Shown: positions 1 to 64,000 of the stretch, piece by piece
How the letters are laid out: every line of letters starts with the position of its first letter
How positions within the stretch are numbered: the first letter of the stretch is position 1
Assembly: GCA_017412605.1 (NCBI GenBank)
Contig: JAFPWY010000009.1
Coordinates: 186,001-250,000, forward strand
DNA from: Fibrobacter sp.
Lineage (GTDB): Bacteria > Fibrobacterota > Fibrobacteria > Fibrobacterales > Fibrobacteraceae
Reading direction: 5' to 3'
Length of the DNA: 64,000 nucleotides
The notes under the pieces: generated by a model
The model's input: only the letters and a program-made list of their open reading frames with translations
Told to the model about the DNA's origin: nothing
Databases searched by the model: none
Program-made: the position numbers and the translations under genes

Positions 1-258
1 GTCGACATGATGGGTAACCCCGACTTCGTGAAGCTCGCCGAAGCCTACGGCATCCCGGGTCTTCGCATCAAGCGTGCCGCCGATGCCGAACGCGTCATCC
101 AGAAGGCGCTCGAATACAAGGACGGCCCGATTCTCATCCACTGCGAATGCGAGAAGGAAGACAACGTGTTCCCGATGATTCCGGCAGGCGCCCCGCTTAC
201 CGCCATGCTCACAGAAGCACCGAAGGCCCAGCTCGAAAAACCCACGGGATCGACGTAA
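1..258 (+). CDS. ilvB: Acetolactate synthase large subunit, C-terminal end (partial)
   Basis: The last 85 residues of a thiamine-diphosphate-dependent acetohydroxyacid synthase catalytic subunit; the gene starts before the window and reads in frame from base 1. The tail NPDFVKLAEAYGIPGLRI, the VIQKALEYKDGPILIHCE strand-helix and the VFPMIPAGAPL segment are typical of the C-terminal ThDP domain, ending with the usual hydrophobic PAGAP motif. It condenses pyruvate (or pyruvate plus 2-ketobutyrate) in valine, leucine and isoleucine synthesis. The small subunit follows 15 bases downstream, so the two are surely one operon. The family assignment is firm; choice of ilvB over ilvG/ilvI names is arbitrary. 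Confidence 0.93.
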   Translation, partial: VDMMGNPDFVKLAEAYGIPGLRIKRAADAERVIQKALEYKDGPILIHCECEKEDNVFPMIPAGAPLTAMLTEAPKAQLEKPTGST

Positions 259-273
259 TAGGAGGACATTACC

Positions 274-771
274 ATGATAAAAGATATCGCTCATTCTATC
301 AGTTTGTTGGTGGCAAACCGCCCGGGCGTGCTCGTGCGTATCGCCCTCGTGTTCTCCCGCCGTGGCTACAACATCGATTCGCTCGTTGTCTCCCCCACGC
401 TCGATCCGAACTTCAGCCGCATGAACATCATCGCTCACGGCAATCCCGAGATCCTGATGCAGATCATCAAGCAGCTCGAGAAGCTCGTGGACGTGGTGCA
501 GGCGAAGGACCATACCGGCACGGACGCCGTCGAGAAGGAACTCGCACTCATCAAGGTGCGTTGCACTCCCGACCAGCGTACCGAAATTTTGCAGCTTTGC
601 GACCATTTCCACGCCAATACCGTGGACATGACCGCCACCTCCATGATTATCCAGATTACCGGAAACAGCATGAAGGTCGATACGCTCAAGAGCCTGCTGC
701 AGAAGTTCGAGATTGTCGAGTACATCCGCACGGGCAAAGTCATCATGCTCCGCGGCGAAGACAAGACGTAG
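274..771 (+). CDS. ilvN: Acetolactate synthase small (regulatory) subunit
   Basis: A 165-residue ACT-domain regulatory subunit that binds and stabilises the catalytic subunit and usually gives valine feedback inhibition. The N-terminal ACT domain (about residues 5-75) begins HSISLLVANRPGVLVRIALV and contains RRGYNIDSLVVSPT, the classic signature; the second half (about 80-160) is the small-subunit C-terminal domain with the EIVEYIRTGKVIMLRG end. Length is normal for the family. The start follows a clear AGGAGG ribosome binding site at 261-266. A strong terminator follows at 849. Confidence 0.96.
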   Translation: MIKDIAHSISLLVANRPGVLVRIALVFSRRGYNIDSLVVSPTLDPNFSRMNIIAHGNPEILMQIIKQLEKLVDVVQAKDHTGTDAVEKELALIKVRCTPDQRTEILQLCDHFHANTVDMTATSMIIQITGNSMKVDTLKSLLQKFEIVEYIRTGKVIMLRGEDKT

Positions 772-777
772 TAGCTG

Positions 778-838
778 TGAGCTATGAGCAGTGAGCTATG
801 AGCAATGAGTTTTGAGCTCTGAGCTACGAGCTTTGAGT
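778..838. repeat. Degenerate heptad-like repeat (GAGCTATGAG type)
   Basis: A run of near-repeats of gagctatgag / gagcagtgag / gagctttgag with a 7-8 base period fills the space between ilvN and its terminator. Related strings occur at 24431, 25903 and 38395. It has no coding capacity and looks like a lineage-specific intergenic repeat. Confidence 0.7.
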
Positions 839-848
839 TGTATCATAT

Positions 849-892
849 AAAGAGGCTAGGGTTGTGCCCTAGCCTCTTTGTTGTTGTTGTTC
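849..892 (+). terminator. Rho-independent terminator of ilvBN
   Basis: A perfect 13-bp stem (849-861 with 867-879) with a 5-base loop, followed by a T-rich run of GTT repeats. It separates the ilv operon from the lipoprotein/radical SAM operon. Confidence 0.85.
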
Positions 893-975
893 TCAACACT
901 TTTTGGGGCATATACTCTTTTTTTATAGCGAAATTTCGTAAAAACATTTATTTTACTTATATATCGGGGGTTGCC

Positions 976-1677
976 ATGAAAATCGAAAAAAGAAAGGTTA
1001 AAGATAGCGCAATAGTTTCTCTCGCCAAAAGGAGCGCCATCGCCACCGTTCTCGGTATGGCGGCAGCATTCTCGCTAAGCGCCTGCGACGACAGCGCATC
1101 GGCATCCGACGACAACTCGAACCAGACAACCGGCCCGGAATCCAGCGACGCTACCGCCCCTACAAGCAGCACCGACGAGGCAACACCCGCAAGCAGCGAA
1201 AGTGTCTCCGATTCTTCGAACAAAGAACAAACGCCAGCCAGTTCAAGCGAGGAACAAGCGTCCGAGGCATCCAGCCAGCAGCAATCACAAGCAAGCAGTT
1301 CCAGCCAAGTGGTCGTCGACATTCCCTTGAGCCACGAGCCCATCAGCAGCTCGGTCATGGAAGCGCTTTCGGCTGCCGCAGAAGCAAGCAGTTCCTCCGC
1401 AGCCCCTACCCCAGCCAGCGCAGCAGACACGACAACAAGTTCCTCGGCCGACACAGCCAGTTCCGCAGCCAATCCGGCATCCTCGAGCGAAACTGTCGAG
1501 CCAGCAAGTTCGTCGTCCAGTGAGCCCTCCATCCGGGAAATCCAGGACGCTTGTCAAGGCCAACCAGGAGGCACTTCCGTAGACATTGGCGGCCAGGTGT
1601 ACCTCTGTCCCGATACCGGTGGCGGAATGATGTTCAGCATGATTTCGACTTTCGAAAGAACGGATGCGGAAGTTTAA
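976..1677 (+). CDS. Ser-rich lipoprotein with C-terminal TFER tail, putative radical SAM substrate 1
   Basis: A 233-residue predicted lipoprotein, first of four paralogues. The start at 976 gives the shared N-terminus MKIEKRKVKDS; a longer upstream reading frame lacks homology with the siblings. The signal peptide is about residues 1-36 with lipobox SLSAC, Cys at about 37. A low-complexity Ser/Ala/Thr/Glu spacer follows, interrupted by the conserved block IPLSHEPISSSVMEALSAAAE (about 114-134). The C-terminal domain has two Cys (DACQG and YLCPD) and ends SMISTFERTDAEV. The same tail in all four copies and the overlapping radical SAM/SPASM gene suggest this is a modified precursor exported to the outer membrane. 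Function is otherwise unknown. Confidence 0.85.
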   Translation: MKIEKRKVKDSAIVSLAKRSAIATVLGMAAAFSLSACDDSASASDDNSNQTTGPESSDATAPTSSTDEATPASSESVSDSSNKEQTPASSSEEQASEASSQQQSQASSSSQVVVDIPLSHEPISSSVMEALSAAAEASSSSAAPTPASAADTTTSSSADTASSAANPASSSETVEPASSSSSEPSIREIQDACQGQPGGTSVDIGGQVYLCPDTGGGMMFSMISTFERTDAEV

Positions 1678-1693
1678 TTTTGGGGAATAAAAA

Positions 1694-2416
1694 ATGAAAA
1701 TCGAAAAAAAGAAAGTCAAGGACAGCACAATCGTTTCGTTCGCCAAAAAGAGCGCCATCGCCACCGTTCTCGGTATGGCGGCAGCATTCTCGCTAAGCGC
1801 CTGCGACGACAGCGCATCGGCATCCGACGACAACTCGAACCAGACAACCGGCCCGGAATCCAGCGACGCCACAGTTCCCACCAGCAGCATCGACGAGGCA
1901 ACACCATCAAGCAGTGAAAGCGCCTCCGATGCAACGAGCCAAGAACAAACGCAAGCCAGTTCGAGCCAGGAGCAAGCGTCCGAGACATCCAGCCAGCAGC
2001 AATCTCAAGCAAGCAGCTCCAGCAAGGTTGTTGACATTCCCCTGAGCCACGAATCGATTAGCAGCTCGGTCATGGAAGCGCTATCGGCAGCCGCAGAGGC
2101 AAACAGTTCCTCCGCAGCCCCTACCCCAGCTAGCACAGCCAACTCGACAACAAGTTCCGAATCCGGCCCCACGAGTTCGGAGGCAACCCCGGAGTCTTCA
2201 AGCGAAGCCGTACAACCGGAATCCTCGAGCGAATCCGTCAATCCAGCAAGTTCGTCCAGCCAACCCTCCATCTGGGACATCTACGACGCGTGCGACGGGC
2301 TTCCTAGAGGCTCTTCCGTAGACATTGGCGGCAATGTGTACCTCTGCCCCGATGGCATCGGCGGAGCGATGGGCAGCATGGTCACCACCTTCGAACGCGA
2401 CGACATCGAGACCTAG
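1694..2416 (+). CDS. Ser-rich lipoprotein with C-terminal TFER tail, putative radical SAM substrate 2
   Basis: A 240-residue paralogue of the preceding gene, starting 16 bases after its stop. Residues about 1-60 are almost identical to copy 1: bases 1751-1869 match 1033-1151 exactly, which points to recent duplication or gene conversion. It has signal peptide and lipobox SLSAC, a Ser-rich spacer, the central IPLSHESISSSVMEALSAAAE block, a two-Cys C-terminal segment (DACDG, YLCPD) and the tail SMVTTFERDDIET. The spacer of the later half diverges freely, so the selected parts are the N-terminus, the central block and the tail. Confidence 0.85.
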   Translation: MKIEKKKVKDSTIVSFAKKSAIATVLGMAAAFSLSACDDSASASDDNSNQTTGPESSDATVPTSSIDEATPSSSESASDATSQEQTQASSSQEQASETSSQQQSQASSSSKVVDIPLSHESISSSVMEALSAAAEANSSSAAPTPASTANSTTSSESGPTSSEATPESSSEAVQPESSSESVNPASSSSQPSIWDIYDACDGLPRGSSVDIGGNVYLCPDGIGGAMGSMVTTFERDDIET

Positions 2417-2449
2417 AAATATTCCCGAAAAACTCCGGAAGGCTGAAAA

Positions 2450-3157
2450 ATGAAAATCGAAAAGAAAAAAATCACAGGAACAAAGCAGTTCTCCATCGCC
2501 GCCAAGAGCGCACTTGCCGCGTCACTCGGCATGATGGCAGCATTTACGCTGAACGCCTGTGACGACAGTTCATCGGCCAATTCCGATCCGACGCCAGCCT
2601 CATCTTCCGAAGAGTCCCAGCCCAGTTCAAGCAGCGTCAAGGCAGCCTCCGACTCTTCAGCCCCTGCAGAAACGAAGCAGGACAGCGCCGAGCAAACAGG
2701 CGCTCAGCAAAGCGGCTCGGAACCGGCAGAAACGACGCAGGACACCTCCGAACAGACAGAAACGCAACAATGCAGTTCCAGCCAGGTGGTCGACATTCCG
2801 CTAAGCCACGAGCCCATCAGCAGTTCGGTGATGGAGGCTCTATCGGCCGCCGCGGAATCCAGCAGTACCGCAGCCAAGCCCGACACTTCGGCGGCTGCAT
2901 CCGAATCTTCCAGCAGCATACCGCAACCCGCCAGTTCGTCTGTCGTGCCATCGTCAAGCAGCACACCAGCAAGTTCGTCCAGCTACAACGGCTGGGGCCC
3001 ATACACCCCCAACCCATGCCAAGGCCATGCACCGGGAGATTCCGTACTTTACGAGACCCAAATAATCATCTGCCCCACTTCTTCAACTTCCACATTCCTG
3101 CCAGGCTCGGGAATGAGCATGGTCATCACATTCGAGAAGACGGACATAGAAGTTTAA
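2450..3157 (+). CDS. Ser-rich lipoprotein with C-terminal TFEK tail, putative radical SAM substrate 3
   Basis: A 235-residue paralogue with start MKIEKKKITGTKQF. The lipobox is TLNAC at about residue 37. The spacer differs from copies 1 and 2 and carries a short direct duplication rich in Glu/Thr/Gln (AETKQDSAEQ and AETTQDTSEQ). The central IPLSHEPISSSVMEALSAAAE block is conserved. The C-terminal part has Cys in NPCQGH and IICPT and ends SMVITFEKTDIEV, so Lys replaces the Arg of the other three tails. Spacing to its neighbours (33 and 19 bases) supports one operon. Confidence 0.84.
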   Translation: MKIEKKKITGTKQFSIAAKSALAASLGMMAAFTLNACDDSSSANSDPTPASSSEESQPSSSSVKAASDSSAPAETKQDSAEQTGAQQSGSEPAETTQDTSEQTETQQCSSSQVVDIPLSHEPISSSVMEALSAAAESSSTAAKPDTSAAASESSSSIPQPASSSVVPSSSSTPASSSSYNGWGPYTPNPCQGHAPGDSVLYETQIIICPTSSTSTFLPGSGMSMVITFEKTDIEV

Positions 3158-3176
3158 AAGACCGCAGGAAAAGAAA

Positions 3177-3857
3177 ATGAAAATCGAAAAGAAAAAAATC
3201 TCAGGAATCAAATCCATTTCATTGGCGGCCAGGAGCGCCATCGCAGCGTCACTCGGCATGGCAGGAGCCTTGACGCTGAGCGCCTGCGACGACAGTACCT
3301 CGGCCAATTCCGACCCGGCACCGAAATCATCTTCCGAAGATCCCCAGCCAACTTCGGTCAACAACGAGACCGAAGGCGATTCGGCCACCGAATCTTCGAG
3401 CACTGCGCAAAAGGAACAGAGCAGTTCCAGCAGCGGCGTCGAAATTCCCCTGAGCCACACACCCATCAGCAGCGAGGTCATGGAAGCCCTTTCTTCCATT
3501 GCAGAAGCGAGCAGTTCTTCCGCAGGCCCCGCAAGCGCTGCCGGCCCGGACAGTACCACCACCGACCCTGAAACCACGTCCGCAGCAGATCCTGCAAGCG
3601 CAACCTCCGCGGCTGATTCCACAAGCGACGCCGCCCAGCCATCCTGTTCCGCCGACGCTCCGGCAAGTTCCGATGGTGGGCCAGCATCCTCTAGCGATCC
3701 GGCGTCCAGTTCCTCGCACAATCCATGGGGCAGTTCAAACGACTGGGGAACAACGCCCCAGACAGGCTCCTCTTTCCACATCTGCGACGACATCATCAAT
3801 TGTAGCGGGGGCGCAAGCATGGTCACCACCTTCGAGCGTGACGACATCGAGGCATGA
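3177..3857 (+). CDS. Ser-rich lipoprotein with C-terminal TFER tail, putative radical SAM substrate 4
   Basis: A 226-residue paralogue, last of the four. It has the MKIEKKKISGIK N-terminus, lipobox TLSAC, Ser/Ala/Asp-rich spacer and a slightly diverged central block (IPLSHTPISSEVMEALSSIAE). Its Cys-containing C-terminal segment is shortened (HICDDIINCSG) but the tail SMVTTFERDDIEA is intact. The stop overlaps the start of the radical SAM gene as ATGA, so translation of the two is probably coupled. That overlap is the best local evidence that these lipoproteins and the enzyme act together. Confidence 0.85.
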   Translation: MKIEKKKISGIKSISLAARSAIAASLGMAGALTLSACDDSTSANSDPAPKSSSEDPQPTSVNNETEGDSATESSSTAQKEQSSSSSGVEIPLSHTPISSEVMEALSSIAEASSSSAGPASAAGPDSTTTDPETTSAADPASATSAADSTSDAAQPSCSADAPASSDGGPASSSDPASSSSHNPWGSSNDWGTTPQTGSSFHICDDIINCSGGASMVTTFERDDIEA

Positions 3858-4945
3858 ACCTAATCCTCTGCCTTACAGAGCAGTGCAACCTGCGCTGCAC
3901 CTACTGCTATTACAAAGACACGCAGGCCGCCCGGCATGCGGTCATGGACAATGCGACCCTTGAGCAGGCCATCCGCGTCGGCCTAGAGCGCACGCACTCC
4001 TTCGGGCAAAACCTCCTGATAGTCTCTTTTTTTGGTGGGGAGCCGCTCCTGCGCAGAGACGCCATCTACCACGCCGTAGGGTTTGCCAAAGCTTTTGTCG
4101 CCGAAGCCATCGACAAGGGAACCGTCGGCAAGGATTTCCATCTGCAATTCACGATAAATACGAACGGCACCCTGTTCGACGATGAATTCTTCGACTTATG
4201 CGAAAGGGAGAAATTCACCATCTTCCTCTCGCTCGACGGACCCGGGCACCACCAGGACATCGCGCGCCGCACGGTCAACGACACCGGCAGTTTCAAGGCC
4301 ATCGAAAAAAACATCCCGCGATTCGTGGAGCTCAAGGCGACCGCCCTCAGCACCATCACGCGGGCGCACATCGATACCGTCGCCGAGAGCATCAAGTGGC
4401 TGCATTCGCAGGGATTCCGGAGCATGACGACCAGCGTGGATTTCGACGGGAAGTGGACCGGCGAAGACTTCGAGAGACTCGCCCGGCAATACCGCGAAAT
4501 GGCCCGGTACTGGAGCGAATGTCGCAAGAACGGAGACCGATTCTACCTCGGCACAATTCAAGACAAAGTAAAGCTATTGCTTTCTGGGAAAAGATACAGG
4601 AACTACTCCTGCCATGTTTACAGCGGCAACCTCGGCATCGCGACCAACGGGAACATATACCCCTGCTCACGCTTTATCACCTCCAGGGAAAACGCTCCCT
4701 ACAAACAGGGCAACGTCTTTACCGGGTTCGACGAAATTGCCTGCGCCGAACTGCACGCCTTCCTAGAACGCGACAAGCAGGAATGCGAAGGCTGCGACAT
4801 CCGCCACCGCTGCAGCATGCACGAATGCTCCTGCACCTCGTTCTATACTACCGGACATATTGATGGAGTCTCGGCGGAAGTCTGCACGCACGAACGCATG
4901 GTCGCCGAAATCTGCGACAACATGATAAACAAGGCCCTAGCCTGA
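3854..4945 (+). CDS. Radical SAM/SPASM peptide maturase-like enzyme
   Basis: A 363-residue cytoplasmic radical SAM enzyme. The [4Fe-4S] motif CNLRCTYC gives Cys11, Cys15 and Cys18, right at the N-terminus, followed by FFGGEPLL and the TNGT strand of the half barrel. The C-terminal SPASM-type domain has Cys253, GNIYPC (Cys271), Cys297, then CEGCDIRHRCSMHEC (Cys311, 314, 320, 325) and a last Cys344, enough for two auxiliary clusters. This layout is typical of enzymes that crosslink or epimerise ribosomal peptides. Its ATG overlaps the stop of the fourth lipoprotein gene, so those lipoproteins are the likely substrates. I recall a family called FibroRumin maturase in Fibrobacter and Ruminococcus; membership needs an HMM search. 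No dedicated protease or exporter lies next to it. Confidence 0.9.
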   Translation: MNLILCLTEQCNLRCTYCYYKDTQAARHAVMDNATLEQAIRVGLERTHSFGQNLLIVSFFGGEPLLRRDAIYHAVGFAKAFVAEAIDKGTVGKDFHLQFTINTNGTLFDDEFFDLCEREKFTIFLSLDGPGHHQDIARRTVNDTGSFKAIEKNIPRFVELKATALSTITRAHIDTVAESIKWLHSQGFRSMTTSVDFDGKWTGEDFERLARQYREMARYWSECRKNGDRFYLGTIQDKVKLLLSGKRYRNYSCHVYSGNLGIATNGNIYPCSRFITSRENAPYKQGNVFTGFDEIACAELHAFLERDKQECEGCDIRHRCSMHECSCTSFYTTGHIDGVSAEVCTHERMVAEICDNMINKALA

Positions 4946-4951
4946 AAACAG

Positions 4952-4981
4952 CAAGGGCCCGGCATTTCTGCCAGGCCCTTG
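4952..4981. terminator. Hairpin between radical SAM gene and tRNA-Arg, probably bidirectional
   Basis: Stem CAAGGGCC (4952-4959) pairs with GGCCCTTG (4974-4981), with a nested GGCA/TGCC stem. It lies between convergent transcription units. On the minus strand it is followed by CTGTTTTC, on the plus strand by no good T-run. Confidence 0.6.
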
Positions 4982-4990
4982 AGTCAAAAA

Positions 4991-5063
4991 TACCCGGATC
5001 GCGATTCGAACGCGAGTTTGATCCTTAGGAGGGACCCGTTCTATCCAACTGAACTATCCAGGC
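4991..5063 (-). tRNA. tRNA-Arg (anticodon CCT)
   Basis: A 73-base cloverleaf on the minus strand. The acceptor stem GCCTGGA pairs with TCCGGGT (one G-U), D stem GTTC/GAAC, anticodon stem GGTCC/GGATC with loop CTCCTAA giving anticodon CCT, T arm TCGCG-TTCGAAT-CGCGA, discriminator A. CCA is not encoded. A TATATT box at 5081-5086 (minus strand) sits 17 bases before the 5' end and is a likely -10 element. Confidence 0.95.
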
Positions 5064-5110
5064 AATATAGTTGCTGCGCAAATATAGCAAAAATCAAGCA
5101 GGCCAAAATC

Positions 5111-5371
5111 CTAATCGTCGACAATTTCTTCGCCGGTATCGGGATCCATCCGCTCGGCCCCCTTCCCTCTGCGGATGTTCTCCATCAAGAAATGGATGCC
5201 CTTGAGACGGCCGTTGCACTTCTCGATGCAGTTGTCGTAGAAGCCACGGGTTTTCCAGTCCCACTCGGGCACGTGCTCCGAAGCGTAGAGGAAATGCTCC
5301 ACGCAAATGGAGAGCTGTTCGGCCTCATGCTTGAGGTCTTCCATTTTCGACTTGGTAAAAAATTCAGCCAT
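5111..5371 (-). CDS. Small hypothetical protein
   Basis: An 86-residue soluble, mostly helical, charged protein beginning MAEFFTKSKMEDLKHEAEQL. It lies 8 bases downstream of the YwqK/MORN-like gene in the same direction, so it is probably co-transcribed. Trp, Phe and His are frequent for its size and there is no signal peptide or Cys motif. I recognise no family. Confidence 0.6.
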   Translation of the reverse strand: MAEFFTKSKMEDLKHEAEQLSICVEHFLYASEHVPEWDWKTRGFYDNCIEKCNGRLKGIHFLMENIRRGKGAERMDPDTGEEIVDD

Positions 5372-5379
5372 CTACGCCA

Positions 5380-6786
5380 CTAATACGGATGGTCGCAGTC
5401 GATTTCTTCGGTACCCTGCACGCCGTTGGCACATTCCACCAAGCCCTGAAGTTCGCCGTTCTTGTAGGTACCCCAGCGGAACTTCTGCTTGCCCTGCACA
5501 TCGGCGCGACAAACACGGTTGCTCCTGCCCGGTTCGGTTCCATCAATAGCGTTCAGAGGAATCCAGTCGTAGCACTTCTCAGTCACCTTGAACTCGATTT
5601 TCTTGCCGTCAACCTTACCATTGCGGTAATTCGAGAAGAAGTAACCGAAGTCGTTCGGGCCATTCAGCTGGCCATTCTTGTAGTTGATGGAAGTCGTCTT
5701 CTTGTCGAACGGATAAAGGATGGACACGCGGCCTTCCAGAGAGTTGTTCCTGAAAGGAATCTTGGCCATCAGCATGCCCTTGTCGGAGAACATGTTCACC
5801 GTGCCGTTAATCTTGCCGCTCCTGTAGGGAACTTCCAGGTGCTTGAAGTAGTAGTCCGTACCACCCCTAGACTGTACGTCGGATTCCTTGCCGGCGTTAT
5901 CGATAGCGCCATAGCGGTAGAACTTGGCAATACCTTCCCTGTTGCCGTGCCTGTACTCTGCAGACCAGAGCACTTTGCCGTACTCAGGGCCCTGCCTATC
6001 CGGGTAGCGAGGATCATTTCCATAATTCGTGGCCGTCCCGTGGAAGCGGCCAGCGGAATCCACGGACATGACGTTTTCTACATAACCGTTGGTAAGGAAT
6101 CCAGTCCAGACGTTACCGTCCTTGCAACGGACATCGCTATAGTCGGTAAAGCGGCCGATGGCATCGGGCACGAGACCGTGCGGCACACCGGAGATGCTGA
6201 ACACGCCCTTGAGGCCATTTTCGCCCCAGTCAGACAGTTTCGGTGCATCGGGACGTTCGTGGTACTGGAAAAAGCACGGGATCGAAGCAGCACGGGACAG
6301 GCGTTCCATGAAATACTTGCCGAAATCGGTCAGGCTGCCGTCGTCCGGGAATTTCTGCGCGATGACCTTGTTGAGCTTTTCACCCTCGGCAAAAAGAGCC
6401 AAACTGAAGGCACTACCGTTCAGGTAATTCACGCACTGGTCCAAATTATTGTCAAATTCGCCACTTCCGTTGGTTTCACAGGACTTGCTGCGGCATCCGT
6501 AGAGTTCGAACTTGGGTTCGTCCCAAACCTTGATAATCTTCGGGGAGCCGTCGCCTTCGCGCCAGCCAAAGCCGCCCTTCTCGCGGACGGTATAGCAGCC
6601 GCAAAGCCACGTAGAACCGGCAAACTTCTTGGGTTCGATTTTCAGGCGGATCTGTTCACCCAGGTCAATCCTGTTGATATTCTCCATCCAGCAGTCAAAG
6701 TACTGGAATTGATTGTCCTGTGAAAAGACAACCGCGGGAACGACCAAACAAAGGGAAAAAAGCGCTTTTGCAATATATTTATTCAT
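5380..6786 (-). CDS. Exported YwqK/MORN-repeat-like protein
   Basis: A 468-residue protein with a Sec signal peptide (about 1-22, LCLVVPAVVFSQ). The N-terminal 150 residues contain several Cys (FDCWMENI, WLCGCYTV, CRSKSCETN) that could form disulphides. From about residue 215 there are repeats of the form YRNGKVDGKKIEF, YKNGQLNGPNDFG and YRSGKINGTVNMF, typical of MORN_2/YwqK domains, whose role is unclear beyond beta-hairpin repeat folding. A TATATT box at 6795-6800 lies 8 bases before the start, so the message may be nearly leaderless. Probably a cell-surface or periplasmic protein; no enzymatic motif seen. Confidence 0.75.
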   Translation of the reverse strand: MNKYIAKALFSLCLVVPAVVFSQDNQFQYFDCWMENINRIDLGEQIRLKIEPKKFAGSTWLCGCYTVREKGGFGWREGDGSPKIIKVWDEPKFELYGCRSKSCETNGSGEFDNNLDQCVNYLNGSAFSLALFAEGEKLNKVIAQKFPDDGSLTDFGKYFMERLSRAASIPCFFQYHERPDAPKLSDWGENGLKGVFSISGVPHGLVPDAIGRFTDYSDVRCKDGNVWTGFLTNGYVENVMSVDSAGRFHGTATNYGNDPRYPDRQGPEYGKVLWSAEYRHGNREGIAKFYRYGAIDNAGKESDVQSRGGTDYYFKHLEVPYRSGKINGTVNMFSDKGMLMAKIPFRNNSLEGRVSILYPFDKKTTSINYKNGQLNGPNDFGYFFSNYRNGKVDGKKIEFKVTEKCYDWIPLNAIDGTEPGRSNRVCRADVQGKQKFRWGTYKNGELQGLVECANGVQGTEEIDCDHPY

Positions 6787-6880
6787 TTTACTGAAATATA
6801 ATCATAAATAGGACGTTGAGCAACATCACGCCTGTTCACGTAACTAATTTATAACGATTTAATGGACAAAACACCGGAAA

Positions 6881-8365
6881 TCACGGCCGGTCAAGGACTT
6901 GCATACGGGAAACAGCCTCCCGGAATTGCTCTGGAGGCGCCAGCAGCGACACCACCACCCAGCCGTCCTCGTCAAAGTCGAAGAAGAATCCCGGCTGCAC
7001 GAGCACGTGCTTTTCGCGGAGCAGGCGAAGCGTCAATTCCTCGTCGTCCTCCCCCAAGCGGACAACCGCATACCAGCCGCCCAGAACCTCGGGGCAGTAC
7101 TTGGAAGGGAATGACTCACGGAGTGTTTTCCAGTTGGCAAGCAGACGTTCCTTGACACGGGCCTCGTAAGCGGCCGAATTGGCAAGCAAGGGGCGAGCCA
7201 AAGCCTGGGCCGAGGCAGAAACGCTCAAATAGGCATCTTCCACAAACTCGAGGGCAGCCCGGATGGGCTCAAACTGCTCCTCGGGAGCGTAAAATGCCAT
7301 CCAGCCCAACTTGAGTTGTGGGGAACCGACCGTTTTGCTCAGGCCGTTCAACCAGAAAATCGGGCACTTAGGACCGTTGTCACACGAGTTTTCCCTCGCA
7401 GAATTGTCATTGCGAGAGTGCACAGCACTCGAAGCAATCTCCTGCACAGCATTTGAAAGAGATTGCTTCGTCGCTTCGTTCCTCGCAATGACATTTTTAT
7501 TAAAAACATACTGCCAGGTTCGCGAGACTTTGTCGGAGAAAGCATAATCACCGAAGACTTCGTCCACCACGAGAATCAAGTGGTTCTCTTCGCAGAAGCG
7601 GACAGCCTCGTTCCACTCCTCGCGCGAAATGCAGTGGCCCGTCGGGTTATGCGGCGAGACAAGCAACAGGATTTTCGCCTTTTCGGGAGCGGCAAGCAGG
7701 CTGTCGGAATCCAGGACAAAGCGGAAGGAAGATTCCTTAGATTGCTTCGACCTTCGGTCTCGCAATGACGTACAAGGCGAGTGCAGCGAACACGCCTGCG
7801 TGGACATTGCCGAGCCGCGATCGTCATGCGCTCGGCGCATTGACAAAGTTGAGGTGGTCTCCCTATTAGACAGGCTCGAGGTTCGAGGCTCGATGCTCGA
7901 TGTCTCGCGTTTTAGCTTTAGGAAGTATGGAAAACATTCCAGGTGTTCCAGCTGTGCGAGCGTATCGAGCAGCGGGTAGCCCGGCATCGGCGTCAGAATC
8001 ACATCGCCTGGGTCGCAGAACGCCTTGAACAAGACGGAATAAGCCTCGCTCGTACTCGCGGTAAGGATAATCTGACCCGCATCAAAATTGCCGCCACGTT
8101 CGCGATAATATTCCACCACCGCCTCGCGCGCAGACATCCAGCCCGCCGCATCCGGATTCCAACAACCGAAAGATTCGCGACCTTCATCCACAACCGCATC
8201 CAAGTCAATCGGCAAGCCAGCCTTCACCGGGCTACTCACCGTCATGTCGATAAACGGGAGTGTATTGGCACCGGCACATTCCGCAAGCACATTGGCCTTC
8301 GCACGTTCCAGTTCGGCAAAGAACGGAGACGGAGAAAGGTCTTTAGGCAAGCGGGAAGAGAGCAT
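6881..8365 (-). CDS. PLP-dependent aminotransferase (class I/II) with repeat-derived insertions
   Basis: A 494-residue fold-type I aminotransferase; relatives are about 400 residues. The core is recognisable: SSPVKAGLP near the N-terminus, TASTSEAYSVLFKAFCDPGD (PLP phosphate loop region), SPHNPTGHCISREEW, VVDEVFGDYAF (Asp for the pyridine nitrogen) and LSKTVGSPQLKLGW with the Schiff-base Lys. Two segments do not belong to the fold: about residues 153-211 and 292-321. Both are translations of dispersed palindromic repeats (7740-7770 and 7405-7493) that kept the frame. The start at 8365 overlaps the upstream stop by one base (TGATG), which is better than an alternative 12 codons upstream. Substrate is not evident; alanine/aspartate-type is a guess. 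Confidence 0.85.
   Translation of the reverse strand: MLSSRLPKDLSPSPFFAELERAKANVLAECAGANTLPFIDMTVSSPVKAGLPIDLDAVVDEGRESFGCWNPDAAGWMSAREAVVEYYRERGGNFDAGQIILTASTSEAYSVLFKAFCDPGDVILTPMPGYPLLDTLAQLEHLECFPYFLKLKRETSSIEPRTSSLSNRETTSTLSMRRAHDDRGSAMSTQACSLHSPCTSLRDRRSKQSKESSFRFVLDSDSLLAAPEKAKILLLVSPHNPTGHCISREEWNEAVRFCEENHLILVVDEVFGDYAFSDKVSRTWQYVFNKNVIARNEATKQSLSNAVQEIASSAVHSRNDNSARENSCDNGPKCPIFWLNGLSKTVGSPQLKLGWMAFYAPEEQFEPIRAALEFVEDAYLSVSASAQALARPLLANSAAYEARVKERLLANWKTLRESFPSKYCPEVLGGWYAVVRLGEDDEELTLRLLREKHVLVQPGFFFDFDEDGWVVVSLLAPPEQFREAVSRMQVLDRP
7405..7493. repeat. Palindromic repeat element inside the aminotransferase gene
   Basis: Perfect 12-base terminal inverted repeats TGTCATTGCGAG (7405-7416) and CTCGCAATGACA (7482-7493), with nested GAAGCAATCTC (7431-7441) and GAGATTGCTTC (7459-7469). 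On the coding strand it reads through as residues containing ARNEATKQS. Related copies lie at 7740, 12839 and 26047. Confidence 0.85.
7740..7770. repeat. Short copy of the GATTGCTTCG...CGCAATGAC repeat
   Basis: GATTGCTTCG, a small ACCTTCGGT palindrome, then CTCGCAATGACG. It is part of a longer foreign stretch in the aminotransferase reading frame that also holds the heptad-like string GGCTCGAGGTTCGAGGCTCG near 7870. Confidence 0.8.
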
Positions 8366-9627
8366 CAATCCTCGTCCTTGATACAACGAACTGAGAACCA
8401 ATTATACTTAGAATAATCATCAGTTGTACCACAAATTTCATTGGTAATTATCCAATACAGAGATCGGCTAATAGAATATTCCGTTGACGTCCAAAAAAGA
8501 ACTTTTGTGCCAACAAAACTAAAATTATTGGTAAAGTAACCACCAATAGGGAGAGCCGAAAAACCATAGGAATCCGTTGCATTGGGAAATTCTTCAAACC
8601 CTTTCGCAAGCATTGCATTTTGAGATTTTCCCATTGCCGTAAAGAGATGCTGCCATTCTGTGCTCGACGGAATATGCCAACCTTCAGGGCAGATTCCTCT
8701 TGCAGGAATTTTTAATTTACAAGTAAAGTTGTAACCGCAATCTTTCGCATTTGTCGAAAAAACCGCAGGAGTGTCCACAGCGATCATCCAACTATAATAA
8801 CGGCCATATTTTTTACAACTATCTGCCGAGTTGCTTACACATTGTGATAATCCCACAATTCCCAAACTACTATCAGCGTAATTCAAGTTTTCTGCCATCC
8901 ACCATTGACTACCAATTTTGACAGTCTTATAGGTTTGACCATCTCGTTCATCAATCAGCGAGCCGTATTCGCAGTTATCTGCGGTATCCGTCTTGCAAGG
9001 TTTTGCTACAGGAATAGAACTAGAACTGAAGCGAAACTCGCTACTTGACATTGGGCTAATAAAAGTAAAATAGCCGCTTTCACTTGAAGAACTCAAAACA
9101 ATCGATTCATTACTCGAGCTTGACGCCATTGACGAACAAGATGCTTCAGTATCATCATAAGATTCCCTACCATTCGAAGCCGCGGCCTCATCAGCAGAGA
9201 TTGATTCGGTAGAATCCTTACTGCTACTGGATTCTTCCTGCAAGTCGTTCATATCGAGGCAGCGCTCCATAATGCGGTCAAAGAACTCATCGCGATCCAC
9301 ATCCGTATAGGTCGTATCGTCCTCGTCCATGTGGTAGGCATTCATGAACTCCTTGAATTCCACCGTAGATTCATCAATCCAGGAATATTCTTCTGAAATG
9401 TTCGATGTAGAATAAGAAAACTTCCACACATTGTCGGACTTTTTAAAACCGCAAACGGAACCAACCTTGCTACCGCCCTCTTGGCCACTGTCGCTCGACC
9501 CAACTACATTGTTTGAATCACTTGGATTCGACGAATCCTCGCCGCCACATGCGACAATCATGATAGCGAGTGCTAGTGCCAAGACGTAGGCAAAAAATTG
9601 CTTCAATTTTTTCGAATTTAATTCCAT
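8365..9627 (-). CDS. FISUMP-domain lipoprotein
   Basis: A 420-residue lipoprotein. The start at 9627 is preferred because GGAGG lies 12 bases upstream; an earlier ATG would abut it. The signal peptide ends with lipobox IVAC at about residue 27. A Ser/Glu-rich linker (about 125-200) leads to a C-terminal FISUMP domain (about 222-420): TVKIGSQWWMAENLNY, GRYYSWM, CPEGWHIPSSTEWQHL, YGFSALPIGGY, FWTSTEY and FSVRCIKD. This domain is found in many Fibrobacter surface proteins and resembles C-type-lectin/FGE-like folds; its ligand is unknown. The stop overlaps the aminotransferase start. Confidence 0.88.
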   Translation of the reverse strand: MELNSKKLKQFFAYVLALALAIMIVACGGEDSSNPSDSNNVVGSSDSGQEGGSKVGSVCGFKKSDNVWKFSYSTSNISEEYSWIDESTVEFKEFMNAYHMDEDDTTYTDVDRDEFFDRIMERCLDMNDLQEESSSSKDSTESISADEAAASNGRESYDDTEASCSSMASSSSNESIVLSSSSESGYFTFISPMSSSEFRFSSSSIPVAKPCKTDTADNCEYGSLIDERDGQTYKTVKIGSQWWMAENLNYADSSLGIVGLSQCVSNSADSCKKYGRYYSWMIAVDTPAVFSTNAKDCGYNFTCKLKIPARGICPEGWHIPSSTEWQHLFTAMGKSQNAMLAKGFEEFPNATDSYGFSALPIGGYFTNNFSFVGTKVLFWTSTEYSISRSLYWIITNEICGTTDDYSKYNWFSVRCIKDED

Positions 9628-9668
9628 ATCCACTTGCATCCTCCAAAATCAACCCACCACGGCAGGCA

Positions 9669-10016
9669 TTACTTTTTCCGGCGAATGAGCCCTGCCAGCA
9701 CAATGGAGATAATGATTCCCGCGGGGAGCACGACGGCAATCGTCAGGAGTATCAGTTTCTGGAAGTCGGAAAGGCCCTTGAGCGACTGCTTGAAGTTCTT
9801 GAGTTTCGCCTTCAGGCCCTTTTGAGCGCCAACATCGCCAGCGGCTTCTGCATCGGCTTCACCGGCCAAATCTTCGGAACCGGCGAACGCCTCCATTTTC
9901 GGAATCATTGCAAACAACTTAGACGCCGAATCCTTGATAGGCCCGACAAAACCGTCCGCCTTGGCACGGTATTTGTCGTAATGCCTTTTGAAGGGGCGTT
10001 TCAGTTGTTCGAGCAT
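9669..10016 (-). CDS. Small protein with C-terminal membrane anchor
   Basis: A 115-residue protein: a basic N-terminus (LKRPFKRHYDKYRAK), an Ala/Glu/Asp-rich middle, a Lys-rich stretch (KAKLKNFKQSLKGL) and one transmembrane helix (about residues 88-110, LILLTIAVVLPAGIIISIVLAG) with RRKK after it, so most of the chain should be cytoplasmic. Stands between leuA and the FISUMP gene in the same direction. No family recognised. Confidence 0.6.
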   Translation of the reverse strand: MLEQLKRPFKRHYDKYRAKADGFVGPIKDSASKLFAMIPKMEAFAGSEDLAGEADAEAAGDVGAQKGLKAKLKNFKQSLKGLSDFQKLILLTIAVVLPAGIIISIVLAGLIRRKK

Positions 10017-10041
10017 ACGGGCTTCCTTAATTGATTGTCAC

Positions 10042-10066
10042 GGCCCTTCGGCAGGCTCAGGGACCT
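10042..10066. repeat. CCCTTCGGCAGGCTCAGGGACC-type repeat
   Basis: A palindromic GGCCCTTCGGCAGGCTCAGG string followed by GACCT, ending at the leuA stop codon. Similar strings are common dispersed repeats in many bacterial genomes; here it may supply a 3' hairpin for leuA. Confidence 0.6.
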
Positions 10067-11628
10067 TAGGGTTTCTTGTACAACAAGTTTACGCCGCCGA
10101 AGAGGGCGCGCATGTTCGCCTTGAGCGTATCGCTAGAGACACCGCGGCCTTCGACCTCGGTTCCGTTCGCCTTCAGCACGATACGGCTGAGGCCACGGCC
10201 AGCCCACAACTTGTCCTTCTCGGGCACCACGAGCTGGCGGTACTTCACGAGTTCGACCGGCATGCCGATTTCGCGCATGAGCATGAGGGCGGCCTCGATG
10301 GGGCCTTCTGCCGTCACGGATTTCACCAGCGCCTCGCCATCCTTCTTGAAGTGGAAGATAAAGCGGTTCTCGTCGGGAATGACCTCGATGTTGTTGAACA
10401 CCAGGCGTCCGTTCACGTTCACGCGCTGCTCGCGGAACACGTCCAGCACGCGCTCGGCACTGAGTTCGCCTTCCTTTTCGCTGCAGGCCTTCAACACCGG
10501 CTGCAGTTCGGCGGCTTCGGCAAGCGTCATCTTGTAGCCGAACTTCGTGATAATCTCGTACACGGCGGTGCGGCCGCTCTGGCTCGTGAAGCTCAGGGCG
10601 TCGTTCTGGTGGCGGCCGATGATGGAGTAGTCGATCGGGCGGTAGGCGCCCTTCTTCATGTCCTTCGTCTTGGAGGCGCCATCCTGGTGGATGCCGCTAC
10701 GGTGCACAATGGCCTCGGCGCCAATCAGCGGGGCGCGGGAGTAAATGCCGATACCCGACCACTGTGAAATCAAGATGGCCGTTTCGTAGATGCGTTCCAT
10801 GTGCAGGCCGGTCTCTACGCCGGAGTTGTGCAGCGCGACCGCGACTTCGTAAAAATTCGTATTGCCGCAGCGTTCGCCCAGGCCGTTCAGCGCGACTTCC
10901 AGCTGGGTCGCACCCACGAAGAAGCTTTCGACGGTGGCGGCAGTCGCCATGCCCAGGTCGTTGTGGCAGTGCACCGAAATCGTGATGTTCTTAGGCAAAG
11001 CCTCGTACACCTGCTTAATCTGGTTCACGTACAGCGAGGGGCGGTAACGTTCCACCGTGTTCGGCAGGTTGATGGTCGTCGCACCGGCTTCGACTACGGC
11101 CTTCAGCACGTCAATGACAAAATCCATGTTCTCGAGGCAGTCGCCAAAGTGCTCGGCGCTGAATTCCACGTCGCCCTTGCTACCCACGAGCGACTTTGCG
11201 AGCGTCACGCACTTGACGGCCTTTTCCTTGACCTGTTCGGGGGTCAGGTGCAGCACATGCTCCATGGAGAGCGGGCTTGTGGCGAGGAAGGTATGGATAC
11301 GCGGATGCGGGGCAAACTGCACGGCCTCCCAGCAACGCTGGATATCGCTTTCCACGCAGCGGGCCAAACCGGAAACCACGACGCGCTTTGCCACCTCGTC
11401 GCCTTCTTCGGCCATCTTCGCGGTGAGTTGCGCCAATTCCTTGCAAGACTCAAAGTCCATCTCGCTCGAAGCCGGGAAACCGACTTCGGCACCCTGCACG
11501 CCGAGTTTCAGCAGTTGCAGGTAAACATCTTTTTTCTGAGCATTGTTCCAGGGCTTCGGGAGCGCCTGGTTGCCGTCACGCAGCGTGACGTCGTAAAAGA
11601 AGGGTTGTCTTGCGTTATTCTCGTTCAT
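10066..11628 (-). CDS. leuA: 2-isopropylmalate synthase
   Basis: A 520-residue enzyme that joins acetyl-CoA and 2-ketoisovalerate, the first committed step of leucine synthesis. The TIM barrel (about 8-285) opens FYDVTLRDGNQAL, where Arg-Asp of LRDGNQ bind substrate and metal; VHCHNDLGMA carries the metal-binding His pair and LNGLGERCGN the third motif. The linker has RSGIHQDGASK. The last 120 residues resemble the LeuA dimerisation/feedback domain with ALMLMREIG. An AAGGAGAT site precedes the start. A Leu-codon-rich leader peptide and a terminator hairpin lie upstream, pointing to attenuation. Citramalate or homocitrate synthase are less likely alternatives. Confidence 0.88.
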   Translation of the reverse strand: MNENNARQPFFYDVTLRDGNQALPKPWNNAQKKDVYLQLLKLGVQGAEVGFPASSEMDFESCKELAQLTAKMAEEGDEVAKRVVVSGLARCVESDIQRCWEAVQFAPHPRIHTFLATSPLSMEHVLHLTPEQVKEKAVKCVTLAKSLVGSKGDVEFSAEHFGDCLENMDFVIDVLKAVVEAGATTINLPNTVERYRPSLYVNQIKQVYEALPKNITISVHCHNDLGMATAATVESFFVGATQLEVALNGLGERCGNTNFYEVAVALHNSGVETGLHMERIYETAILISQWSGIGIYSRAPLIGAEAIVHRSGIHQDGASKTKDMKKGAYRPIDYSIIGRHQNDALSFTSQSGRTAVYEIITKFGYKMTLAEAAELQPVLKACSEKEGELSAERVLDVFREQRVNVNGRLVFNNIEVIPDENRFIFHFKKDGEALVKSVTAEGPIEAALMLMREIGMPVELVKYRQLVVPEKDKLWAGRGLSRIVLKANGTEVEGRGVSSDTLKANMRALFGGVNLLYKKP

Positions 11629-11694
11629 TTTTTATCTCCTTGCCCGTCCAATAAGGCGGCAAGCTCTTTTTTTGACCTAAAAATAGCAATTTGA

Positions 11695-11730
11695 CCATAA
11701 AAAGAAGCCCGCATCCTCATTGGAGCGGGC
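11695..11730 (-). terminator. Putative attenuator terminator in the leuA leader
   Basis: On the minus strand GCCCGC (11730-11725) pairs with GCGGGC (11712-11707) and is followed by TTCTTTTTATGG. It lies 54 bases after the leader-peptide stop and 66 bases before the leuA ribosome binding site area, where an attenuator is expected. Confidence 0.6.
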
Positions 11731-11783
11731 CTTATGGTTTAAATCCTTGGTTAAAAACTCTAAAAACGTCTTGAACCTATAAC

Positions 11784-11855
11784 TTAAAAACCGGCACGCG
11801 CCCCAGAAGCGCATCCTAGTAGGTTAATAAGTCGTAGACCCAAAATCTTGTTCAT
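11784..11855 (-). CDS. Leu-rich leader peptide of leuA
   Basis: A 23-residue reading frame on the minus strand beginning MNKILGLRLINLLGC and ending with Ala-Ser-Gly-Ala-Arg-Ala-Gly-Phe, then TAA. Five of the first 13 residues are Leu, three of them encoded by CTA, a codon that appears rare in the neighbouring genes; two Ile codons add to this. The Gly-Cys-Ala and Gly-Ala-Arg-Ala ending recalls leader peptides of branched-chain operons in enterobacteria. A hairpin with T-run follows before leuA. It has no ribosome binding site but starts 7 bases after a -10-like TAGATT, so it could be translated leaderless. Confidence 0.6.
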   Translation of the reverse strand: MNKILGLRLINLLGCASGARAGF

Positions 11856-11862
11856 ATAGCCA

Positions 11863-11891
11863 AATCTAACAATCTGCCCGGACTTTGGCAA
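11863..11891 (-). promoter_or_regulatory. Putative promoter of the leuA leader transcript
   Basis: On the minus strand TTGCCA (11891-11886) and TAGATT (11868-11863) are 17 bases apart. The predicted start of transcription falls at or next to the leader-peptide ATG at 11855. The match to consensus is 5/6 and 4/6 by eye. Confidence 0.45.
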
Positions 11892-11917
11892 GAGTCGGCC
11901 AAAATGCGGGGTATAAA

Positions 11918-11952
11918 CAAAAATCCACTGCCGGGGTGACAGTGGACTTTTG
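11918..11952. repeat. Inverted repeat / terminator-like hairpin upstream of the leuA leader
   Basis: AAAATCCACTG and CAGTGGACTTTT form an 11-bp stem with one bulge around CCGGGGTGA. On the minus strand it is followed by TTTTTGTTTAT. No minus-strand gene reads into it. The remaining bases to 12127, before the topoisomerase gene, hold no gene I can support. Confidence 0.5.
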
Positions 11953-12127
11953 CGGCGCTCGACCCGAGGTCCCTACGCTGCTATTGACAAATGTAATCGA
12001 AATTCTCGCAAAAAGACGCTTAGTCATTGTAATATTTGTTTTTACAAAAAACTCCGGACATGTTTAAACAATTGTTTACGCAAGAATAATTTTAGCACCC
12101 GCTCCCCTTATTTTTTACCTTTAAAGC

Positions 12128-15058
12128 GTGATACTCCTCGTTGCCGAAAAACCTTCCGTAGCCAACCAGCACTACCGCCCGATGCTCGAGCGCATCGAGG
12201 GCGAGAAATTTACGCAGGGCGACGGCTGCCTTATCGGCAAGAACCACTGCATCACCTGGTGCGTGGGCCACCTGATTACGCTCGCACCGCTCGACGCCTA
12301 CCCCGGTTTCGAAGGAGGCTGGAGGCTCTCGAACCTGCCGCTTTTGCCCGAAAAGTTCCGCCTGATGGAAATCGAGAGCACCAAAAAGCAGCTGAACGTG
12401 GTGCGCCAGATGATGGAAAAGGCCGACGTGCTCGTGAACGGCGCGGATGCCGGCCGCGAGGGAAACCTGATTTTCGACCTGGTGCTCGACTACACGCCCG
12501 CCTTCAAGCAGAAGCAGATCAAGCGCCTGTGGGTGAACAGCTACGTGGCCAAGGATTTGGACAAGGCCTGGAAGAACCTGGAAGACGCCACCCAGCGCGT
12601 GAACCTGAGCTATGCCGCCCGCCTGCGCCAACGGGCCGACTGGATGGTGGGCCTCAATGCGACACGCGCCTACACGCTTACGGCGGGCCGCGGGAAGATG
12701 ATTTCGGTAGGTCGAGTGCAAACACCGACCTTGAACCTGGTCGTGGAGCGCGATACCCTGGTGGAGCAGTTCAAGGAGCTGTACTATTACAGCGTCGTGG
12801 GGACGTGGAAAGGGTATCAGGCGCAACTAGTGAAACCGGAGATTGCTTCGGGGGACACGCCCCCTCGCAATGACAAGTCCGCACAATCCGAAGGCCTGAA
12901 AGTCGCCGTCTTCGAGAAAGAGGCGGAGGCGAACGCGGTCGTGGAGCGCTGCAAGCCGCCCGCACCGGCGACCATCGCAAAAATCGACACGCAACAGAAG
13001 AAGCAGTTCCCGCAGAAGCCCTTCGACCTCACGGAACTACAGAAAGAAGGCAACAAGCGTTTCAAGTTCAGCGCCCAGCAGGTCTTGGACTGTGCACAGA
13101 ACCTCTACGAAAAGAAGCTCCTCACCTACCCGCGTACCGACTCGCAGTACCTGCCCGACACCATGAAGCAGGAAGCCTACGCGCTCGCCCAGAGGCTCGC
13201 CAGCCCCGAACAGAAGGGCGTGATGCGCAACGAAAGCGAGAACTTCGTCTTCATCAACTCGAGCAAGGTGACCGACCACTTCGCCATCATCCCGACCGGC
13301 GAAACCCCGAACGGGTTGCCCGAAATGGAGCAGAAGATTTACGACTTGGCGAAGGAACGCTTTGTACAGGCTTGGCTGAAGCCGTACGTATGGAGCGAGA
13401 TGGAGGTGATTGTTGAGACGAAAGACGATAGACGAAAGACGATAGAGGGCGTCATCCTGAGTGGCGAAGCCGCGATATACAAGACTAGGGGCTTTAGCCC
13501 CTTAGTCGCGTTAGGTTCGAAGGAGCAGGATCCAGTCCCGACTTTATTCCGCCTGAAGCTCAAGCGGAATGAAGATTTGGGTTTCCGTGCGCTGGTGAAA
13601 GAAGAAAAGAAAAAGACCAGCAAGAAGAAAGGAGATCCCCGCTCGGAGGCGGGGATGACAAGTGCGGGCGACGAGGGCAAGGGTGACAGCGACGAGATTA
13701 CGAACATCGTCGAAGCGTTCCCGGAATGGAGCGTGGGCGACACTTCCCCCTTCGACAGCGTGGAACTGCAGAAGAAAAAGAAGAGCAAGCCCAAGTACTA
13801 CACCGAAGCGACACTCCTTGCCGCGATGAAGACTGCCGGCAAGCAAATCGAGAACGAGGAACTCGCCGAAGCCATGAAGGACCGCGGGCTCGGCACTCCG
13901 GCCACGCAGGCGGGCATCATCGAGACGCTCAAGAAGCGCGGCTTTATTGAGGCGCAGAAGAATTACCTGGTGAGTACCGCCCGAGGCCGCGAAGTCATCG
14001 CACTCATGGACGAGAAGGTGAAATCGCCCGAGATGACCGGCGAATGGGAGTACAAGCTCTCGCAGGTCGAAAAAGGGACGCTCACCCCGGTGGAGTTCCG
14101 TGACGGCATCGTGGAGTACGTGAAGCAGCTCTTTGCGGACCTTCATGCCCGCTATGCCTGCCAGTTCGAGCGCGAGACCGTGACCGAAAAGTTGAATTGT
14201 CCCAAGTGCGGTGGCGCGCTCGAAGTAGCCCCGTGGGGCTACGTGTGCCCGAACGCCGAATGCGGCTTCAAGTTCGGGCACACCGTGGCAGGCAAGATGC
14301 TCGCCCACTCCGAAGTCAAGGCGCTTCTCGCCGGCGAAACCGTCGGTCCGCTTTCCGGTTTCAAGAGCAAGAAGGGCTCCGAATTCTCGGCCAAGCTCAC
14401 GCTCGACAAGGATTTCAATATCAATTTCGCCTTCGAGAGCGACGGCAAGTTCCACGGGCAAAAGACGGATTACAAGTGCCCGCTGTGCGGCAACTTGCTT
14501 GAAGAGAACAAGAATGCGATATTCTGCACCGGGGCCGGAGAATCCGGCGAACCTTGCAACTTCACATTATTCAAGACCATTGCGGGCCACACACTGACTG
14601 CCAAAGAAATTGAAGAACTTTTCAAAAACGGTCGCACTCCGCTCATCCAGAAATTCAAGAGCAAAAAAGGCATCGAATTCGCAGCCACTCTCAAGTGGGG
14701 CGAAGGGGCCGACAAGGGCCGCACCGTATTCGAGTTCCAACACAGGGACCTTCCCTGCCCCGTATGTGGTGACCAGCTCCGCTTCCGCAGTGGCACAGTA
14801 AACCAGGACGGCACCGAAACATCCCAGGCGGCCTACATCTGCATGAACCCGCAATGTGGCTACGGCATCCCGCAAGTGTTCTACCAGCGCAAATTCAGCG
14901 ACGAAGAAGTCGAGGGCCTACTCAAAAACAAGTTCACACCCGTTCTCGAACCATTCAAGAAGAACGAAACCACCTTCCGCGCAGCGCTGGAACTTCGCGA
15001 AGGCGGAAAACTCGCATTCAACAAGCTCACCGTCGAGGTATTACAAGAAAAGCCTTAG
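12128..15058 (+). CDS. topB: DNA topoisomerase III-like type IA topoisomerase
   Basis: A 976-residue type IA topoisomerase starting with GTG. The Toprim domain begins ILLVAEKPSVA and has NGADAGREGNLIF; the catalytic domain has LWVNSYV, SVGRVQTPTLNLVVERD, and the active-site Tyr in KKLLTYPRTDSQYLP (about 338). GLGTPATQAGIIETL is the domain IV motif. After about residue 690 come zinc-ribbon pairs (CPKCGG, CPNAEC, CPLCG, CPVCG, CMNPQC) and three copies of a topoisomerase C-terminal repeat (LSGFKSKKGSEFSA, IQKFKSKKGIEFAA, LEPFKKNETTFRA). Three stretches (about 238-251, 430-472, 501-521) are translations of dispersed repeats inserted in frame. It relaxes or decatenates DNA in the cytoplasm. Confidence 0.9.
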   Translation: MILLVAEKPSVANQHYRPMLERIEGEKFTQGDGCLIGKNHCITWCVGHLITLAPLDAYPGFEGGWRLSNLPLLPEKFRLMEIESTKKQLNVVRQMMEKADVLVNGADAGREGNLIFDLVLDYTPAFKQKQIKRLWVNSYVAKDLDKAWKNLEDATQRVNLSYAARLRQRADWMVGLNATRAYTLTAGRGKMISVGRVQTPTLNLVVERDTLVEQFKELYYYSVVGTWKGYQAQLVKPEIASGDTPPRNDKSAQSEGLKVAVFEKEAEANAVVERCKPPAPATIAKIDTQQKKQFPQKPFDLTELQKEGNKRFKFSAQQVLDCAQNLYEKKLLTYPRTDSQYLPDTMKQEAYALAQRLASPEQKGVMRNESENFVFINSSKVTDHFAIIPTGETPNGLPEMEQKIYDLAKERFVQAWLKPYVWSEMEVIVETKDDRRKTIEGVILSGEAAIYKTRGFSPLVALGSKEQDPVPTLFRLKLKRNEDLGFRALVKEEKKKTSKKKGDPRSEAGMTSAGDEGKGDSDEITNIVEAFPEWSVGDTSPFDSVELQKKKKSKPKYYTEATLLAAMKTAGKQIENEELAEAMKDRGLGTPATQAGIIETLKKRGFIEAQKNYLVSTARGREVIALMDEKVKSPEMTGEWEYKLSQVEKGTLTPVEFRDGIVEYVKQLFADLHARYACQFERETVTEKLNCPKCGGALEVAPWGYVCPNAECGFKFGHTVAGKMLAHSEVKALLAGETVGPLSGFKSKKGSEFSAKLTLDKDFNINFAFESDGKFHGQKTDYKCPLCGNLLEENKNAIFCTGAGESGEPCNFTLFKTIAGHTLTAKEIEELFKNGRTPLIQKFKSKKGIEFAATLKWGEGADKGRTVFEFQHRDLPCPVCGDQLRFRSGTVNQDGTETSQAAYICMNPQCGYGIPQVFYQRKFSDEEVEGLLKNKFTPVLEPFKKNETTFRAALELREGGKLAFNKLTVEVLQEKP
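12839..12875. repeat. GAGATTGCTTCG...CGCAATGACA repeat inside topB
   Basis: GAGATTGCTTCG, a GGGG-ACACG-CCCC mini-hairpin, then CTCGCAATGACA. It is read through in frame as a short SGDTPPRND-containing insert. Same family as 7405, 7740 and 26047. Confidence 0.85.
13415..13535. repeat. Composite repeat insertion in topB
   Basis: It starts with a 14-base tandem duplication (GACGAAAGACGATA twice, near 13417), then GTCATCCTGAG at 13451, the GGGGCTTTAGCCCC palindrome near 13490, and CGAAGGAGCAGGATCC at about 13518. It is translated in frame as about 40 extra residues. Confidence 0.7.
13634..13660. repeat. Palindromic GATCCCCGC...GCGGGGATGACA repeat in topB
   Basis: ATCCCCGC (13635-13642) pairs with GCGGGGAT (13649-13656), followed by GACA. 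Read through in frame as GDPRSEAGMTS. Confidence 0.75.
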
Positions 15059-15132
15059 AATTCGCAATTATAACTGAAATTCAGAAGGTTTTTTCATATA
15101 TTTAACCAAAGGGACCGGGTAAGGAAGGAATC

Positions 15133-18108
15133 ATGAAAAAAATCCTCTTTTTTATCGTCTGCATGCTACCCTGGTTCGTCTGTTGCAGCAACAGCGAGCC
15201 GCCCGAGGAATCCGATCCGGATTTAATCGAAATCTCCGAAACACCCACTGATTCCACCCCTGAGGTCGTAGATTCCATTCTAGAGGTCGCTGATTCCATC
15301 TCCAAAACAACCGATTCCCTTCAAGGCAAAGATTCAACTACTGACTCTATTCCCGAGACAAAAGAAATCGCAGACATGATCCTGCTTTCTGGCGGCACAG
15401 TTACCTTGGGTTCCAACGACAAAGAATTCAAGGCTGACGAAAAGCCCGCCATGAAAGTCAACCTCGATTACAATTTCTACATGGGCATCCACGAAGTCAC
15501 CTGCGGCGAATACGCCATCGTGGCAAAAAAGGCAAAGCTCAAGACCTTTGGCTCCTGTGAAAACGATTCACTTCCCATCACCAACATAACCTACTACGAT
15601 GCCATCCTGTACGCAAACGCCAAGAGCAAGCTGGACAAACGTGATACGGTATATACCTACAAAAAGGCAATCTATAGCGAAAAGCATTGCACCCATCTAG
15701 AAGGTCTGGCAGTCCATTTAGACGTAGACGCGTTCAGACTCCCCACCGAAGCCGAGTGGATCTACGCGGCGACACGGGATTGGAACGTCAAGAAGAGTTG
15801 GAATAGCGAGAACTCAGGCTACGCACTGCACAGTGTATGCAGCATCGGCACCGATTCGGCTGGATTCTGCGACATGGCGGGCAACGCCCTGGAATGGGTA
15901 AACGACTGGATGGGAAAATTCCGCGACACAACCGTCACCAACTATGCAGGCGCCCCGGATGGAGGAGAGCAGGGAGAACGAGTCGTCAAGGGCGGCTACT
16001 ACTCATTTTCTACAAAGCAACTCAACCCCTACAGCCGCGGGGACGTCTATACTGTAACATCTTCAACAAGGGCCGAATACGTCGGATTCAGACTCGCTGC
16101 AGGAATCATCCCCAATGCGTTATGGATGGGAAGCGACGGAAAAGCCCAAACAAGTGCAATCACGGCACTTGCGGGAAACGAGGACGTCAAGTCTATTACA
16201 GGTTCATATAACGTTAAGCTAGCTTTTCGCAATGACGTCACCGGAAATATATCTTATCTAGACTACCAGAATATTCCCATTTCCATTCAGGAAATCACCG
16301 ATGGTATAGACGCCTACCACCCCGAGATTTCCCCAAACGGGAGCTGGGTCGCCTTCTGCACGGGAATGGAAGGAATCTCGGGGAAATCAACCATCTACGT
16401 GCAAAATCTCGATGAGGACTCGACAGTCCAAATAAAACTCAATAGCAACAACGCCGCCATTCCGCGATGGCGTGTACTCGACAACGGAGATACAGTCATC
16501 GTCTATGTGAGCGATGCCGGGAACAACAAGGACGACGCCACGTTCAAGAGTACCTCCACCTGGCAAGTCAAGTTCTCAAACGGCAAGTTCAGCAAGCCGA
16601 AAAAGCTCTTCGACGGAGCCTACCACGGCGGCATCAGCGAAGACGGAAAACTCGCTGTATCGGGAGCAAGATTACTTCGCGCACGCCTATCAGGAAAAGA
16701 CAAAATCTGGTACAACAGCGAACAGGCATGCAACGCCTCGCTGGCACAAGACGGAACAAAGCGAACGGCATTCCTTGATTTCGGAGGCCAGACTGGGCGA
16801 GATTTCGCCGGCACCTCCTACGCAACCCACCAGAGAATTCTCATTGCGGACAGCAACGGGAAACTCATACAGACCCTCGAAGCTCCGAGCGGCTACACCT
16901 TCGACCATACCGAATGGGCTACTAACGGGGCTAAATCCATTATTGCAGCCACACTCACCAACTTTAATGGGGCACACACAAAAATAGTCCTTGTAGATCC
17001 CGACGACAACAGCGTCACCGAACTCGCAGAGGGAGAAGAACTCTGGCACCCGAATTTATGGATAAAGAAAAAATTTATAATCCCAAGTTCAAGCAGCATA
17101 GCTATCAGCAGTAGCAGCATATCACCAGATTCTGCCGAAATAAGTTCTAGCGAGTCAACAACACCGCCAGAACCCGAATTTAAGCTTGATTTAGACAGTG
17201 CTGGAATTTATTACAATTCATCGGGAGCACACGATAAAGCAGACCAATGGCGCTATAAAATGGAATTTTTATGGCAATATAGGGATACTGCAAACGTGGC
17301 CATTATTGGTTCTTCACGGTCCTATTTCGGTATAAATCCACTTCAATTTAGCAGTCCTCTTTTTGCTATTAATCTTTCTGTTTCTACAAACGTTCACAAA
17401 GCTTCTTATCTTTTTTTAACAAAGTATGTATTACCTCAGATGAGCAAACTAAAAGTAGTCATTAAAGACTTAGACATTGACAGATGGTTTGAGGTAAGTT
17501 CAGGAATTTTCGCATCGGCATACAAATCATATCCTGGTTACGTTTACGACAAAAACCACAACTATTGGAAAGACAACTATCCTATCGGACTTGCCGAAGC
17601 AACATATGATTCGCCAGGAGTTTCGTACACACAGAAAACTCTGCGTCCCACACGCGGATTCCAATCAAAAGAAGCAGAAGGATGGGGTGAGCCTATTACA
17701 TCCAGAGATTCTACATGGTTTGACGATCGAAGCAATTACTATTATCAGAACTTCAATTTCCTTGTTCAAATGATTGAAGAATGTCAAAAAAAGAATGTTA
17801 TTTTCATCGGCCTCATAGTCCCCGAAAACCCGCGATACAAAGAAACGGGAACTTTCGGAAAGCAGGGACTTAGAAGAAGCGAAGCTCCAGCGCTTATAGC
17901 TCAAATTGATAGCCTAAGCCAAAAATACCCTAATTTTATATTGATTGACGAGAATAAAATGGGAGAACACGATTACACTGATGAAATGGCATTCAATACA
18001 GACCATTTATCCTCTCTTGGCGCTGAAAAACTTACACTTCGTCTCGATTCCCTCATCAGAACGTTAAATATTGATTTTGAAAACAGCAATCCATTATCTG
18101 AGTTTTGA
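15133..18108 (+). CDS. Large lipoprotein: FGE-sulfatase domain, beta-propeller and SGNH-like domain (copy 1)
   Basis: A 991-residue predicted lipoprotein (lipobox FVCC at about residue 17) preceded by an AAGGAAGG site. About residues 80-318 are a formylglycine-generating-enzyme/sulfatase-modifying fold (GIHEVTCGEYA, RLPTEAEWIYAATR, CDMAGNALEWVNDW, RVVKGGYYS, EYVGFRLA). About 325-650 resemble a TolB-type propeller (HPEISPNGSWVAFCTG, AIPRWRVLDNGDTVIVYVSD). After a Ser-rich linker, about 690-985 look SGNH/GDSL-like: IIGSSRS with Ser727 and NTDHLSSLGA with His958. I recall this as the Fibrobacter paralogous family TIGR02171, of unknown role. Note that the expected Asp three residues before the His is Asn here, while the next copy keeps Asp. 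Confidence 0.85.
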   Translation: MKKILFFIVCMLPWFVCCSNSEPPEESDPDLIEISETPTDSTPEVVDSILEVADSISKTTDSLQGKDSTTDSIPETKEIADMILLSGGTVTLGSNDKEFKADEKPAMKVNLDYNFYMGIHEVTCGEYAIVAKKAKLKTFGSCENDSLPITNITYYDAILYANAKSKLDKRDTVYTYKKAIYSEKHCTHLEGLAVHLDVDAFRLPTEAEWIYAATRDWNVKKSWNSENSGYALHSVCSIGTDSAGFCDMAGNALEWVNDWMGKFRDTTVTNYAGAPDGGEQGERVVKGGYYSFSTKQLNPYSRGDVYTVTSSTRAEYVGFRLAAGIIPNALWMGSDGKAQTSAITALAGNEDVKSITGSYNVKLAFRNDVTGNISYLDYQNIPISIQEITDGIDAYHPEISPNGSWVAFCTGMEGISGKSTIYVQNLDEDSTVQIKLNSNNAAIPRWRVLDNGDTVIVYVSDAGNNKDDATFKSTSTWQVKFSNGKFSKPKKLFDGAYHGGISEDGKLAVSGARLLRARLSGKDKIWYNSEQACNASLAQDGTKRTAFLDFGGQTGRDFAGTSYATHQRILIADSNGKLIQTLEAPSGYTFDHTEWATNGAKSIIAATLTNFNGAHTKIVLVDPDDNSVTELAEGEELWHPNLWIKKKFIIPSSSSIAISSSSISPDSAEISSSESTTPPEPEFKLDLDSAGIYYNSSGAHDKADQWRYKMEFLWQYRDTANVAIIGSSRSYFGINPLQFSSPLFAINLSVSTNVHKASYLFLTKYVLPQMSKLKVVIKDLDIDRWFEVSSGIFASAYKSYPGYVYDKNHNYWKDNYPIGLAEATYDSPGVSYTQKTLRPTRGFQSKEAEGWGEPITSRDSTWFDDRSNYYYQNFNFLVQMIEECQKKNVIFIGLIVPENPRYKETGTFGKQGLRRSEAPALIAQIDSLSQKYPNFILIDENKMGEHDYTDEMAFNTDHLSSLGAEKLTLRLDSLIRTLNIDFENSNPLSEF

Positions 18109-18156
18109 AAATAACCACTTTTTTTGTCTAAAGAGTATTCGGGGAATGTGCAAACT

Positions 18157-21072
18157 ATGAAAAAAAATGCCCTATTGTTTTTCTTCGCTTTTTTGGGGCT
18201 GACCAGCAATCTTGTCTGTTGCAGCAACAGCGAGTCGCCCGAAATTTCCAATTCGGAACCAGTCGACACACCCAAAATCAATGATTCCATCCCTGAAGTA
18301 GAGGACTCCGTTCCCGAGATGACAATTGAGGGAATGCTCCGTATCGCCAGCGGCAAGGTCACCCTTGGCACCAACGACAAGAACTTCAAGGAAAGCGAAA
18401 GACCCGCCATGAGGGTTATCCTCGACTACGACTTTTTCATGGGAATCCACGAAGTCACCTGCGGGGAATACGCCGCAGTCGCCAAGAAGGCGAAGCTCAA
18501 GACTTTCGGCAAGTGCAAAAACGATTCCATCCCAATTACAGACATTTCGTACTACGATGCCATCCTATATGCAAACGCAAAAAGCAAGCTCGACGGGTAC
18601 GATACTGCCTACACATACAAAAGTGTCTCTTTTGACAACGAGGACCACTGTTCCAACCTTGAAGGTTTAGCCACCCACTTCGACACGAAGGCCTACCGAC
18701 TTCCCACCGAGGCCGAATGGGTCTATGCGGCGACGCGAGCATGGAACGCAAAAAAAAGCTGGAACAGCGGAAACTCCAACGACAAGCTCCATAACGCATG
18801 CAGCATAGGGGCCGATTCTGTCGGATTCTGCGACATGACGGGCAACGCCCTGGAATGGGTGAACGACTGGATGGGAAAATTCCGCGACACGACCATCACC
18901 AATTACGTCGGAGCAGCCGATGGAGGAGAAACCGGAGAACGCGTGGTCAAGGGAGGCAGTTTCACCCACTCCGAAAAAGAAATCAATCCCTTCAGCCGCG
19001 GCGACGTCTATATGGTCAATTCTGCAACAAGGGCCGAATACGTGGGCTTCCGCCTCGCTTTTGGAGAAATTCCCAACCCGCGCTGGCTAAGCAAGGATGG
19101 TGCAAGCATTGACTATATCATCACCCCCCTTGCAAACGTAGAAACCATCAAGTCACTGACAGGTTCCTATGCGACAAAGCTCGTTTTCCGAAACGACATT
19201 AGCGGCAACATTTCCTACCTGAACTACCTTGACGGGGACCTTTCTGTCAAGGAAATCACGAGTGGCATTGACGCCTACCACCCCACCATTTCACCGGACG
19301 GAATGTGGGTCGCCTTCTGCACGGGAATGGAAGGAATCTCGGGAAAATCAACACTTTACGTACACTCCCTCGAAGGAGATTCTACAATCCAGGTAAAGCT
19401 CAACAGCAACAGCGCAGCCATTCCACGATGGCGCATTCTCGACAACGGAGACACGGTCATCGTCTACGTCAGCGATGCCGGGAACAACAAGGACGACGCT
19501 ACGTTCAAGAGCACGTCCACCTGGCAGGTCAAGTTCTCTAACGGCAAGTTCGGCAAGCCGAAAAAGCTCTTCGACGGAGCCTACCACGGCGGCATCAGCG
19601 AAGACGAAAAACTCGCCGTAACCGGAGCAAGACTACTCCGCGCCCGCGTATCGGGAAAGGACAAGATCTGGTACAACAGCGAACAGGCATGTAACGCCTC
19701 GCTGGCCCAGGACGGAACAAAGCGGACGGCATTCCTGGACTTCGGAGGCAAAACAGGACGAGATTTCGCAGGCACCTCCTACGCCACCCACCAAAGAATT
19801 CTCATTGCCGACAGCAACGGGAAACTCCTACAGACCCTCGAAGCTCCGAGCGGCTATACATTCGATCATACCGAATGGACGCTCAACGGGAACCAGTCCC
19901 TGATTGTAGCAACCCTCACCAACGTAAACGGAGCCCACACAAAAATTGTCCTCGTGAACCCGGCAGACAGCAGCGTCACCGAACTCGCCGAAAGTGATGA
20001 ACTTTGGCATCCTTATCTTTGGGTGAAAAAAAGGAGTTCAACAACACCACCAGCCCCCATACAGGAACCTGTTGATGAAGACTCCTCAAAAACGGACTCG
20101 CAGAGGCCCACCGACACTTCTAGCACGGACACGTCTAGTACCGACACCTCGAATACAGGCACTCCCCAGAACTTTGTTCTCGATCTAGATAGTGCCGGCG
20201 CATACTATAACCCATCGGGCGATTACGTCGCTATACAATGGCGCTATAAAATGGAAATGCTTTGGCAATATAAGGACACCGCCAATGTCGTCATACTGGG
20301 AAGTTCCCGGTCCATGTTCGCAGTGAATCCGCTCCACTTCGACAAACCCTTTTTCGCCATAAATCTTGCCAACCAAGAAAATACAAAATACGGATCTAAA
20401 TACATCTTCCAAAACTACGTCGTGCCCCATTTCAAGAAACTGAAATATGTCATCATTTCCGTAGATCTTGACCGTTGGTACCACGACGACAACTACAATT
20501 TCTTTTATTCAAAATACAAGAATTTCCCCGGCTATATTTATGATGCGAACCATGATTTCTGGGCAGACAACGCCCCGCAAGACCTTTTTGACATAACTTT
20601 TGAATCCCTGGGCCAGGAAAGCTACGCTCAAAAGCTACGTCCAACACGAGGATTCGGCTATAGTAGAAGTAAGGGATGGCAGCAAGAGGAAGTTCCGGTA
20701 AAAAGAGACTCTATGTGGTACACGAACGATCAAACGATTTATTACAAGAACTACAATCATCTCATAGATATTATAAGGACGGCATCTGAGAACAACATTA
20801 CCGTTATCGGAGTGGAATTCCCGATGAGTCCCGCCTACAGGGAAACAGGATCCTATGGTACGTTCGGCCTTCAAAGAAGCCAAATGCCACAACTGCTCGA
20901 AGAAATAAACAACATCAGCAAAACATATTCCAACTTCATCTTCCTCGACGAGAACAAAATGGGCAACCACGACTATACGGACGACTTGGCTCAAGACGCG
21001 AGCCACCTGTCCACAGATGGAGCAAAGAAAATGTCCAAATACCTCGATTCCCTGTTGAGAACCCTAGAATAA
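18157..21072 (+). CDS. Large lipoprotein: FGE-sulfatase domain, beta-propeller and SGNH-like domain (copy 2)
   Basis: A 971-residue paralogue directly after copy 1. The start at 18157 gives the signal peptide MKKNALLFFFAFLGL with lipobox LVCC; an upstream in-frame start only adds 11 residues before it. Domains follow copy 1: FGE-like (about 60-305, RLPTEAEWVYAATR, CDMTGNALEWVNDW), propeller (about 310-630) and SGNH-like (about 680-970) with LGSSRS (Ser716) and DASHLS (Asp947, His950), a complete D-x-x-H block. The linker is Thr/Asp/Ser-rich with STDTSSTDTSNTGT. The propeller part is nearly identical to copy 1, whereas linker and C-terminus differ more. Role unknown; an envelope or secreted esterase is possible. 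Confidence 0.85.
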   Translation: MKKNALLFFFAFLGLTSNLVCCSNSESPEISNSEPVDTPKINDSIPEVEDSVPEMTIEGMLRIASGKVTLGTNDKNFKESERPAMRVILDYDFFMGIHEVTCGEYAAVAKKAKLKTFGKCKNDSIPITDISYYDAILYANAKSKLDGYDTAYTYKSVSFDNEDHCSNLEGLATHFDTKAYRLPTEAEWVYAATRAWNAKKSWNSGNSNDKLHNACSIGADSVGFCDMTGNALEWVNDWMGKFRDTTITNYVGAADGGETGERVVKGGSFTHSEKEINPFSRGDVYMVNSATRAEYVGFRLAFGEIPNPRWLSKDGASIDYIITPLANVETIKSLTGSYATKLVFRNDISGNISYLNYLDGDLSVKEITSGIDAYHPTISPDGMWVAFCTGMEGISGKSTLYVHSLEGDSTIQVKLNSNSAAIPRWRILDNGDTVIVYVSDAGNNKDDATFKSTSTWQVKFSNGKFGKPKKLFDGAYHGGISEDEKLAVTGARLLRARVSGKDKIWYNSEQACNASLAQDGTKRTAFLDFGGKTGRDFAGTSYATHQRILIADSNGKLLQTLEAPSGYTFDHTEWTLNGNQSLIVATLTNVNGAHTKIVLVNPADSSVTELAESDELWHPYLWVKKRSSTTPPAPIQEPVDEDSSKTDSQRPTDTSSTDTSSTDTSNTGTPQNFVLDLDSAGAYYNPSGDYVAIQWRYKMEMLWQYKDTANVVILGSSRSMFAVNPLHFDKPFFAINLANQENTKYGSKYIFQNYVVPHFKKLKYVIISVDLDRWYHDDNYNFFYSKYKNFPGYIYDANHDFWADNAPQDLFDITFESLGQESYAQKLRPTRGFGYSRSKGWQQEEVPVKRDSMWYTNDQTIYYKNYNHLIDIIRTASENNITVIGVEFPMSPAYRETGSYGTFGLQRSQMPQLLEEINNISKTYSNFIFLDENKMGNHDYTDDLAQDASHLSTDGAKKMSKYLDSLLRTLE

Positions 21073-21131
21073 CCCAAATACATCTTTCAAAAAAAATCGT
21101 AAACATTCTTGACTTATAGAGGGGCCCCACA

Positions 21132-21893
21132 ATGATCAGCAATTCTAAAATCATGGACATGGGACAAAATTCGCTTAAAAACTTTTGGCTCAAATCCATC
21201 GGCGTGACCATCCTCGGAGGCCTACTCTCTGGAGCCATAATCTTCGCCTTCGGCCTAACAAGCATCCTGTTCCTGGAAACAGGAACAGACGCACCCCAGA
21301 ACTACCTTATCAGTTTCGTTTTCGAGATGGCCGAGACAATCCTGATAGAGATGCTGGCTATTGGTTTTCTCGCGTATCTATACGACATTTACAGGCACCG
21401 CAAATCTCGCTTCAGCAAATTATTTGCCGGTTTCAAGAATTTCTCCCGAAACGCGGTCATCCTGATTATCATCGCCCTCGTGAAGGGTTTCTTCTCAACC
21501 ATTGCAGAAAAATTCATAGACCTTTCGGATAGAGCCCCGTTCGAAGGGAACATTCTCTTTCACTTTCTTCTTATTGCCGTCGTCATCATATTCCTCTGCT
21601 ACGTCGGCTACAAGCTGTTCCCCACCTGGATTGGCCTGATGCTCAAGATGAGTTTGGACGATTATACCAATCCAACAAATCTAATCCGGCAAACCTTTGG
21701 CCAGGTCTACAGATACAACTACAAGTTCTTCTGCCTGTACCTACGTTTCATTGGTTGGGGTCTTATAGGGTGTTTAACGCTCGGAATTGGCTTTCTCTGG
21801 ATTATTCCTTACCAGTCCATCAGCACAGTCATTTTCTTCGACACCATCTTCAATCCTGAAGATTATGCGGTACCAGAAGACCCCCTCGCATAG
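21132..21893 (+). CDS. DUF975-like integral membrane protein
   Basis: A 253-residue protein with about six hydrophobic segments (SIGVTILGGLLSGAIIFAF, an IEMLAIGFLAYLYDIY segment, AVILIIIALVKGFF, FHFLLIAVVIIFLCYVGY, YLRFIGWGLIGCLTLGIGFL). The end, with GCLTLGIGFLWIIPYQSIS before a final acidic tail, resembles the DUF975 family. No catalytic motif is visible and the neighbours give no clue to its job. Confidence 0.7.
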   Translation: MISNSKIMDMGQNSLKNFWLKSIGVTILGGLLSGAIIFAFGLTSILFLETGTDAPQNYLISFVFEMAETILIEMLAIGFLAYLYDIYRHRKSRFSKLFAGFKNFSRNAVILIIIALVKGFFSTIAEKFIDLSDRAPFEGNILFHFLLIAVVIIFLCYVGYKLFPTWIGLMLKMSLDDYTNPTNLIRQTFGQVYRYNYKFFCLYLRFIGWGLIGCLTLGIGFLWIIPYQSISTVIFFDTIFNPEDYAVPEDPLA

Positions 21894-21913
21894 TTACAAG
21901 CCTCCATTTTTTC

Positions 21914-21981
21914 TATATTTTCCGCCGAAAATTTAAGCAGGCACGTGTTTTGCGCCCGAAAGACGGTGCGAAACGCATGCC
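21914..21981 (+). promoter_or_regulatory. pheT upstream region: TATATT box and stem-loop with sigma-54-like core
   Basis: TATATT at 21914-21919 could be a -10 element. From 21940, GGCACGTGTTTTGCG pairs with TGCGAAACGCATGCC (21967-21981), 15 positions with one mismatch and some G-U pairs, ending just before the AGAGG ribosome binding site. The same left arm contains GGCACG-N4-TTGC, the sigma-54 -24/-12 spacing. Which reading is right cannot be told from sequence. Confidence 0.4.
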
Positions 21982-21993
21982 AAAGAGGAAAAG

Positions 21994-24429
21994 ATGAAAG
22001 TTTCTTTGAATTGGCTCAGACGTCACGTTGATCTTCCGGAAAATGCGGAAGAAGTTGCAAAGGCGCTCACCTCTATTGGCCTCGAAGTCGAAGGCACCGA
22101 GGAACCGGGCAAGGTCTACGAGAAGCTCGTTGTAGCGAAGGTTCTCACCTGCGAAGCCCACCCGGACAGCGACCACCTGCACATCACCACCGTGAACGAC
22201 GGCAAGGAAACGCTCCAGGTCGTGTGCGGCGCCCCGAACGTGGCCGCAGGCCAGACCGTGGTTCTCGCCCCGATTGGCGCTGAACTCCCGCTCCCCGACG
22301 GCGGCACGCTCAAGATGAAGAAGTCCAAGATTCGCGGCGTCGAAAGCTTCGGCATGATTTGCGCCGAAGACGAAATCGGCCTCAGCGACGACCATGCGGG
22401 CATCATGGTTCTCGACGACAGCATTCCGGCTGGCACCCCGTTCGTGAGCCTCGGCCTCTACGACGTCTGCTTCGAACTGAACGTCACCCCGAACCGTCCG
22501 GATGCCCTCAGCCACCGCGGTGTCGCCCGCGAACTCGCCGCCAAGTTCAACCGCCCGCTCAAGCCGCTCGCCTACGAACTCAAGGAAGATTCCGAAGCCG
22601 CGAGCTCCGCCGTGAGCCTCGAAGTGGTTCCGGGTTGCGGTTGCTCCCGCTACGTGGGCCGCGTCATCAAGGACGTGAAGGTCGACAAGTCCCCCGCCTG
22701 GCTCGCAAAACTCCTGCATGCCGTGGGCATGAACAGCATCAACAACGTCGTCGACATCACGAACTTCATTCTGATGGACGTTGGCCAGCCGCTCCACAGT
22801 TTTGACATGGACCAGTTGCACGGCAACAAAATCAAGGTTCGTCGCGCCGTGAAGGGCGAAAAGATTGAAACGATTGACCACACCGCTCACGAACTGCTGG
22901 AAAGCGACCTCGTGATTTGCGACGGCGACCGTCCGGCCTGCGTTGCCGGCGTGATGGGCGGTGTTGAGTCCGAAATCGTCGATGCCACCAAGAACGTGTT
23001 CCTCGAGAGCGCCTGGTTCAACCCGACCGTTATCCGCAAGCAGGCCAAGCGCCTCTGCATCTCGACCGACTCGAGCTACCGCTTCGAACGCGAAATCGAC
23101 TTCGCCACGCAGGACGAATACAGCAAGTACGCCTGTGCCCTCATCCAGGAAGTGGCCGGCGGCCGCATCCTCAAGGGCTCCGTCGAATACACCGGCGACG
23201 ACCACAAGAAAGAAAACAACGTGGTCTCGCTCCGCATCGCGCAGGCCGAACGCGTTATCGGCATGAAGCTTGAGATGGCCCAGGTGGAAAAGTTCCTCAC
23301 GGGCATCGCCCTCGAAGTCGTCTCCAAGACGGCGGACTCCATCACGTTCAAGATCCCGAGCTTCCGCCCCGACCTCGAACGCGAAGTGGACCTCATCGAA
23401 GAAGTCGCCCGCCTCGTCGGGTTCGACAACATCCCGTACACGCTGCCGTCCTTCAAGATGCAGCCGAACGAGCTCCCGCCGATTGAAGTTTTGAACCGCA
23501 AAATCCGCAAGACTCTCTCTGCGATGGGCCTGCACGAATGCCTGAGCCTGCGCTTCACGAGCAAGGCACGTACCGAGGCCCTCTTTGGCCCCGAAAGCGA
23601 CGACCGCCGCAGCAAGCCCGCAGCACTCCTCAACCCGCTTTCCGATGAACTGGGCGTCGTTCCGACTTCGCTCCTCCCCAACCTTCTGAAGGCTGTTGCC
23701 GAAAACGAGAAGAACCGTCCGGGTTCCGTGCGCCTGTTCGAAGTGGCCAAGGGCCAGTTCAAGCGCGACCGCAAGGACGTCCGCGATCCGGGCTTCGACG
23801 AATCGAACCTCGTTGCCCTCACGATTGCAGGCAACTTCGATACAAACCCGCTCAACGATAAGCCCGCCCAGATTGACTTTGCCGCCTTCAAGGGCTTGGT
23901 GCAGAGTTTCCTCAAGCGCGTGGGCCTCGTGGTTGAATTCCGCGTGCCCGCCAAGCCCGAAATCTTCCTGCACCCGGGCAAGCAGACCGAAATCCTCGCC
24001 GACGGCGTGGTGCTCGGCACCATGGGCGAACTCCACCCCTCCGTGATGGCTGCTAACGACATCAGCTACACCACCTACGTGATGGAACTCGACATGGACA
24101 AGATGGAACACGCGACCCACAAGAAGATCGTATTCGAAGCCTTCAGCCGCCAGGTGCCTTCTACCCGTGACATCTCGCTCGAAGTTGCGAAGTCCATGAC
24201 CCACGAAGACATCATCGCACGCATCAAGGGCCTGAACCCGAAGAACCTCGCGAAGATTGTCCTCAAGAGCATCTACGAAGGCGACAAAATCGAAGCCGGC
24301 AAGAAGAACATGGTCTACAGCCTCACCTACCAGGCCATGGACCGCACGCTTACCGACGATGAAGTCAACAAGGCTCACAACAAGCTGCGTGACAAGCTCG
24401 TCGCAAACGGCGACATCGTGCTGAGATAG
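21994..24429 (+). CDS. pheT: Phenylalanine-tRNA ligase beta subunit
   Basis: An 811-residue beta subunit of the alpha2-beta2 PheRS. Starts MKVSLNWLRRHVDLP; the tRNA-binding EMAP-like domain (about 40-150) contains VVCGAPNVAAGQTVVLAP; the B3/B4 editing region has FELNVTPNRPDALSHRGVARELAA; the B5 domain and the C-terminal anticodon-binding ferredoxin fold (about 715-811, FSRQVPSTRDISLEV) are present. Length is normal. pheS is not adjacent: the upstream gene is an unrelated membrane protein. The upstream region has a strong stem-loop. Confidence 0.97.
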   Translation: MKVSLNWLRRHVDLPENAEEVAKALTSIGLEVEGTEEPGKVYEKLVVAKVLTCEAHPDSDHLHITTVNDGKETLQVVCGAPNVAAGQTVVLAPIGAELPLPDGGTLKMKKSKIRGVESFGMICAEDEIGLSDDHAGIMVLDDSIPAGTPFVSLGLYDVCFELNVTPNRPDALSHRGVARELAAKFNRPLKPLAYELKEDSEAASSAVSLEVVPGCGCSRYVGRVIKDVKVDKSPAWLAKLLHAVGMNSINNVVDITNFILMDVGQPLHSFDMDQLHGNKIKVRRAVKGEKIETIDHTAHELLESDLVICDGDRPACVAGVMGGVESEIVDATKNVFLESAWFNPTVIRKQAKRLCISTDSSYRFEREIDFATQDEYSKYACALIQEVAGGRILKGSVEYTGDDHKKENNVVSLRIAQAERVIGMKLEMAQVEKFLTGIALEVVSKTADSITFKIPSFRPDLEREVDLIEEVARLVGFDNIPYTLPSFKMQPNELPPIEVLNRKIRKTLSAMGLHECLSLRFTSKARTEALFGPESDDRRSKPAALLNPLSDELGVVPTSLLPNLLKAVAENEKNRPGSVRLFEVAKGQFKRDRKDVRDPGFDESNLVALTIAGNFDTNPLNDKPAQIDFAAFKGLVQSFLKRVGLVVEFRVPAKPEIFLHPGKQTEILADGVVLGTMGELHPSVMAANDISYTTYVMELDMDKMEHATHKKIVFEAFSRQVPSTRDISLEVAKSMTHEDIIARIKGLNPKNLAKIVLKSIYEGDKIEAGKKNMVYSLTYQAMDRTLTDDEVNKAHNKLRDKLVANGDIVLR

Positions 24430-24430
24430 G

Positions 24431-24482
24431 CGTGAGCTCGGTGCTTTGAGGTTCCAGGCTCGAGGCACGAGGCTCGGAACTG
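24431..24482. repeat. Degenerate heptad-like repeat (GGCTCGAG type)
   Basis: Near-repeats such as GAGGTTCCAGGCTCGAGGCA and CGAGGCTCGG after pheT. The GAGGTTCCAGGCT string recurs at about 38441 after murB. Confidence 0.65.
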
Positions 24483-24494
24483 ATAAAATATTTA

Positions 24495-24528
24495 AAGCCG
24501 GTTCTTTTGGAACCGGCTTCTTTTTTTC
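24495..24528 (+). terminator. Rho-independent terminator of pheT
   Basis: AAGCCGGTTC and GAACCGGCTT form a 10-bp perfect stem around TTTTG, followed by a run of T. Confidence 0.85.
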
Positions 24529-24555
24529 GTCTTTTAGAATTTTTGCAATATTCTC

Positions 24556-25401
24556 TCACCTGCGGTATTTAAATCGACCTAAGAGATCGTAATGGCGAGC
24601 CGTCGAGTTTTTGAGCAAGGGAGGACGACGTTTTTTTATGAATGTCGTTTTTTCCTGATTCGTAAAAACAAGAACAACTTCGGAATAAACTGGATGAGAT
24701 GGACTGCGGCTATTGACAGTTTTGTATATATATCCGCTGTCTGTGGGGACAAACTCCATTGATTCAATGAGAATGTTGCTATCGGCCATAAGGAATTGAT
24801 AGCATTTCATATCGTCCAAGGAATCGGCAGAAAAGAAGAAATTGTCGGTTCTTGGCCTTTCTGTGTTATAATTATCATGATCTTTGTAATATATCGTATC
24901 ACTTGATTTGTAATACTCAATGAAATTGTATGAAGAATCTCTTGGATAGAAAGACAACGACGAATAGTATAAATCTGTGTATTTGGCCTCCCCTATTATA
25001 ATGGGTTCTCCATCAAAAAAGTCCTTTGTATGAAAAATTATTGTATCCCCTATAACCTCTTGCGATACGGTCTCTTCGTTTCCACCCCCCTTAATGTCTA
25101 CGTCATCTGCGTCTCGATAGATATACGCAGTATAAGCGGTGTCTATTGCAGAATCCCTATAATAACTCATAGTCAAACTATCTATCTTCCAATTTGTATA
25201 AAAAAATTGAACGATTGATTCTAAGCTATCAGCAGGTTCGTAATTACGCGTTGATATCGGCAAGAGTCTTTCCTGATTATGATCACTAGAACCAGGAAAA
25301 GACTTTATGGTACTTATTTTGGTTTGCCAATATAAATCAAGGCAAGTATTCGCCATGGCAAGCGGCACCATAAATAAAAGGAAAAATATCATTTCCTTCA
25401 T
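24556..25401 (-). CDS. Hypothetical exported protein with sorting-like C-terminus
   Basis: A 281-residue protein with a clean signal peptide (MKEMIFFLLFMVPLAMAN) and an AGGAGG site 5 bases before the start. The mature part is rich in Tyr, Asp and Ser with beta-strand character and no known motif. The end, NSTARHYDLLGRFKYRR, resembles the YDLLGR turn of type IX secretion C-terminal domains but is truncated. A TATATT box lies upstream at about 25440. A+T content is higher than in neighbouring genes. Confidence 0.65.
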   Translation of the reverse strand: MKEMIFFLLFMVPLAMANTCLDLYWQTKISTIKSFPGSSDHNQERLLPISTRNYEPADSLESIVQFFYTNWKIDSLTMSYYRDSAIDTAYTAYIYRDADDVDIKGGGNEETVSQEVIGDTIIFHTKDFFDGEPIIIGEAKYTDLYYSSLSFYPRDSSYNFIEYYKSSDTIYYKDHDNYNTERPRTDNFFFSADSLDDMKCYQFLMADSNILIESMEFVPTDSGYIYKTVNSRSPSHPVYSEVVLVFTNQEKTTFIKKRRPPLLKNSTARHYDLLGRFKYRR

Positions 25402-25485
25402 CTGAACCTCCTACTTATTTTGTCCGTAAAGATACGGAAAATATAGAAAAAAAATATAACATAACCGCCTATGGCGGTCATTCGT

Positions 25486-25863
25486 TTATTCGATAGCTTC
25501 CCTTATCTGCTGGATAAAGTCCATCTCCTCGGGAGATATATTCGTCTCGTTGTCGTCTTCACGGGAGGCATCCGCTATCTTGAGCATGGACTCGAGAACT
25601 TTACTCTTGAATTCACCCGATTCGTTCTTCAAGGCTTCAACACAAGCACCAGCGCGGTCCTTTGCCGATGAAAAACGGGCATAGGTATTGTTAAAATCGT
25701 CCCAAGACACATCCGGGGTCAGTTCGTCATGGATTTTGTCCAAAGCATCGCTTTCGGCCTGCGTTGCCGAAGCGGAACTGGGCAGAAGTTTGTCTGTCTC
25801 GTTTTCGTGGTAAAGGCAAGCCACCTGCCAGGAGAGAATCAATAGAGCCATGTTCGGATTCAT
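25486..25863 (-). CDS. Hypothetical protein
   Basis: A 125-residue acidic, mainly helical protein. It begins MNPNMALLILSWQVACLY, a short hydrophobic stretch that could be a weak signal anchor or buried helix, and continues with helices such as FKSKVLESMLKIADAS and EEMDFIQQIREAIE, which slightly recall TerB-like domains; I would not assign it. GAGG lies before the start. Confidence 0.6.
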   Translation of the reverse strand: MNPNMALLILSWQVACLYHENETDKLLPSSASATQAESDALDKIHDELTPDVSWDDFNNTYARFSSAKDRAGACVEALKNESGEFKSKVLESMLKIADASREDDNETNISPEEMDFIQQIREAIE

Positions 25864-25897
25864 CGTAGACCTCGTAGTTATGATTTGAAATATAAGA

Positions 25898-26086
25898 AAA
25901 AAGGGTCGAGGCTCGAGGTGCTAGGCTCGGGGCTAGTGAAAAGATTCACGCACTTCGTGCGTCAATATAAGACGGCGAAGCCGTGATATTTTCCCCCTAG
26001 TCTCTAGATCCTAGTCTCTAGATCCTAGTCTCTAGATTCTCTGATAGAGATTGCTTCAGGGCTACGCCCTTCGCAATGACACCCCC
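25898..26086. repeat. Composite repeat cluster upstream of dnaX
   Basis: This 250-base gap holds, in order: GGCTCGAGG-type heptads (25903-25937), two small palindromes CGCACTTCGTGCG and GACGGCGAAGCCGTGAT (25950-25990), three exact 14-base copies of CCTAGTCTCTAGAT (25996-26037) and a GAGATTGCTTC...CGCAATGACA element (26047-26081). The left and right heptads are roughly inverted relative to each other. A cognate block separates groES from groEL. Confidence 0.8.
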
Positions 26087-26103
26087 ACTGACTACTATTT
26101 TAC

Positions 26104-26109
26104 TATATT
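26104..26109 (+). promoter_or_regulatory. -10-like TATATT box of dnaX
   Basis: TATATT ends 7 bases before the dnaX ATG at 26117, so a transcript from it would have almost no 5' leader. No ribosome binding site is present, which fits. Confidence 0.45.
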
Positions 26110-26116
26110 GCCCAGC

Positions 26117-27844
26117 ATGGCATACGTAGCAATGGCGCGAAAGTGGCGCCCACAATCTTTTAGCGACATGGTCGGTCAGGAGCATATCGCTAAAACGCTC
26201 CAGAACGCAATCGAGGGAGGACGTCTCCACCATGCGTTCCTGTTTACCGGCACCCGCGGTGTCGGCAAGACCACCTCGGCCCGTATTCTCGCCCGCACGC
26301 TCAACTGCACCGGCGGCGACCCGCTCCACCCCTGCGGACAGTGCGAAAGCTGCAAGGACATCTCGGGCGGCAACCCGATGGACGTCTACGAAATCGACGC
26401 CGCGTCCAACACAAGTGTCGACAACATCCGTGACGTGATCGAGCGAGTCCAGTACCCGCCCGTCATCGGCAAATACAAGATTTTCATCATCGACGAAGTC
26501 CACATGCTCTCGACAGGGGCATTCAACGCCCTCCTCAAGACGCTCGAAGAACCTCCTCCGCATGTGATTTTCATCTTCGCGACGACCGAAGTCAACAAGG
26601 TTCCGCAGACTATTTTGAGCCGTGTGCAGCGTTTTGACTTCAAGCGCCTCACCATCGACCAGATTCGCAGCCGACTGCGCTTCATCTGCGAGCAAGAAGG
26701 CATCAACGCCTCCGACGAGGCCCTCGACATCTTTGCAGAGAAAGCCGACGGGTCCATGCGTGACGGTCTCACCTATTTTGACCAGGCCTACGCTTTTACC
26801 GGCAACGAGATGACCGCCGAATCGGTGCGCTCCATCCTCGGCATCCCGCCCGTGGAACTGTTCTTCGCCCTCATCCAGTCCATCGCCGCCCACGACCTCA
26901 AGGGCTGCTTCAAGATGGTCGACGATGCAGTCAAGATCGGCATCGAATTCACGCCGCTCCTCGACGGTTTCGGCAAATTCTTACGCAACCTGATTTACAG
27001 CCGACTTGACGCGTTCACCGCGGACGCGCTGAACATCTCGGACGAAGTTTATTCTAAATACAAGTCGACGGCCCCCGAACTTTCGAACGGGGACCTGCTT
27101 CGCATCAGCAAGATGCTCATCGACCTGCAGGGCACGCTACGCTACAGCACGAACCCGCGACTCCTCGTAGAGACTACGTTCGCGCGAATGGCCTGGCTCG
27201 ACCGGCTCACGGACCTCCGCAGGGCGCTTGCAGCGATAAACGACCCCAAGAATGCCGATTCCGAGGCGTTAAAAAAAAAAGTAACTGAAGTCTCCGCCAT
27301 GATAGACGCCCAGGAACAGGCCAAGGCGTCTTACAGTGACCCCTTCGCAAGTCTTCGGGATGGCGGAAACGGGACCTACACCCGTTATGAAATCACGGCG
27401 GCCTGGCCATCAATCCTCTCTTCCTTTGCCGACGACGGGGACCTTGTTTTCTCCGCGTCCCTGAACGGCACCGTCCTCGAGGCGGGAGACCTCCAAGCCA
27501 CGCCCTTCCCGCTGTCGCTCGTATTCATCGGCGACACAGCGCAGCCCACATCGTGGGGGTACAAGCAGTTCATGGAGCACTCGGAATACATCCAGCGCCT
27601 GCAGCGCAAGCTCGAGGACCTGCTACAAACCAGCGTTGCGCTAGACATCAAGACCCGCGCCTACACCGAGACGGAACTGCAGCAGCGGCTGGCGGCCAAA
27701 ATGAGTCCCTTCGAGCTCGACCTCCAGAAGGACCCGTCCCTGGCAAGGCTCAAGGAACTGTTCGCCGCGGAACTCGTCTATTCACGCAAGCTGGCGGGCA
27801 TGGCACCTGTCCTAGCGGACGAATACGTGGAACAGGACGGCTAA
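26117..27844 (+). CDS. dnaX: DNA polymerase III subunit gamma/tau
   Basis: A 575-residue clamp-loader ATPase. The start at 26117 gives MAYVAMARKWRPQSF, the canonical N-terminus; an upstream in-frame start lies in repeat sequence. Walker A is GTRGVGKTTSARIL (about 45), zinc ligands in CTGGDPLHPCGQCESC, Walker B IFIIDEVHMLS, sensor 1 FIFATTEVNKVP. Domain III continues to about 370; the tail is shorter than E. coli tau. There is no ribosome binding site but a TATATT box ends 7 bases before the ATG. ybaB follows, the usual neighbour. Confidence 0.95.
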   Translation: MAYVAMARKWRPQSFSDMVGQEHIAKTLQNAIEGGRLHHAFLFTGTRGVGKTTSARILARTLNCTGGDPLHPCGQCESCKDISGGNPMDVYEIDAASNTSVDNIRDVIERVQYPPVIGKYKIFIIDEVHMLSTGAFNALLKTLEEPPPHVIFIFATTEVNKVPQTILSRVQRFDFKRLTIDQIRSRLRFICEQEGINASDEALDIFAEKADGSMRDGLTYFDQAYAFTGNEMTAESVRSILGIPPVELFFALIQSIAAHDLKGCFKMVDDAVKIGIEFTPLLDGFGKFLRNLIYSRLDAFTADALNISDEVYSKYKSTAPELSNGDLLRISKMLIDLQGTLRYSTNPRLLVETTFARMAWLDRLTDLRRALAAINDPKNADSEALKKKVTEVSAMIDAQEQAKASYSDPFASLRDGGNGTYTRYEITAAWPSILSSFADDGDLVFSASLNGTVLEAGDLQATPFPLSLVFIGDTAQPTSWGYKQFMEHSEYIQRLQRKLEDLLQTSVALDIKTRAYTETELQQRLAAKMSPFELDLQKDPSLARLKELFAAELVYSRKLAGMAPVLADEYVEQDG

Positions 27845-27912
27845 CATGGCATAACGCCGCAAAATTTTTTTAGTTTTCACCCAGATTGTAAAAACCAGAT
27901 AAGGAGTCCCCC

Positions 27913-28221
27913 ATGGACATGAGCAAAATGTTGAAAGACCTTCAGAAAATGCAGAACAAGATGCTGAAGGCGCAGAGTGACCTCAAGGCCCAGAGTTTCG
28001 AAGCCGAAGCCGGCGGCGGAATGGTGAAGGTGGCCATGAACGGCAAGGGTGTCATCACCATGATCAAAATCAACCCGGATGCCGTCGACAAGGACGACGT
28101 GGAAGCCCTCGAAGACCTCGTCATGGCTGCCGTGAACTCCGCCGTCAAGAAAAAGGACGATGCGGCTCAGTCTAGCCTGAGCGACATTACCGGCGGAATG
28201 AAGATTCCCGGACTCATGTAA
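27913..28221 (+). CDS. ybaB: YbaB/EbfC family nucleoid-associated protein
   Basis: A 102-residue DNA-binding protein of the YbaB/EbfC family: MDMSKMLKDLQKMQNKMLKAQ coiled segment, then GGGMVKVAMNGKGVITMIKINPD. Forms tweezer-like dimers that bind DNA. An AAGGAG site precedes it. It follows dnaX by 68 bases, the conserved dnaX-ybaB order; recR is not the next gene here. Confidence 0.93.
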   Translation: MDMSKMLKDLQKMQNKMLKAQSDLKAQSFEAEAGGGMVKVAMNGKGVITMIKINPDAVDKDDVEALEDLVMAAVNSAVKKKDDAAQSSLSDITGGMKIPGLM

Positions 28222-28267
28222 TCCCTCCATTTGTCCGTCAAAAACGGCATTTTATCCAGCAAACCGC

Positions 28268-28300
28268 AAAAACGCCCTTAAAAAAAGGGCGTTTTTTTAG
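28268..28300 (+). terminator. Terminator of dnaX-ybaB
   Basis: AAAAACGCCCTT and AAGGGCGTTTTT form a strong stem ending in seven T. It separates ybaB from the efflux operon. Confidence 0.85.
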
Positions 28301-28317
28301 TAAATTTGGCGCATTAT

Positions 28318-28323
28318 TATAAT
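28318..28323 (+). promoter_or_regulatory. -10 box of the RND efflux operon
   Basis: A perfect TATAAT, 21 bases before the first start codon, with AGGAGCAGGA just before the ATG. No convincing -35 box; upstream is the terminator. Confidence 0.5.
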
Positions 28324-28343
28324 TAGTTATATTAGGAGCAGGA

Positions 28344-29765
28344 ATGTCGAGGAAATACGTAATCCTTCCAGCTATCGCGATAGGCCTCGTTGCCCCCACC
28401 TGGGCAGGTACGGTCTACACCCGCGAGGAAGCTGTAAAAATCGCTCTCGAAAAATCAACAGAAATCCAATCCGCACAGGAAGATTTGGTTTCGACGACAT
28501 CCAAGGTACAAGGCGGCTACGGCGCTGCATACCCGTCCATCGACTTGAGCGCCACGGTGACCCGCATTTTCGGTCTTGACGACGTGAAAAGCAGCAGCGA
28601 TTTGACCAATGCAGCCAAGGGAATGGCTGGTACAACCGACGAGGATGGCCATCCGAACGCCAACGCCTACGACCAGCAGGTCATCGGTCCCGCCATGGAC
28701 GGGCTCATCTACGGCATGAAATCCCAGGGCTACCGCTGGCAATCAAGTGTCGGCTTGACAGCCACCCAGATTCTCTACTCCGGCGGAAAGGTCGGTACCG
28801 GCATCGAAATCGCCAAATCCGCAAAGCACGTGAGCGAAATCGCCCTCGACAACAAGAAGGCCGAAGTCCGCTACAACGTCGAAAAGGCTTTCAACCAGCT
28901 CATCTTCATGGATTCCTCGATTGTCATCCTCGAAGAGAGCATCAAGCTGACCCAGAGCTATGTCGACCTGGCCGTCAACAACCAAAAGAGCGGCCTCGGC
29001 ACGGAACTGGACGTCATCCGCGCACAGCTCCAGCTCGACGAACTCAAGTCCTCCCTCGAAAAGACCAACAAGACCCGCGTCGTCGCCCGCAACAACCTAC
29101 TCCTGATCATGGGACTTCCCTTCGAAGCCGACGTGCAGTTCCAGGGCACGCTCAGGAGCCCCGACGAGAACCTTCCCCTGCCCGACACTTCCATGGCGAA
29201 CGTCAAGAAGCGCCGCAAGGAACTCGCCCAGCTGGAAGAAAGCGAAAAGATCCAGTCCAAGCTCATCGACATCGAGAAAGGCGACTATCACCCCATGGTC
29301 GTCCTAGTCGGCGGCCTCACGTACGCCAACAACCAGAATTCCATCAAGGACTGGGACGCTCCGGACTGGGACAAGAACATCAACAAGTATATCGCCCTGA
29401 GCGCGACAATGAACCTGTTTAACGGTATGCAGACCCGCGAAAAGGTCACCCAGGCAAAGTCCAGCCTGCGTTCCACCCAGATCCAGAAGGAATCGGCCGA
29501 GCGCGGATTCCGCTTGCAGATCGAATCCTGCGTGAACGACCTGAACGATGCGGAACAGCAGCTCGGCATCAAGAAGCGTTCCGTGGAGCTCGCCCAGAGA
29601 AACCAGGAACTGACCGAAGCCTCCTACACCTTGGGCAAGGAAACGCAACTGAACCTGCTCGAAGCCACGATGAGGCTCCGCAGCGCGAAGCTCAACTACA
29701 TGGAAGCAGTCCTGAACTGGAACAACGCCTATAACGCCTTACTGCAGGCCACCGGAGAATATTAA
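28344..29765 (+). CDS. TolC-family outer membrane efflux protein
   Basis: A 473-residue outer membrane channel with a signal peptide (about 1-21, ending TWAG). It shows the duplicated TolC pattern: helices around EIALDNKKAEVRYNVEKAFNQL and later QLEESEKIQSKLIDIEKGDY, with the strand YHPMVVLVGGLTY and C-terminal NLLEATMRLRSAKLNYMEAVLNWNNAYNAL. It is first in a three-gene operon with an RND adaptor (13 bases on) and pump, so it forms the outer membrane exit of that tripartite pump. Confidence 0.92.
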   Translation: MSRKYVILPAIAIGLVAPTWAGTVYTREEAVKIALEKSTEIQSAQEDLVSTTSKVQGGYGAAYPSIDLSATVTRIFGLDDVKSSSDLTNAAKGMAGTTDEDGHPNANAYDQQVIGPAMDGLIYGMKSQGYRWQSSVGLTATQILYSGGKVGTGIEIAKSAKHVSEIALDNKKAEVRYNVEKAFNQLIFMDSSIVILEESIKLTQSYVDLAVNNQKSGLGTELDVIRAQLQLDELKSSLEKTNKTRVVARNNLLLIMGLPFEADVQFQGTLRSPDENLPLPDTSMANVKKRRKELAQLEESEKIQSKLIDIEKGDYHPMVVLVGGLTYANNQNSIKDWDAPDWDKNINKYIALSATMNLFNGMQTREKVTQAKSSLRSTQIQKESAERGFRLQIESCVNDLNDAEQQLGIKKRSVELAQRNQELTEASYTLGKETQLNLLEATMRLRSAKLNYMEAVLNWNNAYNALLQATGEY

Positions 29766-29778
29766 GAGGAAGAAGAAT

Positions 29779-30831
29779 ATGAACAAAATCATCAAATCCA
29801 TCGTTACCCTCAGTGCTATTTCGCTTCTCCTCGCAGGCTGCGAAGCTTTCGACAAGAAAGACGAAAGCCAGAAGCAGAAGCCCACGACCATCGAAGAAAT
29901 CCAGAAAGAAAAGGGCAAGCCCGCCCGCGTCGTGAAGGCCGGAGTCGCAAAGCTCAACGACATCCGCAAGTTCAGCGGATCTATCGAAGGCATGCAGGTA
30001 AACAGGGCCATTTCCAAGATGGGAGACCCCCTCGCCAAGATTTATGTTGCCGTCGGCAGCGTAGTCAAGAAGGACCAGATCCTCGCCGAATACCTCTTCA
30101 CGGGCGACAACACCAAATATCAGCAGTCCCAGGAACAGGTTGCCCTGCGCGAAAAATCCACGGCCCGCCTCCGCGAGCTCTATGAAAAGGGCGGCATCAG
30201 CCAGCAGGACCTCGAACAGGCCGAGACCGAGCTGAAAATCGCCAAGATGAACCTCGAGACGGCCCGCCGCGCCACCTTGATCCTCGCCCCCGAATCGGGC
30301 GTCGTCACCGAACTCAACTTCCAGGTCGGCCAGGCACCGGGTGAAGGCGGTGTCTTCTGCACCATCGCCAAGCTCGACCAGGTCATCCTCAAGCTGAACG
30401 TCACGAGCCAGGACATCGGCTACTTCAAGAAGGGCACCACGGCGACGGTCACCTTGAACGGCAACAAGATCGAAGGCCAGGTCACCCTCGTTCCGCTTGC
30501 AGCCAACCCGCAGACCCGTTTCTTCCCGGTCGAAGTCACTTTCAACAACAAGGACAGGAACCTCCTTCCGGGCATGTACGTAACCGCCGAAGTCGACACC
30601 CGCGAAGTCGAAGGCGTCATCGTCCCGCTCGAGGCAGTCGTCTACCGCAACGGCGTCAATGCCATCTGGACCGTCACCGAAGACAACAAGGCCAAGCGCA
30701 AGATTGTCAAGCTCGGCGTCCAGACCCAGGACGATGTCCAGATTCTCGAAGGCATCAACTCTGGCGAAACGGTCATGGTCGAAGGCCAGTCCCGCATGAA
30801 CGACGGCGACAAGGTGCTGGTGGTAGAATAG
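29779..30831 (+). CDS. RND efflux periplasmic adaptor lipoprotein
   Basis: A 350-residue HlyD/AcrA-type membrane fusion protein with lipobox LLAGC at about residue 21. It has a barrel-sandwich region (VGSVVKKDQILAEY near 90 and ILAPESGVVTELNFQVGQ near 175), an intervening short alpha hairpin (about 110-165), a beta-barrel (NVTSQDIGYFKKGTTATVTL) and a membrane-proximal domain (GVIVPLEAVVYRNGVNAIW). It links the inner membrane pump encoded next to the TolC-like channel encoded before. Confidence 0.93.
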   Translation: MNKIIKSIVTLSAISLLLAGCEAFDKKDESQKQKPTTIEEIQKEKGKPARVVKAGVAKLNDIRKFSGSIEGMQVNRAISKMGDPLAKIYVAVGSVVKKDQILAEYLFTGDNTKYQQSQEQVALREKSTARLRELYEKGGISQQDLEQAETELKIAKMNLETARRATLILAPESGVVTELNFQVGQAPGEGGVFCTIAKLDQVILKLNVTSQDIGYFKKGTTATVTLNGNKIEGQVTLVPLAANPQTRFFPVEVTFNNKDRNLLPGMYVTAEVDTREVEGVIVPLEAVVYRNGVNAIWTVTEDNKAKRKIVKLGVQTQDDVQILEGINSGETVMVEGQSRMNDGDKVLVVE

Positions 30832-30844
30832 GAGATTTTGCTGA

Positions 30845-33800
30845 ATGATTAAGGCCAGTATCTATAAACCGATAACCATGCTCATGGTCATTTTGACCGT
30901 GGTGGTGTTCGGTCTTTATACCTATTCCATGATGGTGGTGGACCTGATGCCGAAATTCGACGTCCCCGTGGTCACCGCAACCATCATCTACCAGGGCGCA
31001 AACCCTGAAGAAATCGAATCAACGATTATCAAGCCGCTCGAAGACCAGGTGGAACTGGTGGACGGTATCGACTACGTGCAGTCCATCTGCCTTGAGAACT
31101 ACGGCATCATCGTCGCCATGTTCAACATGGGCGTGAACGTGGACGTGGCAGCAAACGACGTGCGTTCCAAGATTGACCTTGCGTCGGTGAACTTTCCCGA
31201 CGCCGTGCAGGCTCCGATTATAGCAAAGGTGGACATCAACGGTGCTGCCATCATGGCCATTTCGTTTACGGGTCCGCTGAACTCTACCGAACTTCGTCAG
31301 AAGGTCGAAGACGATATCGAGCCTCTCTTTACAGCCGTGTCCGGCGTGGCTAGCGTCGACATCTTCGGTGGTACGACCCGCCAGATTTCCATCGAACTCG
31401 ACAAGGACAAGATGATTGACCGCAATGTGGACATCGCGACCATCATGGGCCTGTTCGGACAATCGAACGTCAATTACCCGGTCGGTGAAGTCATCGGCAA
31501 GCACAAGAACACCTCCGTACGTACCTCGGGCAAATTCCGTGACCTTGACGAAATCCGCAACATGGATATTCCGACGGCGAAGGGCGTGATTAAGCTTAGC
31601 GAAATCGCGGTGGTCAAGGACACCATCGAAACCGTGACATCCGCATCCCGCTTCAACGGTCAGAATTCGGTCTCGCTAGATATCAAGAAACGTTCCGACG
31701 CAAACGTGGTGAAGGTTTCCGAGGGCGTCATCAAGCGCATGAACGAAATCCAGAAGACGCTCCCCGAAGGATTCGAACTCCATCTGGTGTACGACAAGTC
31801 CGAAGCCGTGAACGAATCCATCCACAACGTTATCCAGAATATCATCATTGCAATCGGGCTTACGGCAGGCCTCTTGCTACTCTTCCTCGGCAAGTTCTCG
31901 ACCATGCTTATCGCCGCCCTCACGATGCCTATTTCCGTGATTGGCGCCTTTACGCTCATGTACTTCGCAGGCTTCGGCATCAACATGATGTCGCTCATGG
32001 CTCTTTCGTCGTCTGTGGGCTTGCTCGTTACGAACTCCATCGTGGTGCTTGAAAATATCAACGAAAAGCTGAAGCTCGGCCTCGACCCGAAGGAAGCCGC
32101 CTACAAGGGCACCTCCGAAATCATGGTCGCCATCATGGCATCCACCCTCACCAACGTGTGCGTGTTCGTGCCGATTGCCTTCATGAAGTCCATCGCCGGT
32201 ATCTTCTTCCGCACGTTCGGTTTGACCATGGTGTTCGCCACCTTCGTCTCGCTCCTCGTGACGTTCACCTTGACCCCGCTCATGGCGGCATACCTCTTCA
32301 AGGGTAAAAAGAAGGACGAGTTCGGCAACATCATCGAAGATAAGCGTTCTATCGGCGAAATCATCTTCGGCGTGTTCCCGATGATCATGAACGGCATCCG
32401 CTTTATTTACCTGAAAACGCTTTCGTTCTGCCTTTCTGTGCCGGGTGTACTTTTCCAGGTTGCAGCCCTCGTCGGCATGATTGTCTTTGTCGGAGGTTTG
32501 GCCAAGAACTTCCTGACGGTCGAAATCATGCCGAAGCAGGACCAAGGCATGATCGGTATCAAGCTCGAAATGCCCGTGGGTACCAATATCGAAACGACCG
32601 ACAGCGTTGCCCGCATTATCGAAGCAAGAGTCAAGGGTGTCCCCGAAATCGTGCACTACAGCATGAACGTCGGTGGTTCGAACGGCTTTACTACGGTGAA
32701 CCAGGCCACGATGCGTGTCAAGCTCCTCAAGGACTGGGAAGGCCGTACCCGCAGTACCGACCAGATTGTCGACTCCCTGCGCCCCTACCTCGCCGACATC
32801 CCGGACGCATACATTTCAATCAAGTCCACATCCGCCTCCGAAATGAGCAACAACTCCGCAGGTGACGTGGTGCTCGAAATCAACGGTCTACATGCGGATT
32901 CCGTCATCAAGGCGTCCGAAATCGTAATGGACCGCATCAAGGACAAGATTGAAGGCATTGTGGACCTCAAGACAAGCTACGAAGCCGGTAAGCCGGAAAT
33001 TCGTTTGATTCCGAACCGCCAGGCGCTTGCCGACTACGGCGTGACGCTCCAGACTGTCGCTACCTACAACTACATTGCAGTGAGCGGCTACGAAGCTGGC
33101 CAGTACACCGAAGACGGTGAAGAATACGACGTCTACGTGCGCATGCAGGAAAAAGACCGCAAGAACCATGCCGACGTCGAGACGCTCCCCATCTTGACCC
33201 CGAAGGGATACGTCAACGCCAGTGAGCTGTTCTTCATCGAAGACGGTGCCGGTCCGACGCGTATCGACCGCAAGCGCAAGCGTACCCGTGTTGACGTTTC
33301 GATGAACCTCTTGCCCGGCCACACGACCGGTGAAGTCATGAGCAAGGTGGGCGCGCTTGCCGAAAGCATGAAGGACGAATTGCCCGAAGGTATCTCCTTC
33401 AGTTTCGGTGCCCAGGCCGACATGCAGAACGACATGGTGGCGGAATTCAAGGTGGCCATCATCATGGCCATCCTCCTCACCTACATCTTGCTTATCGCCC
33501 TCCTCGAAAGTTTCATGCAGCCGTTCATCATCATGACGACCATCCCGATGGGTGCTATCGGCGTGATTATCGCCCTCATCCTCACCGGCAAGGCGCTTTC
33601 CATGATCGCCCTCATGGCTATCGTGATGCTTATCGGTGTGGTGGTGAACAACGCCATTCTATTGCTTGACGAAGCGAACAGGCTACTACGCAGCGGAAGC
33701 ATGGGACGCCGCTCGGCCATCATGACCGCGGCAAAGACCAAGTTCCAGCCGATTGTGCTTGCGACGTTCGCATCCGTGGTGGCCCAGCTCCCGCTGGCGT

Positions 33801-33988
33801 TCGCCCTCGGTGGTAACGTGGCCGCCATGACCCAGCCGATGGGTATCGCCTCGGTCGGCGGCCTCATCGTGTCCGCCATCTTGACCATGTATCTTGTGCC
33901 CACATTCTTCTGGCTCCCGAACGCTCTCACGAGCAAGGCCAAGAAGATGAAGAACAAGATTCAGACCAGGTTGCACTCTAAGGCATAA
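30845..33988 (+). CDS. RND efflux transporter, inner membrane subunit
   Basis: A 1047-residue pump of the AcrB/HAE type: TM1 near residue 10-30, two large periplasmic loops, 12 predicted TM helices, and the usual YQGANPEEIESTIIKPLEDQ near 55. Odd point: TM4 reads GLLVTNSIVVLEN, with Thr396-Asn397 where AcrB has the proton-relay Asp407-Asp408, and TM10 reads VVVNNAILLLDEA, with Asn935 where AcrB has Lys940. Energy coupling may therefore differ. The substrate cannot be told. A strong terminator follows. Confidence 0.93.
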   Translation: MIKASIYKPITMLMVILTVVVFGLYTYSMMVVDLMPKFDVPVVTATIIYQGANPEEIESTIIKPLEDQVELVDGIDYVQSICLENYGIIVAMFNMGVNVDVAANDVRSKIDLASVNFPDAVQAPIIAKVDINGAAIMAISFTGPLNSTELRQKVEDDIEPLFTAVSGVASVDIFGGTTRQISIELDKDKMIDRNVDIATIMGLFGQSNVNYPVGEVIGKHKNTSVRTSGKFRDLDEIRNMDIPTAKGVIKLSEIAVVKDTIETVTSASRFNGQNSVSLDIKKRSDANVVKVSEGVIKRMNEIQKTLPEGFELHLVYDKSEAVNESIHNVIQNIIIAIGLTAGLLLLFLGKFSTMLIAALTMPISVIGAFTLMYFAGFGINMMSLMALSSSVGLLVTNSIVVLENINEKLKLGLDPKEAAYKGTSEIMVAIMASTLTNVCVFVPIAFMKSIAGIFFRTFGLTMVFATFVSLLVTFTLTPLMAAYLFKGKKKDEFGNIIEDKRSIGEIIFGVFPMIMNGIRFIYLKTLSFCLSVPGVLFQVAALVGMIVFVGGLAKNFLTVEIMPKQDQGMIGIKLEMPVGTNIETTDSVARIIEARVKGVPEIVHYSMNVGGSNGFTTVNQATMRVKLLKDWEGRTRSTDQIVDSLRPYLADIPDAYISIKSTSASEMSNNSAGDVVLEINGLHADSVIKASEIVMDRIKDKIEGIVDLKTSYEAGKPEIRLIPNRQALADYGVTLQTVATYNYIAVSGYEAGQYTEDGEEYDVYVRMQEKDRKNHADVETLPILTPKGYVNASELFFIEDGAGPTRIDRKRKRTRVDVSMNLLPGHTTGEVMSKVGALAESMKDELPEGISFSFGAQADMQNDMVAEFKVAIIMAILLTYILLIALLESFMQPFIIMTTIPMGAIGVIIALILTGKALSMIALMAIVMLIGVVVNNAILLLDEANRLLRSGSMGRRSAIMTAAKTKFQPIVLATFASVVAQLPLAFALGGNVAAMTQPMGIASVGGLIVSAILTMYLVPTFFWLPNALTSKAKKMKNKIQTRLHSKA

Positions 33989-34004
33989 CCGCTAAAAAAT
34001 TGCA

Positions 34005-34049
34005 ACAAGCCCCGCCCGCATCACTGCCGGCGGGGCTTGTTTTTTTTCA
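34005..34049 (+). terminator. Terminator of the RND efflux operon
   Basis: ACAAGCCCCGCC and GGCGGGGCTTGT form a 12-bp stem followed by eight T. Confidence 0.88.
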
Positions 34050-34072
34050 TGCCGTTTTGTAGTTTGCGGGGC

Positions 34073-35302
34073 ATGACAAACACAATATTCAGAGGGGAAT
34101 CACGTGACAACCACGTGATGTGCGTCGCCGTCGTCGACATCTACGACGAACTGCTGCTCGAAAAGATTCGCACGGAATCCGGATGCCGGGTCATTCCCAT
34201 ACAAAAGACCGAGGCCGAAATCCGGAGGCTGCTCCGCGCCGATGCGCAAAGGAGTTCGGAGGCGCTGCTGCGCGAACTGGAAAGCGGGAAAAAGCGAGAC
34301 GCCTCGTCCGACTCGATGCCGGTCATCAGCCTCGTGGATTCCATTCTGGAAAGCGCGCTGGAGCAGGGCGCGACGGATATCCATTTCGAGCCCGACTTGC
34401 AATCGTTCAAAGTCCGGATCCGCAAGGACGGTCTGCTGCAAGACTACAGGACACTCCCCGCCTGGATAGCCGAACCCATCCTCATCCGACTCAAGTTGCT
34501 CGCACAAGCCGACATCACCGAGCGCCGCCTCCCCCACGACGGGAGTTTCACATTCCAGGGGGCGCATACCCAAGCAAACGTCCGACTGAGCACGCTCCCG
34601 GTACAATACGGCGAAAAATGCGTTCTGCGACTGTTGCCCGCAAACGACGACGCGCAGACGCTTGACGACCTCGAATTCTCACCGGCAATCCGCCAAGCCA
34701 TCCGCAACGTGTTCAGCGCCCCGCAGGGGCTCTTCCTCATCACCGGACCCACGGGCAGCGGCAAGACGACCACCCTCTACGCAGGCCTGCGCGAAATCAT
34801 CCACCGTGACATCAACGTCACCACGATAGAGGATCCGGTGGAATACACGCTGCACGGAGCAAACCAGGTCCAAGTCAACGAGAAATGCGGATTCACGTTT
34901 GCGGCGGCACTCCGTTCCGTCTTGCGGCAAGACCCGGACGTTATCCTCATCGGAGAAATCCGCGACAGCGAAACCGCACAAATCGCACTGCGGGCGGCAC
35001 AGACCGGTCACCTTGTGCTCGCGACACTCCACACAAACAGCGCCCGCGCGGCAGAGACACGCCTGCAGGATCTCGGCATCGCCCCCAAGCTATTCCGCGA
35101 GTCGCTCATCGGCATCGTCGCCCAGCGTCTGCTGCGCAAGCGGGACCCGCAATCGGGAGGCTACAAGGGCCGTATCGCCGCCGTCGAGTTCCTCCACCCC
35201 GACAGCACCTATGTTGACGGGGACCTAAAAGAAAACGCCCTGCGACTCGTTCGCGAAGGCGTTACCGACATGGGCGAAATCGCCCGCGTATTCGGCTCGT
35301 GA
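34073..35302 (+). CDS. GspE/PilB-type secretion ATPase, short form
   Basis: A 409-residue type II secretion/type IV pilus ATPase. The N2-like domain has QGATDIHFEPDLQSFKVRIRKDG; Walker A is TGPTGSGKTTTLYAGL, the Asp box TTIEDPVEY, Walker B RQDPDVILIGEIRD and the His box LATLHTNSA. The usual N1 domain is nearly absent and the tetra-Cys zinc element before GYKGRIAAVEFL is missing (only RKRDPQSGG there). A start at 34073 follows TAGTTT-N7, matching the leaderless pattern; an upstream in-frame start lies in the terminator. No other secretion or pilus gene is near. Converges with mtgA with no spare base. Confidence 0.88.
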   Translation: MTNTIFRGESRDNHVMCVAVVDIYDELLLEKIRTESGCRVIPIQKTEAEIRRLLRADAQRSSEALLRELESGKKRDASSDSMPVISLVDSILESALEQGATDIHFEPDLQSFKVRIRKDGLLQDYRTLPAWIAEPILIRLKLLAQADITERRLPHDGSFTFQGAHTQANVRLSTLPVQYGEKCVLRLLPANDDAQTLDDLEFSPAIRQAIRNVFSAPQGLFLITGPTGSGKTTTLYAGLREIIHRDINVTTIEDPVEYTLHGANQVQVNEKCGFTFAAALRSVLRQDPDVILIGEIRDSETAQIALRAAQTGHLVLATLHTNSARAAETRLQDLGIAPKLFRESLIGIVAQRLLRKRDPQSGGYKGRIAAVEFLHPDSTYVDGDLKENALRLVREGVTDMGEIARVFGS

Positions 35303-36358
35303 TTACTTTTTCTTGTTCTTGGCCTTTTGGGCGGCAGAGTCCTTGGCAGGGGACTTTTCCTTTGGAGCCTTGTCCTTGGGAGTCTGAGACTTCGATGCGG
35401 ACGAATGAGCGCCCTGACCCTTGGCCTTATCATGGGCATTCACGGGAGCGGCCGCATCCAGAGCCTGCGACGACGAAGACCGCGGAGCCATCAGCTGGCG
35501 CAGCGAATCCACGAGCAGGCTGTCCTTCTTGGGGAACATGTTCTGGTAAATCACGGCGCGGCGCTTCGCCATGAACTGGCTTTCACGCATGTTCGGGTGG
35601 TGTTTGCCCGGGCTTGCGAGCATGGCCGCAAGGTTGATGGCCTGGTCCACGCTGAGCTTGCTGCAGCTCTTCTTGTAGTAAGTGAGGCACGCCTCCTGGC
35701 ACCCGAAAATGTCCTTGCCCCACTGGGCGTAGTTCAGATAAAGTTCCAGGATACGGTCCTTGCCCAGTTCGCGTTCCATGAGCAATGCGTAAGCGAGTTC
35801 CTTGAACTTGCGTTCCCATGAACGTTCACCGCTCAGGAAAAGGTTCTTCGCAAGCTGCTGCGTAATCGTGGAACCGCCGAACTTCGTCTTGCCCGACACA
35901 CGGTTCGCCTCAAGCGCCTCCGAAATGGCACGAATATCGAAACCCGGGTGGAAATAGAAACCAGCATCTTCGCTCGCAATCACAGCCTTGCGCAAGTTGA
36001 CATGGATAGAATCGAGCGGAACGTAGGTATGCTTGATTTCAAAACTGGGATTGGAATCCAGGAGAGCCTGCATGTACTTGCTCATCTCCGGCTGATCATT
36101 CTTCAAGGAGACCACGCCGTCGTACAGGTCGTACACATAGATGAATCCCTTGTACATGAAATAAGAAGCGGCAATCGTGAACGCGGCGGAATAGAGGATG
36201 AGGATTAGGAGCGCCTGCCGGATGATAAAGTTAATCAAGCGGTAAAGCCACTTAACAATGAAAGCAAAGACAATGACGACTTTGAAATTCTTGAAACGGA
36301 TCCAAAGATCCTTAACCTTAGAAAAAAACTTCTTGACGCTAGCGATATTCACTTTCAT
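35303..36358 (-). CDS. mtgA: Monofunctional peptidoglycan glycosyltransferase
   Basis: A 351-residue GT51 enzyme that polymerises glycan strands from lipid II. One or two TM helices (about 45-68) follow a basic N-terminus. Motifs: SEDAGFYFHPGFD with catalytic Glu130, GGSTITQQLAKN, RSWERKFKELAYA, KDRILELYLNYAQWG, and AAMLASPGKHHPN. No transpeptidase domain. The C-terminal 60 residues are an unusual Ala/Lys/Ser/Pro-rich tail (PKDKAPKEKSPAKDS) of unknown purpose. A TATATT box ends 10 bases before the start. Confidence 0.92.
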   Translation of the reverse strand: MKVNIASVKKFFSKVKDLWIRFKNFKVVIVFAFIVKWLYRLINFIIRQALLILILYSAAFTIAASYFMYKGFIYVYDLYDGVVSLKNDQPEMSKYMQALLDSNPSFEIKHTYVPLDSIHVNLRKAVIASEDAGFYFHPGFDIRAISEALEANRVSGKTKFGGSTITQQLAKNLFLSGERSWERKFKELAYALLMERELGKDRILELYLNYAQWGKDIFGCQEACLTYYKKSCSKLSVDQAINLAAMLASPGKHHPNMRESQFMAKRRAVIYQNMFPKKDSLLVDSLRQLMAPRSSSSQALDAAAPVNAHDKAKGQGAHSSASKSQTPKDKAPKEKSPAKDSAAQKAKNKKK

Positions 36359-36376
36359 TGGAAGTATAAATATAGA

Positions 36377-37456
36377 TTATTTCCGACGACCGAACCAATC
36401 GTTGATGTCTTCACCCTCTTTCATAGCCGAAGAAAGGTTCTCCATGCCCGTGCCAAGGATGGTACTGCGGATTCCCGCCTGGTCAAATACACCCTGGATG
36501 TATTCCATGCCGTTCCGTCCCGCCTCATCGTTGTCCAAACAAAGAACAACGCTCTTGTTTTTGAACAGCGGAAGCCACTCCATCTTGAACGACCGGACAC
36601 CGGGAATGCCCACGGCGGGCACATTCCGCCCGATAAAGGTAAGCGTGTCCACGACGCCCTCGCAAAGATACACCCAACCGGGTTTTTCGTCCAAGGCCGA
36701 TACGTTATACGGAAACGGAACCGTTCCGCGCAAGTTCAGTTCCTTCGGAACAATACTCTTGTCAATTGCCCGTGCCTGGAAATAGAACGAACGCATCTTG
36801 GAATCCAGATAGGGAAAAATCAGGGGATGCTTGTAAAAGCGCAAGTTGCCGCGTTCGTTGAAGAGGCCCACATACTGCAAGACCTCGAGGCTGTAAATCT
36901 CCCTGAGCCGCCCGCTGATTTCTTCGTAGTCGTCAATCGTGCGGATGCGCATCTTGTCCCAGACGGGCTTGTAGATGCGCCTTCGAGAAAGGTACGCGCC
37001 CGCAGGGGTGTGCTCAATCGGTTTCAGCATCTTCAGGAAGGAGAAAATCAGGTTCCGGCGGTCTTCTTCCTTGATTAGGGGCTTTTGCGGAGGTTCAATC
37101 TCTGGCTCGCGCAGCACCGGTTCACGGGTTCGGGACGGGCTAGGCTTTTCGACAGGTTTCGGCGAGCCCACCAAGAACGAGAATTCCGACTTCAGCCACT
37201 CAACGGCCTCCAGGAAGGACATGTTCTTGCACAGCTGCACAAGCGATATCACGTCGCCGCGGACATCGTCACAGACCCAGCAACGGAACGTCCCGCGTTC
37301 TTCGGAAAAAGAAACGGAAGGAGTGCGGTCACCATGCGCATGACGCTGGGGAAAAAAACAGCGGCAACGCCCGTGGACAACATCAATGCCCAGGGCCTTC
37401 GCGACAGCCGTTATCGAAAGCGACTCCTTGAATTGTTTCAGTTCCTCGTTAGTCAC
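36377..37456 (-). CDS. Short DnaG-like primase (CHC2 zinc finger plus Toprim)
   Basis: A 359-residue protein starting GTG. Residues about 20-85 form a CHC2 zinc finger (GRCRCFF with Cys31/Cys33, a His at 39-41, FRCWVC with Cys59 and Cys62). A Toprim domain (about 235-350) has LCEGVVDTLTF with the acidic Glu and LCLDNDEAGRNG with the Asp pair. A Pro/Arg-rich linker (about 95-125) joins them. It lacks the DnaB-binding C-terminal domain of housekeeping DnaG (about 600 residues) and resembles phage or plasmid primases, yet its flanks are housekeeping genes. TATAAT lies 6 bases before the GTG, in a divergent promoter region shared with murB. Confidence 0.82.
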   Translation of the reverse strand: MTNEELKQFKESLSITAVAKALGIDVVHGRCRCFFPQRHAHGDRTPSVSFSEERGTFRCWVCDDVRGDVISLVQLCKNMSFLEAVEWLKSEFSFLVGSPKPVEKPSPSRTREPVLREPEIEPPQKPLIKEEDRRNLIFSFLKMLKPIEHTPAGAYLSRRRIYKPVWDKMRIRTIDDYEEISGRLREIYSLEVLQYVGLFNERGNLRFYKHPLIFPYLDSKMRSFYFQARAIDKSIVPKELNLRGTVPFPYNVSALDEKPGWVYLCEGVVDTLTFIGRNVPAVGIPGVRSFKMEWLPLFKNKSVVLCLDNDEAGRNGMEYIQGVFDQAGIRSTILGTGMENLSSAMKEGEDINDWFGRRK

Positions 37457-37462
37457 AATTAA

Positions 37463-37479
37463 ATTATAGTAACTATATT
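37463..37479. promoter_or_regulatory. Divergent -10 boxes of the primase-like gene and murB
   Basis: On the minus strand TATAAT (37468-37463) ends 6 bases before the primase-like GTG. On the plus strand TATATT (37474-37479) ends 6 bases before the murB ATG. The entire intergenic space is 29 bases, so both messages would be nearly leaderless. Confidence 0.5.
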
Positions 37480-37485
37480 TATGCC

Positions 37486-38394
37486 ATGCAAATTCTCGAA
37501 AACGAACCGATGTGCAAGCACACCTCCTTTAAAGTCGGAGGACCGGTGCGCTACTTTGCAAAAGCCGAAACGGTCGAAGACCTGAAGGCCGCCATGACGC
37601 TTGCCCGCGAGAAAGGCCTCCCCTACTTTATTCTGGGAAACGGCACAAACCTGCTCGTCTCGGACAAAGGTTATGACGGAGTCGTCATCACATTCGCCGG
37701 GGATTTTTCGACAATCGAAGATTTAGGGAACGGAGCATTCAAGGTCGGTGCAGCCGTTCCACTCGGAAGGTTTGCGCGCACCACGCTCAAGCAGGGATTT
37801 GCAGGAATCCATAAGCTCGCGGGCATCCCAGGAACCCTCGGGGGCGCCATCTACATGAACGCCGGAGCCTACGGACAGGAAATCGGAACTTGCTGCACAA
37901 TGGTGACGGCTCTTGATGAAAGCGGAAACGTTCTCGAAATTCCGGTCAAAGACTGCAGCTTCGGATATAGACATAGCATTTTCCAAAAGAACAAGGCAAT
38001 TATTCTCTCAGCGATATTCCAGTTGCCAGTAGCAAGTGCAGAAGGCAAGACGGTCGCCGACCTTGAAGCCGAACTTGCCGAATGTATGGCCAAGCGCAAG
38101 GCGAGCCAGCCGCTCAATATGCCCAATGCGGGTTCCACGTTCAAGCGACTGGAGTCCGGTGCCGCAGACACGCCCACGCAAATCGCCCCCGGCTACTACA
38201 TTGAACAGGCTGGGCTTAAGGGGCACCGCATCGGTGGCGCCGAAGTCAGCACGCTCCACGCAAACTTCATCGTGAACGCGGGCGGAGCAACAGCCTGCGA
38301 CATCAAGGCATTAAGCGAGCACGTACAAGAAAAAGTCGCCGAAAAATTCGGGATTCAGCTCAAGCGCGAAATAATATTGCTAGGGAAATTTTAG
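37486..38394 (+). CDS. murB: UDP-N-acetylmuramate dehydrogenase
   Basis: A 302-residue FAD enzyme that reduces UDP-GlcNAc-enolpyruvate to UDP-MurNAc in the cytoplasm. FAD-binding part: NTFK-like KHTSFKVGGPVRYFAKAE, LGNGTNLLVSDKGYDGVVI, GIPGTLGGAIYMNAGAYGQE. Substrate part: YRHSIFQ, PNAGSTFKR with the catalytic Ser, and HANFIVNAGGATA. The lack of an extra Tyr loop suggests the type II form. A TATATT box ends 6 bases before the ATG and there is no ribosome binding site. Confidence 0.95.
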   Translation: MQILENEPMCKHTSFKVGGPVRYFAKAETVEDLKAAMTLAREKGLPYFILGNGTNLLVSDKGYDGVVITFAGDFSTIEDLGNGAFKVGAAVPLGRFARTTLKQGFAGIHKLAGIPGTLGGAIYMNAGAYGQEIGTCCTMVTALDESGNVLEIPVKDCSFGYRHSIFQKNKAIILSAIFQLPVASAEGKTVADLEAELAECMAKRKASQPLNMPNAGSTFKRLESGAADTPTQIAPGYYIEQAGLKGHRIGGAEVSTLHANFIVNAGGATACDIKALSEHVQEKVAEKFGIQLKREIILLGKF

Positions 38395-38470
38395 GTTCGA
38401 GGCTCGGGCAGTGAGCGATGAGCTGTGAGCTGTGAGCTGTGAGGTTCCAGGCTTGAACCTACTGTTTACT
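38395..38470. repeat. Degenerate heptad-like repeat after murB
   Basis: GAGGCTCGGGCAGTGAGCGATGAGC, then GCTGTGA three times, then AGGTTC-CAGGCT-TGAACCT, a small hairpin. Related to the blocks at 778 and 24431. Confidence 0.65.
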
Positions 38471-38884
38471 GTCTATTTTTTCAGATACCGGGTTAAATCG
38501 GTTCAAGATCCGCGTAATCACAGCATACACCGCACCGCCAATCAAGCCGCCGGTCAAGTCAGCAATAAGATCCAGCACGCTGCTGTCGCGACCTTCGGTA
38601 AATCTCTGGTGAAACTCGTCGGTGCATCCGTAGGCAAGAGCGAGCACAGCCACAACGAGCACACGCAGCCACTGGCGCTTGGACCATTCAGCACGAGTCC
38701 ACAGCATGGCATAACAGCCGGCTAGCGTCGCGTATTCGCAAAAGTGCGCCAGCTTGTCCCAAATATGAGGGAAGTCCTCCAGCTGTTCCATCGTCATCGA
38801 CGAGAGTTTGAAAATGACCGCCATGCAAAGAATACAGGGAACGGCACGGAAAAATGGATACTTGCTAAATAGCGACTCAAACAT
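38459..38884 (-). CDS. VanZ-like membrane protein
   Basis: A 141-residue protein starting at 38884 (MFESLFSKYPFFRAVPC); a longer frame upstream would run through the promoter and hairpin region. Four TM segments are seen: FRAVPCILCMAVIFKLS, HFCEYATLAGCYAMLW, WLRVLVVAVLALAYGCTDEFHQ and LTGGLIGGAVYAVI. The HFCEY, TDEFHQ and GRDSSVLDLIADLTGG pieces are the VanZ family signature. Physiological role is not known in this setting. Confidence 0.78.
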   Translation of the reverse strand: MFESLFSKYPFFRAVPCILCMAVIFKLSSMTMEQLEDFPHIWDKLAHFCEYATLAGCYAMLWTRAEWSKRQWLRVLVVAVLALAYGCTDEFHQRFTEGRDSSVLDLIADLTGGLIGGAVYAVITRILNRFNPVSEKIDSKQ

Positions 38885-38942
38885 CTTGGCGGCAAATGTA
38901 GAATAATTAACGAGAGAAGGCCTTCGATGCATTTTTATTAAA

Positions 38943-38964
38943 GCGGGCATAGCCCGCCTTTTTT
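38943..38964 (+). terminator. Hairpin between the VanZ-like and RlmI-like genes
   Basis: GCGGGC-ATA-GCCCGC followed by six T on the plus strand. It sits in the divergent promoter space, so it may insulate rather than terminate a known gene. Confidence 0.5.
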
Positions 38965-38978
38965 CTACATTTACGCGC

Positions 38979-40172
38979 ATGAAAGCGATTACCTTGAAAG
39001 CCGGACGCGAGAAGTCCGCATTGCGTTACCACCCGTGGATCTTTAGCGGAGCTGTCGACGAAGTCGTCGGCGACCCGGAACTCGGCGACACCGTCGAAGT
39101 GTACAGTTACCGGAGTGACTTCCTGGGTCTTGCGGCATACTCGCCCAAGTCCCAGATTCGTGGGCGTTTCTGGACGTACGGCGAAAAAGGCAATATTGAC
39201 CGCGAATTCTTCAGCGACATCCTGGACCGTGCCATCGCCGCCCGCAAGAGCCGCAGTTTCGACATCGAAGACAAGGAAAGCGCATTCCGTCTCGTGAACG
39301 CCGAGAACGACGGCATTCCCGGATGCATCATCGACAAGTACGCCGACATCTATTCCGTCGAAATCCTCGCCGCCGGCGCCGAAGTCCACCGCAAGGACAT
39401 CTACGAACTCCTCGCCGAAAAGACACACTGCCGCGGCATATATGAACGTTGCGACTCCGAAGTGCGCCGCAAGGAAGGCCTCCCCCTCCGTACGGGCGTC
39501 GTGTTCGGCGAAGTACCTGACGAACCCGTCATCATCAACGAGAATGGAATTCTCCTCCCCATCGACGTGAAGAACGGCCACAAGACCGGTTACTACCTCG
39601 ACCAGCGCGATGCCCGCCGCCGTATCGGCGAACTTTCCAAGGGCAAGAAGGTGCTGAACTGCTTCTGCTATACCGGCGGATTTGGACTCTACGCCCTCCG
39701 TGGTGGTTGCGAAAAAGTTTATCAGGTGGATGTATCCAAGGACGCGCTCAAGCTCGCGAAGGAAGGCATCATGCGCAACAAGCTCTGCACTGCGCATGCC
39801 ACGCACGTGGAAGCCGACGTGTTCCAGTACCTGCGTAAGTGCCGCGACAAGGCGGAAACGTTCGACCTCATCGTTTTGGACCCGCCCAAATTCGTCGAAA
39901 GCAAGGACAACCTGCAGAAGGGAGCCCGCGGCTACAAGGATATCAACCTGCTCGCGATGAAGCTGCTGGCCGAAGGCGGCATGCTTGCGACCTTCAGCTG
40001 CTCAGGACTCATGGAAATGGACTTGTTCCAAAAAATTATTGCGGATGCCGCCGCCGATGCACATCGGCGCGTTCAAATCATTGAACGCTTCGGCCAGCCC
40101 GCCGACCACCCCGTGAATACAGCCTTCCCCGAAGGCCAATACCTCAAGGGATTACTCGTACAGGTTGTGTAG
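38979..40172 (+). CDS. RlmI-like class I SAM-dependent rRNA methyltransferase
   Basis: A 397-residue methyltransferase of the RlmI/YccW type. The N-terminal PUA-like domain (about 1-75) has HPWIFSGAVDEV; the middle RlmI-specific domain runs to about 200; the Rossmann domain has VLNCFCYTGGFGLYAL (SAM loop) and LIVLDPPKFV, the DPPxF motif for base methylation. Likely modifies a cytosine C5 of 23S rRNA. The start follows TACATT with 7 bases between, again leaderless in appearance. Confidence 0.9.
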   Translation: MKAITLKAGREKSALRYHPWIFSGAVDEVVGDPELGDTVEVYSYRSDFLGLAAYSPKSQIRGRFWTYGEKGNIDREFFSDILDRAIAARKSRSFDIEDKESAFRLVNAENDGIPGCIIDKYADIYSVEILAAGAEVHRKDIYELLAEKTHCRGIYERCDSEVRRKEGLPLRTGVVFGEVPDEPVIINENGILLPIDVKNGHKTGYYLDQRDARRRIGELSKGKKVLNCFCYTGGFGLYALRGGCEKVYQVDVSKDALKLAKEGIMRNKLCTAHATHVEADVFQYLRKCRDKAETFDLIVLDPPKFVESKDNLQKGARGYKDINLLAMKLLAEGGMLATFSCSGLMEMDLFQKIIADAAADAHRRVQIIERFGQPADHPVNTAFPEGQYLKGLLVQVV

Positions 40173-40177
40173 AAAAA

Positions 40178-40678
40178 TCAATCATCGTAATCTTCATCGA
40201 ACTCGCCATTTTCCCACTTTCTTTTATAGCGCTGGCATTTTTCCTCAAAGTAGCTAGCTTCTTCCACAATAGATTCCCTTGATTGGCCTTCATATTCGAT
40301 GATAGAATAAAACACTCCGTTTCCGCAGTATGTTTCCTTGAAGTTTTTCTTTCTGGATTTTTCCTTTATTTCCTGATTCCACTCCATACACATCATCATT
40401 TTTTCTGAAGTAGACAGGCCAAAATAAGATTCTTCATAATACTGCGTTCCAGTCCCATTTTCTTCATAGGTGAATTTCTCAACCATTCCCATATAATTGG
40501 GGATATTGACTTTCATTTGCCACCAATTATCGCCTTCAGTCACATCGCAATAAAAGTCCGGATCGCCGTTTGAAGGAAAGCTCCCACCTTTTGAGCCAGA
40601 ATCGCTTGCGGAAGTAGAGTCTCCACAACCAGAAAGGACAAGCATCAAAGCAAACAATGCGGACAGTATTTTATTCAT
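40178..40678 (-). CDS. Small lipoprotein of unknown function
   Basis: A 166-residue lipoprotein with lipobox VLSGC (about residue 18), a short Ser/Gly linker, then an acidic and aromatic domain (about 40-166) with Cys in FYCDV, MMCMEW, TYCGNG and KCQRYK. AGGAAG lies before the start. No family recognised. Its A+T content is higher than that of the methyltransferase it converges with. It lies after the glucanase gene in the same direction with 13 bases between. Confidence 0.7.
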   Translation of the reverse strand: MNKILSALFALMLVLSGCGDSTSASDSGSKGGSFPSNGDPDFYCDVTEGDNWWQMKVNIPNYMGMVEKFTYEENGTGTQYYEESYFGLSTSEKMMMCMEWNQEIKEKSRKKNFKETYCGNGVFYSIIEYEGQSRESIVEEASYFEEKCQRYKRKWENGEFDEDYDD

Positions 40679-40691
40679 GAATCTTCCTTTA

Positions 40692-42359
40692 TTATTTCTT
40701 GAATCGTTTTACATCAACGTGCTTACCGTCGCTTACCGCCACATGGTATAAGCCCGGAGCCAGCGAGCGTACATCCATCGTCGCACCGTGCGAAACAAAC
40801 TGCCGCATCACTTCGCGGCCTTGCAAGTCAAGGATTCGGACAGAAGCGCCATTCTTGAAAGCACTTCCTATTTCCACAAACAAATGACCACTGACATAAT
40901 GGGCCGTAGTCCCGTACACATTCGCTATTGAGCTGAGCACTGGAATTGCCGACTTACCCGAATCAGCCGCCGACGTATCCTTCTTCGTGGAATCGTTCTT
41001 GACCGGATCCTTCTCCGTAGAATCCTTCTTGGCAGGTTCGGTCTTCGTGGAATCTTTCTTCATAGTATCCTTGACGGTCGTGTCCGCTGGTACAGGGTCC
41101 TTCTGGACCGTATCCTTTTCAGGAATCGGATCATCGGGCTTGAGCAGGCGCCACATCTGGTACCAGCGCCAGTCATCTTCCCAGCTCTGTACCACGCGTT
41201 CGGCATCAGTCGTCGCGCGCAGGTACATATCGCTGTGCTGCATTTTCATTCGCACCACGGAGCCCTCGTAGCCGGACTGCTTTTGCATCGAGACTTTCTG
41301 GTGGGCACCGCCGTTCCACTTGTACAGGCTCATCGTGTGGCCCGCCTCCTTCGATTCGTCCGGAGTATCAAGGGAGAGGTCGCCAAAATTGATGCGGTAA
41401 GCCGAACCCGAAAGTGGCGTAATCGTTGCAATCGCATTGTCGCCCTTACAGTCGCCCAGCGCAAGCTTGTCTTCAGCAGTCCTTACCATGCACGTGCCGA
41501 AGTTCATCGACATGATGCGTACGGTATCGGGTTTCGCGGGCTTGGCCTGCCATACGCGCACCCAGTCCGCCTCGAAATACGCGGGCTTGTCCGCCGTAAT
41601 TTCAATATCATCGCCCGCCCAGCCACCAATGGCGAGGTTTACGATGATGTACTGCGCCGAGAGCTGCTTGATTTCGGTCGGTCGGTTGTAACTGGCAAAC
41701 TTCTTGTCGTCGAAATAGAAACTGAGCGTTGACTCGTCCCATTCCACGGCGTAATTGTGGAAGCCGGCAGAACGGTCCGTATTGTCGTCCTTGTGCCCAC
41801 CGAAGGAGGCTTCGTGGTCCCACGCCGAGCCATGACTGTTGTACCAACTCGGGTCGGTGTAATGCAAGTAGTAATGGTGCTGCTTTCGCGATGCAGGAAT
41901 TTCAAGGATGTCGATTTCCGGAGGCCAACCGTCTTGCAAAGTCCAGAATGCAGGCCACGTTCCCTTTTGCCACGGAGCCTTGAAACGGCCTTCGATATAG
42001 CCGTACTTCACTTCGAAATGATTCTTGGTATCAATCGCACCCGAGGTGTAGTCGACGGGAATTTCCTTGTTGTTGAACTTCGCCTTGGACCGGTCCCCAG
42101 TAGCTTTAGGATGCTTCTTCTTTTCGCCCTTGAGCTTAAGCGTACCGTCGGAAACGATTACGTTCTCTTCGGCACAGTAGGCGCGGTGGTTGTGCGTCGG
42201 GCCCCAGTTGTACGTCGGGTTCCACTTTGTCTTATCGAGCGAAGTTCCGTCGAAGTTGTCTTCGAACACGAGTTCCCAACCGCTAAAATTAGACGGCGGC
42301 TCCGCGAAAGAAACTCCCGCAGCCAAGAACGCCAACAACGTTGCATTTAAAAATTTCAT
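40692..42359 (-). CDS. Secreted GH16 beta-glucanase with type IX-like C-terminal domain
   Basis: A 555-residue secreted glycoside hydrolase family 16 enzyme (laminarinase/lichenase group), with signal peptide (about 1-19). Catalytic motif EIDILE gives Glu148 (nucleophile), Asp150 and Glu153 (acid/base); WELVFEDNFDG and the FKAPWQKGTWPAFWTL strand are typical. About 275-395 form a second beta domain, possibly carbohydrate-binding. A Lys/Asp/Thr/Pro linker of near repeats (KKDSTEKDPVKNDS) follows, then the C-terminal domain VRILDLQGREVM...LAPGLYHVAVSDGKHVDVKRFKK, like a type IX secretion sorting domain. It would cut mixed-linkage or beta-1,3-glucans outside the cell. Confidence 0.92.
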   Translation of the reverse strand: MKFLNATLLAFLAAGVSFAEPPSNFSGWELVFEDNFDGTSLDKTKWNPTYNWGPTHNHRAYCAEENVIVSDGTLKLKGEKKKHPKATGDRSKAKFNNKEIPVDYTSGAIDTKNHFEVKYGYIEGRFKAPWQKGTWPAFWTLQDGWPPEIDILEIPASRKQHHYYLHYTDPSWYNSHGSAWDHEASFGGHKDDNTDRSAGFHNYAVEWDESTLSFYFDDKKFASYNRPTEIKQLSAQYIIVNLAIGGWAGDDIEITADKPAYFEADWVRVWQAKPAKPDTVRIMSMNFGTCMVRTAEDKLALGDCKGDNAIATITPLSGSAYRINFGDLSLDTPDESKEAGHTMSLYKWNGGAHQKVSMQKQSGYEGSVVRMKMQHSDMYLRATTDAERVVQSWEDDWRWYQMWRLLKPDDPIPEKDTVQKDPVPADTTVKDTMKKDSTKTEPAKKDSTEKDPVKNDSTKKDTSAADSGKSAIPVLSSIANVYGTTAHYVSGHLFVEIGSAFKNGASVRILDLQGREVMRQFVSHGATMDVRSLAPGLYHVAVSDGKHVDVKRFKK

Positions 42360-42428
42360 ATCAAATATTCCTCATCCAACTCCACAAAGCGGCAGCCCTC
42401 ATAGCTCAAGGCTCACCGCTCACACCTA

Positions 42429-43472
42429 TTATTCCTTCACACAGCGGACCGAAAGTCCATCGATCTTTTTCACCGTATTCACGAGGGCATTGTCGTTGCT
42501 GCAATCCAAGTACATGTGGTAAGCGAGTGAATCCGCAGCACCGCCGTCGGCTTCCGTAGCAGCCCACATGAGGGAAGAGCAACCGTGATAGGTAAACCCG
42601 TCCTGAGTGCGAGTGGTAAACTTCATGCCCGCGGGGAGCGCCGTAAAGCCGAAGTCATCGGTACCGCTACCATCGTTTTCCCAGCCGCTCATGGACTTCA
42701 GCTTGCTAGAGCCCATCCAGAGAATCTCGTTCAAGGAATCCGCTCCGACTTCCTGCAACAGGGTTTCCCAGTCCGCCTTCGTCGGCAAGCGCCAGCCTTC
42801 GGGGCAAACCCGTTTCGCCACTTTCCACGTGTAGAGGCGGCCCGCCGATTCGCAGTTCTCGGGCTCATCCCAGTAACACCAGTCGTTCTTGACAGAACTC
42901 GCAGCGCCTTCGATGTCAAAGTAGTTCAGGTTCTCGGCCATCCATACCTGGCCACCGATTGTCGTAGTCTTGTAGACATTCCCGTCACGCAGGTCCGTCA
43001 TAGAGCCATAGGCAAAGTTTGGATTGTCGTGCGTTCCCCTGGGGTCGTAGAAATGCCACACACCCACGCTATCAGGATCGTGACGGGCAGTATCGATATC
43101 AATTCCATCGGGGAAAAGAATGGAGAGAATAGAATCCAAGGAGGCGGAAGACTCGACGCTGGAAGAAGATTCCGGTTCACCGATAAATTCCATTTCACTT
43201 GAAAGTGCATCCGCGACGGGAACAGCCAATTCGCTCGACGTGATTTCTTCGCTGGAAGAAGACAACGCGCCCTGCGATTCAGGAGCCTCGTTCGCATCAG
43301 ATTTTTTTTCTTCCAAAGATTGCAGTTTCGAAGGTTGCTGGGCGGCAACGCCATCTAGCGAACTCAGTTCGTTTTCCGAGCTGCCGGGATTACCGCTGTC
43401 ACCGCTACACGCCGAGAACACGGCCACAAGTAAACTTGCACTCCCTATCGAGATAATGTTCTTCAACATCAT
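42429..43472 (-). CDS. FISUMP-domain lipoprotein
   Basis: A 347-residue lipoprotein. The start at 43472 is chosen for the AGGTGG site upstream; ATG also occurs at the next codon. Lipobox FSAC at about residue 22. A Ser/Glu-rich linker (about 30-115) leads to the FISUMP domain (about 150-347): TTTIGGQVWMAENLNY, CPEGWRLPTKADWETLL, DDFGFTALPAGM and LSVRCVKE. Second of three FISUMP proteins in the window and close to the GH16 gene in the same direction, which hints at a shared role at the surface. Confidence 0.88.
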   Translation of the reverse strand: MMLKNIISIGSASLLVAVFSACSGDSGNPGSSENELSSLDGVAAQQPSKLQSLEEKKSDANEAPESQGALSSSSEEITSSELAVPVADALSSEMEFIGEPESSSSVESSASLDSILSILFPDGIDIDTARHDPDSVGVWHFYDPRGTHDNPNFAYGSMTDLRDGNVYKTTTIGGQVWMAENLNYFDIEGAASSVKNDWCYWDEPENCESAGRLYTWKVAKRVCPEGWRLPTKADWETLLQEVGADSLNEILWMGSSKLKSMSGWENDGSGTDDFGFTALPAGMKFTTRTQDGFTYHGCSSLMWAATEADGGAADSLAYHMYLDCSNDNALVNTVKKIDGLSVRCVKE

Positions 43473-43616
43473 AGTCAATTCCACCTATAGCTTTTCTCTT
43501 TAATCTATGTTTTTTCATTGGAAAACGCAATAGACTTAAACGGCGGTCTATCAAAAACAAACCGTGATTTAGACACCTAAACCACGGTCAATTGCTTGCT
43601 AGTTTGGATATACCGA

Positions 43617-44978
43617 CTATCGCCTTGTGGCGCGAGGCAGCTCGGAAGCGTGCTTTTCTTGCCAAATGGCTTCGAGCTGAGCGCGTTCGGCCTCGGTAGC
43701 CCAATCGGAATCCGGAAATTCCTGCACGATAATGCGATAACGGGTCGCAGCGGAATGGAAATCGCGCAGTTCACGGTAGATGTTGCCCATCTGGAGCATC
43801 GCGAAATAGCGTTCCTCGGGTTCAAGTTCCAAATCCAGGAGTTCCTTGTACATCTGCAACGCCGGCTCCAAGTTGCCAGCCTTGAAAAGCATGTTGGCAA
43901 CTTCAATCGTCGGACCGCCATCGGATACGGGAGCAGACTTCTTCTTCGGAGCCTTATCCTTGGGTTCCTTCTCCACCTTGGCTTCCACCTTTTCCTGCAC
44001 AGGCGCAGCGGGCTTTTCGGCCTCGGGTTTGGCCTCGACCGCATCACCGCGCAATTCAGCCAAACGGCTTTCAGCTGTAGCACGGAACACAGCACTCGGT
44101 GCAGCTTTTTTCAGGTAAGCTTCCAAGTATTTCTTTTCCAATTCCTTGCGTTTACCTTTCTCATAAACAAGAGCGAGGAAATAGTTCGCGTCGTTACCGC
44201 GATCTTTGTATGTAATGCCCTTCTTCAGGTTATACTCGGCCTTGTCGTATTCGCCCAGTTCAAAGCGAGTCAGGCCGGCATAGAAATACGCACCCGGATC
44301 ACCAGGACGCTTGGCCAAGATTTCCCTCCAGACCGGGACAACTTCCTTGTACTTGCCCTCATCGAACAAAGTCTTTCCTTTTTCGAACAGTTCTTCGACA
44401 CTAGACTTCGCAGCAACCGCAGGTTCCTTTTCCGGTTCGGCCTTGACTTCCTTCACGGGTTCCGGCTTCGACTTCACGGGCGCAGCCTCCTCGGCAGGCG
44501 ACTCCGCCCTTCTCTCGGCAACCTTCGCGGGTTCCGTCTTGGGCTCTTCCTTCACCGGTTCGTTTTTCACTTCCGGTTCGGCAGGAGCGGCAGCTTCCGT
44601 CACAGGATTGTTCTTCGGGTCCTTCGCACGTTCGGCTTCAGCCTTGGGCTTCTGGCCCAGCGCTTCGTAAACCCTGGCGGCCCCTTCATAAGCCTCACTC
44701 ATCGACGGATTGTAGCGGTAAGCCAAGCGGAAGTTGGCAAGCGCACCGCTGTAGTCCTTCATCTTCATGCGGACCTGGGCGGCCAAATAGTAAGCCTCGG
44801 AATTTCTCGGGTCATCGGCCAGTATGGAGCGATATTCCCCGAGGGCCATTTCGTATTCCCCCTTCGCCTCGAAGCGGGCACCCTGTTCAACACGCGGGTC
44901 GGCGGCCAAAGCCGCAGAAAAACCAATCAATACAGCAAAAGAAACAATAGACGCAGACGTGAAAAAACTTCTATCCAT
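43617..44978 (-). CDS. Exported TPR-repeat protein with Lys/Glu/Pro-rich middle
   Basis: A 453-residue protein with a signal peptide (MDRSFFTSASIVSFAV, cleavage near ALAA). TPR units at about 27-125 (ARFEAKGEYEMALGEYRSIL, YYLAAQVRMKMKDYSGALANF) and 205-300 (LFDEGKYKEVVPVWREILAK), and a last set near 365-450. Between them lie long charged linkers (EPEVKNEPVKEEPKTEPAKV and PEAEKPAAPVQEKVEAK). Likely a periplasmic scaffold, in the style of YbgF/CpoB or BamD-like TPR proteins, but no specific partner is shown. Confidence 0.85.
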   Translation of the reverse strand: MDRSFFTSASIVSFAVLIGFSAALAADPRVEQGARFEAKGEYEMALGEYRSILADDPRNSEAYYLAAQVRMKMKDYSGALANFRLAYRYNPSMSEAYEGAARVYEALGQKPKAEAERAKDPKNNPVTEAAAPAEPEVKNEPVKEEPKTEPAKVAERRAESPAEEAAPVKSKPEPVKEVKAEPEKEPAVAAKSSVEELFEKGKTLFDEGKYKEVVPVWREILAKRPGDPGAYFYAGLTRFELGEYDKAEYNLKKGITYKDRGNDANYFLALVYEKGKRKELEKKYLEAYLKKAAPSAVFRATAESRLAELRGDAVEAKPEAEKPAAPVQEKVEAKVEKEPKDKAPKKKSAPVSDGGPTIEVANMLFKAGNLEPALQMYKELLDLELEPEERYFAMLQMGNIYRELRDFHSAATRYRIIVQEFPDSDWATEAERAQLEAIWQEKHASELPRATRR

Positions 44979-45281
44979 ATGAGCTAATTTAGAAAAAGAG
45001 TACAAAGCCCCGAAAGAAGCCACTACTCAAAAGGCACCTAAAAACGGGAAAAACTGAGCAAAATGAAAACAAATACAAATTCAAGCCCAGCAGCGGCGCG
45101 TTTTATTTTGAAACACCGGAAATGGCAGCTCCGTTTCATTTTTGTACACTGAGCAGGATTTCAATAGGTTATTCGCCCGAAAAAGAGCCGTAGGCTAAAA
45201 GTTAAAAGCAAAAAATCTGCCAACGCACCTCAAAAAGCCACAAAAAGGAATAAAATGGCGAAAAAAAGAGAATTTCACGTT
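44979..45281. other. Gene-free region upstream of groES
   Basis: About 300 bases between the TPR gene and the groES promoter. I see no reading frame with coding character, no tRNA and no CIRCE operator (TTAGCACTC-N9-GAGTGCTAA). It is A-rich, with CCGGAAATGGCAGCTCCG near 45117 as a weak inverted repeat. Confidence 0.5.
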
Positions 45282-45298
45282 TTGGCATGGAATTTGCT
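45282..45298 (+). promoter_or_regulatory. Sigma-54-type promoter of groES-groEL
   Basis: TTGGCATGGAATTTGCT matches the -24/-12 consensus TTGGCAcG-N4-TTGCa at every position but two, with exact GG to GC spacing. The predicted transcription start is near 45310, leaving a leader of about 80 bases to the groES ATG. Confidence 0.6.
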
Positions 45299-45388
45299 TT
45301 GAAGGGGACGAACAACAAAAGCCCCCAATGGGCAAACGTTTTAACAATGGGCGAAATAAGGACGCCCGCAAAAAAGAGGTAAAATAAA

Positions 45389-45670
45389 ATGATCAAGCCT
45401 TTAGCAGATCGAATCGTTGTCAAGCCGGCAGAAGCCGAAAAGAAGACCTCCTCGGGTCTCTTCATTCCGGACAACGCCAAGGAAAAGCCCATGCAGGGCA
45501 AGGTCGTGGCCGTGGGCCCGGGCCGCAAGAATGACAAGGGCGAACTCGTCGCTATGGAAGTCAAGGTCGGAGACGAAGTGTTGTACGGCAAGTACAGCGG
45601 CACCGAAGTCACCGTCGACGGCGAAACCTACCTCATCGTGAAGGAATCGGACGTTATCGCTACTTTGTAG
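45389..45670 (+). CDS. groES: Co-chaperonin GroES
   Basis: A 93-residue GroES (Hsp10): [20 protein letters not shown], the mobile loop [20 protein letters not shown] and the [14 protein letters not shown] strand. It caps the GroEL ring in assisted folding. An AGAGGTAAAA site precedes it. groEL follows, but after 160 bases filled with a repeat element. Confidence 0.97.
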
Positions 45671-45800
45671 CATAAGAGAGACTAGAGATTAGAGACTAGG
45701 ATTTAGTGAATAAGAATCACGCACTTTGTGAGTCTAAAACGGATGGCAAAGCCATGATTTTTTTCTCTAGCCTCTAGCTCCTAGATCCTAACCCCTAAAA
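45671..45800. repeat. Composite inverted repeat element between groES and groEL
   Basis: Left heptads GAGACTAGAGATTAGAGACT (45677-45696), then ATCACGCACTTTGTGAGTC and GATGGCAAAGCCATGATT palindromes, then right heptads CTCTAGCCTCTAGCTCCTAG (45763-45782) in the opposite sense. The whole block is roughly self-complementary and matches the order of the cluster at 25898-26037. Confidence 0.75.
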
Positions 45801-45809
45801 AAGTTTTAA

Positions 45810-47465
<1,656 letters not shown>

Positions 47466-47491
47466 TTCATCTAAACATCCTCCTTACATAA

Positions 47492-47528
47492 AAATTCCCC
47501 TGAGCAGATCTGTTCAGGGGGATTTTTT
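47492..47528 (+). terminator. Terminator of groEL
   Basis: CCCCTGA and TCAGGGG pair around GCAGATCTGT, flanked by AAATT/GATTTTTT, ending in a T-run. Confidence 0.82.
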
Positions 47529-47584
47529 ATTCCACCACAAGGCTTTTATGGAATTACCGTCACAGCCGGTAGTTTTCCTTATAC

Positions 47585-47617
47585 AAAAAAAAGGCGCCGC
47601 ATCTTGCGGCACCTTTT
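47585..47617 (-). terminator. Terminator of tRNA-Pro
   Basis: On the minus strand AAAAGGTGCCGC pairs with GCGGCGCCTTTT (loop AAGAT) and is followed by more T, directly after the tRNA 3' end. Confidence 0.8.
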
Positions 47618-47619
47618 AG

Positions 47620-47693
47620 TCGGGATGACTGAATTCGAATCAGCGACCTCTTGAACCCCATTCAAGCGCTCTACCAGGCTGAGCTACATCCCG
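47620..47693 (-). tRNA. tRNA-Pro (anticodon GGG)
   Basis: A 74-base cloverleaf on the minus strand: acceptor CGGGATG/CATCCCG, D arm with GTAGCTCAGCCTGGTAGAGC, anticodon stem CTTGA/TCAAG with loop ATGGGGT (anticodon GGG), T arm with GATTCGAATTC, discriminator A, no encoded CCA. TAAATT at 47712-47707 on the same strand ends 13 bases before the 5' end and may be the -10 box. Confidence 0.95.
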
Positions 47694-47761
47694 TGGGTCG
47701 GCGTCAAATTTAGGTTAAATTTCGCAAATTTTCAAGGTGAAGACTTGAAAAAAACGAAATT

Positions 47762-48493
47762 TTACTTCCAATAACCCACAATCAGCACCTCAGGAGTTGC
47801 CCTCGGGAACTTTTTGCTCTTGAACGCGACAATTTTACGAATACTCTGCTGCTTAAGTTCCCACCCCTCGCGCAAGAAGCCCTTCGTCGTAAGCGTAATC
47901 TTCACACCGGGAACCTTTCCGCCTTCCTTGACCTGATCAATCTTATCCACATTGAGCATCACATTCTTGGACTTCATCGAGAATTCGCGAAGGCTTGCAG
48001 AATCGAGCACGAGATCGGGCCTATCCTTCTTGTCGGTCTGCCACACGTAGAACGTCCATTCGCGCTTTTCTCCCTTGCCATAGTAACCCGCATCGAACAA
48101 TTTCTCGCTGAAGAAGAACGGAGCCACGACAAAGCCGTCCATCTTGGCGGTATAGGGCTTGCCGTCCGTACCGACCATCACGACAACCGGATTGATTTGC
48201 CCGTCCATCTCGGAAAAATCGATGTCGAATTCTATGGTCACCGGGGAATTCTTGGCGATCTTGGTCGGGTACTTGAAGTTGGTCATCCCGATTCCCTGAC
48301 CGAACGCATTTTCGAGCGTAATGTCCTTGCCCGAAATGTTCGCCCCCTTCAGGACAATATGTTTAACATCGCCCTGGTTCACGTAACCGATGGGATACGT
48401 TTCAGGGACAAAGCGAATGGCATCGTCGGCGAGAGCTGTCGTGGAAAAAGCGAATGCCAAAGAAAAGACTGTTGCAATAAATTTCGAATTCAT
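47762..48493 (-). CDS. Exported protein with HYDIN/DUF1573-like Ig fold
   Basis: A 243-residue protein with a signal peptide (about 1-22, ending ALA). The region after it, FVPETYPIGYVNQGDVKHIVLKG...NSPVTIEFDIDFSEMDGQI, has the strand spacing of DUF1573/HYDIN Ig-like domains, though without the Cys seen in many bacterial members. The C-terminal half (about 120-243) has no match I know. TATATT ends 6 bases before the ATG, again leaderless in appearance. Probably periplasmic. Confidence 0.7.
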   Translation of the reverse strand: MNSKFIATVFSLAFAFSTTALADDAIRFVPETYPIGYVNQGDVKHIVLKGANISGKDITLENAFGQGIGMTNFKYPTKIAKNSPVTIEFDIDFSEMDGQINPVVVMVGTDGKPYTAKMDGFVVAPFFFSEKLFDAGYYGKGEKREWTFYVWQTDKKDRPDLVLDSASLREFSMKSKNVMLNVDKIDQVKEGGKVPGVKITLTTKGFLREGWELKQQSIRKIVAFKSKKFPRATPEVLIVGYWK

Positions 48494-48529
48494 GCCCCTA
48501 ATATAGCAAATTCAGCGAGGAAATTCCAT

Positions 48530-49249
48530 CTAGTTCTTGAGATCACACCACACTCCTTCCGAGCGTTTCCCATTAAATGTAAAATTCCATGTTCCGTTTT
48601 CCTCCCTATTGGGACAGGCGGAAGAACATTCACCCTCCGACATTTGCACAGACAACTTTGTTGAGCATGAATAACAAAAACCATTATAGTTTATAAGCGG
48701 ACGGCCGGTGCAACTCTTAAAAAAGCATTCTCCATTTTGAACCGACCTTTCAGGGCACTTTGAACAGTTTTTTGTATCGCTAACAGGGCTTTCGTAATCG
48801 CAGGATCTGCAATCTCCAAAAGTGTCTTCCAAGGGTTTGTTGTCAGGGCACTTTTCTAGTTTACATCCCCAAAAAACATTGACCCTTTTTGTAGTCCCGT
48901 TCTTCCCGTTGCAAATTCTCTCACAGTCCTCTTCATCGTGGAGATCGAAAATTTCGTCATCGTCACAAGGATGACAATCTCCATGCTCGTCCAGCAAGGG
49001 ACGATCGTCAGGGCAAGACGCAGACACCTTAATTTTATTCCCACCAGGGTTTTGGCTAAAATAATCATCGTCTTCGGACGATTCATCCTCTTCGTCGGAT
49101 GATTCATCCGAGTCTTCGTCGTCGGTCACATTCCCGGACTCAATAGCGTTCTCGCCACCAATCGTTTCTTCGTCACCCGATACAGTACAAGCCGCAAACA
49201 ACGCTGTAAGGTATAATGCTAGTACCGCATAAAAAAAGTTCATCCGCAT
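48530..49249 (-). CDS. Cys-rich lipoprotein with acidic linker
   Basis: A 239-residue lipoprotein (lipobox FAAC at about residue 21). An extremely acidic Asp/Glu/Ser linker (about 38-70) is followed by repeated Cys modules: CPDDRPLLDEHGDCHPCDDD, CPDNKPLEDTFGDCRSCDYE and a more diverged CTGRPLINYNGFCYSCSTK. Each has the pattern C-x-D/G-x-x-P-L-x(6)-G-x-C-x-x-C. Disulphide-bonded surface modules are likely. GGAGG precedes the start by 8 bases. Function unknown. Confidence 0.75.
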   Translation of the reverse strand: MRMNFFYAVLALYLTALFAACTVSGDEETIGGENAIESGNVTDDEDSDESSDEEDESSEDDDYFSQNPGGNKIKVSASCPDDRPLLDEHGDCHPCDDDEIFDLHDEEDCERICNGKNGTTKRVNVFWGCKLEKCPDNKPLEDTFGDCRSCDYESPVSDTKNCSKCPERSVQNGECFFKSCTGRPLINYNGFCYSCSTKLSVQMSEGECSSACPNREENGTWNFTFNGKRSEGVWCDLKN

Positions 49250-49403
49250 ATACAGCCCCTCCTTTTTTTGTAATGTAACTACAAAACAGCCCCTTTTCAG
49301 CCCACAATCGTAAACTTTATTTTACATATTGATAAATATCACAATTGATTGTTACGTGCTTTATAAATCCACTCAGGTTTCACGCCTTAATTACGGCATC
49401 AAT

Positions 49404-50414
49404 TTACCTGTTTTCGTAACGTTCTTTCAATTTTTCGACAACTTCAGGAAAATAGCGTTCATTAACATCGAAAGACAATCTGCCATCCTTGAAGATAAAT
49501 CGGCAGTTGCCATTTTTATCGTACTTTATTTTAAGAGGTGTAGAATTTTCGAACCAAAAAGTCATATCCCCGAAATGAGTGCAAAGCACAAACTTGTCAC
49601 TATACCACCTTATTTCAAGAACGGCTTTCACACCTTCGTAGACAACCCAAAAGTAGCCAAATAGGCATGCAAAATAACACGTAAGATAAAGAGCATTTTC
49701 CCATGGAACAACGAAAGCAAAGAGCACAGCGGCAATAAAGCCTATTGGGCTCCCCCCTTCAACCTTCAGTACTGGTTTATAAACCACATATTCAGGCCCC
49801 TCGTTTACCTGCATCACATTCTTTTCCGCTAATTTATCCAAAATATTGCACAATTTCTGAACCACATTCGGATAGTCATTCTCAAATACTTGAAAAGATT
49901 TTCCGTTTTTCTTGAAGAAAAAAAATCGCCTGTTATATTGATCAACATTAACGTTATTGCTCTCCAGTTCATCAAACCGAACTTCTTTTTCGCCATAACG
50001 GGTGCAAAGAACAAACTTATCGTTGAACCATATTACTTTCAGGACCTTTTTTGAAAGGAGAAAAGCCAAGAAAAAGGACATGACCGAAACGCCAAGAAAA
50101 ATCACGTAAATTGGCGTCGGAAAATCATCATAGACTCCGCAAGACAATGTGATACAATAAAACAGCCCAAAGCCCAACAACAAAAATATTCCCATTATAT
50201 TCAGGACATGCTTGGCCCCGCCCAACTCGAATACCGCACCATCATAAAAGACTTCGCTATCCGATTCAATCTCGCTTATATTCCTCTTTATTACAGAAAC
50301 CTTCTTTGGAGCAGAAGGCGGCTTCTCCTTGCCATAATATGGATTGGGCGCATCACACCAGAGACAGCAAGGCATATCGTCTTCGTATTTATCACCGCAT
50401 TTCGGACAAATCAT
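49404..50414 (-). CDS. Zinc-ribbon membrane protein
   Basis: A 336-residue protein; the start at 50414 puts the zinc ribbon first (MICPKCGDKYEDDMPCCLWC, a CxxC pair followed by Cys-Cys and a CxxC-like second half). Two pairs of TM helices (about 75-125 and 220-270) each precede a PH-like domain of similar sequence: WFNDKFVLCTRYGEKEVRFDE and WYSDKFVLCTHFGDMTFWFEN. So the membrane-plus-PH unit is internally duplicated. A+T-rich compared with its neighbours. Function unknown. Confidence 0.72.
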   Translation of the reverse strand: MICPKCGDKYEDDMPCCLWCDAPNPYYGKEKPPSAPKKVSVIKRNISEIESDSEVFYDGAVFELGGAKHVLNIMGIFLLLGFGLFYCITLSCGVYDDFPTPIYVIFLGVSVMSFFLAFLLSKKVLKVIWFNDKFVLCTRYGEKEVRFDELESNNVNVDQYNRRFFFFKKNGKSFQVFENDYPNVVQKLCNILDKLAEKNVMQVNEGPEYVVYKPVLKVEGGSPIGFIAAVLFAFVVPWENALYLTCYFACLFGYFWVVYEGVKAVLEIRWYSDKFVLCTHFGDMTFWFENSTPLKIKYDKNGNCRFIFKDGRLSFDVNERYFPEVVEKLKERYENR

Positions 50415-50488
50415 AAAAACACCAACAAGGGGTATTCTCAATATATACATTTTTTGAATGATAGGGAAAAATTGCTAAATTTACGGGC

Positions 50489-51823
50489 ATGAAAAAATAC
50501 CACTTGGCCACATACGGCTGCCAGATGAACGAGTACGACTCGGCGATGATCGCCCAGGAACTCGACATGAGCGGTTGCGTCGAGACAAGCAACCAGGAAG
50601 ATGCCGACTTCATCATCGTGAACACCTGCAGCGTACGCGAAAAGGCCGAGGAAACCGCCATCGCGAACATCAGCAAACTCAAGTACCTGAACAAGAAGAA
50701 CCCCGACGTGAAAGTCGTCGTGTGCGGCTGCATGGCAAAAAATCGCGGGCCGGAACTTTTGAAGCGCCTCCCGAACGTGAGCTATATCGTGGGCCCGGAC
50801 CAATACAAGAAAATCCCGGAACTGCTGCTCGGCGACGCCCAGAGCCCGCTGCACCAGACGCACCACAAGATGTTCATCGACGAGGACCTGAACGAGAACT
50901 ACCTGGGCGAATACGCGAAACTCCAGAACGACTTCAGCACGTTCGTCGCTATCCAGCGCGGGTGCAACAAGCGCTGCAGCTACTGCATCGTGCCCTACCT
51001 CCGCGGGCCGGAAAAATACCGCGACATGGAAGACGTGCTCGCTGAAGTCAAGAAGGCCGCCGACAAGGGCATTACCGAGGTGACGCTCTTGGGCCAGACG
51101 GTGAACGCCTACAAGACGGAAGGCGGCAACTTTGCCGATCTCCTCACGAAGGTTTCCGAAATCGACGGCATCCGCCGTATCCGCTTTACGAGCCCGCACC
51201 CGAGGCACTACACGAACGAGCTCATCGACGTATTGCTGAACAACCCGAAGGTCTGCCATTACGCGCACATCCCAATCCAGAGCGGCTCCGACGCGATACT
51301 CAAGAAGATGCGCCGCCAGCACAACATGGAGCAGTACCTCTCGATTATCGAGCAGTTGCGTAGCAAGGACCCGTTCTACGGAATTTCGACAGATGTGATT
51401 TGCGGTTTTGTGGGCGAAACCGAGGAAGATTTCGAGGCAACCCTCAAGGCATTTGAGACCTGCCAGTTTGACAGTGCCTTCATGTTCATCTACAGCCCGC
51501 GCAAGGGCACGGAATCGTACAAGGAAGCGGAAACGCTCACCGAACAGGAAAAGAACGAGCGCCACACGCGCCTCGTGGAACTGCAGAACGCCATCACGCT
51601 CAAGCGTAACCAGATGATGCTCGGCCGCACCGAGGAACTTTTGGTCGAAAAGAACTCCGTGCGCGACGAGACGGAACTGCGCGGCCGCACCGACAACTTC
51701 AAGAAAGTCGTTTTCAAGCCCGCAGAAGGCCTCATCGTGAAGCCGGGCGACTACGTGAAAGTTAAATTAGACGATATTAGAGGATGGACGATTCGGGGAA
51801 AATTGATAATGGATAATGGATAA
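50489..51823 (+). CDS. miaB: tRNA-2-methylthio-N6-dimethylallyladenosine synthase
   Basis: A 444-residue methylthiotransferase that modifies A37 of tRNAs reading UNN codons. The UPF0004 domain supplies Cys11 (YGCQMNEYDS), Cys47 (NTCSVREKAEE) and Cys81 (CGCMAKN) for one cluster; the radical SAM motif CNKRCSYC supplies Cys159, 163 and 166. The TRAM domain is at the end (about 380-444). The -10-like TAAATT ends 7 bases before the ATG. Confidence 0.95.
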   Translation: MKKYHLATYGCQMNEYDSAMIAQELDMSGCVETSNQEDADFIIVNTCSVREKAEETAIANISKLKYLNKKNPDVKVVVCGCMAKNRGPELLKRLPNVSYIVGPDQYKKIPELLLGDAQSPLHQTHHKMFIDEDLNENYLGEYAKLQNDFSTFVAIQRGCNKRCSYCIVPYLRGPEKYRDMEDVLAEVKKAADKGITEVTLLGQTVNAYKTEGGNFADLLTKVSEIDGIRRIRFTSPHPRHYTNELIDVLLNNPKVCHYAHIPIQSGSDAILKKMRRQHNMEQYLSIIEQLRSKDPFYGISTDVICGFVGETEEDFEATLKAFETCQFDSAFMFIYSPRKGTESYKEAETLTEQEKNERHTRLVELQNAITLKRNQMMLGRTEELLVEKNSVRDETELRGRTDNFKKVVFKPAEGLIVKPGDYVKVKLDDIRGWTIRGKLIMDNG

Positions 51824-51836
51824 TGGATAATGGATG
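51805..51836. repeat. ATAATGG tandem repeat after miaB
   Basis: GGATAAT repeats about four times with a 7-base period just at and after the miaB stop, so the heptad periodicity of other intergenic repeats recurs with a different motif. Confidence 0.7.
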
Positions 51837-51852
51837 ATTGTGGTGTGAGGTA

Positions 51853-52761
51853 ATGAAGATGAAGTTTTGGAATGTTCGCGGAATTGCCGCTATTTTGTTC
51901 TTGATTTGCGGCACAAGCGCTTTTGCGCAGTCGATGGCTGATGCGCAGAAGGCTTATGTCGCAGGGAACTGGAAACAGGCGGCCACATCCTTTGAACAGG
52001 CATGCCCCAAGCAACCCGCCGACAGCCGCACAGAATGTTATCTGTGGAACGTTCTCGCGCTTTCGCAAACGGGCAACGCAAACGATTTCGCCAAGGCCGG
52101 GAAGCGTCTCGACAGCCTCATCGAAAAGACGAATCCGCAAAAGAAGGTCTACGCCGACCTCATGATGACACGCGCCCAGTTCCAGCTATATCTCGGAAAG
52201 TACGAGAATGCAGCAAACGCCCTGGTGCACGCCATAGAGACTTCGAAACCGGAACATGCCCCCGTACTCCAAAAAGTCTGCACCGCAGTCCAAGCAAAAA
52301 TCAAGCAGGACAACCTAACGGAAGCTTGTTCGAACCTCGGGAAAGAACAGCCCGCAAAAACCGCCTCAGCCCAGCCGGCGGCACAGGAATCGGCACCGAA
52401 ACAAGCCGCAGCCCCTGCAAACACTGAGGCCAAGGCCGCTCCCGCCATCATAGACCTCCCCGATTTCGACTCGGACGAAACCGCAAAAAAATCCGCACCG
52501 GCAGCCGCAGTCCAAACCCGTCAAGAAGAATCCTGGACGCTCCAGCTGGGTGCATTCAGCATGAAATCGAATGCAGAAGCACTTATCGAGAACTTGAAAA
52601 AACGTAAGATTCCATGCAGAATTGTCGAGCAGCCCCAGGAGACAAGGACTTTATATGTAGTTCAGTCAGGTGATTTTGTTTCAAAAGAAAAGGCTGTCGA
52701 TTACGGAGCAAAAGAACTTTCTCCGTTAAATGTGGATTTCCGCCCGACTTTAAAGAAATAG
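51853..52761 (+). CDS. Exported SPOR-domain protein
   Basis: A 302-residue protein with a signal peptide (about 1-25, ending SAFAQ). The middle (about 30-145) has TPR-like helices (ADAQKAYVAGNWKQAATSFEQA), followed by an Ala/Pro/Lys linker, then a SPOR domain (about 225-300): WTLQLGAFSMKSNAEALIENL and LYVVQSGDFVSKEKA. SPOR domains bind denuded septal peptidoglycan, so a cell-division or envelope role is likely. Confidence 0.85.
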   Translation: MKMKFWNVRGIAAILFLICGTSAFAQSMADAQKAYVAGNWKQAATSFEQACPKQPADSRTECYLWNVLALSQTGNANDFAKAGKRLDSLIEKTNPQKKVYADLMMTRAQFQLYLGKYENAANALVHAIETSKPEHAPVLQKVCTAVQAKIKQDNLTEACSNLGKEQPAKTASAQPAAQESAPKQAAAPANTEAKAAPAIIDLPDFDSDETAKKSAPAAAVQTRQEESWTLQLGAFSMKSNAEALIENLKKRKIPCRIVEQPQETRTLYVVQSGDFVSKEKAVDYGAKELSPLNVDFRPTLKK

Positions 52762-52840
52762 TTACCAAAAAATTGCCGATTTTGTCCAAAATTGGGCAAT
52801 TATTTCCTTTTTTTAACCTTTCAAAGTAACGAAAAAATAC

Positions 52841-52846
52841 TATATT
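52841..52846 (+). promoter_or_regulatory. -10 box of tRNA-Leu
   Basis: TATATT ends 14 bases before the mature 5' end of the tRNA. Its agreement with the boxes in front of protein genes supports TATATT as the local -10 motif. Confidence 0.5.
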
Positions 52847-52860
52847 TGATGCACACCCTA

Positions 52861-52944
52861 GCCGGGGTGGTGAAATTGGTAGACGCGCCGGACTCAAAAT
52901 CCGGTACTCGCGAGAGTGTGAGGGTTCGATTCCCTCCCCCGGCA
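52861..52944 (+). tRNA. tRNA-Leu (anticodon CAA)
   Basis: An 84-base class II tRNA: acceptor GCCGGGG/CCCCGGC, anticodon stem CCGGA/TCCGG with loop CTCAAAA (anticodon CAA), a long variable arm around TACTCGCGAGAGTG, T arm GAGGG-TTCGATT-CCCTC, discriminator A, no encoded CCA. Confidence 0.96.
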
Positions 52945-52969
52945 TAAAGGCTCGGAAATTGAGGTTAAG

Positions 52970-53782
52970 ATGGCAAAATGGCGTAACGTTATGACTATGG
53001 TACTGGTGGCAGGCTCCCTGGCTTTGGCACAGTACGACTATGACTACGATGAATCCGCTTCTTCAGATACCGAGCAATCTTACTCTTACGGTGAATCCAA
53101 CGACGAAGACGACTTCGACAAGATGGATGCCGCCGATGCCAAGAAAAAGGCTGAAGAGGAGGCTTCGGCTTCCGAACCCATTCCGACAGACGATGACGCC
53201 AAGGTTGGAACAGCCAAGGCAAGCGGGGACGAATGGGAAGGATTCCGTTACGAAGAAATGGGGCTTACCCAGTGGGAATTCCAGCAGGCCAAGGAAGAAG
53301 GTGTCACTCGCGAAAAATTGACCCACCTTGTTGAAGTAGGCATTCGCCCCTCCGAATATTTGCAGAAGCCGTGGTTGCGCCTCGGCGTGACCGAAGAACA
53401 GTGGCTGAGCCAGCGTTCTGAAGGCCTCGAAGATGCAGACATCGACCGCTCTTACAGGAACCGCTCCGGAGATCAGGCCTACGCCTATCTCTCTCTCCTG
53501 GTTCCCTCGCTCTACCAGTGGAAAGTCGGCCACACGACCAAAGCCGTTTGGATTGACGCCCTCTGGATTGCCGGCGTGGGTGCAACAGCCTACATGGCCG
53601 TAGACAAGCAGGACAACTGGTTCTACTTCCTTATTCCGGTCGCTGCGGCCCATATTTGGTCCTTCGCAGACGCATTCTTCAGCACGCAATGGGCAAACAA
53701 CCCCGACGCAAACCGCTTTAGTTTTGGCATCCTCCCGACCCCGGACAAGGGTGTCGCCAGCATGCTGCAAGTGAAGTTCTAA
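52970..53782 (+). CDS. Hypothetical exported/membrane protein
   Basis: A 270-residue protein with a signal peptide (about 1-20, ending ALAQ) and an unusual Tyr/Asp/Ser/Glu N-terminal stretch ([15 protein letters not shown]). The middle holds two helix repeats of similar sequence ([21 protein letters not shown] and [21 protein letters not shown]). The last 110 residues have hydrophobic segments ([58 protein letters not shown]). panD starts 4 bases after its stop. No family recognised with confidence. Confidence 0.72.
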
Positions 53783-53786
53783 GGCC

Positions 53787-54134
53787 ATGCAGCTTGAGCT
53801 GTTAAAAAGCAAAATTCACAGAGCCACGGTAACAGATGCGAACCTGAATTATCAGGGTTCCATCACTATTGCCCGCGACCTGATGGATGCGGCAAACATC
53901 CTCCCCTACGAAAAAGTGGGTGTGCTCGACGTGAACAACGGCAACCGCCTTGATACCTATGTCATCGAAGGTCCCGCCAAATCCGGCATGATTTGCCTGA
54001 ACGGAGCCGCCGCCCGTCTGGTTCAACCTGGCGACCTCGTGATTATCGTTGCCTACGCAAGCATGACTCCGGAAGAAGCCAAGAACTGGCAACCCACGGT
54101 TGTCCATGTAAACGAAAAGAACGAAATCGTTTAA
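53787..54134 (+). CDS. panD: Aspartate 1-decarboxylase
   Basis: A 115-residue pyruvoyl enzyme making beta-alanine from aspartate for pantothenate and CoA. Self-cleavage should occur at Gly24-Ser25 ([16 protein letters not shown]), Ser25 becoming the pyruvoyl group. [22 protein letters not shown] and [22 protein letters not shown] complete the family pattern. Length is typical. A terminator follows at 54174. Confidence 0.95.
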
Positions 54135-54173
54135 GCCAATTCGCTCTTTCCCAGATTCATTGAAAAAATTTTT

Positions 54174-54201
54174 TGACGTTTTTTGTTAAAACGTCATTTT
54201 T
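54174..54201 (+). terminator. Terminator of panD
   Basis: TGACGTTTT (54174-54182) and AAAACGTCA (54188-54196) form a perfect 9-bp stem followed by five T. Confidence 0.8.
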
Positions 54202-54252
54202 AGGCATTCCTTTTGATATATATTCATAGTAGCACAAAATGGAGATTATCCT

Positions 54253-55767
54253 ATGCAAACCAGTATCATTTTTTCAGTCGCATTCTTCGCGGTAGCCTTT
54301 CTCGTTATCGTTTTTGTCATGTCCTACATCAAGGCAGCCCCGGACGAGGCCATCATCGTTTCCGGTTTACGCAAATTGCCTAAAGTGATTATCGGGCGCG
54401 CCGGCCTTAGAATCCCTTTCTTTGAACGTGCAGACCACCTTTCTCTGCAACTTATCCAGATTGACGTCAAGACGGGTAGCCCCGTTCCCACAAAGGACTA
54501 CATCAACGTTTCTGTCGATGCCGTCGTGACAGCCAAGATTTCGGATAACCCGGAAAGGCTCAAGTCATCGGCACAGAACTTCTTGAACAAGAAGCCCGAA
54601 GACATCCGCGCGATGATTGTCGATATTCTTGAAGGTAACATGCGTGAAATCGTCGGCCGCATGCAGCTCGTGGACCTCGTGGGCGATCGCAAGCAAGTTT
54701 CGGAACTCGTTCTCGAAAATGCCATTCCCGACCTCGAAAAGCTCGGTATCGTGGTGCAGACATTCAACATCCAGAACTTCGAAGATGCGAACGGCGTCAT
54801 CGAGAATCTAGGTGTCGACAAAACATCCGCCATCCGTAAGGCTGCAGCAATCTCCAAGGCAAATGCCGAAAGGGATATCAGCGTGGCTCAGTCCCAGGCC
54901 AAGAAGGATGCAAACGATGCAGCCGTGGCCGCCGAACTTGAAATCGCCCAGAAGCAGAACGACCTCGCCGTGAAAAAGGCGAACCTGCAAAAGATTTCGG
55001 ATACCGAAAAAGCTATTGCCGACGCAGCCTACGAAATCCAGAAGCAAACACAGCAAAAGGCAATCAACGTGGCCCAGGCCGAAGCCGAAGTTGCCAAGCA
55101 GGAAAAAGAAATCGAAATTCGTGAACGCATGGTTGCCGTAACCGAGAAGGAACTCCAGGCACAAATCGAGAAGAAGGCCGAAGCCGAACGCCAGGCACAG
55201 ATCCAGCGCTCCGAGGCGGAACTCTTCCAGCAACAGAAGGACGCCGAAGCGGACCGCTACAAGGAAGAACAGCGCGCCAAGGCCATCAAGCAAATTGCCG
55301 AAGCCGAAAAGGAAAAAGCATTTGCCGAAGCCGAAGCCACCAAGGCAAAAGCCATGGCCGAAGCCGAAGCCACCAAGGCGAAAGGCTTGGCAGAAGCTGA
55401 GGCCATCAAGGCACAAGGCCTCGCCGAAGCCGAAGCACTTAACAAGAAAGCCGAGGCAATGAAACTCTATGGTGATGCGGCTCGTCAAGAAATGCAGCTG
55501 AAAACCATCGAAAAGTACTTTGAACAAATGCCGCAAATTGCCGCCGCTGTTGCAAAACCGATGGAAAAAATCGGCAACATCACCATGTACGGAGAAGGCA
55601 ATACGGCCAAGCTCACCGGAGATATCACCAAGACGCTCACGCAAGTCACGAACGGACTCACGGATTCCCTCGGAATCGACCTAAGAACGGTTCTCGGATC
55701 CATGTTCGGAGCAAAACTCGCGGGTGTTTCCAAGCCCGATACTCCGCAGGATTCCGCCCAGAAATAG
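54253..55767 (+). CDS. Flotillin-like SPFH-domain protein
   Basis: A 504-residue membrane scaffold. One N-terminal TM helix (about 7-28), then an SPFH/band-7 domain (KAAPDEAIIVSGLRKLPKVI through about 200) and a long coiled coil (about 195-440) rich in Ala/Glu/Lys, including near-repeats AEAEATKAKAMAEAEATKAK and GLAEAEAIKAQGLAEAEA. The C-terminal part has EKYFEQMPQIAAAVAKPMEKI. Flotillins organise ordered membrane microdomains. GGAG is 9 bases before the start. No NfeD partner lies next to it. Confidence 0.9.
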   Translation: MQTSIIFSVAFFAVAFLVIVFVMSYIKAAPDEAIIVSGLRKLPKVIIGRAGLRIPFFERADHLSLQLIQIDVKTGSPVPTKDYINVSVDAVVTAKISDNPERLKSSAQNFLNKKPEDIRAMIVDILEGNMREIVGRMQLVDLVGDRKQVSELVLENAIPDLEKLGIVVQTFNIQNFEDANGVIENLGVDKTSAIRKAAAISKANAERDISVAQSQAKKDANDAAVAAELEIAQKQNDLAVKKANLQKISDTEKAIADAAYEIQKQTQQKAINVAQAEAEVAKQEKEIEIRERMVAVTEKELQAQIEKKAEAERQAQIQRSEAELFQQQKDAEADRYKEEQRAKAIKQIAEAEKEKAFAEAEATKAKAMAEAEATKAKGLAEAEAIKAQGLAEAEALNKKAEAMKLYGDAARQEMQLKTIEKYFEQMPQIAAAVAKPMEKIGNITMYGEGNTAKLTGDITKTLTQVTNGLTDSLGIDLRTVLGSMFGAKLAGVSKPDTPQDSAQK

Positions 55768-55789
55768 ACGAACTTTCTATATTCATGGC

Positions 55790-56377
55790 ATGCGGTTGAC
55801 GCTGTTCGTGATATTGCTTGCCATAACCTTCGCCCTTGCCGAATCACCGGCAAAGGCGGATTCGGTCGTGGCCCCAAAAGCAAACCGGGATACGCTTTCA
55901 CCGGCAGTTACCGCAATTGACACCATCTACGACACAGTCTACGTTGTCATGGACGACGGAATTCCGTGGAACCATGAAAATTTCCCTAGAGAACGCCTGT
56001 TGCGCCACCCCACATTCGACCCGGCCCTGACCGTTGCCTACACCTACTCAGCCAGCATCGTAGGCGGCTCGTTCGGGACGTTCGCGCAGCAAAACTATCT
56101 CGCTCACTGGAACTACGAATTTTCGCCGGATTTGCACCTTTTCGGTGCGGTCGGCCTCTGGATGCCCCTCTACAGCAACATGAGATACGACATTCCAAGG
56201 GAAGACGTGCAGCAAGGTACGGTCCGCCCCATCATTCCTAACGTCGGCCTAGAATACAGGATTAACAACAACGCCTACCTCCGCATCGGCGTAACCAAGG
56301 AAGATGACGCTTTAAGAGCCTACGGACCCATGCACCGCTACTACGGCCCCTGGAGAAATTCTAACTTTTACCCGTGA
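55790..56377 (+). CDS. Exported protein of unknown function
   Basis: A 195-residue protein starting at 55790 (MRLTLFVILLAITFALAE signal peptide). Mature part has an Asp/Thr-rich N-terminus and, from about residue 85, alternating hydrophobic strands ending in Tyr/Phe (SASIVGGSFGTFAQQNYLAHW, GLEYRINNNAYLRIGVTKE), suggesting a small outer membrane beta-sheet protein. Cys is absent. TATATT ends 6 bases before the ATG. The stop overlaps the next start by one base. Confidence 0.7.
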   Translation: MRLTLFVILLAITFALAESPAKADSVVAPKANRDTLSPAVTAIDTIYDTVYVVMDDGIPWNHENFPRERLLRHPTFDPALTVAYTYSASIVGGSFGTFAQQNYLAHWNYEFSPDLHLFGAVGLWMPLYSNMRYDIPREDVQQGTVRPIIPNVGLEYRINNNAYLRIGVTKEDDALRAYGPMHRYYGPWRNSNFYP

Positions 56378-56790
56378 TGCGTTTTTTAATCATGTTGGTG
56401 TTCGTTGCTCTACTTGCGCTTGCTACTGGGTGCAAGGAAAAGGAACCGCCCAAAATTCAGGAAAAACGGAAGTATGCGGGCTCGCTAGAAGTCCTAAACA
56501 GCTGTGGAGAAGTAGGATCGGCCGCAAAAATGACATCGTTCCTGCGCAGGAACGGTTTTGACGTGGTCAGTTACAGGAATGATCTCCTCCAGAACTATGA
56601 CGAGACCATACTAGTCCTCAGGAATCCTGAATGGGAAGGAGCGCAGGCGTTGGCCCAGACACTCCAGACGAAAAACATCATGAAGGTCGCAAGCAAAAGG
56701 GCGAACGACATAGACGCAACAATATATATAGGCAAGGATTTTAAACAAATCATAGAACCCGAACAGGGAGAAACAAATGACAACGAATAA
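56377..56790 (+). CDS. LytR_C-domain lipoprotein
   Basis: A 137-residue lipoprotein with lipobox LATGC (about residue 18). The rest fits the LytR cell-envelope C-terminal domain: LEVLNSCGEVGSAAKMTSFL, RNGFDVVSYRN, ETILVLRNPEWEGAQALAQTL and DATIYIGKDF. Function of this domain is not known beyond envelope association. Overlaps the preceding gene by one base and rsfS by 14 bases, so the four genes 55790-58889 form a tight operon. Confidence 0.8.
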   Translation: MRFLIMLVFVALLALATGCKEKEPPKIQEKRKYAGSLEVLNSCGEVGSAAKMTSFLRRNGFDVVSYRNDLLQNYDETILVLRNPEWEGAQALAQTLQTKNIMKVASKRANDIDATIYIGKDFKQIIEPEQGETNDNE

Positions 56791-57190
56791 GCAAGAACTG
56801 CCCCAGTCCGTATCTGTCGGCGCAAGCATTCTGTTTGAACTGCGCGCACAGGACGTGCAGTTGATCGATCTGCGCGGCATCAAGGACGTGACCGACTACT
56901 TCCTCGTGGCCACCTGCGAAAGCGAAGCCCAGATGCAGGCAATCCTTAACGAACTGCGCAAGGAATTCAAGGCCAACAAGCTCCCCTCCGTGGGCGTGGA
57001 ATACAAGGAAGGTGTTCGTTGGGCCGTGTTTGACGCGGGACTTGACCTGATGGTCCACCTGTTCGAAGAAGAAAAGCGCGCCGAAATTTCGCTTGACCGC
57101 CTGTACGCCGACGGCAAGATCGTAGAACTCGACGAAAACGACTTTGTAAAGACAAACACCAAGAAGGCCGACGACAATGAACTCGTTTGA
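56777..57190 (+). CDS. rsfS: Ribosomal silencing factor RsfS
   Basis: A 137-residue RsfS/Iojap protein that binds L14 of the large subunit and blocks subunit joining in starvation. Motifs: RAQDVQLIDLRGIKDVTDYFLVATCESEAQMQAI, then YKEGVRWAVFDAGLDLMVHLF. A Lys/Asp-rich C-terminal tail extends beyond the domain. Overlaps argS by 14 bases. Confidence 0.93.
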   Translation: MTTNKQELPQSVSVGASILFELRAQDVQLIDLRGIKDVTDYFLVATCESEAQMQAILNELRKEFKANKLPSVGVEYKEGVRWAVFDAGLDLMVHLFEEEKRAEISLDRLYADGKIVELDENDFVKTNTKKADDNELV

Positions 57191-58889
57191 GCAAGAAATC
57201 GCAGAGGCGCTTGCCGCCACCGGCTCCTTCGAAAAGGAAGCCGCACTCAAGCTTATCTCCGTGCCGCCTGACACCAGCCACGGCAACTTCACCATCCCTT
57301 GCTTTTCGCTCGCGAAGGTGATGCGCAAGGCCCCGAAGATGATTGCGGAAGACCTCGCCGCACAGGTGAAGCTCCCTGCAGGACTTTCGAAGGTCGAAGC
57401 CGTGAACGGCTACCTGAACTTCTTCATCGACCGCGGATTCCTCGCGAAGTCCACGCTCGAAGAAATCGCCGCAAAGGGCCTTGAATACGGACACGCCGCC
57501 CCGAATGGCAAGGTCGTGTGCATCGACTTCAGCTCCCCGAACATCGGCAAGGAACTCGCCTTCCACCACCTGCGCTCCACAATGATCGGAAACTCGCTTT
57601 CCCGCATCTACAAGGCCGCCGGCTACAAGGTGGAACGCATCAATCACCTCGGTGACTGGGGTACCGCTTTCGGCAAGCTCATCGTGATGTACCTGCGCGA
57701 AAACCGCCCCACCGACGACGCCACGCTCGATAGCCTCACCGTGAAGGAACTCAACATCCTTTACGCAGCATTCTCCAAGGCCAGCAAGGAAGAACCCGGC
57801 CTCGAAGACGAAGCGCGCGCCGCATTCACCAAGCTCGAACAGGGAGACGAATTCTACCGCAAGCTTTGGACCGCCTTCCGCGCGGCCACGCTCAAGGAAC
57901 TCATGCGCATCTACGACATGATGGGCGTGGGCTTTGACCACTACACCGGAGAATCCTTCTTCGAAGACAAGATTCCGGCCATTCTCGACGAGCTCCGCGA
58001 AAAGAACCTGATGGTGAAGAGCCAGGACTTGGACGTGGTGATGCTCGACGAATTCGACCTGAACCCCTGCCTTATCCGCAAGAGCGACGGCTCTACCTTA
58101 TACGCTACCCGCGACTTGGCTGCCGCCTGCTACCGCAAGAAGGAATACAACTTCGATAAGTGCCTTTACGTGGTGGACCTCGGACAGGCTCTGCACTTCA
58201 AGCAGGTGTTCCATGTTTTGAAGAAGATGGGACGCGAATGGTACAAGGACATGTACCACATTCCGTTCGGCGTGATTCTGCAGCTGGTCGACGGCAAGTG
58301 GGAAAAGGGCAAGACCCGCACGGGTACTGCCAGCCTCCTCCGCGACGTCATCGAAGCCGCCCAGAAGAAGATTCTCGAGTTCATCGACCAGAAGAATCCG
58401 GAACTCGAGAACAAGGAACTCATCGCTCGCCAGATTGGTATTTCCGCGCTCACCTTCAACGACTTGAAGAACAGCCGCCTGAAGGACGTGCGTTTCGATT
58501 GGGATGCCGTGATGAGTTTCGAAGGCGATACCGGTCCGTATGTGCAGAACGCCCACGTGCGCCTCTGCAGCATTATGCGCAAGGCCGGCTACACAGTGAA
58601 CATTTCCGAAATTGACATGGCGCAGCTCACCGACGATGCTGCCTATAGCCTCATCAACCTGCTCGCGAAGAAGGGCGAAAAAATTCTGGGTGCTGTTGCC
58701 GGTGACGAGCCGAGCGTGCTTGCCCAGTATGCCTTGGAAATCGCAGAAGCCGCGCACAAGTTCATCCACGAAGACCGCGTGCTCGGATCCGCCGAAGAAA
58801 AGTCCCGCCTGTTCCTGGTTCAGGCAACACAGATCGTGCTCGAAAACGTACTCGACCTGCTCGGACTCTTCCCGATTAGGCAGATGTAA
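57177..58889 (+). CDS. argS: Arginine-tRNA ligase
   Basis: A 570-residue class I synthetase. N-terminal Add1 domain (about 1-115), the HIGH-like FSSPNIGKELAFHHLRST, LGDWGTAFGKLI, DGSTLYATRDLAAACYR and VVDLGQALHFKQVFHVLKKMG, the KMSKS-equivalent GKWEKGKTRTGTASLL, and the all-helical DALR anticodon-binding domain (about 445-570, TGPYVQNAHVRLCSI). Length is normal. A strong terminator follows. The tRNA-Arg at 4991 is one of its substrates. Confidence 0.96.
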   Translation: MNSFEQEIAEALAATGSFEKEAALKLISVPPDTSHGNFTIPCFSLAKVMRKAPKMIAEDLAAQVKLPAGLSKVEAVNGYLNFFIDRGFLAKSTLEEIAAKGLEYGHAAPNGKVVCIDFSSPNIGKELAFHHLRSTMIGNSLSRIYKAAGYKVERINHLGDWGTAFGKLIVMYLRENRPTDDATLDSLTVKELNILYAAFSKASKEEPGLEDEARAAFTKLEQGDEFYRKLWTAFRAATLKELMRIYDMMGVGFDHYTGESFFEDKIPAILDELREKNLMVKSQDLDVVMLDEFDLNPCLIRKSDGSTLYATRDLAAACYRKKEYNFDKCLYVVDLGQALHFKQVFHVLKKMGREWYKDMYHIPFGVILQLVDGKWEKGKTRTGTASLLRDVIEAAQKKILEFIDQKNPELENKELIARQIGISALTFNDLKNSRLKDVRFDWDAVMSFEGDTGPYVQNAHVRLCSIMRKAGYTVNISEIDMAQLTDDAAYSLINLLAKKGEKILGAVAGDEPSVLAQYALEIAEAAHKFIHEDRVLGSAEEKSRLFLVQATQIVLENVLDLLGLFPIRQM

Positions 58890-58925
58890 AAAAAAACGCA
58901 AGCCCTACGGGCTTGTGTTTTTTTT
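58890..58925 (+). terminator. Terminator of argS operon
   Basis: ACGCAAGCCC-TAC-GGGCTTGTGT with an A-run before and a T-run after, so it can work on both strands between convergent genes. Confidence 0.85.
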
Positions 58926-58988
58926 CAATTGAGAATTGATGATTGACAATTGATAATTATCAATTATACATTATCAATCATCAATCAA
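58926..58988. repeat. AT-rich palindromic repeat
   Basis: A run of TTGATGATTGACAATTGATA units that turns into its complement (TATCAATCATCAATCAA), giving a long imperfect palindrome that reaches the end of the FISUMP gene. Period is again about 7. Confidence 0.65.
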
Positions 58989-60100
58989 TTTCCGTTGATG
59001 CAGCGGACGGAGTAGGCGTTGTTCTTGCTCGGGACAAGCACACGGACCATGTTATCACTCATGCGGCCCATCGCCCAAATCCAGATAGTTTCATTACGGC
59101 CGTTCTGAGCAGACCAGAAGTTAGCGGACTCGCCCATATCTTCATAGCGGACAGTCGTCTTTCCAATCAGCTTGCGGTATCCCGAAGAGAACACAGAAAA
59201 ACCGTACTCATCCGTGCCGCCGCCACCCTGCCAACCGGTAGTCGCCTTCAGTTTAGTCGCAAACTTGTCGCACTTGTCAACACCGTCGTAGCAGCCGGTC
59301 AGACCCTTCAACATGTCGGACCATTCGCGGTCACGCGGCAGATGCCAGCCCTCGGGGCAAGCCTTGCGGGCACCCTCCAAATCATAGAGGCGGCCACTGC
59401 GCATGCAGTAAGAATCCTTATCTTCGTAGCACCAGGAATGGCCTTCCACATTGTAATTGACATTCTGGGCAAACCATTCGCGGCCTTCCACCTTGATGGT
59501 GCGGTAAACCTGGCCATCACGCGGGTCCTTCACCATGCCAATCTTGTCGCGGAGGTCCTGACGGTGTTCCTGCTCGTTCTTACGGAACGCAATCAGCTTA
59601 TCGCGTTTGGGCCTTTCACGAGTTTCAAAATCCAAATCCCATCTTTCCTGGGCTTCGGCATTCTTGAACTTTATCTTTAGTTTGTCCACAACGTAAAGTT
59701 CATCGCCACAAGCAAGGTCTACACCCTTCACATCTATAATCAACTGTTGTTCCCCGAACTGGCGAGGCTTGTCAAAGTAAGAAATCCAGGCTTCCTTGCT
59801 TTCGTCACATTTTTCGTAAAAATTTTCTTTTTCGATTTTATCGGCAGGGACGGTCAGATTGCCCGACACGGCAAATTCGAACAAACTGTCCTTGACCACA
59901 AACGAAACAGGCTGCACTTCTTTGTAGTGCGTATACTTGCCCATGCGTATTTTGCCTTCGACCTTTGCAGCGGAATACTCCCCCTGGCCTTCGGCATTAA
60001 AAATAGCGTCCCAGGTTTTCGGAGGAACAGCAAAAACATGTGATGCAGCTAGGCCAAAAATGCCAGCTATCGCAATTTTTGAAAAATACCCTTTTTTCAC
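58985..60100 (-). CDS. Exported FISUMP-domain protein
   Basis: A 371-residue protein starting GTG with a signal peptide (about 1-24, ending VFA); unlike the other two FISUMP proteins it has no lipobox and no Ser-rich linker. An N-terminal beta domain (about 25-175) is unique. The FISUMP domain (about 195-371) has TIKVEGREWFAQNVNY, CPEGWHLPRDREWSDML, YGFSVFSSGYR, NFWSAQ and YSVRCING. Role unknown. Confidence 0.87.
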   Translation of the reverse strand: MKKGYFSKIAIAGIFGLAASHVFAVPPKTWDAIFNAEGQGEYSAAKVEGKIRMGKYTHYKEVQPVSFVVKDSLFEFAVSGNLTVPADKIEKENFYEKCDESKEAWISYFDKPRQFGEQQLIIDVKGVDLACGDELYVVDKLKIKFKNAEAQERWDLDFETRERPKRDKLIAFRKNEQEHRQDLRDKIGMVKDPRDGQVYRTIKVEGREWFAQNVNYNVEGHSWCYEDKDSYCMRSGRLYDLEGARKACPEGWHLPRDREWSDMLKGLTGCYDGVDKCDKFATKLKATTGWQGGGGTDEYGFSVFSSGYRKLIGKTTVRYEDMGESANFWSAQNGRNETIWIWAMGRMSDNMVRVLVPSKNNAYSVRCINGN

Positions 60101-60189
60101 AGTGTATGTCCCTGTAAATAGTGTTGAACATGAACAATGTTAGTTTTTTTTATTCTTTTTGGAAACCTTTGTTTTATTAAATTGTAGGC

Positions 60190-61035
60190 ATGGCAATTAC
60201 TCGTTACATACTCCAAATTCATTGCCCCGACCAAAAGGGCCTGATTGCGGGCACGACCCAGGTTCTGGCCAAGGCCGGCGCAAATATTATCGATTTACAG
60301 CAGCATACGGCAAAAGACATCGAAACTTTCTTTTTGCGTGCCGTTTTTGACATGGAATCGGCAGACATCCAAGAAGTCTACAAGCACCTCGAGACCCTGG
60401 CCCCCCGTCTGGAACTCAACTGGAAACTCTTCGACACGTCCAAAACGGAGCGCGTTGCCATATTCGTCTCCAAAACGGACCACTGCCTCTACGACCTCCT
60501 CCTGAAGCACCGCGACGGAGACCTCCCCTGCGAATTCAGCTGCATCGTCGGGAACCACCCCGACCTGGGACCCGTGGGCGGGACCTTCGGCGTGCCGTTC
60601 TACTACGTGCCGTCCAACCCCGACAAGAGCATTCCCGAGAACCGTTTCAGGGAAATCATTGCCGAAACAAAGACCGACACCGTCGTCCTCGCTCGCTACA
60701 TGCAGATTCTGAGCGAATCCTTTACCGAGGAATTCAAGTACAGGATTATCAATATCCACCACGGCTTCCTGCCCGCATTCAAGGGAGCCAAGCCCTACCA
60801 CCAGGCCTGGCACAAGGGCGTCAAGATTATCGGTGCCACGGCGCATTTTGCTACCGAGGACCTGGACCAGGGTCCCATCATCTGCCAGGACATCCAGCGC
60901 GTGCCCGAAACCGCAAGCATCGACGAACTCGTCGAACTGGGCAAGGACATCGAAAAGCGCACGCTTTCCCAGGCACTCAAACTTTGGCTCGAGCACCGCG
61001 TATTCGTGTACGCTGGTAGAACTTTCATCCTCTAG
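60190..61035 (+). CDS. purU: Formyltetrahydrofolate deformylase
   Basis: A 281-residue enzyme releasing formate from 10-formyl-THF. N-terminal ACT domain (about 1-80, HCPDQKGLIAGTTQVLAKAG), then a formyltransferase fold: FGVPFYYVPSNPDKSIPEN, ILSESFTEEFKYRIINIHHGFLPAF with the Asn/His pair, and HFATEDLDQGPII with the catalytic Asp. Length is typical. TAAATT ends 6 bases before the ATG. Confidence 0.95.
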   Translation: MAITRYILQIHCPDQKGLIAGTTQVLAKAGANIIDLQQHTAKDIETFFLRAVFDMESADIQEVYKHLETLAPRLELNWKLFDTSKTERVAIFVSKTDHCLYDLLLKHRDGDLPCEFSCIVGNHPDLGPVGGTFGVPFYYVPSNPDKSIPENRFREIIAETKTDTVVLARYMQILSESFTEEFKYRIINIHHGFLPAFKGAKPYHQAWHKGVKIIGATAHFATEDLDQGPIICQDIQRVPETASIDELVELGKDIEKRTLSQALKLWLEHRVFVYAGRTFIL

Positions 61036-61043
61036 GAGTAGTC

Positions 61044-61589
61044 ATGTCCGAAGAACTAGAAAACAAGGTCACCGAAACCACAGAACCTGTGGAAAACGCA
61101 ACCAGCGATCTCGCCGAGAATACAGCTCCGGTCACCGAACCGGCAGCTGAGCAGCCCATCCCTGTTTCTGAAGAGGCCGGACAGCTACCGCAGGAAGAAC
61201 CTGCCGAGCCTGTCTATGCGGACGCCTACGAGCAGCCCCAGATTATCGTCCAGAAGGAGCGCGGATTCTCCCATTACGTCGGTTTCGCACTCATCAGCGT
61301 TCTCTGCATTTGCTTCTACTTCATGCCGGGCATCGCAGTCACCTTCCTGGTGAGCCTTATCCCCGGTGTTGCACTGGGTGCCATCGCAGCATGGGCTTTC
61401 AGCGCCATACTGAGTATCGTCGCATGGGCCATCTTCAAAATCAAGATTAGCGGGTTCAAGAGGTCGTTCCTGGCATATATCGGGCTATGCATCGTGGTTC
61501 TCGCCATCCTGATTGCCATCGAAGTACTGACCGAAGCCAACGTGTTCTCGAAAATCATCGCATTGCTCTGCGGCGGCGACGCAACCTAA
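61044..61589 (+). CDS. Hypothetical membrane protein
   Basis: A 181-residue protein with an acidic, Pro/Glu/Thr-rich cytoplasmic N-terminus (about 1-75) and three TM helices (HYVGFALISVLCICFYFM, an AVTFLVSLIPGVALGAIAAW to LSIVAWAIF stretch, and FLAYIGLCIVVLAILIAIEVL). A TAGGAG site precedes it, 8 bases after purU. No family recognised. Confidence 0.72.
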   Translation: MSEELENKVTETTEPVENATSDLAENTAPVTEPAAEQPIPVSEEAGQLPQEEPAEPVYADAYEQPQIIVQKERGFSHYVGFALISVLCICFYFMPGIAVTFLVSLIPGVALGAIAAWAFSAILSIVAWAIFKIKISGFKRSFLAYIGLCIVVLAILIAIEVLTEANVFSKIIALLCGGDAT

Positions 61590-61618
61590 GCCCGCAGAAC
61601 TCAACATTGGAACTATTC

Positions 61619-62290
61619 ATGACCAAGACAGACAACTTTGTACATTTTCTTGTAGAAGCCGGAGCCCTCAAGTTCGGTGACTTTGTTACCAAGAGTGGGC
61701 GCAATACGCCTTACTTTATCAACACCGGCGAGTTCCGCACCGGAGCCACGCTTTCCAAGCTCGCAGAATTCTACGCAGCAGCCTTCATGGAACATTTCGA
61801 CGGCAAGGCCGAGAACCTCTACGGACCGGCCTACAAGGGCATTCCGCTCTGCGCCGCCACTGCCATGAAGCTTTCCGACGTGTACGCAAGGAACCTCACG
61901 TTCACCTACAACCGCAAGGAAGTCAAGGACCATGGCGAAGGCGGCTCGCTCGTCGGCTACAAGTACGCCGAAAAGACGAACATCGTCATCATCGAGGACG
62001 TGATTACCGCCGGCACAAGCGTCAACGAGACCATGCAGGCCCTTTCGCAGATGGAGAACGCCAACGTGGTCGGCCTCCTCATCTCCGTAGACCGCCGCGA
62101 ACGCCTTGAAAACGGAAAGTCCGCTTTGCAGGACGTGCAGGACCATTATGGTCTGGAAGCCCGCTCCATCGTGAGCATCGACGACATCATCAAGTTCCTT
62201 GAGGTAGAAGAGAACCGCAAGGCAATCAATGCCCCGGAAGGAATCCTTGAAAAGGTCTACGCCTACCGTGAGCAGTGGGGCGTAAAGTAA
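61619..62290 (+). CDS. pyrE: Orotate phosphoribosyltransferase
   Basis: A 223-residue enzyme converting orotate and PRPP to OMP in pyrimidine synthesis. Start MTKTDNFVHFLVEAGALKFGDF; FVTKSGRNTPYFINTGEF is the orotate-side motif, NRKEVKDHGEGGSLVG the flexible loop with catalytic Lys, and NIVIIEDVITAGTSVNET the PRPP-binding loop. A longer in-frame start upstream would overlap the preceding gene and has no homology. Length is normal. Confidence 0.95.
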   Translation: MTKTDNFVHFLVEAGALKFGDFVTKSGRNTPYFINTGEFRTGATLSKLAEFYAAAFMEHFDGKAENLYGPAYKGIPLCAATAMKLSDVYARNLTFTYNRKEVKDHGEGGSLVGYKYAEKTNIVIIEDVITAGTSVNETMQALSQMENANVVGLLISVDRRERLENGKSALQDVQDHYGLEARSIVSIDDIIKFLEVEENRKAINAPEGILEKVYAYREQWGVK

Positions 62291-62323
62291 GCGGAGCCTG
62301 CTTCGCGTTGGGGTACCCGGAAG

Positions 62324-63016
62324 ATGAAGACCGTACTGCATTTTGCAATTTGCATCCTTACGATGTGCATTCTTTGCGGATGCGGTCAGTCTTACTGTTG
62401 GCATCAATCCCATCCCAGCTACAAAAAGGCACCGACCGACTCCATCGCAGTCACGGGACTCGACGAAGCTTTCGTGGTGACGCGGTCCAGCTGGTTCGCC
62501 AAGCGACTTGAAATCAGCAAGGATAGCATCCAGACCTTCACAAGCCACTTCTGTTCCAAGGCTTTCCTCGAACAGTTGCAAAAGTCCTACAAGTCCGTAA
62601 CGGTCATCCCCGATGTTGCTTTCAGTCATTTTCCCGAAGAAAGCCAAAAACTGGACACCCGCATTTTCATGAAGGGGCGCCTTCCTGAACAGGGAATCGT
62701 CGTGAAGGATTCCGCAGGCAATGTTCCTGCTTACATCCTGATTATTCACGAATTTACCCTGGGAACAGATCTACAGCGGGAAAACTTCTACGATTATGCG
62801 CTCATCCACAACGAGGCGCCCGAAAAAAAGACATCCCAAAACCTTTCGGCAATCGTCTCGTACACGCTCTGGGACAACATGAAGCAGCGCCCGCTTTACA
62901 GTGCGGTCAATCAGGTCGACCAGCCTAACGTGAAACTCACGCTGAACGACATCAGCAAAATTGTCGCGTCATCGGTGCAGCAAATCAAGCAGGAACTAAC
63001 GGCAGGGGTGAAATAA
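62324..63016 (+). CDS. Lipoprotein of unknown function
   Basis: A 230-residue predicted lipoprotein (lipobox ILCGC, Cys about residue 20; further Cys follow). The mature domain alternates strands and helices with SWFAKRLEISKDS, KSYKSVTVIPDVAFSHF, ILIIHEFTLGTDLQREN and IVSYTLWDN, and C-terminal helix IVASSVQQIKQELTAG. Pattern recalls small outer-membrane lipoproteins with an ABC-transporter-auxiliary or LptE-like fold, but I do not assign it. GGAAG precedes the ATG. Overlaps the next gene by one base (TAATG). Confidence 0.68.
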   Translation: MKTVLHFAICILTMCILCGCGQSYCWHQSHPSYKKAPTDSIAVTGLDEAFVVTRSSWFAKRLEISKDSIQTFTSHFCSKAFLEQLQKSYKSVTVIPDVAFSHFPEESQKLDTRIFMKGRLPEQGIVVKDSAGNVPAYILIIHEFTLGTDLQRENFYDYALIHNEAPEKKTSQNLSAIVSYTLWDNMKQRPLYSAVNQVDQPNVKLTLNDISKIVASSVQQIKQELTAGVK

Positions 63017-64000
63017 TGAAACGATTCATCCTCGCCATACTGATTTTCGTTTGCTCGGCATTTGCCGACAACATCTTTTTTCACAATCACTGGACCCTAT
63101 GGAAGGACGCCGACGTGCTCATCTGGAGTACGGACAAGGTCCCTGCTCTTGATTCCAAGGAATTCTGCCTTTCCCTCAAGCGCAACAACACGGGCATTGG
63201 GGAACCCAAATGCCGCGTATTCGGCGAATGGGAGCGCGATTCCATAGCAGTACGCTACTCCGGATGGCTCATTGCCAACATGGAAGGAAACGTCAAGGCC
63301 GAGCATCTCCGGGCAAGGCACCCGGCCATGGTCGCAAAAATTGAATCCATTGAGGACAAGCTCATCCTTTTCATCGGGGAACGCGACGGGAAAATTTACG
63401 CAGCAACATTCGATGAAAATGCGGCCGAGCCCGTTGCAGCGGGAGTTTTCGAAAAAACCGGAGACAAGATTGCCCTGGGCGACAAAATTGCCGCAGCCTT
63501 TTTTGACGGGGCAGCAAAGCGTAGGCTAACCAAGGAAGAACGGGCCAAGAGGATGACCGAACCGGACGAATCTTACAAGGAGGTTCCCGGCTTCCAGGGA
63601 TGGGCGGGCGTGGCCGTAGGATATTCCCAGGCAAAAATTCCCCTAACGCCGGACAACTGGTACAGTAGCCACACCGAAAGCAGGGTAAGGAACTACCGCA
63701 TAACAAAAGATTCTGCAAGCCTCTGGAACTTCATCGACGATTCAGACCCGCAACTTGCCCTATATGCCGGAGGCACATGGTATGGCTTTATCGGGGCTGA
63801 ACTGATGTACCGATACGCTTACCACAAGGTAAAAACAGACAACAAGGACACTGTCTATCAGGAACTCAGCTACTGGGGATTCCACCAGCACGAAATTGGC
63901 ATCAATGTGGTCCTGTCCAGGACGTACACCCACACAAAATGGTTCAAGACAACCCCGTTTGCGTTCGTCGGATTCCAGTACAGTTTCTTTGTAGAAGACA
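63016..64000 (+). CDS. Exported protein, truncated by the window end
   Basis: Begins with ATG at 63016, sharing one base with the preceding stop, and stays open to the end (328 codons). Signal peptide MKRFILAILIFVCSAFAD. The first part (about 25-190) has strands such as WTLWKDADVLIWSTDKVPAL and LILFIGERDGKIYAATF; from about 240 come alternating aromatic strands (GGTWYGFIGAELMYRYAYH, YWGFHQHEIGINVVLS, TTPFAFVGFQYSFF), consistent with an outer membrane beta-barrel. It likely works with the lipoprotein encoded just before. Confidence 0.7.
   Translation, partial: MKRFILAILIFVCSAFADNIFFHNHWTLWKDADVLIWSTDKVPALDSKEFCLSLKRNNTGIGEPKCRVFGEWERDSIAVRYSGWLIANMEGNVKAEHLRARHPAMVAKIESIEDKLILFIGERDGKIYAATFDENAAEPVAAGVFEKTGDKIALGDKIAAAFFDGAAKRRLTKEERAKRMTEPDESYKEVPGFQGWAGVAVGYSQAKIPLTPDNWYSSHTESRVRNYRITKDSASLWNFIDDSDPQLALYAGGTWYGFIGAELMYRYAYHKVKTDNKDTVYQELSYWGFHQHEIGINVVLSRTYTHTKWFKTTPFAFVGFQYSFFVED

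Follow-up and report, generated by a model that had tools for sequence, protein, structure and literature searches.

A putative lipoprotein-maturation module pairing a Fibrobacteraceae radical SAM/SPASM enzyme with tandem lipoproteins

In the genome of a Fibrobacter sp. (3.5 Mb in 15 contigs), we identified an operon of four tandem lipoprotein genes followed by a gene for a radical SAM/SPASM enzyme of an unnamed family; it lies near the start of the 64,000-nucleotide stretch of DNA analyzed here (the window). Enzyme and lipoproteins very probably form a dedicated enzyme-substrate module. On balance we favor, with some reserve, the reading that this module matures its lipoproteins, with leader-guided modification of their C-terminal tails in the cytoplasm preceding Sec export and lipidation. 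For this lineage-specific family, the locus offers clear presumptive substrates, together with a leader by which they may be recognized and sites at which they may be modified, so that its chemistry becomes directly testable. Full-length protein substrates bearing signal peptides are rare for radical SAM/SPASM enzymes, and the system therefore bears on the order of modification and Sec export. Members of the genus Fibrobacter degrade cellulose in the rumen, where modified tails on surface lipoproteins could play a part in adhesion or in competition.

The layout of the locus (Table 1) had been described in an earlier note made from the DNA letters and their open reading frames, and each of its elements was confirmed. 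All four lipoproteins share the MKIEK start, a central IPLSH block, and a lipobox ending in L(S/N)AC37, and paralogues 2 to 4 are 47 to 78% identical to paralogue 1. The sequence pattern typical of bacterial lipoproteins, a cysteine (C37) directly after LSA or LNA, is present in all four, and this residue is invariant in 36 aligned members; we infer that the window lipoproteins are lipidated at Cys37. The start codon of the enzyme lies within the stop of paralogue 4 in an ATGA overlap (gaggcATGAacc), and its open reading frame contains CNLRCTYC and the SPASM motif CEGCDIRHRCSMHEC. Upstream, the operon is flanked by an ilvH-like gene (a label taken from its own sequence) and downstream by a tRNA-Arg gene; no protease or exporter gene adjoins it, as the note had stated. 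The hairpin directly behind the enzyme gene likely marks the end of the operon. Serine richness, also emphasized in the note, is present but not specific, because Ser-rich lipoproteins are common in the host genome generally.

Table 1. Features of the lipoprotein-enzyme locus and its flanks (window positions)
Feature	Position	Strand	Remarks
Lipoprotein paralogue 1	976..1677	+	233 aa; tail SMISTFERTDAEV
Lipoprotein paralogue 2	1694..2416	+	240 aa; tail SMVTTFERDDIET; AlphaFold2 model made
Lipoprotein paralogue 3	2450..3157	+	235 aa; tail SMVITFEKTDIEV
Lipoprotein paralogue 4	3177..3857	+	226 aa; tail SMVTTFERDDIEA; 3' end overlaps the enzyme gene
Radical SAM/SPASM enzyme, presumed lipoprotein maturase	3854..4945	+	363 aa; Pfam, NCBIfam, model/fold match, invariant cluster cysteines
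N-terminal leader and signal peptide of paralogue 1 (MKIEKRKV...LSAC)	976..1092	+	same element opens paralogues 2-4
13-pair hairpin directly 3' of enzyme gene	4952..4981	.	T-run scored on minus strand by scan
Terminator-like hairpin between upstream ilvH-like gene and operon	847..881	+	
tRNA-Arg downstream of operon	4990-5064		

The arrangement recurs at 47 homologous Fibrobacteraceae loci, at 42 of which the 4-base ATGA overlap is identical, and hence is not due to chance. Tandem arrays of one, two, three, four, and five lipoproteins were found at 21, 15, 6, 4, and 1 of these loci, respectively, some of the counts being limited by contig ends or by the length of sequence covered, and the arrays end at the enzyme. 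A profile of the lipoprotein tail matched 46 of 111 genomes, exactly the 46 that carry an enzyme of the window's own group (clade A), and none of the other 65, a co-occurrence of adjoining genes that in part reflects shared inheritance, so that the genomes may stand for fewer independent events. All true matches adjoin the enzyme; one extra match in genome G075 (E 0.006) was rejected as a partial chance match. It is this exact coincidence of tail and enzyme clade, together with the conserved overlap, that makes a dedicated module very probable. The note's proposal that enzyme and lipoproteins belong together is thus borne out, with the tail as their common feature, and the objection it raised itself, that such tails might be common in enzyme-free genomes, does not apply. 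The lipoproteins might nevertheless stay unmodified, with the enzyme acting on some other substrate and the operon merely co-regulated. Long Ser-rich lipoproteins would indeed be unusual precursors, but this reading is very unlikely given how strictly the genes are coupled and co-occur, and given that sister enzymes are paired with small proteins bearing a leader or motif.

The window enzyme passed the Pfam cut-offs for Radical_SAM (56.8 bits; cut-off, 29.5) and SPASM (24.6 bits; cut-off, 21.5). Ten cysteines (C11, C15, C18, C253, C271, C311, C314, C320, C325, and C344), which cover the CX3CX2C motif and the auxiliary clusters, are invariant in 30 diverse homologues, and the iron-sulfur ligand cysteines are invariant across all five clades. 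The predicted structure (pLDDT, 91.5) most closely resembles those of peptide- or protein-modifying SPASM enzymes, with CteB as the best match besides anSME and ChlB. No separate N-terminal leader-binding domain is visible in the model, since the radical SAM barrel begins at the very start of the protein. In a tree of 109 enzymes, clade A stands apart from the others with a support of 100; we named the remaining groups clades B to E. The host genome encodes three further paralogues with 52, 49, and 46% identity to the window enzyme, one in clade C (C12) and two in clade D (C6 and C1). At least one copy of the enzyme is present in 64 of the 111 Fibrobacteraceae genomes; of the 41 genera of the phylum, 4 have it, and these belong to a single family. 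Outside Fibrobacterota, the best of the matches listed from 84,980 species genomes reached 32% identity (Corallococcus), followed by lower values. Judged by these sequence comparisons, the window enzyme belongs to an unnamed radical SAM/SPASM family that is restricted to Fibrobacteraceae, with PapB as its distant nearest relative.

We further compared the system with curated families. FibroRumin (TIGR04136), with which the note had tentatively identified the locus, is a peptide maturase of the radical SAM type whose name refers to Fibrobacter and Ruminococcus, and we know of no lipoprotein partner for it. The window enzyme reached only 39.1 bits with this model (cut-off, 400), and no protein of the host genome exceeded 60 bits, so this identification was dropped. 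TIGR04133 (rSAM_w_lipo) resembles the window system in placing a radical SAM/SPASM enzyme within an array of Ser-rich lipoproteins, but the score of 19.9 bits (cut-off, 425) is likewise far too low for membership. TIGR04133 exceeds its cut-off in 76 of the 111 genomes of the family and is present in the host genome itself, where two of these enzymes, along with roughly 12 lipoproteins, occupy 62 to 78 kb of contig C12. The lipoproteins of that array differ from those of the window in that they start with M.YKHWKK or MNIHKHL and have neither the SM tail nor the leader nor the G motif described below. TIGR04134 gave no match up to an E value of 1 in the four window lipoproteins, nor in three lipoproteins of the host's TIGR04133 array. 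By sequence, these are two separate systems, and since TIGR04133 stands as its own array in the same genome, that of the window represents a second solution of this kind, distinct from the first. The maturase family search suggested by the note pointed to PapB as the nearest relative; the scores for PapB, FibroRumin, TIGR04133, and the cyclophane-maturase models all remained below cut-off.

A closer look at the tail revealed the consensus SMVTT[FY]ExxD in clade A. Among 87 proteins, S, M, and the second T are invariant, and V (81), T/S at the following position (84), F/Y (85), E (86), and D (86) are nearly so; the string SM[VI][ST]T occurs 83 times, compared with 0.1 expected from shuffled sequences. 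The tail is absent from the Ser-rich lipoproteins of the same genome and from enzyme-free genomes and hence was rejected as a general lipoprotein feature. We also rejected the idea that it is kept only to provide the ribosome-binding site of the enzyme, because upstream paralogues that do not overlap the enzyme keep the same tail. It could also owe its conservation to docking or sorting instead of being the site of the reaction.

The note had placed the core of the modification at Phe-Glu-Arg/Lys, envisaging a cyclophane in which a bond joins the aromatic ring of Phe/Tyr in T-[FY]-E-x to the β-carbon two residues on. This wording holds at the window locus but not family-wide. In line with a cyclophane, the aromatic residue is kept in 85 of 87 tails, F and Y are interchangeable, and the position after Glu is free (R in 41, Q in 15, M in 11, K in 7, S in 5, L in 3, T in 2, P in 2, and one further case); cyclophane enzymes often tolerate a free position at such a site. 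However, that third position can be Pro, the aromatic residue is replaced by Leu in the last lipoprotein of two loci (L059 and L063), clade B keeps SM without the aromatic residue, and a tail of this type is missing from clades C and D. The models for cyclophane maturases scored 50 to 76 bits against cut-offs of 310 to 450 (YhhB, 75.5/445; GrrM, 70.3/310; AmcB, 58.1/425; FxsB, 52.7/370; XyeB, 50.2/450). A cyclophane at F-E-x is therefore possible but not favored family-wide, and overall we regard it as unlikely.

The AlphaFold2 model of paralogue 2 places the tail (pLDDT, ~57) in a disordered region after a confident mini-domain (residues ~190 to 220; pLDDT, ~90) that holds a Cys pair; the remainder lacks order apart from the signal helix and one short helix within the central block. 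In the aligned tails, one Cys upstream of SM is invariant, and a thioether joining it to a residue in or near the tail, as in ranthipeptides, was considered. In a short peptide with CX3D motifs, PapB links the Cys to Asp/Glu (PMC9413430). Its family (NF047865) was the best NCBIfam match for all four enzymes tested (180 to 205 bits), and CteB is the best structural match. The window enzyme scored 204.7 bits, however, well below the cut-off of 340; no CX3D/E motif is conserved in the aligned tails, each of which has one conserved Cys, and the residue at +4 from this Cys is variable. The number of cysteines after the lipobox is mostly even (79 of 87 proteins in clade A, 5 of 5 in clade B, and 20 of 22 in clade C), as expected for disulfides formed after export, and five of the eight exceptions in clade A belong to one orthologous group, which makes export-stage disulfides likelier than thioethers. 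Furthermore, Cys is missing after the lipobox in 15 of the 22 partners from clade C. Cysteine parity and Cys-free sister substrates thus disfavor a PapB-type crosslink, and we consider this chemistry quite unlikely.

A target outside the tail would be the central block or Ser residues, which might, for example, be oxidized to formylglycine in the manner of anaerobic sulfatase maturases. The block ([VI]DIP[LKQ]S[HYQ]E..SS..EALSS) is kept in most clade A lipoproteins, and anSME is among the closest structures, but the block is weaker than the tail, with no invariant residue in 36 diverse members, and the anSME model gave 95 bits at a cut-off of 349. This is the least probable of the alternatives considered here.

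In the favored scheme of leader-guided tail maturation, the enzyme would bind the still cytoplasmic substrate by its MKIEKKKV leader, the n-region of the lipoprotein signal peptide, which is conserved to an unusual degree. The 5'-deoxyadenosyl radical would then abstract a hydrogen, leading to an oxidative change within the SMVTT(F/Y)E tail, most likely with a net loss of 2 Da. The modified protein would subsequently be exported via Sec and lipidated at Cys37, so that the tail would be displayed on a Ser-rich stalk. Precedent for signal-peptide-bearing precursors comes from the MNIO-modified bufferins, in which a Sec signal peptide takes the place of a classical leader and of which some are lipoproteins and some are long (PMC12452194). 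Bufferins differ, however, in their unrelated class of non-heme iron enzymes, their Cys-based substrates, and their partner proteins.

In sister clades, the equivalent target may be a repeated [AGS]-G-[IVMD]-[VIP] motif (G motif). In clade B, the C terminus of the lipoproteins reads SM[PA][TS]..GHI..P[LM] or a near variant. In clade C, [AGSP]G[VILMDE][PIVA] occurs 108 times in 22 lipoproteins, compared with 12 expected from shuffled sequences. Clade D enzymes have no lipoprotein partner; at all 33 loci examined, a Lys/Ala-rich protein of 69 to 183 amino acids begins 11 to 40 bases downstream, and G[ILMV]P-type motifs are frequent in these proteins (14 versus 2.4 expected). Clade E, from other genera, again has lipoprotein partners, here with TAGDPV or PLAGG motifs. 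The cyclopropylglycine synthase TvgB is likewise a SPASM enzyme, and the site on which it acts, TVGG, is a short, repeated aliphatic motif with Gly that resembles the G motif in style (PMC9062424). The motif itself is a different one, TvgB is not known to us to have a signal-peptide precursor, and the likeness is drawn at the level of the radical SAM/SPASM fold. Since the window lipoproteins hold essentially no G motifs, we put forward only as a hypothesis that Ser-Met-Val in their tail is the counterpart of the G motif.

A broader reading, which we hold tentatively and regard as possible rather than probable, is that a short G/S-aliphatic-[VIP] core receives one and the same new modification, independent of Cys, from a single Fibrobacteraceae-confined enzyme family. 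The core would sit in unrelated carriers, namely, surface lipoproteins in tandem, proteins that are secreted, and Lys-rich proteins of the cytosol, and some substrates would be unlinked and reached in trans via a shared signal-peptide leader. If true, this would amount to a protein-scale posttranslational code and not a peptide natural product.

The leader element, M.I.K.KV...(W)...K..LAA.LG before the lipobox, is common to clades A, B, C, and E, with I3, G27, and C37 invariant across clades and K5 nearly so. Its profile has only five matches in the host genome, namely, the four window lipoproteins and the clade C partner beside a paralogous enzyme. In other genomes, it also matches unlinked proteins, some without the lipobox Cys; one of them is encoded in a genome (G024, 84% complete) without a detected enzyme. 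Such unlinked matches count against the leader-guided scheme. Sixteen of the 19 unlinked proteins read contain [AGS]G[IVMD][VIPLM], with 18 motifs in total versus 1.1 expected; the G motif had come to attention in clades C and D before these proteins were considered, although the stricter form was set afterwards. In 16 leader-free Ser-rich lipoproteins of the host genome, the same motif did not occur (2.5 expected). Its presence in most unlinked leader-bearing proteins suggests that these may be substrates in trans.

The genome of the window organism holds, on contig C12, a radical SAM (rSAM)/lipoprotein array that is separate from the window system. About a dozen Ser-rich lipoproteins surround its two enzymes of the known rSAM/lipoprotein family TIGR04133, and their N termini differ from those of the window lipoproteins; the three that were tested had no match among NCBIfam models. 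Within the window, both the MKIEKKKV-type leader and the C-terminal tail of the operon lipoproteins are absent from a further Ser-rich lipoprotein, whose C-terminal domain presumably resembles the Fibrobacter succinogenes major paralogous domain. Some unlinked leader-bearing proteins have lost the lipobox Cys, with a PLGGIV or ALAGIM type motif still present.

Features at the operon and at related loci
Feature	Location	Strand	Remark
tRNA-Arg (CCT)	window 4990-5064	minus	directly after operon
Ser-rich lipoprotein	window 8365-9639	minus	
rSAM/lipoprotein array	C12:62000-78000 (L232)		two true TIGR04133 enzymes
Unlinked proteins with MKIEKKKV-type leader	L239-L258		
Small Lys/Ala-rich proteins	L043:6240-6464, L044:7778-8083, 31 further clade D loci		directly 3' of clade D enzymes
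Clade C enzyme gene	L143:4848-5933		start disrupted by in-frame stops
Corallococcus enzyme	L210:3441-4915		32% identity over part

The Lys/Ala-rich proteins beside enzymes of clade D, a branch lacking lipoprotein partners, are possible cytosolic substrates. They carry short G-centred motifs, e.g., GGMPAEKALF, AGIPV, and PIGGKTPV. The disrupted clade C gene is apparently a pseudogene; an intact small lipoprotein adjoins it. The Corallococcus enzyme and a Cys-rich peptide look like a separate peptide-maturase pair. This peptide, of 98 amino acids with the C-terminal end CPTDTDICILCDSPRDLCKLCDTLDCGPTYRDVD, overlaps the enzyme.

Follow-up and report, generated by a model that had tools for sequence, protein, structure and literature searches.

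The window, i.e. the whole 64-kb stretch of DNA that was analysed (G000:C9:186001-250000, from a Fibrobacter genome of 3.53 Mb in 15 contigs), carries the genes for groES and groEL and, divergent from them, a gene for a TPR-repeat protein; the features of this locus are collected in Table 1. The start codon of the TPR gene is uncertain, the protein having 453 residues if it begins with the ATG at residue 16.

Table 1. Features of the groES-groEL locus, in coordinates of the window.
Feature	Position	Strand	Remarks
Divergent TPR-repeat protein gene, 468 aa from GTG	43617..45023	-	Pfam TPR families
Enhancer-like palindrome GTTTTATTTTGAAAC, 11/12 to GTTTCANNNTGAAAC	45100..45114	.	183 nt upstream of promoter element
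Second, weaker palindrome copy GTTTCATTTTTGTAC, 9/12	45133..45147	.	33 nt from first copy
Divergent sigma-54-like element TTGGCAGATTTTTTGCT, 11/12	45207..45222	-	Faces TPR-protein gene
Sigma-54 -24/-12 element TTGGCATGGAATTTGCT of groES-groEL	45282..45298	+	Exact sequence; 12/12 in 23/23 genus loci; conservation peak
Conserved initiator-like block GGACGAACAAC, consensus GGGCGAAACAA	45306..45316	+	Second conservation peak; predicted start near 45309
groES, 93 aa	45389..45670	+	Pfam Cpn10, E 1.6e-36
groEL, 544 aa	45831..47465	+	Pfam Cpn60_TCP1, E 2.4e-81

The first-pass annotation of this DNA had proposed a GG-N10-GC element about 90 bases before groES, and the 17-mer is found exactly there: TTGGCATGGAATTTGCT has precise GG-N10-GC spacing and forms a complete sigma-54 -24/-12 element, with TGGCAY at -24 and TTGCW at -12, and 90 nt separate its last base from the groES ATG at 45389. 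It fits TGGCAYRNNNNTTGCW at 12/12 specified positions and is the sole match without mismatches in the window. At up to two mismatches the window holds 40 matches where 27 are expected, i.e. weak TGGCAYRNNNNTTGCW-like matches are common; in the whole genome, a scan for -24/-12 sites of the kind that the annotation had suggested as a check turns up 18 perfect copies of the pattern, whereas the reversed pattern, taken as a control, has 3.

The groES gene was searched in 41 genomes, and 30 upstream regions were read, 23 from the genus (this genome included) and seven from outside it; left out were G002 and G016 within the genus (contig edge, or a paralogue only) and nine of the 16 outside genomes, among them G025 and G026 of the same order, two of the nine having no groES match. 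The 12/12 element occurs in 23/23 genus loci, placed at -82 to -121 relative to the groES start codon, and in 0/7 loci outside the genus (one of which, L037, has just 112 nt upstream); in this and the other conservation counts the relatives are non-independent samples. When the genus loci are aligned on the element and compared in blocks of 8 nt, identity reaches 0.80-0.85 within the element itself, against 0.41 in the adjacent block and 0.28-0.34 further upstream. By these alignments the groES element is under selection, the 12/12 match having been kept while its flanks drifted to background identity, and that it is a real sigma-54 promoter we regard as nearly certain. The proposal that sigma-54 transcribes groES-groEL is supported by the genus-wide retention of the element, by the presence of rpoN and of activator genes, and by an enhancer-like palindrome upstream.

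In the genus loci identity peaks a second time (0.56-0.64) some 24-39 nt past the beginning of the element, and the GGGCGAAACAA-like block within this peak fits the transcription start, which is expected about 12 nt beyond the GC of the -12 box. The leader further contains two short hairpins (45321-45333 and 45348-45368 on the plus strand), the first of which is kept in most relatives with its bases changed yet paired (GTCC/GGAC vs GCCC/GGGC); folding of the groES leaders yields a mean z-score of -1.9 (n=23), with 13 below -2. On the minus strand, the divergent element TTGGCAGATTTTTTGCT is present in 7/23 genus groES loci, including 3/3 that have the TPR gene as a neighbor. The groES-groEL spacer (45671-45830) contains AGAGACTAGAGATTAG / CTCTAGCCTCTAGCTCC-like repeat sequence and a weak terminator-like hairpin at 45743-45755, and the htpG leaders of relatives carry repeat-like inserts that resemble these spacer repeats. 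A known structured RNA in 44900-45900 was considered and rejected, as the four Rfam matches (E 0.57-0.98) come from unsuitable families and score far short of the gathering thresholds.

Bacterial heat-shock control is usually classed under RpoH, HrcA/CIRCE, CtsR, HspR, and RNA thermometers. The first-pass annotation had seen neither CIRCE nor a clear sigma-32-type promoter at groES, and both observations hold at wider scope: a search of the genome for CIRCE with as many as three mismatches finds no copy, and the window contains no match to CTTGAA-N12-18-CCCCAT. There is also no match to a sigma-70-type promoter in 44900-45900. The gene for HrcA is found neither in this genome nor in any of 37 Fibrobacter genomes or the two same-order genomes (G025, G026), and is present in 14 of 21 more distant ones (12/13 of the same class and 2/8 other members of the phylum). 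The best CIRCE score at groES is 9-12 of 18 positions in the 23 genus loci, against 16-18 of 18 in all seven loci read outside the genus, whose groESL genes are apparently regulated by HrcA/CIRCE, as judged by these matches. For Fibrobacter groES, an HrcA/CIRCE regulon was rejected on the missing hrcA and the low CIRCE score, and so was an RpoH (sigma-32) regulon, as the best TIGR02392 score among the three proteins compared, 152 bits, falls far short of the cut-off of 323 and the window has no sigma-32-like site. The RpoH test took in the three RpoD/RpoH-sized members of seven sigma-70-family proteins and left out four smaller ones; the three, all RpoD-like sigma factors, fall far under the RpoH cut-offs.

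The genes for sigma-54 transcription are present. The rpoN gene, whose absence would have refuted the earlier proposal, is intact, with its activator-interacting, core-binding, and DNA-binding domains all above cut-off (PF00309, PF04963, PF04552), and seven strong PF00158 genes supply candidates for the enhancer-binding activator that such a promoter was said to need. Nineteen sigma-54 sites were read in this genome, 18 exact and one at 11/12, and six of them precede chaperone-related genes by Pfam identity: groES, grpE, dnaK-dnaJ, secA, clpB, and htpG. The last is not an independent pick, since its site was found via a search for the palindrome. A CGNAA-like motif follows 9-10 nt past the element in 9/19 sites, including 6/6 of these chaperone/secA promoters. 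Further exact sites stand before the genes for P-II and what we take to be an ammonium transporter, for glutamate synthase, and for type III glutamine synthetase, which indicates that in this genome, as in others, sigma-54 has a role in nitrogen control. Another, without a palindrome, lies directly before the gene for a 280-aa RpoD/RpoS-like sigma factor (L062 / L184, G000:C11:372746-373139, minus strand), which suggests a sigma cascade.

The same arrangement is not confined to groES, where the first-pass annotation had seen the promoter element, but is common to grpE, dnaK-dnaJ, htpG, and secA; clpB has the sigma-54 site and lacks the palindrome. In relatives, the dnaK element is present in 30/30 Fibrobacter loci (28 at 12/12, 2 at 11/12), whereas the 50 remaining loci of the 80 have no match of 11/12 or better; the DnaK of this genome is 100% identical to that of Fibrobacter succinogenes MAGs. 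The htpG element is present in 20/20 genus loci read (15 at 12/12, 5 at 11/12). For grpE, secA, and clpB the sites were established in this genome, and those of grpE and secA are known in relatives from the scan matches described below. The gene secA, which is not usually counted among heat-shock genes, has the sigma-54 site together with the palindrome in this genome (L053) and in five scan matches from relatives (L304, L307, L309, L315, L318).

The palindrome, GTTTCANNNTGAAAC, accompanies the promoters of groES, dnaK, grpE, secA, and htpG, usually upstream and at variable distance. Upstream of the groES element it occurs at 10/12 or better in 23/23 genus loci, where 0.58 are expected from shuffles, and at 11/12 or better in 21/23, where 0.035 are expected. 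With at most one mismatch this genome has 13 copies against 6 in the control, and six of the 13 are at groES, grpE, dnaK (two), secA, and htpG. At 11/12 it marks 5/6 chaperone/secA sigma-54 sites of this genome and 0/13 of the others (Fisher P 5e-4), or 4/5 against 0/13 with htpG left out (P about 0.002); among the sites at other genes, L060 has a pair of 10/12 copies. Among Fibrobacter dnaK loci, 29/30 have the palindrome, and the thirtieth has just 105 nt upstream. At htpG its position is instead downstream, 52-53 nt from the start of the element, with a match of 11-12/12 in 20/20 loci (L066, L279-L298).

At groES the best palindrome is found anywhere between 47 and 220 nt upstream of the promoter, varying among species, a pattern to be expected of enhancer-binding proteins that act by looping but not of activators or repressors of the ordinary kind. 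It is usually present in two copies, with spacing classes of 21, 28-33, 39-41, 50-54, and 61 bp, i.e. at near-whole helical turns (resultant 0.69 at 10.5 bp over 23 loci). When 15 distinct spacings were drawn at random 20000 times, the resultant was never as high as 0.656; given the simplicity of this null and the relatedness of the loci, the periodicity is supporting evidence only.

A scan by motif only, for sites where a degenerate palindrome and the element are 10-40 nt apart, across 41 Fibrobacter genomes, returned 53 matches in 32 genomes against 0 for the reversed control. Forty-four of them were opened (42 distinct ones plus the dnaK and secA sites of this genome), the genes in relatives being recognised by their likeness to the Pfam-identified proteins of this genome. 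Forty precede chaperone or secA genes (20 dnaK, 13 grpE, 6 secA, 1 groES), three stand before unrelated genes and have poor palindromes, and one ran off its contig.

Taken together, the main chaperone genes of Fibrobacter appear, from their upstream sequences, to use sigma-54 and a common enhancer motif in place of the usual heat-shock controls. We consider it very probable that groESL, dnaK-dnaJ, grpE, htpG, and secA share a control by sigma-54 with one palindrome-binding activator. Sigma-54 RNA polymerase would rest as a closed complex on the -24/-12 element, and a dedicated enhancer-binding AAA+ activator would bind the GTTTCANNNTGAAAC palindromes, often as pairs, at sites usually 20-220 bp upstream or, in htpG, downstream by about 52 bp from the start of the element; it would then loop to the polymerase and open the complex by ATP hydrolysis, the whole taking the place held by HrcA/CIRCE in the other Fibrobacteria examined. 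We infer the start sites, the binding of the activator to the palindrome, the looping, and the induction by heat or misfolded protein, as well as, solely from the genes involved, the membership of a heat-shock regulon. GroEL is normally required at all times, so the activator would never be fully off, or a further promoter would be present.

Several observations count against a single regulon of this kind, besides the constant need for GroEL: clpB is without the palindrome, the palindrome of htpG is downstream of the promoter, where a repressor would fit as well, 3/44 opened scan matches are at unrelated genes, and autoregulation links the palindrome to no activator gene. The first two also speak for an alternative that keeps the sigma-54 promoters as real but makes the palindrome an operator, bound by a separate repressor or accessory factor, with an activator that needs no specific upstream sites; in all 20 htpG loci the palindrome indeed sits at a fixed distance inside the expected leader, a repressor-like place. 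Activators of the sigma-54 class can, for their part, act from downstream as well. The varied distance of the groES palindromes, which suits looping activators, and the near-whole helical turns between paired copies argue against the operator, and we think this alternative unlikely.

Less likely still is a coupling of the chaperone genes to the activators of P-II/ammonium transporter, glutamate synthase, and glutamine synthetase, with a signal of nitrogen or growth and not of heat: the exact sites before these genes in the same genome would provide for it, but the palindrome is at none of those promoters, and no nitrogen promoter is among the 44 opened scan matches. As for a chance origin, by which an A+T-rich leader happens to spell a -24/-12 match, the frequency of weak matches in the window makes it worth raising, but the excess of exact matches in the genome speaks against it and the element kept in every genus locus amid diverged flanks already contradicts it; its probability is negligible. 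Shared control by sigma-54 and a palindrome-binding activator is the reading we retain.

Candidates for this activator were compared in six further Fibrobacter genomes and four from outside the genus (G025, G026, G027, G031), two of which, G027 and G031, are among those whose groES loci were read and have no sigma-54 site. Of 60 fetched activator loci, ten did not pass the motif filter and do not figure in the ortholog table; by score they are probably of the L045 or L046 types, which have altered GAFTGA loops (GALVGV and GAFAGA, respectively). The L041, L042, and L043 types are present in 6/6 Fibrobacter genomes, L040 and L044 in 5/6. L042 has an ortholog of 84% identity in G026, and relatives of L041 extend beyond the genus; L043 has orthologs of 61-76% identity in Fibrobacter and none in the four outside genomes compared. 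It is this distribution, throughout the Fibrobacter compared and nowhere outside, unlike L041 and L042, that favors L043 in the ranking.

L043 is an activator of 445 residues (gene at G000:C1:14684-15172), whose orthologs adjoin, in relatives, genes that are presumably rho-like and proC-like. Its N-terminal ~120 residues have no Pfam match and no Pfam-detectable receiver domain, and a profile comparison with the N-terminal domain of L041 found no relation (hhalign probability 0.4%), which makes the label of a degenerate receiver for this region a guess. The L041 orthologs, for their part, show Glu at the expected phospho-accepting Asp of the receiver domain in 7/7 aligned sequences (position by eye), and loops of the GSYTGS/GAYTGS/GSFTGS type in place of GAFTGA. 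No palindrome at 11/12 or better is found near the genes of L040-L044, nor near L045 and L046, which were covered within about 1.5 kb; no activator gene was found with the palindrome in its promoter, so that autoregulation ties it to none of them. On its distribution, the L043 product is the leading candidate for the activator of the chaperone regulon, at somewhat less than an even chance. In a bolder version, sigma-54 would have taken charge of the core chaperone response as a whole: groESL, dnaK, grpE, and htpG would have no promoters other than the -24/-12 elements, an activator of the L043 family, restricted to the genus and with a novel N-terminal domain, would sense folding stress directly, rpoN would therefore be essential, and HrcA repression would have given way in one lineage to a strictly ATP-dependent, enhancer-driven response; this is conceivable, but we lean against it as a whole.

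Sigma-54 has been connected with chaperones and heat-shock genes elsewhere. The groESL3 operon of Bradyrhizobium has a sigma-54 promoter under NifA; it is, however, an extra, symbiotic copy co-regulated with nitrogen fixation, whereas in Fibrobacter it is the main groES-groEL copy, throughout the genus loci read. HsfA of Myxococcus is an NtrC-type activator. The two-component system HsfA-HsfB is said, in a 2002 title by Ueki and Inouye, to activate the heat-shock gene lonD in Myxococcus xanthus. There, one protease gene is concerned, and here a core chaperone set with a shared palindrome; moreover, the candidate L043 has no Pfam-detectable receiver domain, unlike the two-component HsfA-HsfB.

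Bacteroidota belong to the FCB group. The NCBI taxonomy places Fibrobacterota within this group. In the promoter-matrix survey of the aRpoNDB study of 2025, a group of GroEL/GroES/GrpE/DnaJ/DnaK/IbpA is enriched among the predicted sigma-54 targets of Bacteroidota and Planctomycetota (PMC12316311). For the sigma-54 dependence of genes in B. thetaiotaomicron and F. psychrophilum this study cites its reference 80, whose title concerns nitrogen recycling in Blattabacterium. Fibrobacter does not occur in its main text, and its passages on these predictions mention neither an enhancer motif nor a candidate activator, nor that HrcA has been lost. Among open-licence PMC papers we found none on sigma-54 control of Fibrobacter chaperones. 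Sigma-54 control of chaperones is known in outline; what looks new is the genus-wide regulon, together with its palindrome and the replacement of CIRCE.

The present findings provide independent support for the in-silico suggestion made for Bacteroidota and Planctomycetota. A genus that appears to run its core chaperone genes via sigma-54 and one enhancer motif would add a route to those recognised for heat-shock control, and would offer a case of regulator replacement, with CIRCE in the other Fibrobacteria read, and sigma-54 with the palindrome in Fibrobacter. For these rumen cellulose degraders, whose regulatory biology is sparse, it would mean the gain of a defined regulon, a putative binding motif, and a candidate regulator.
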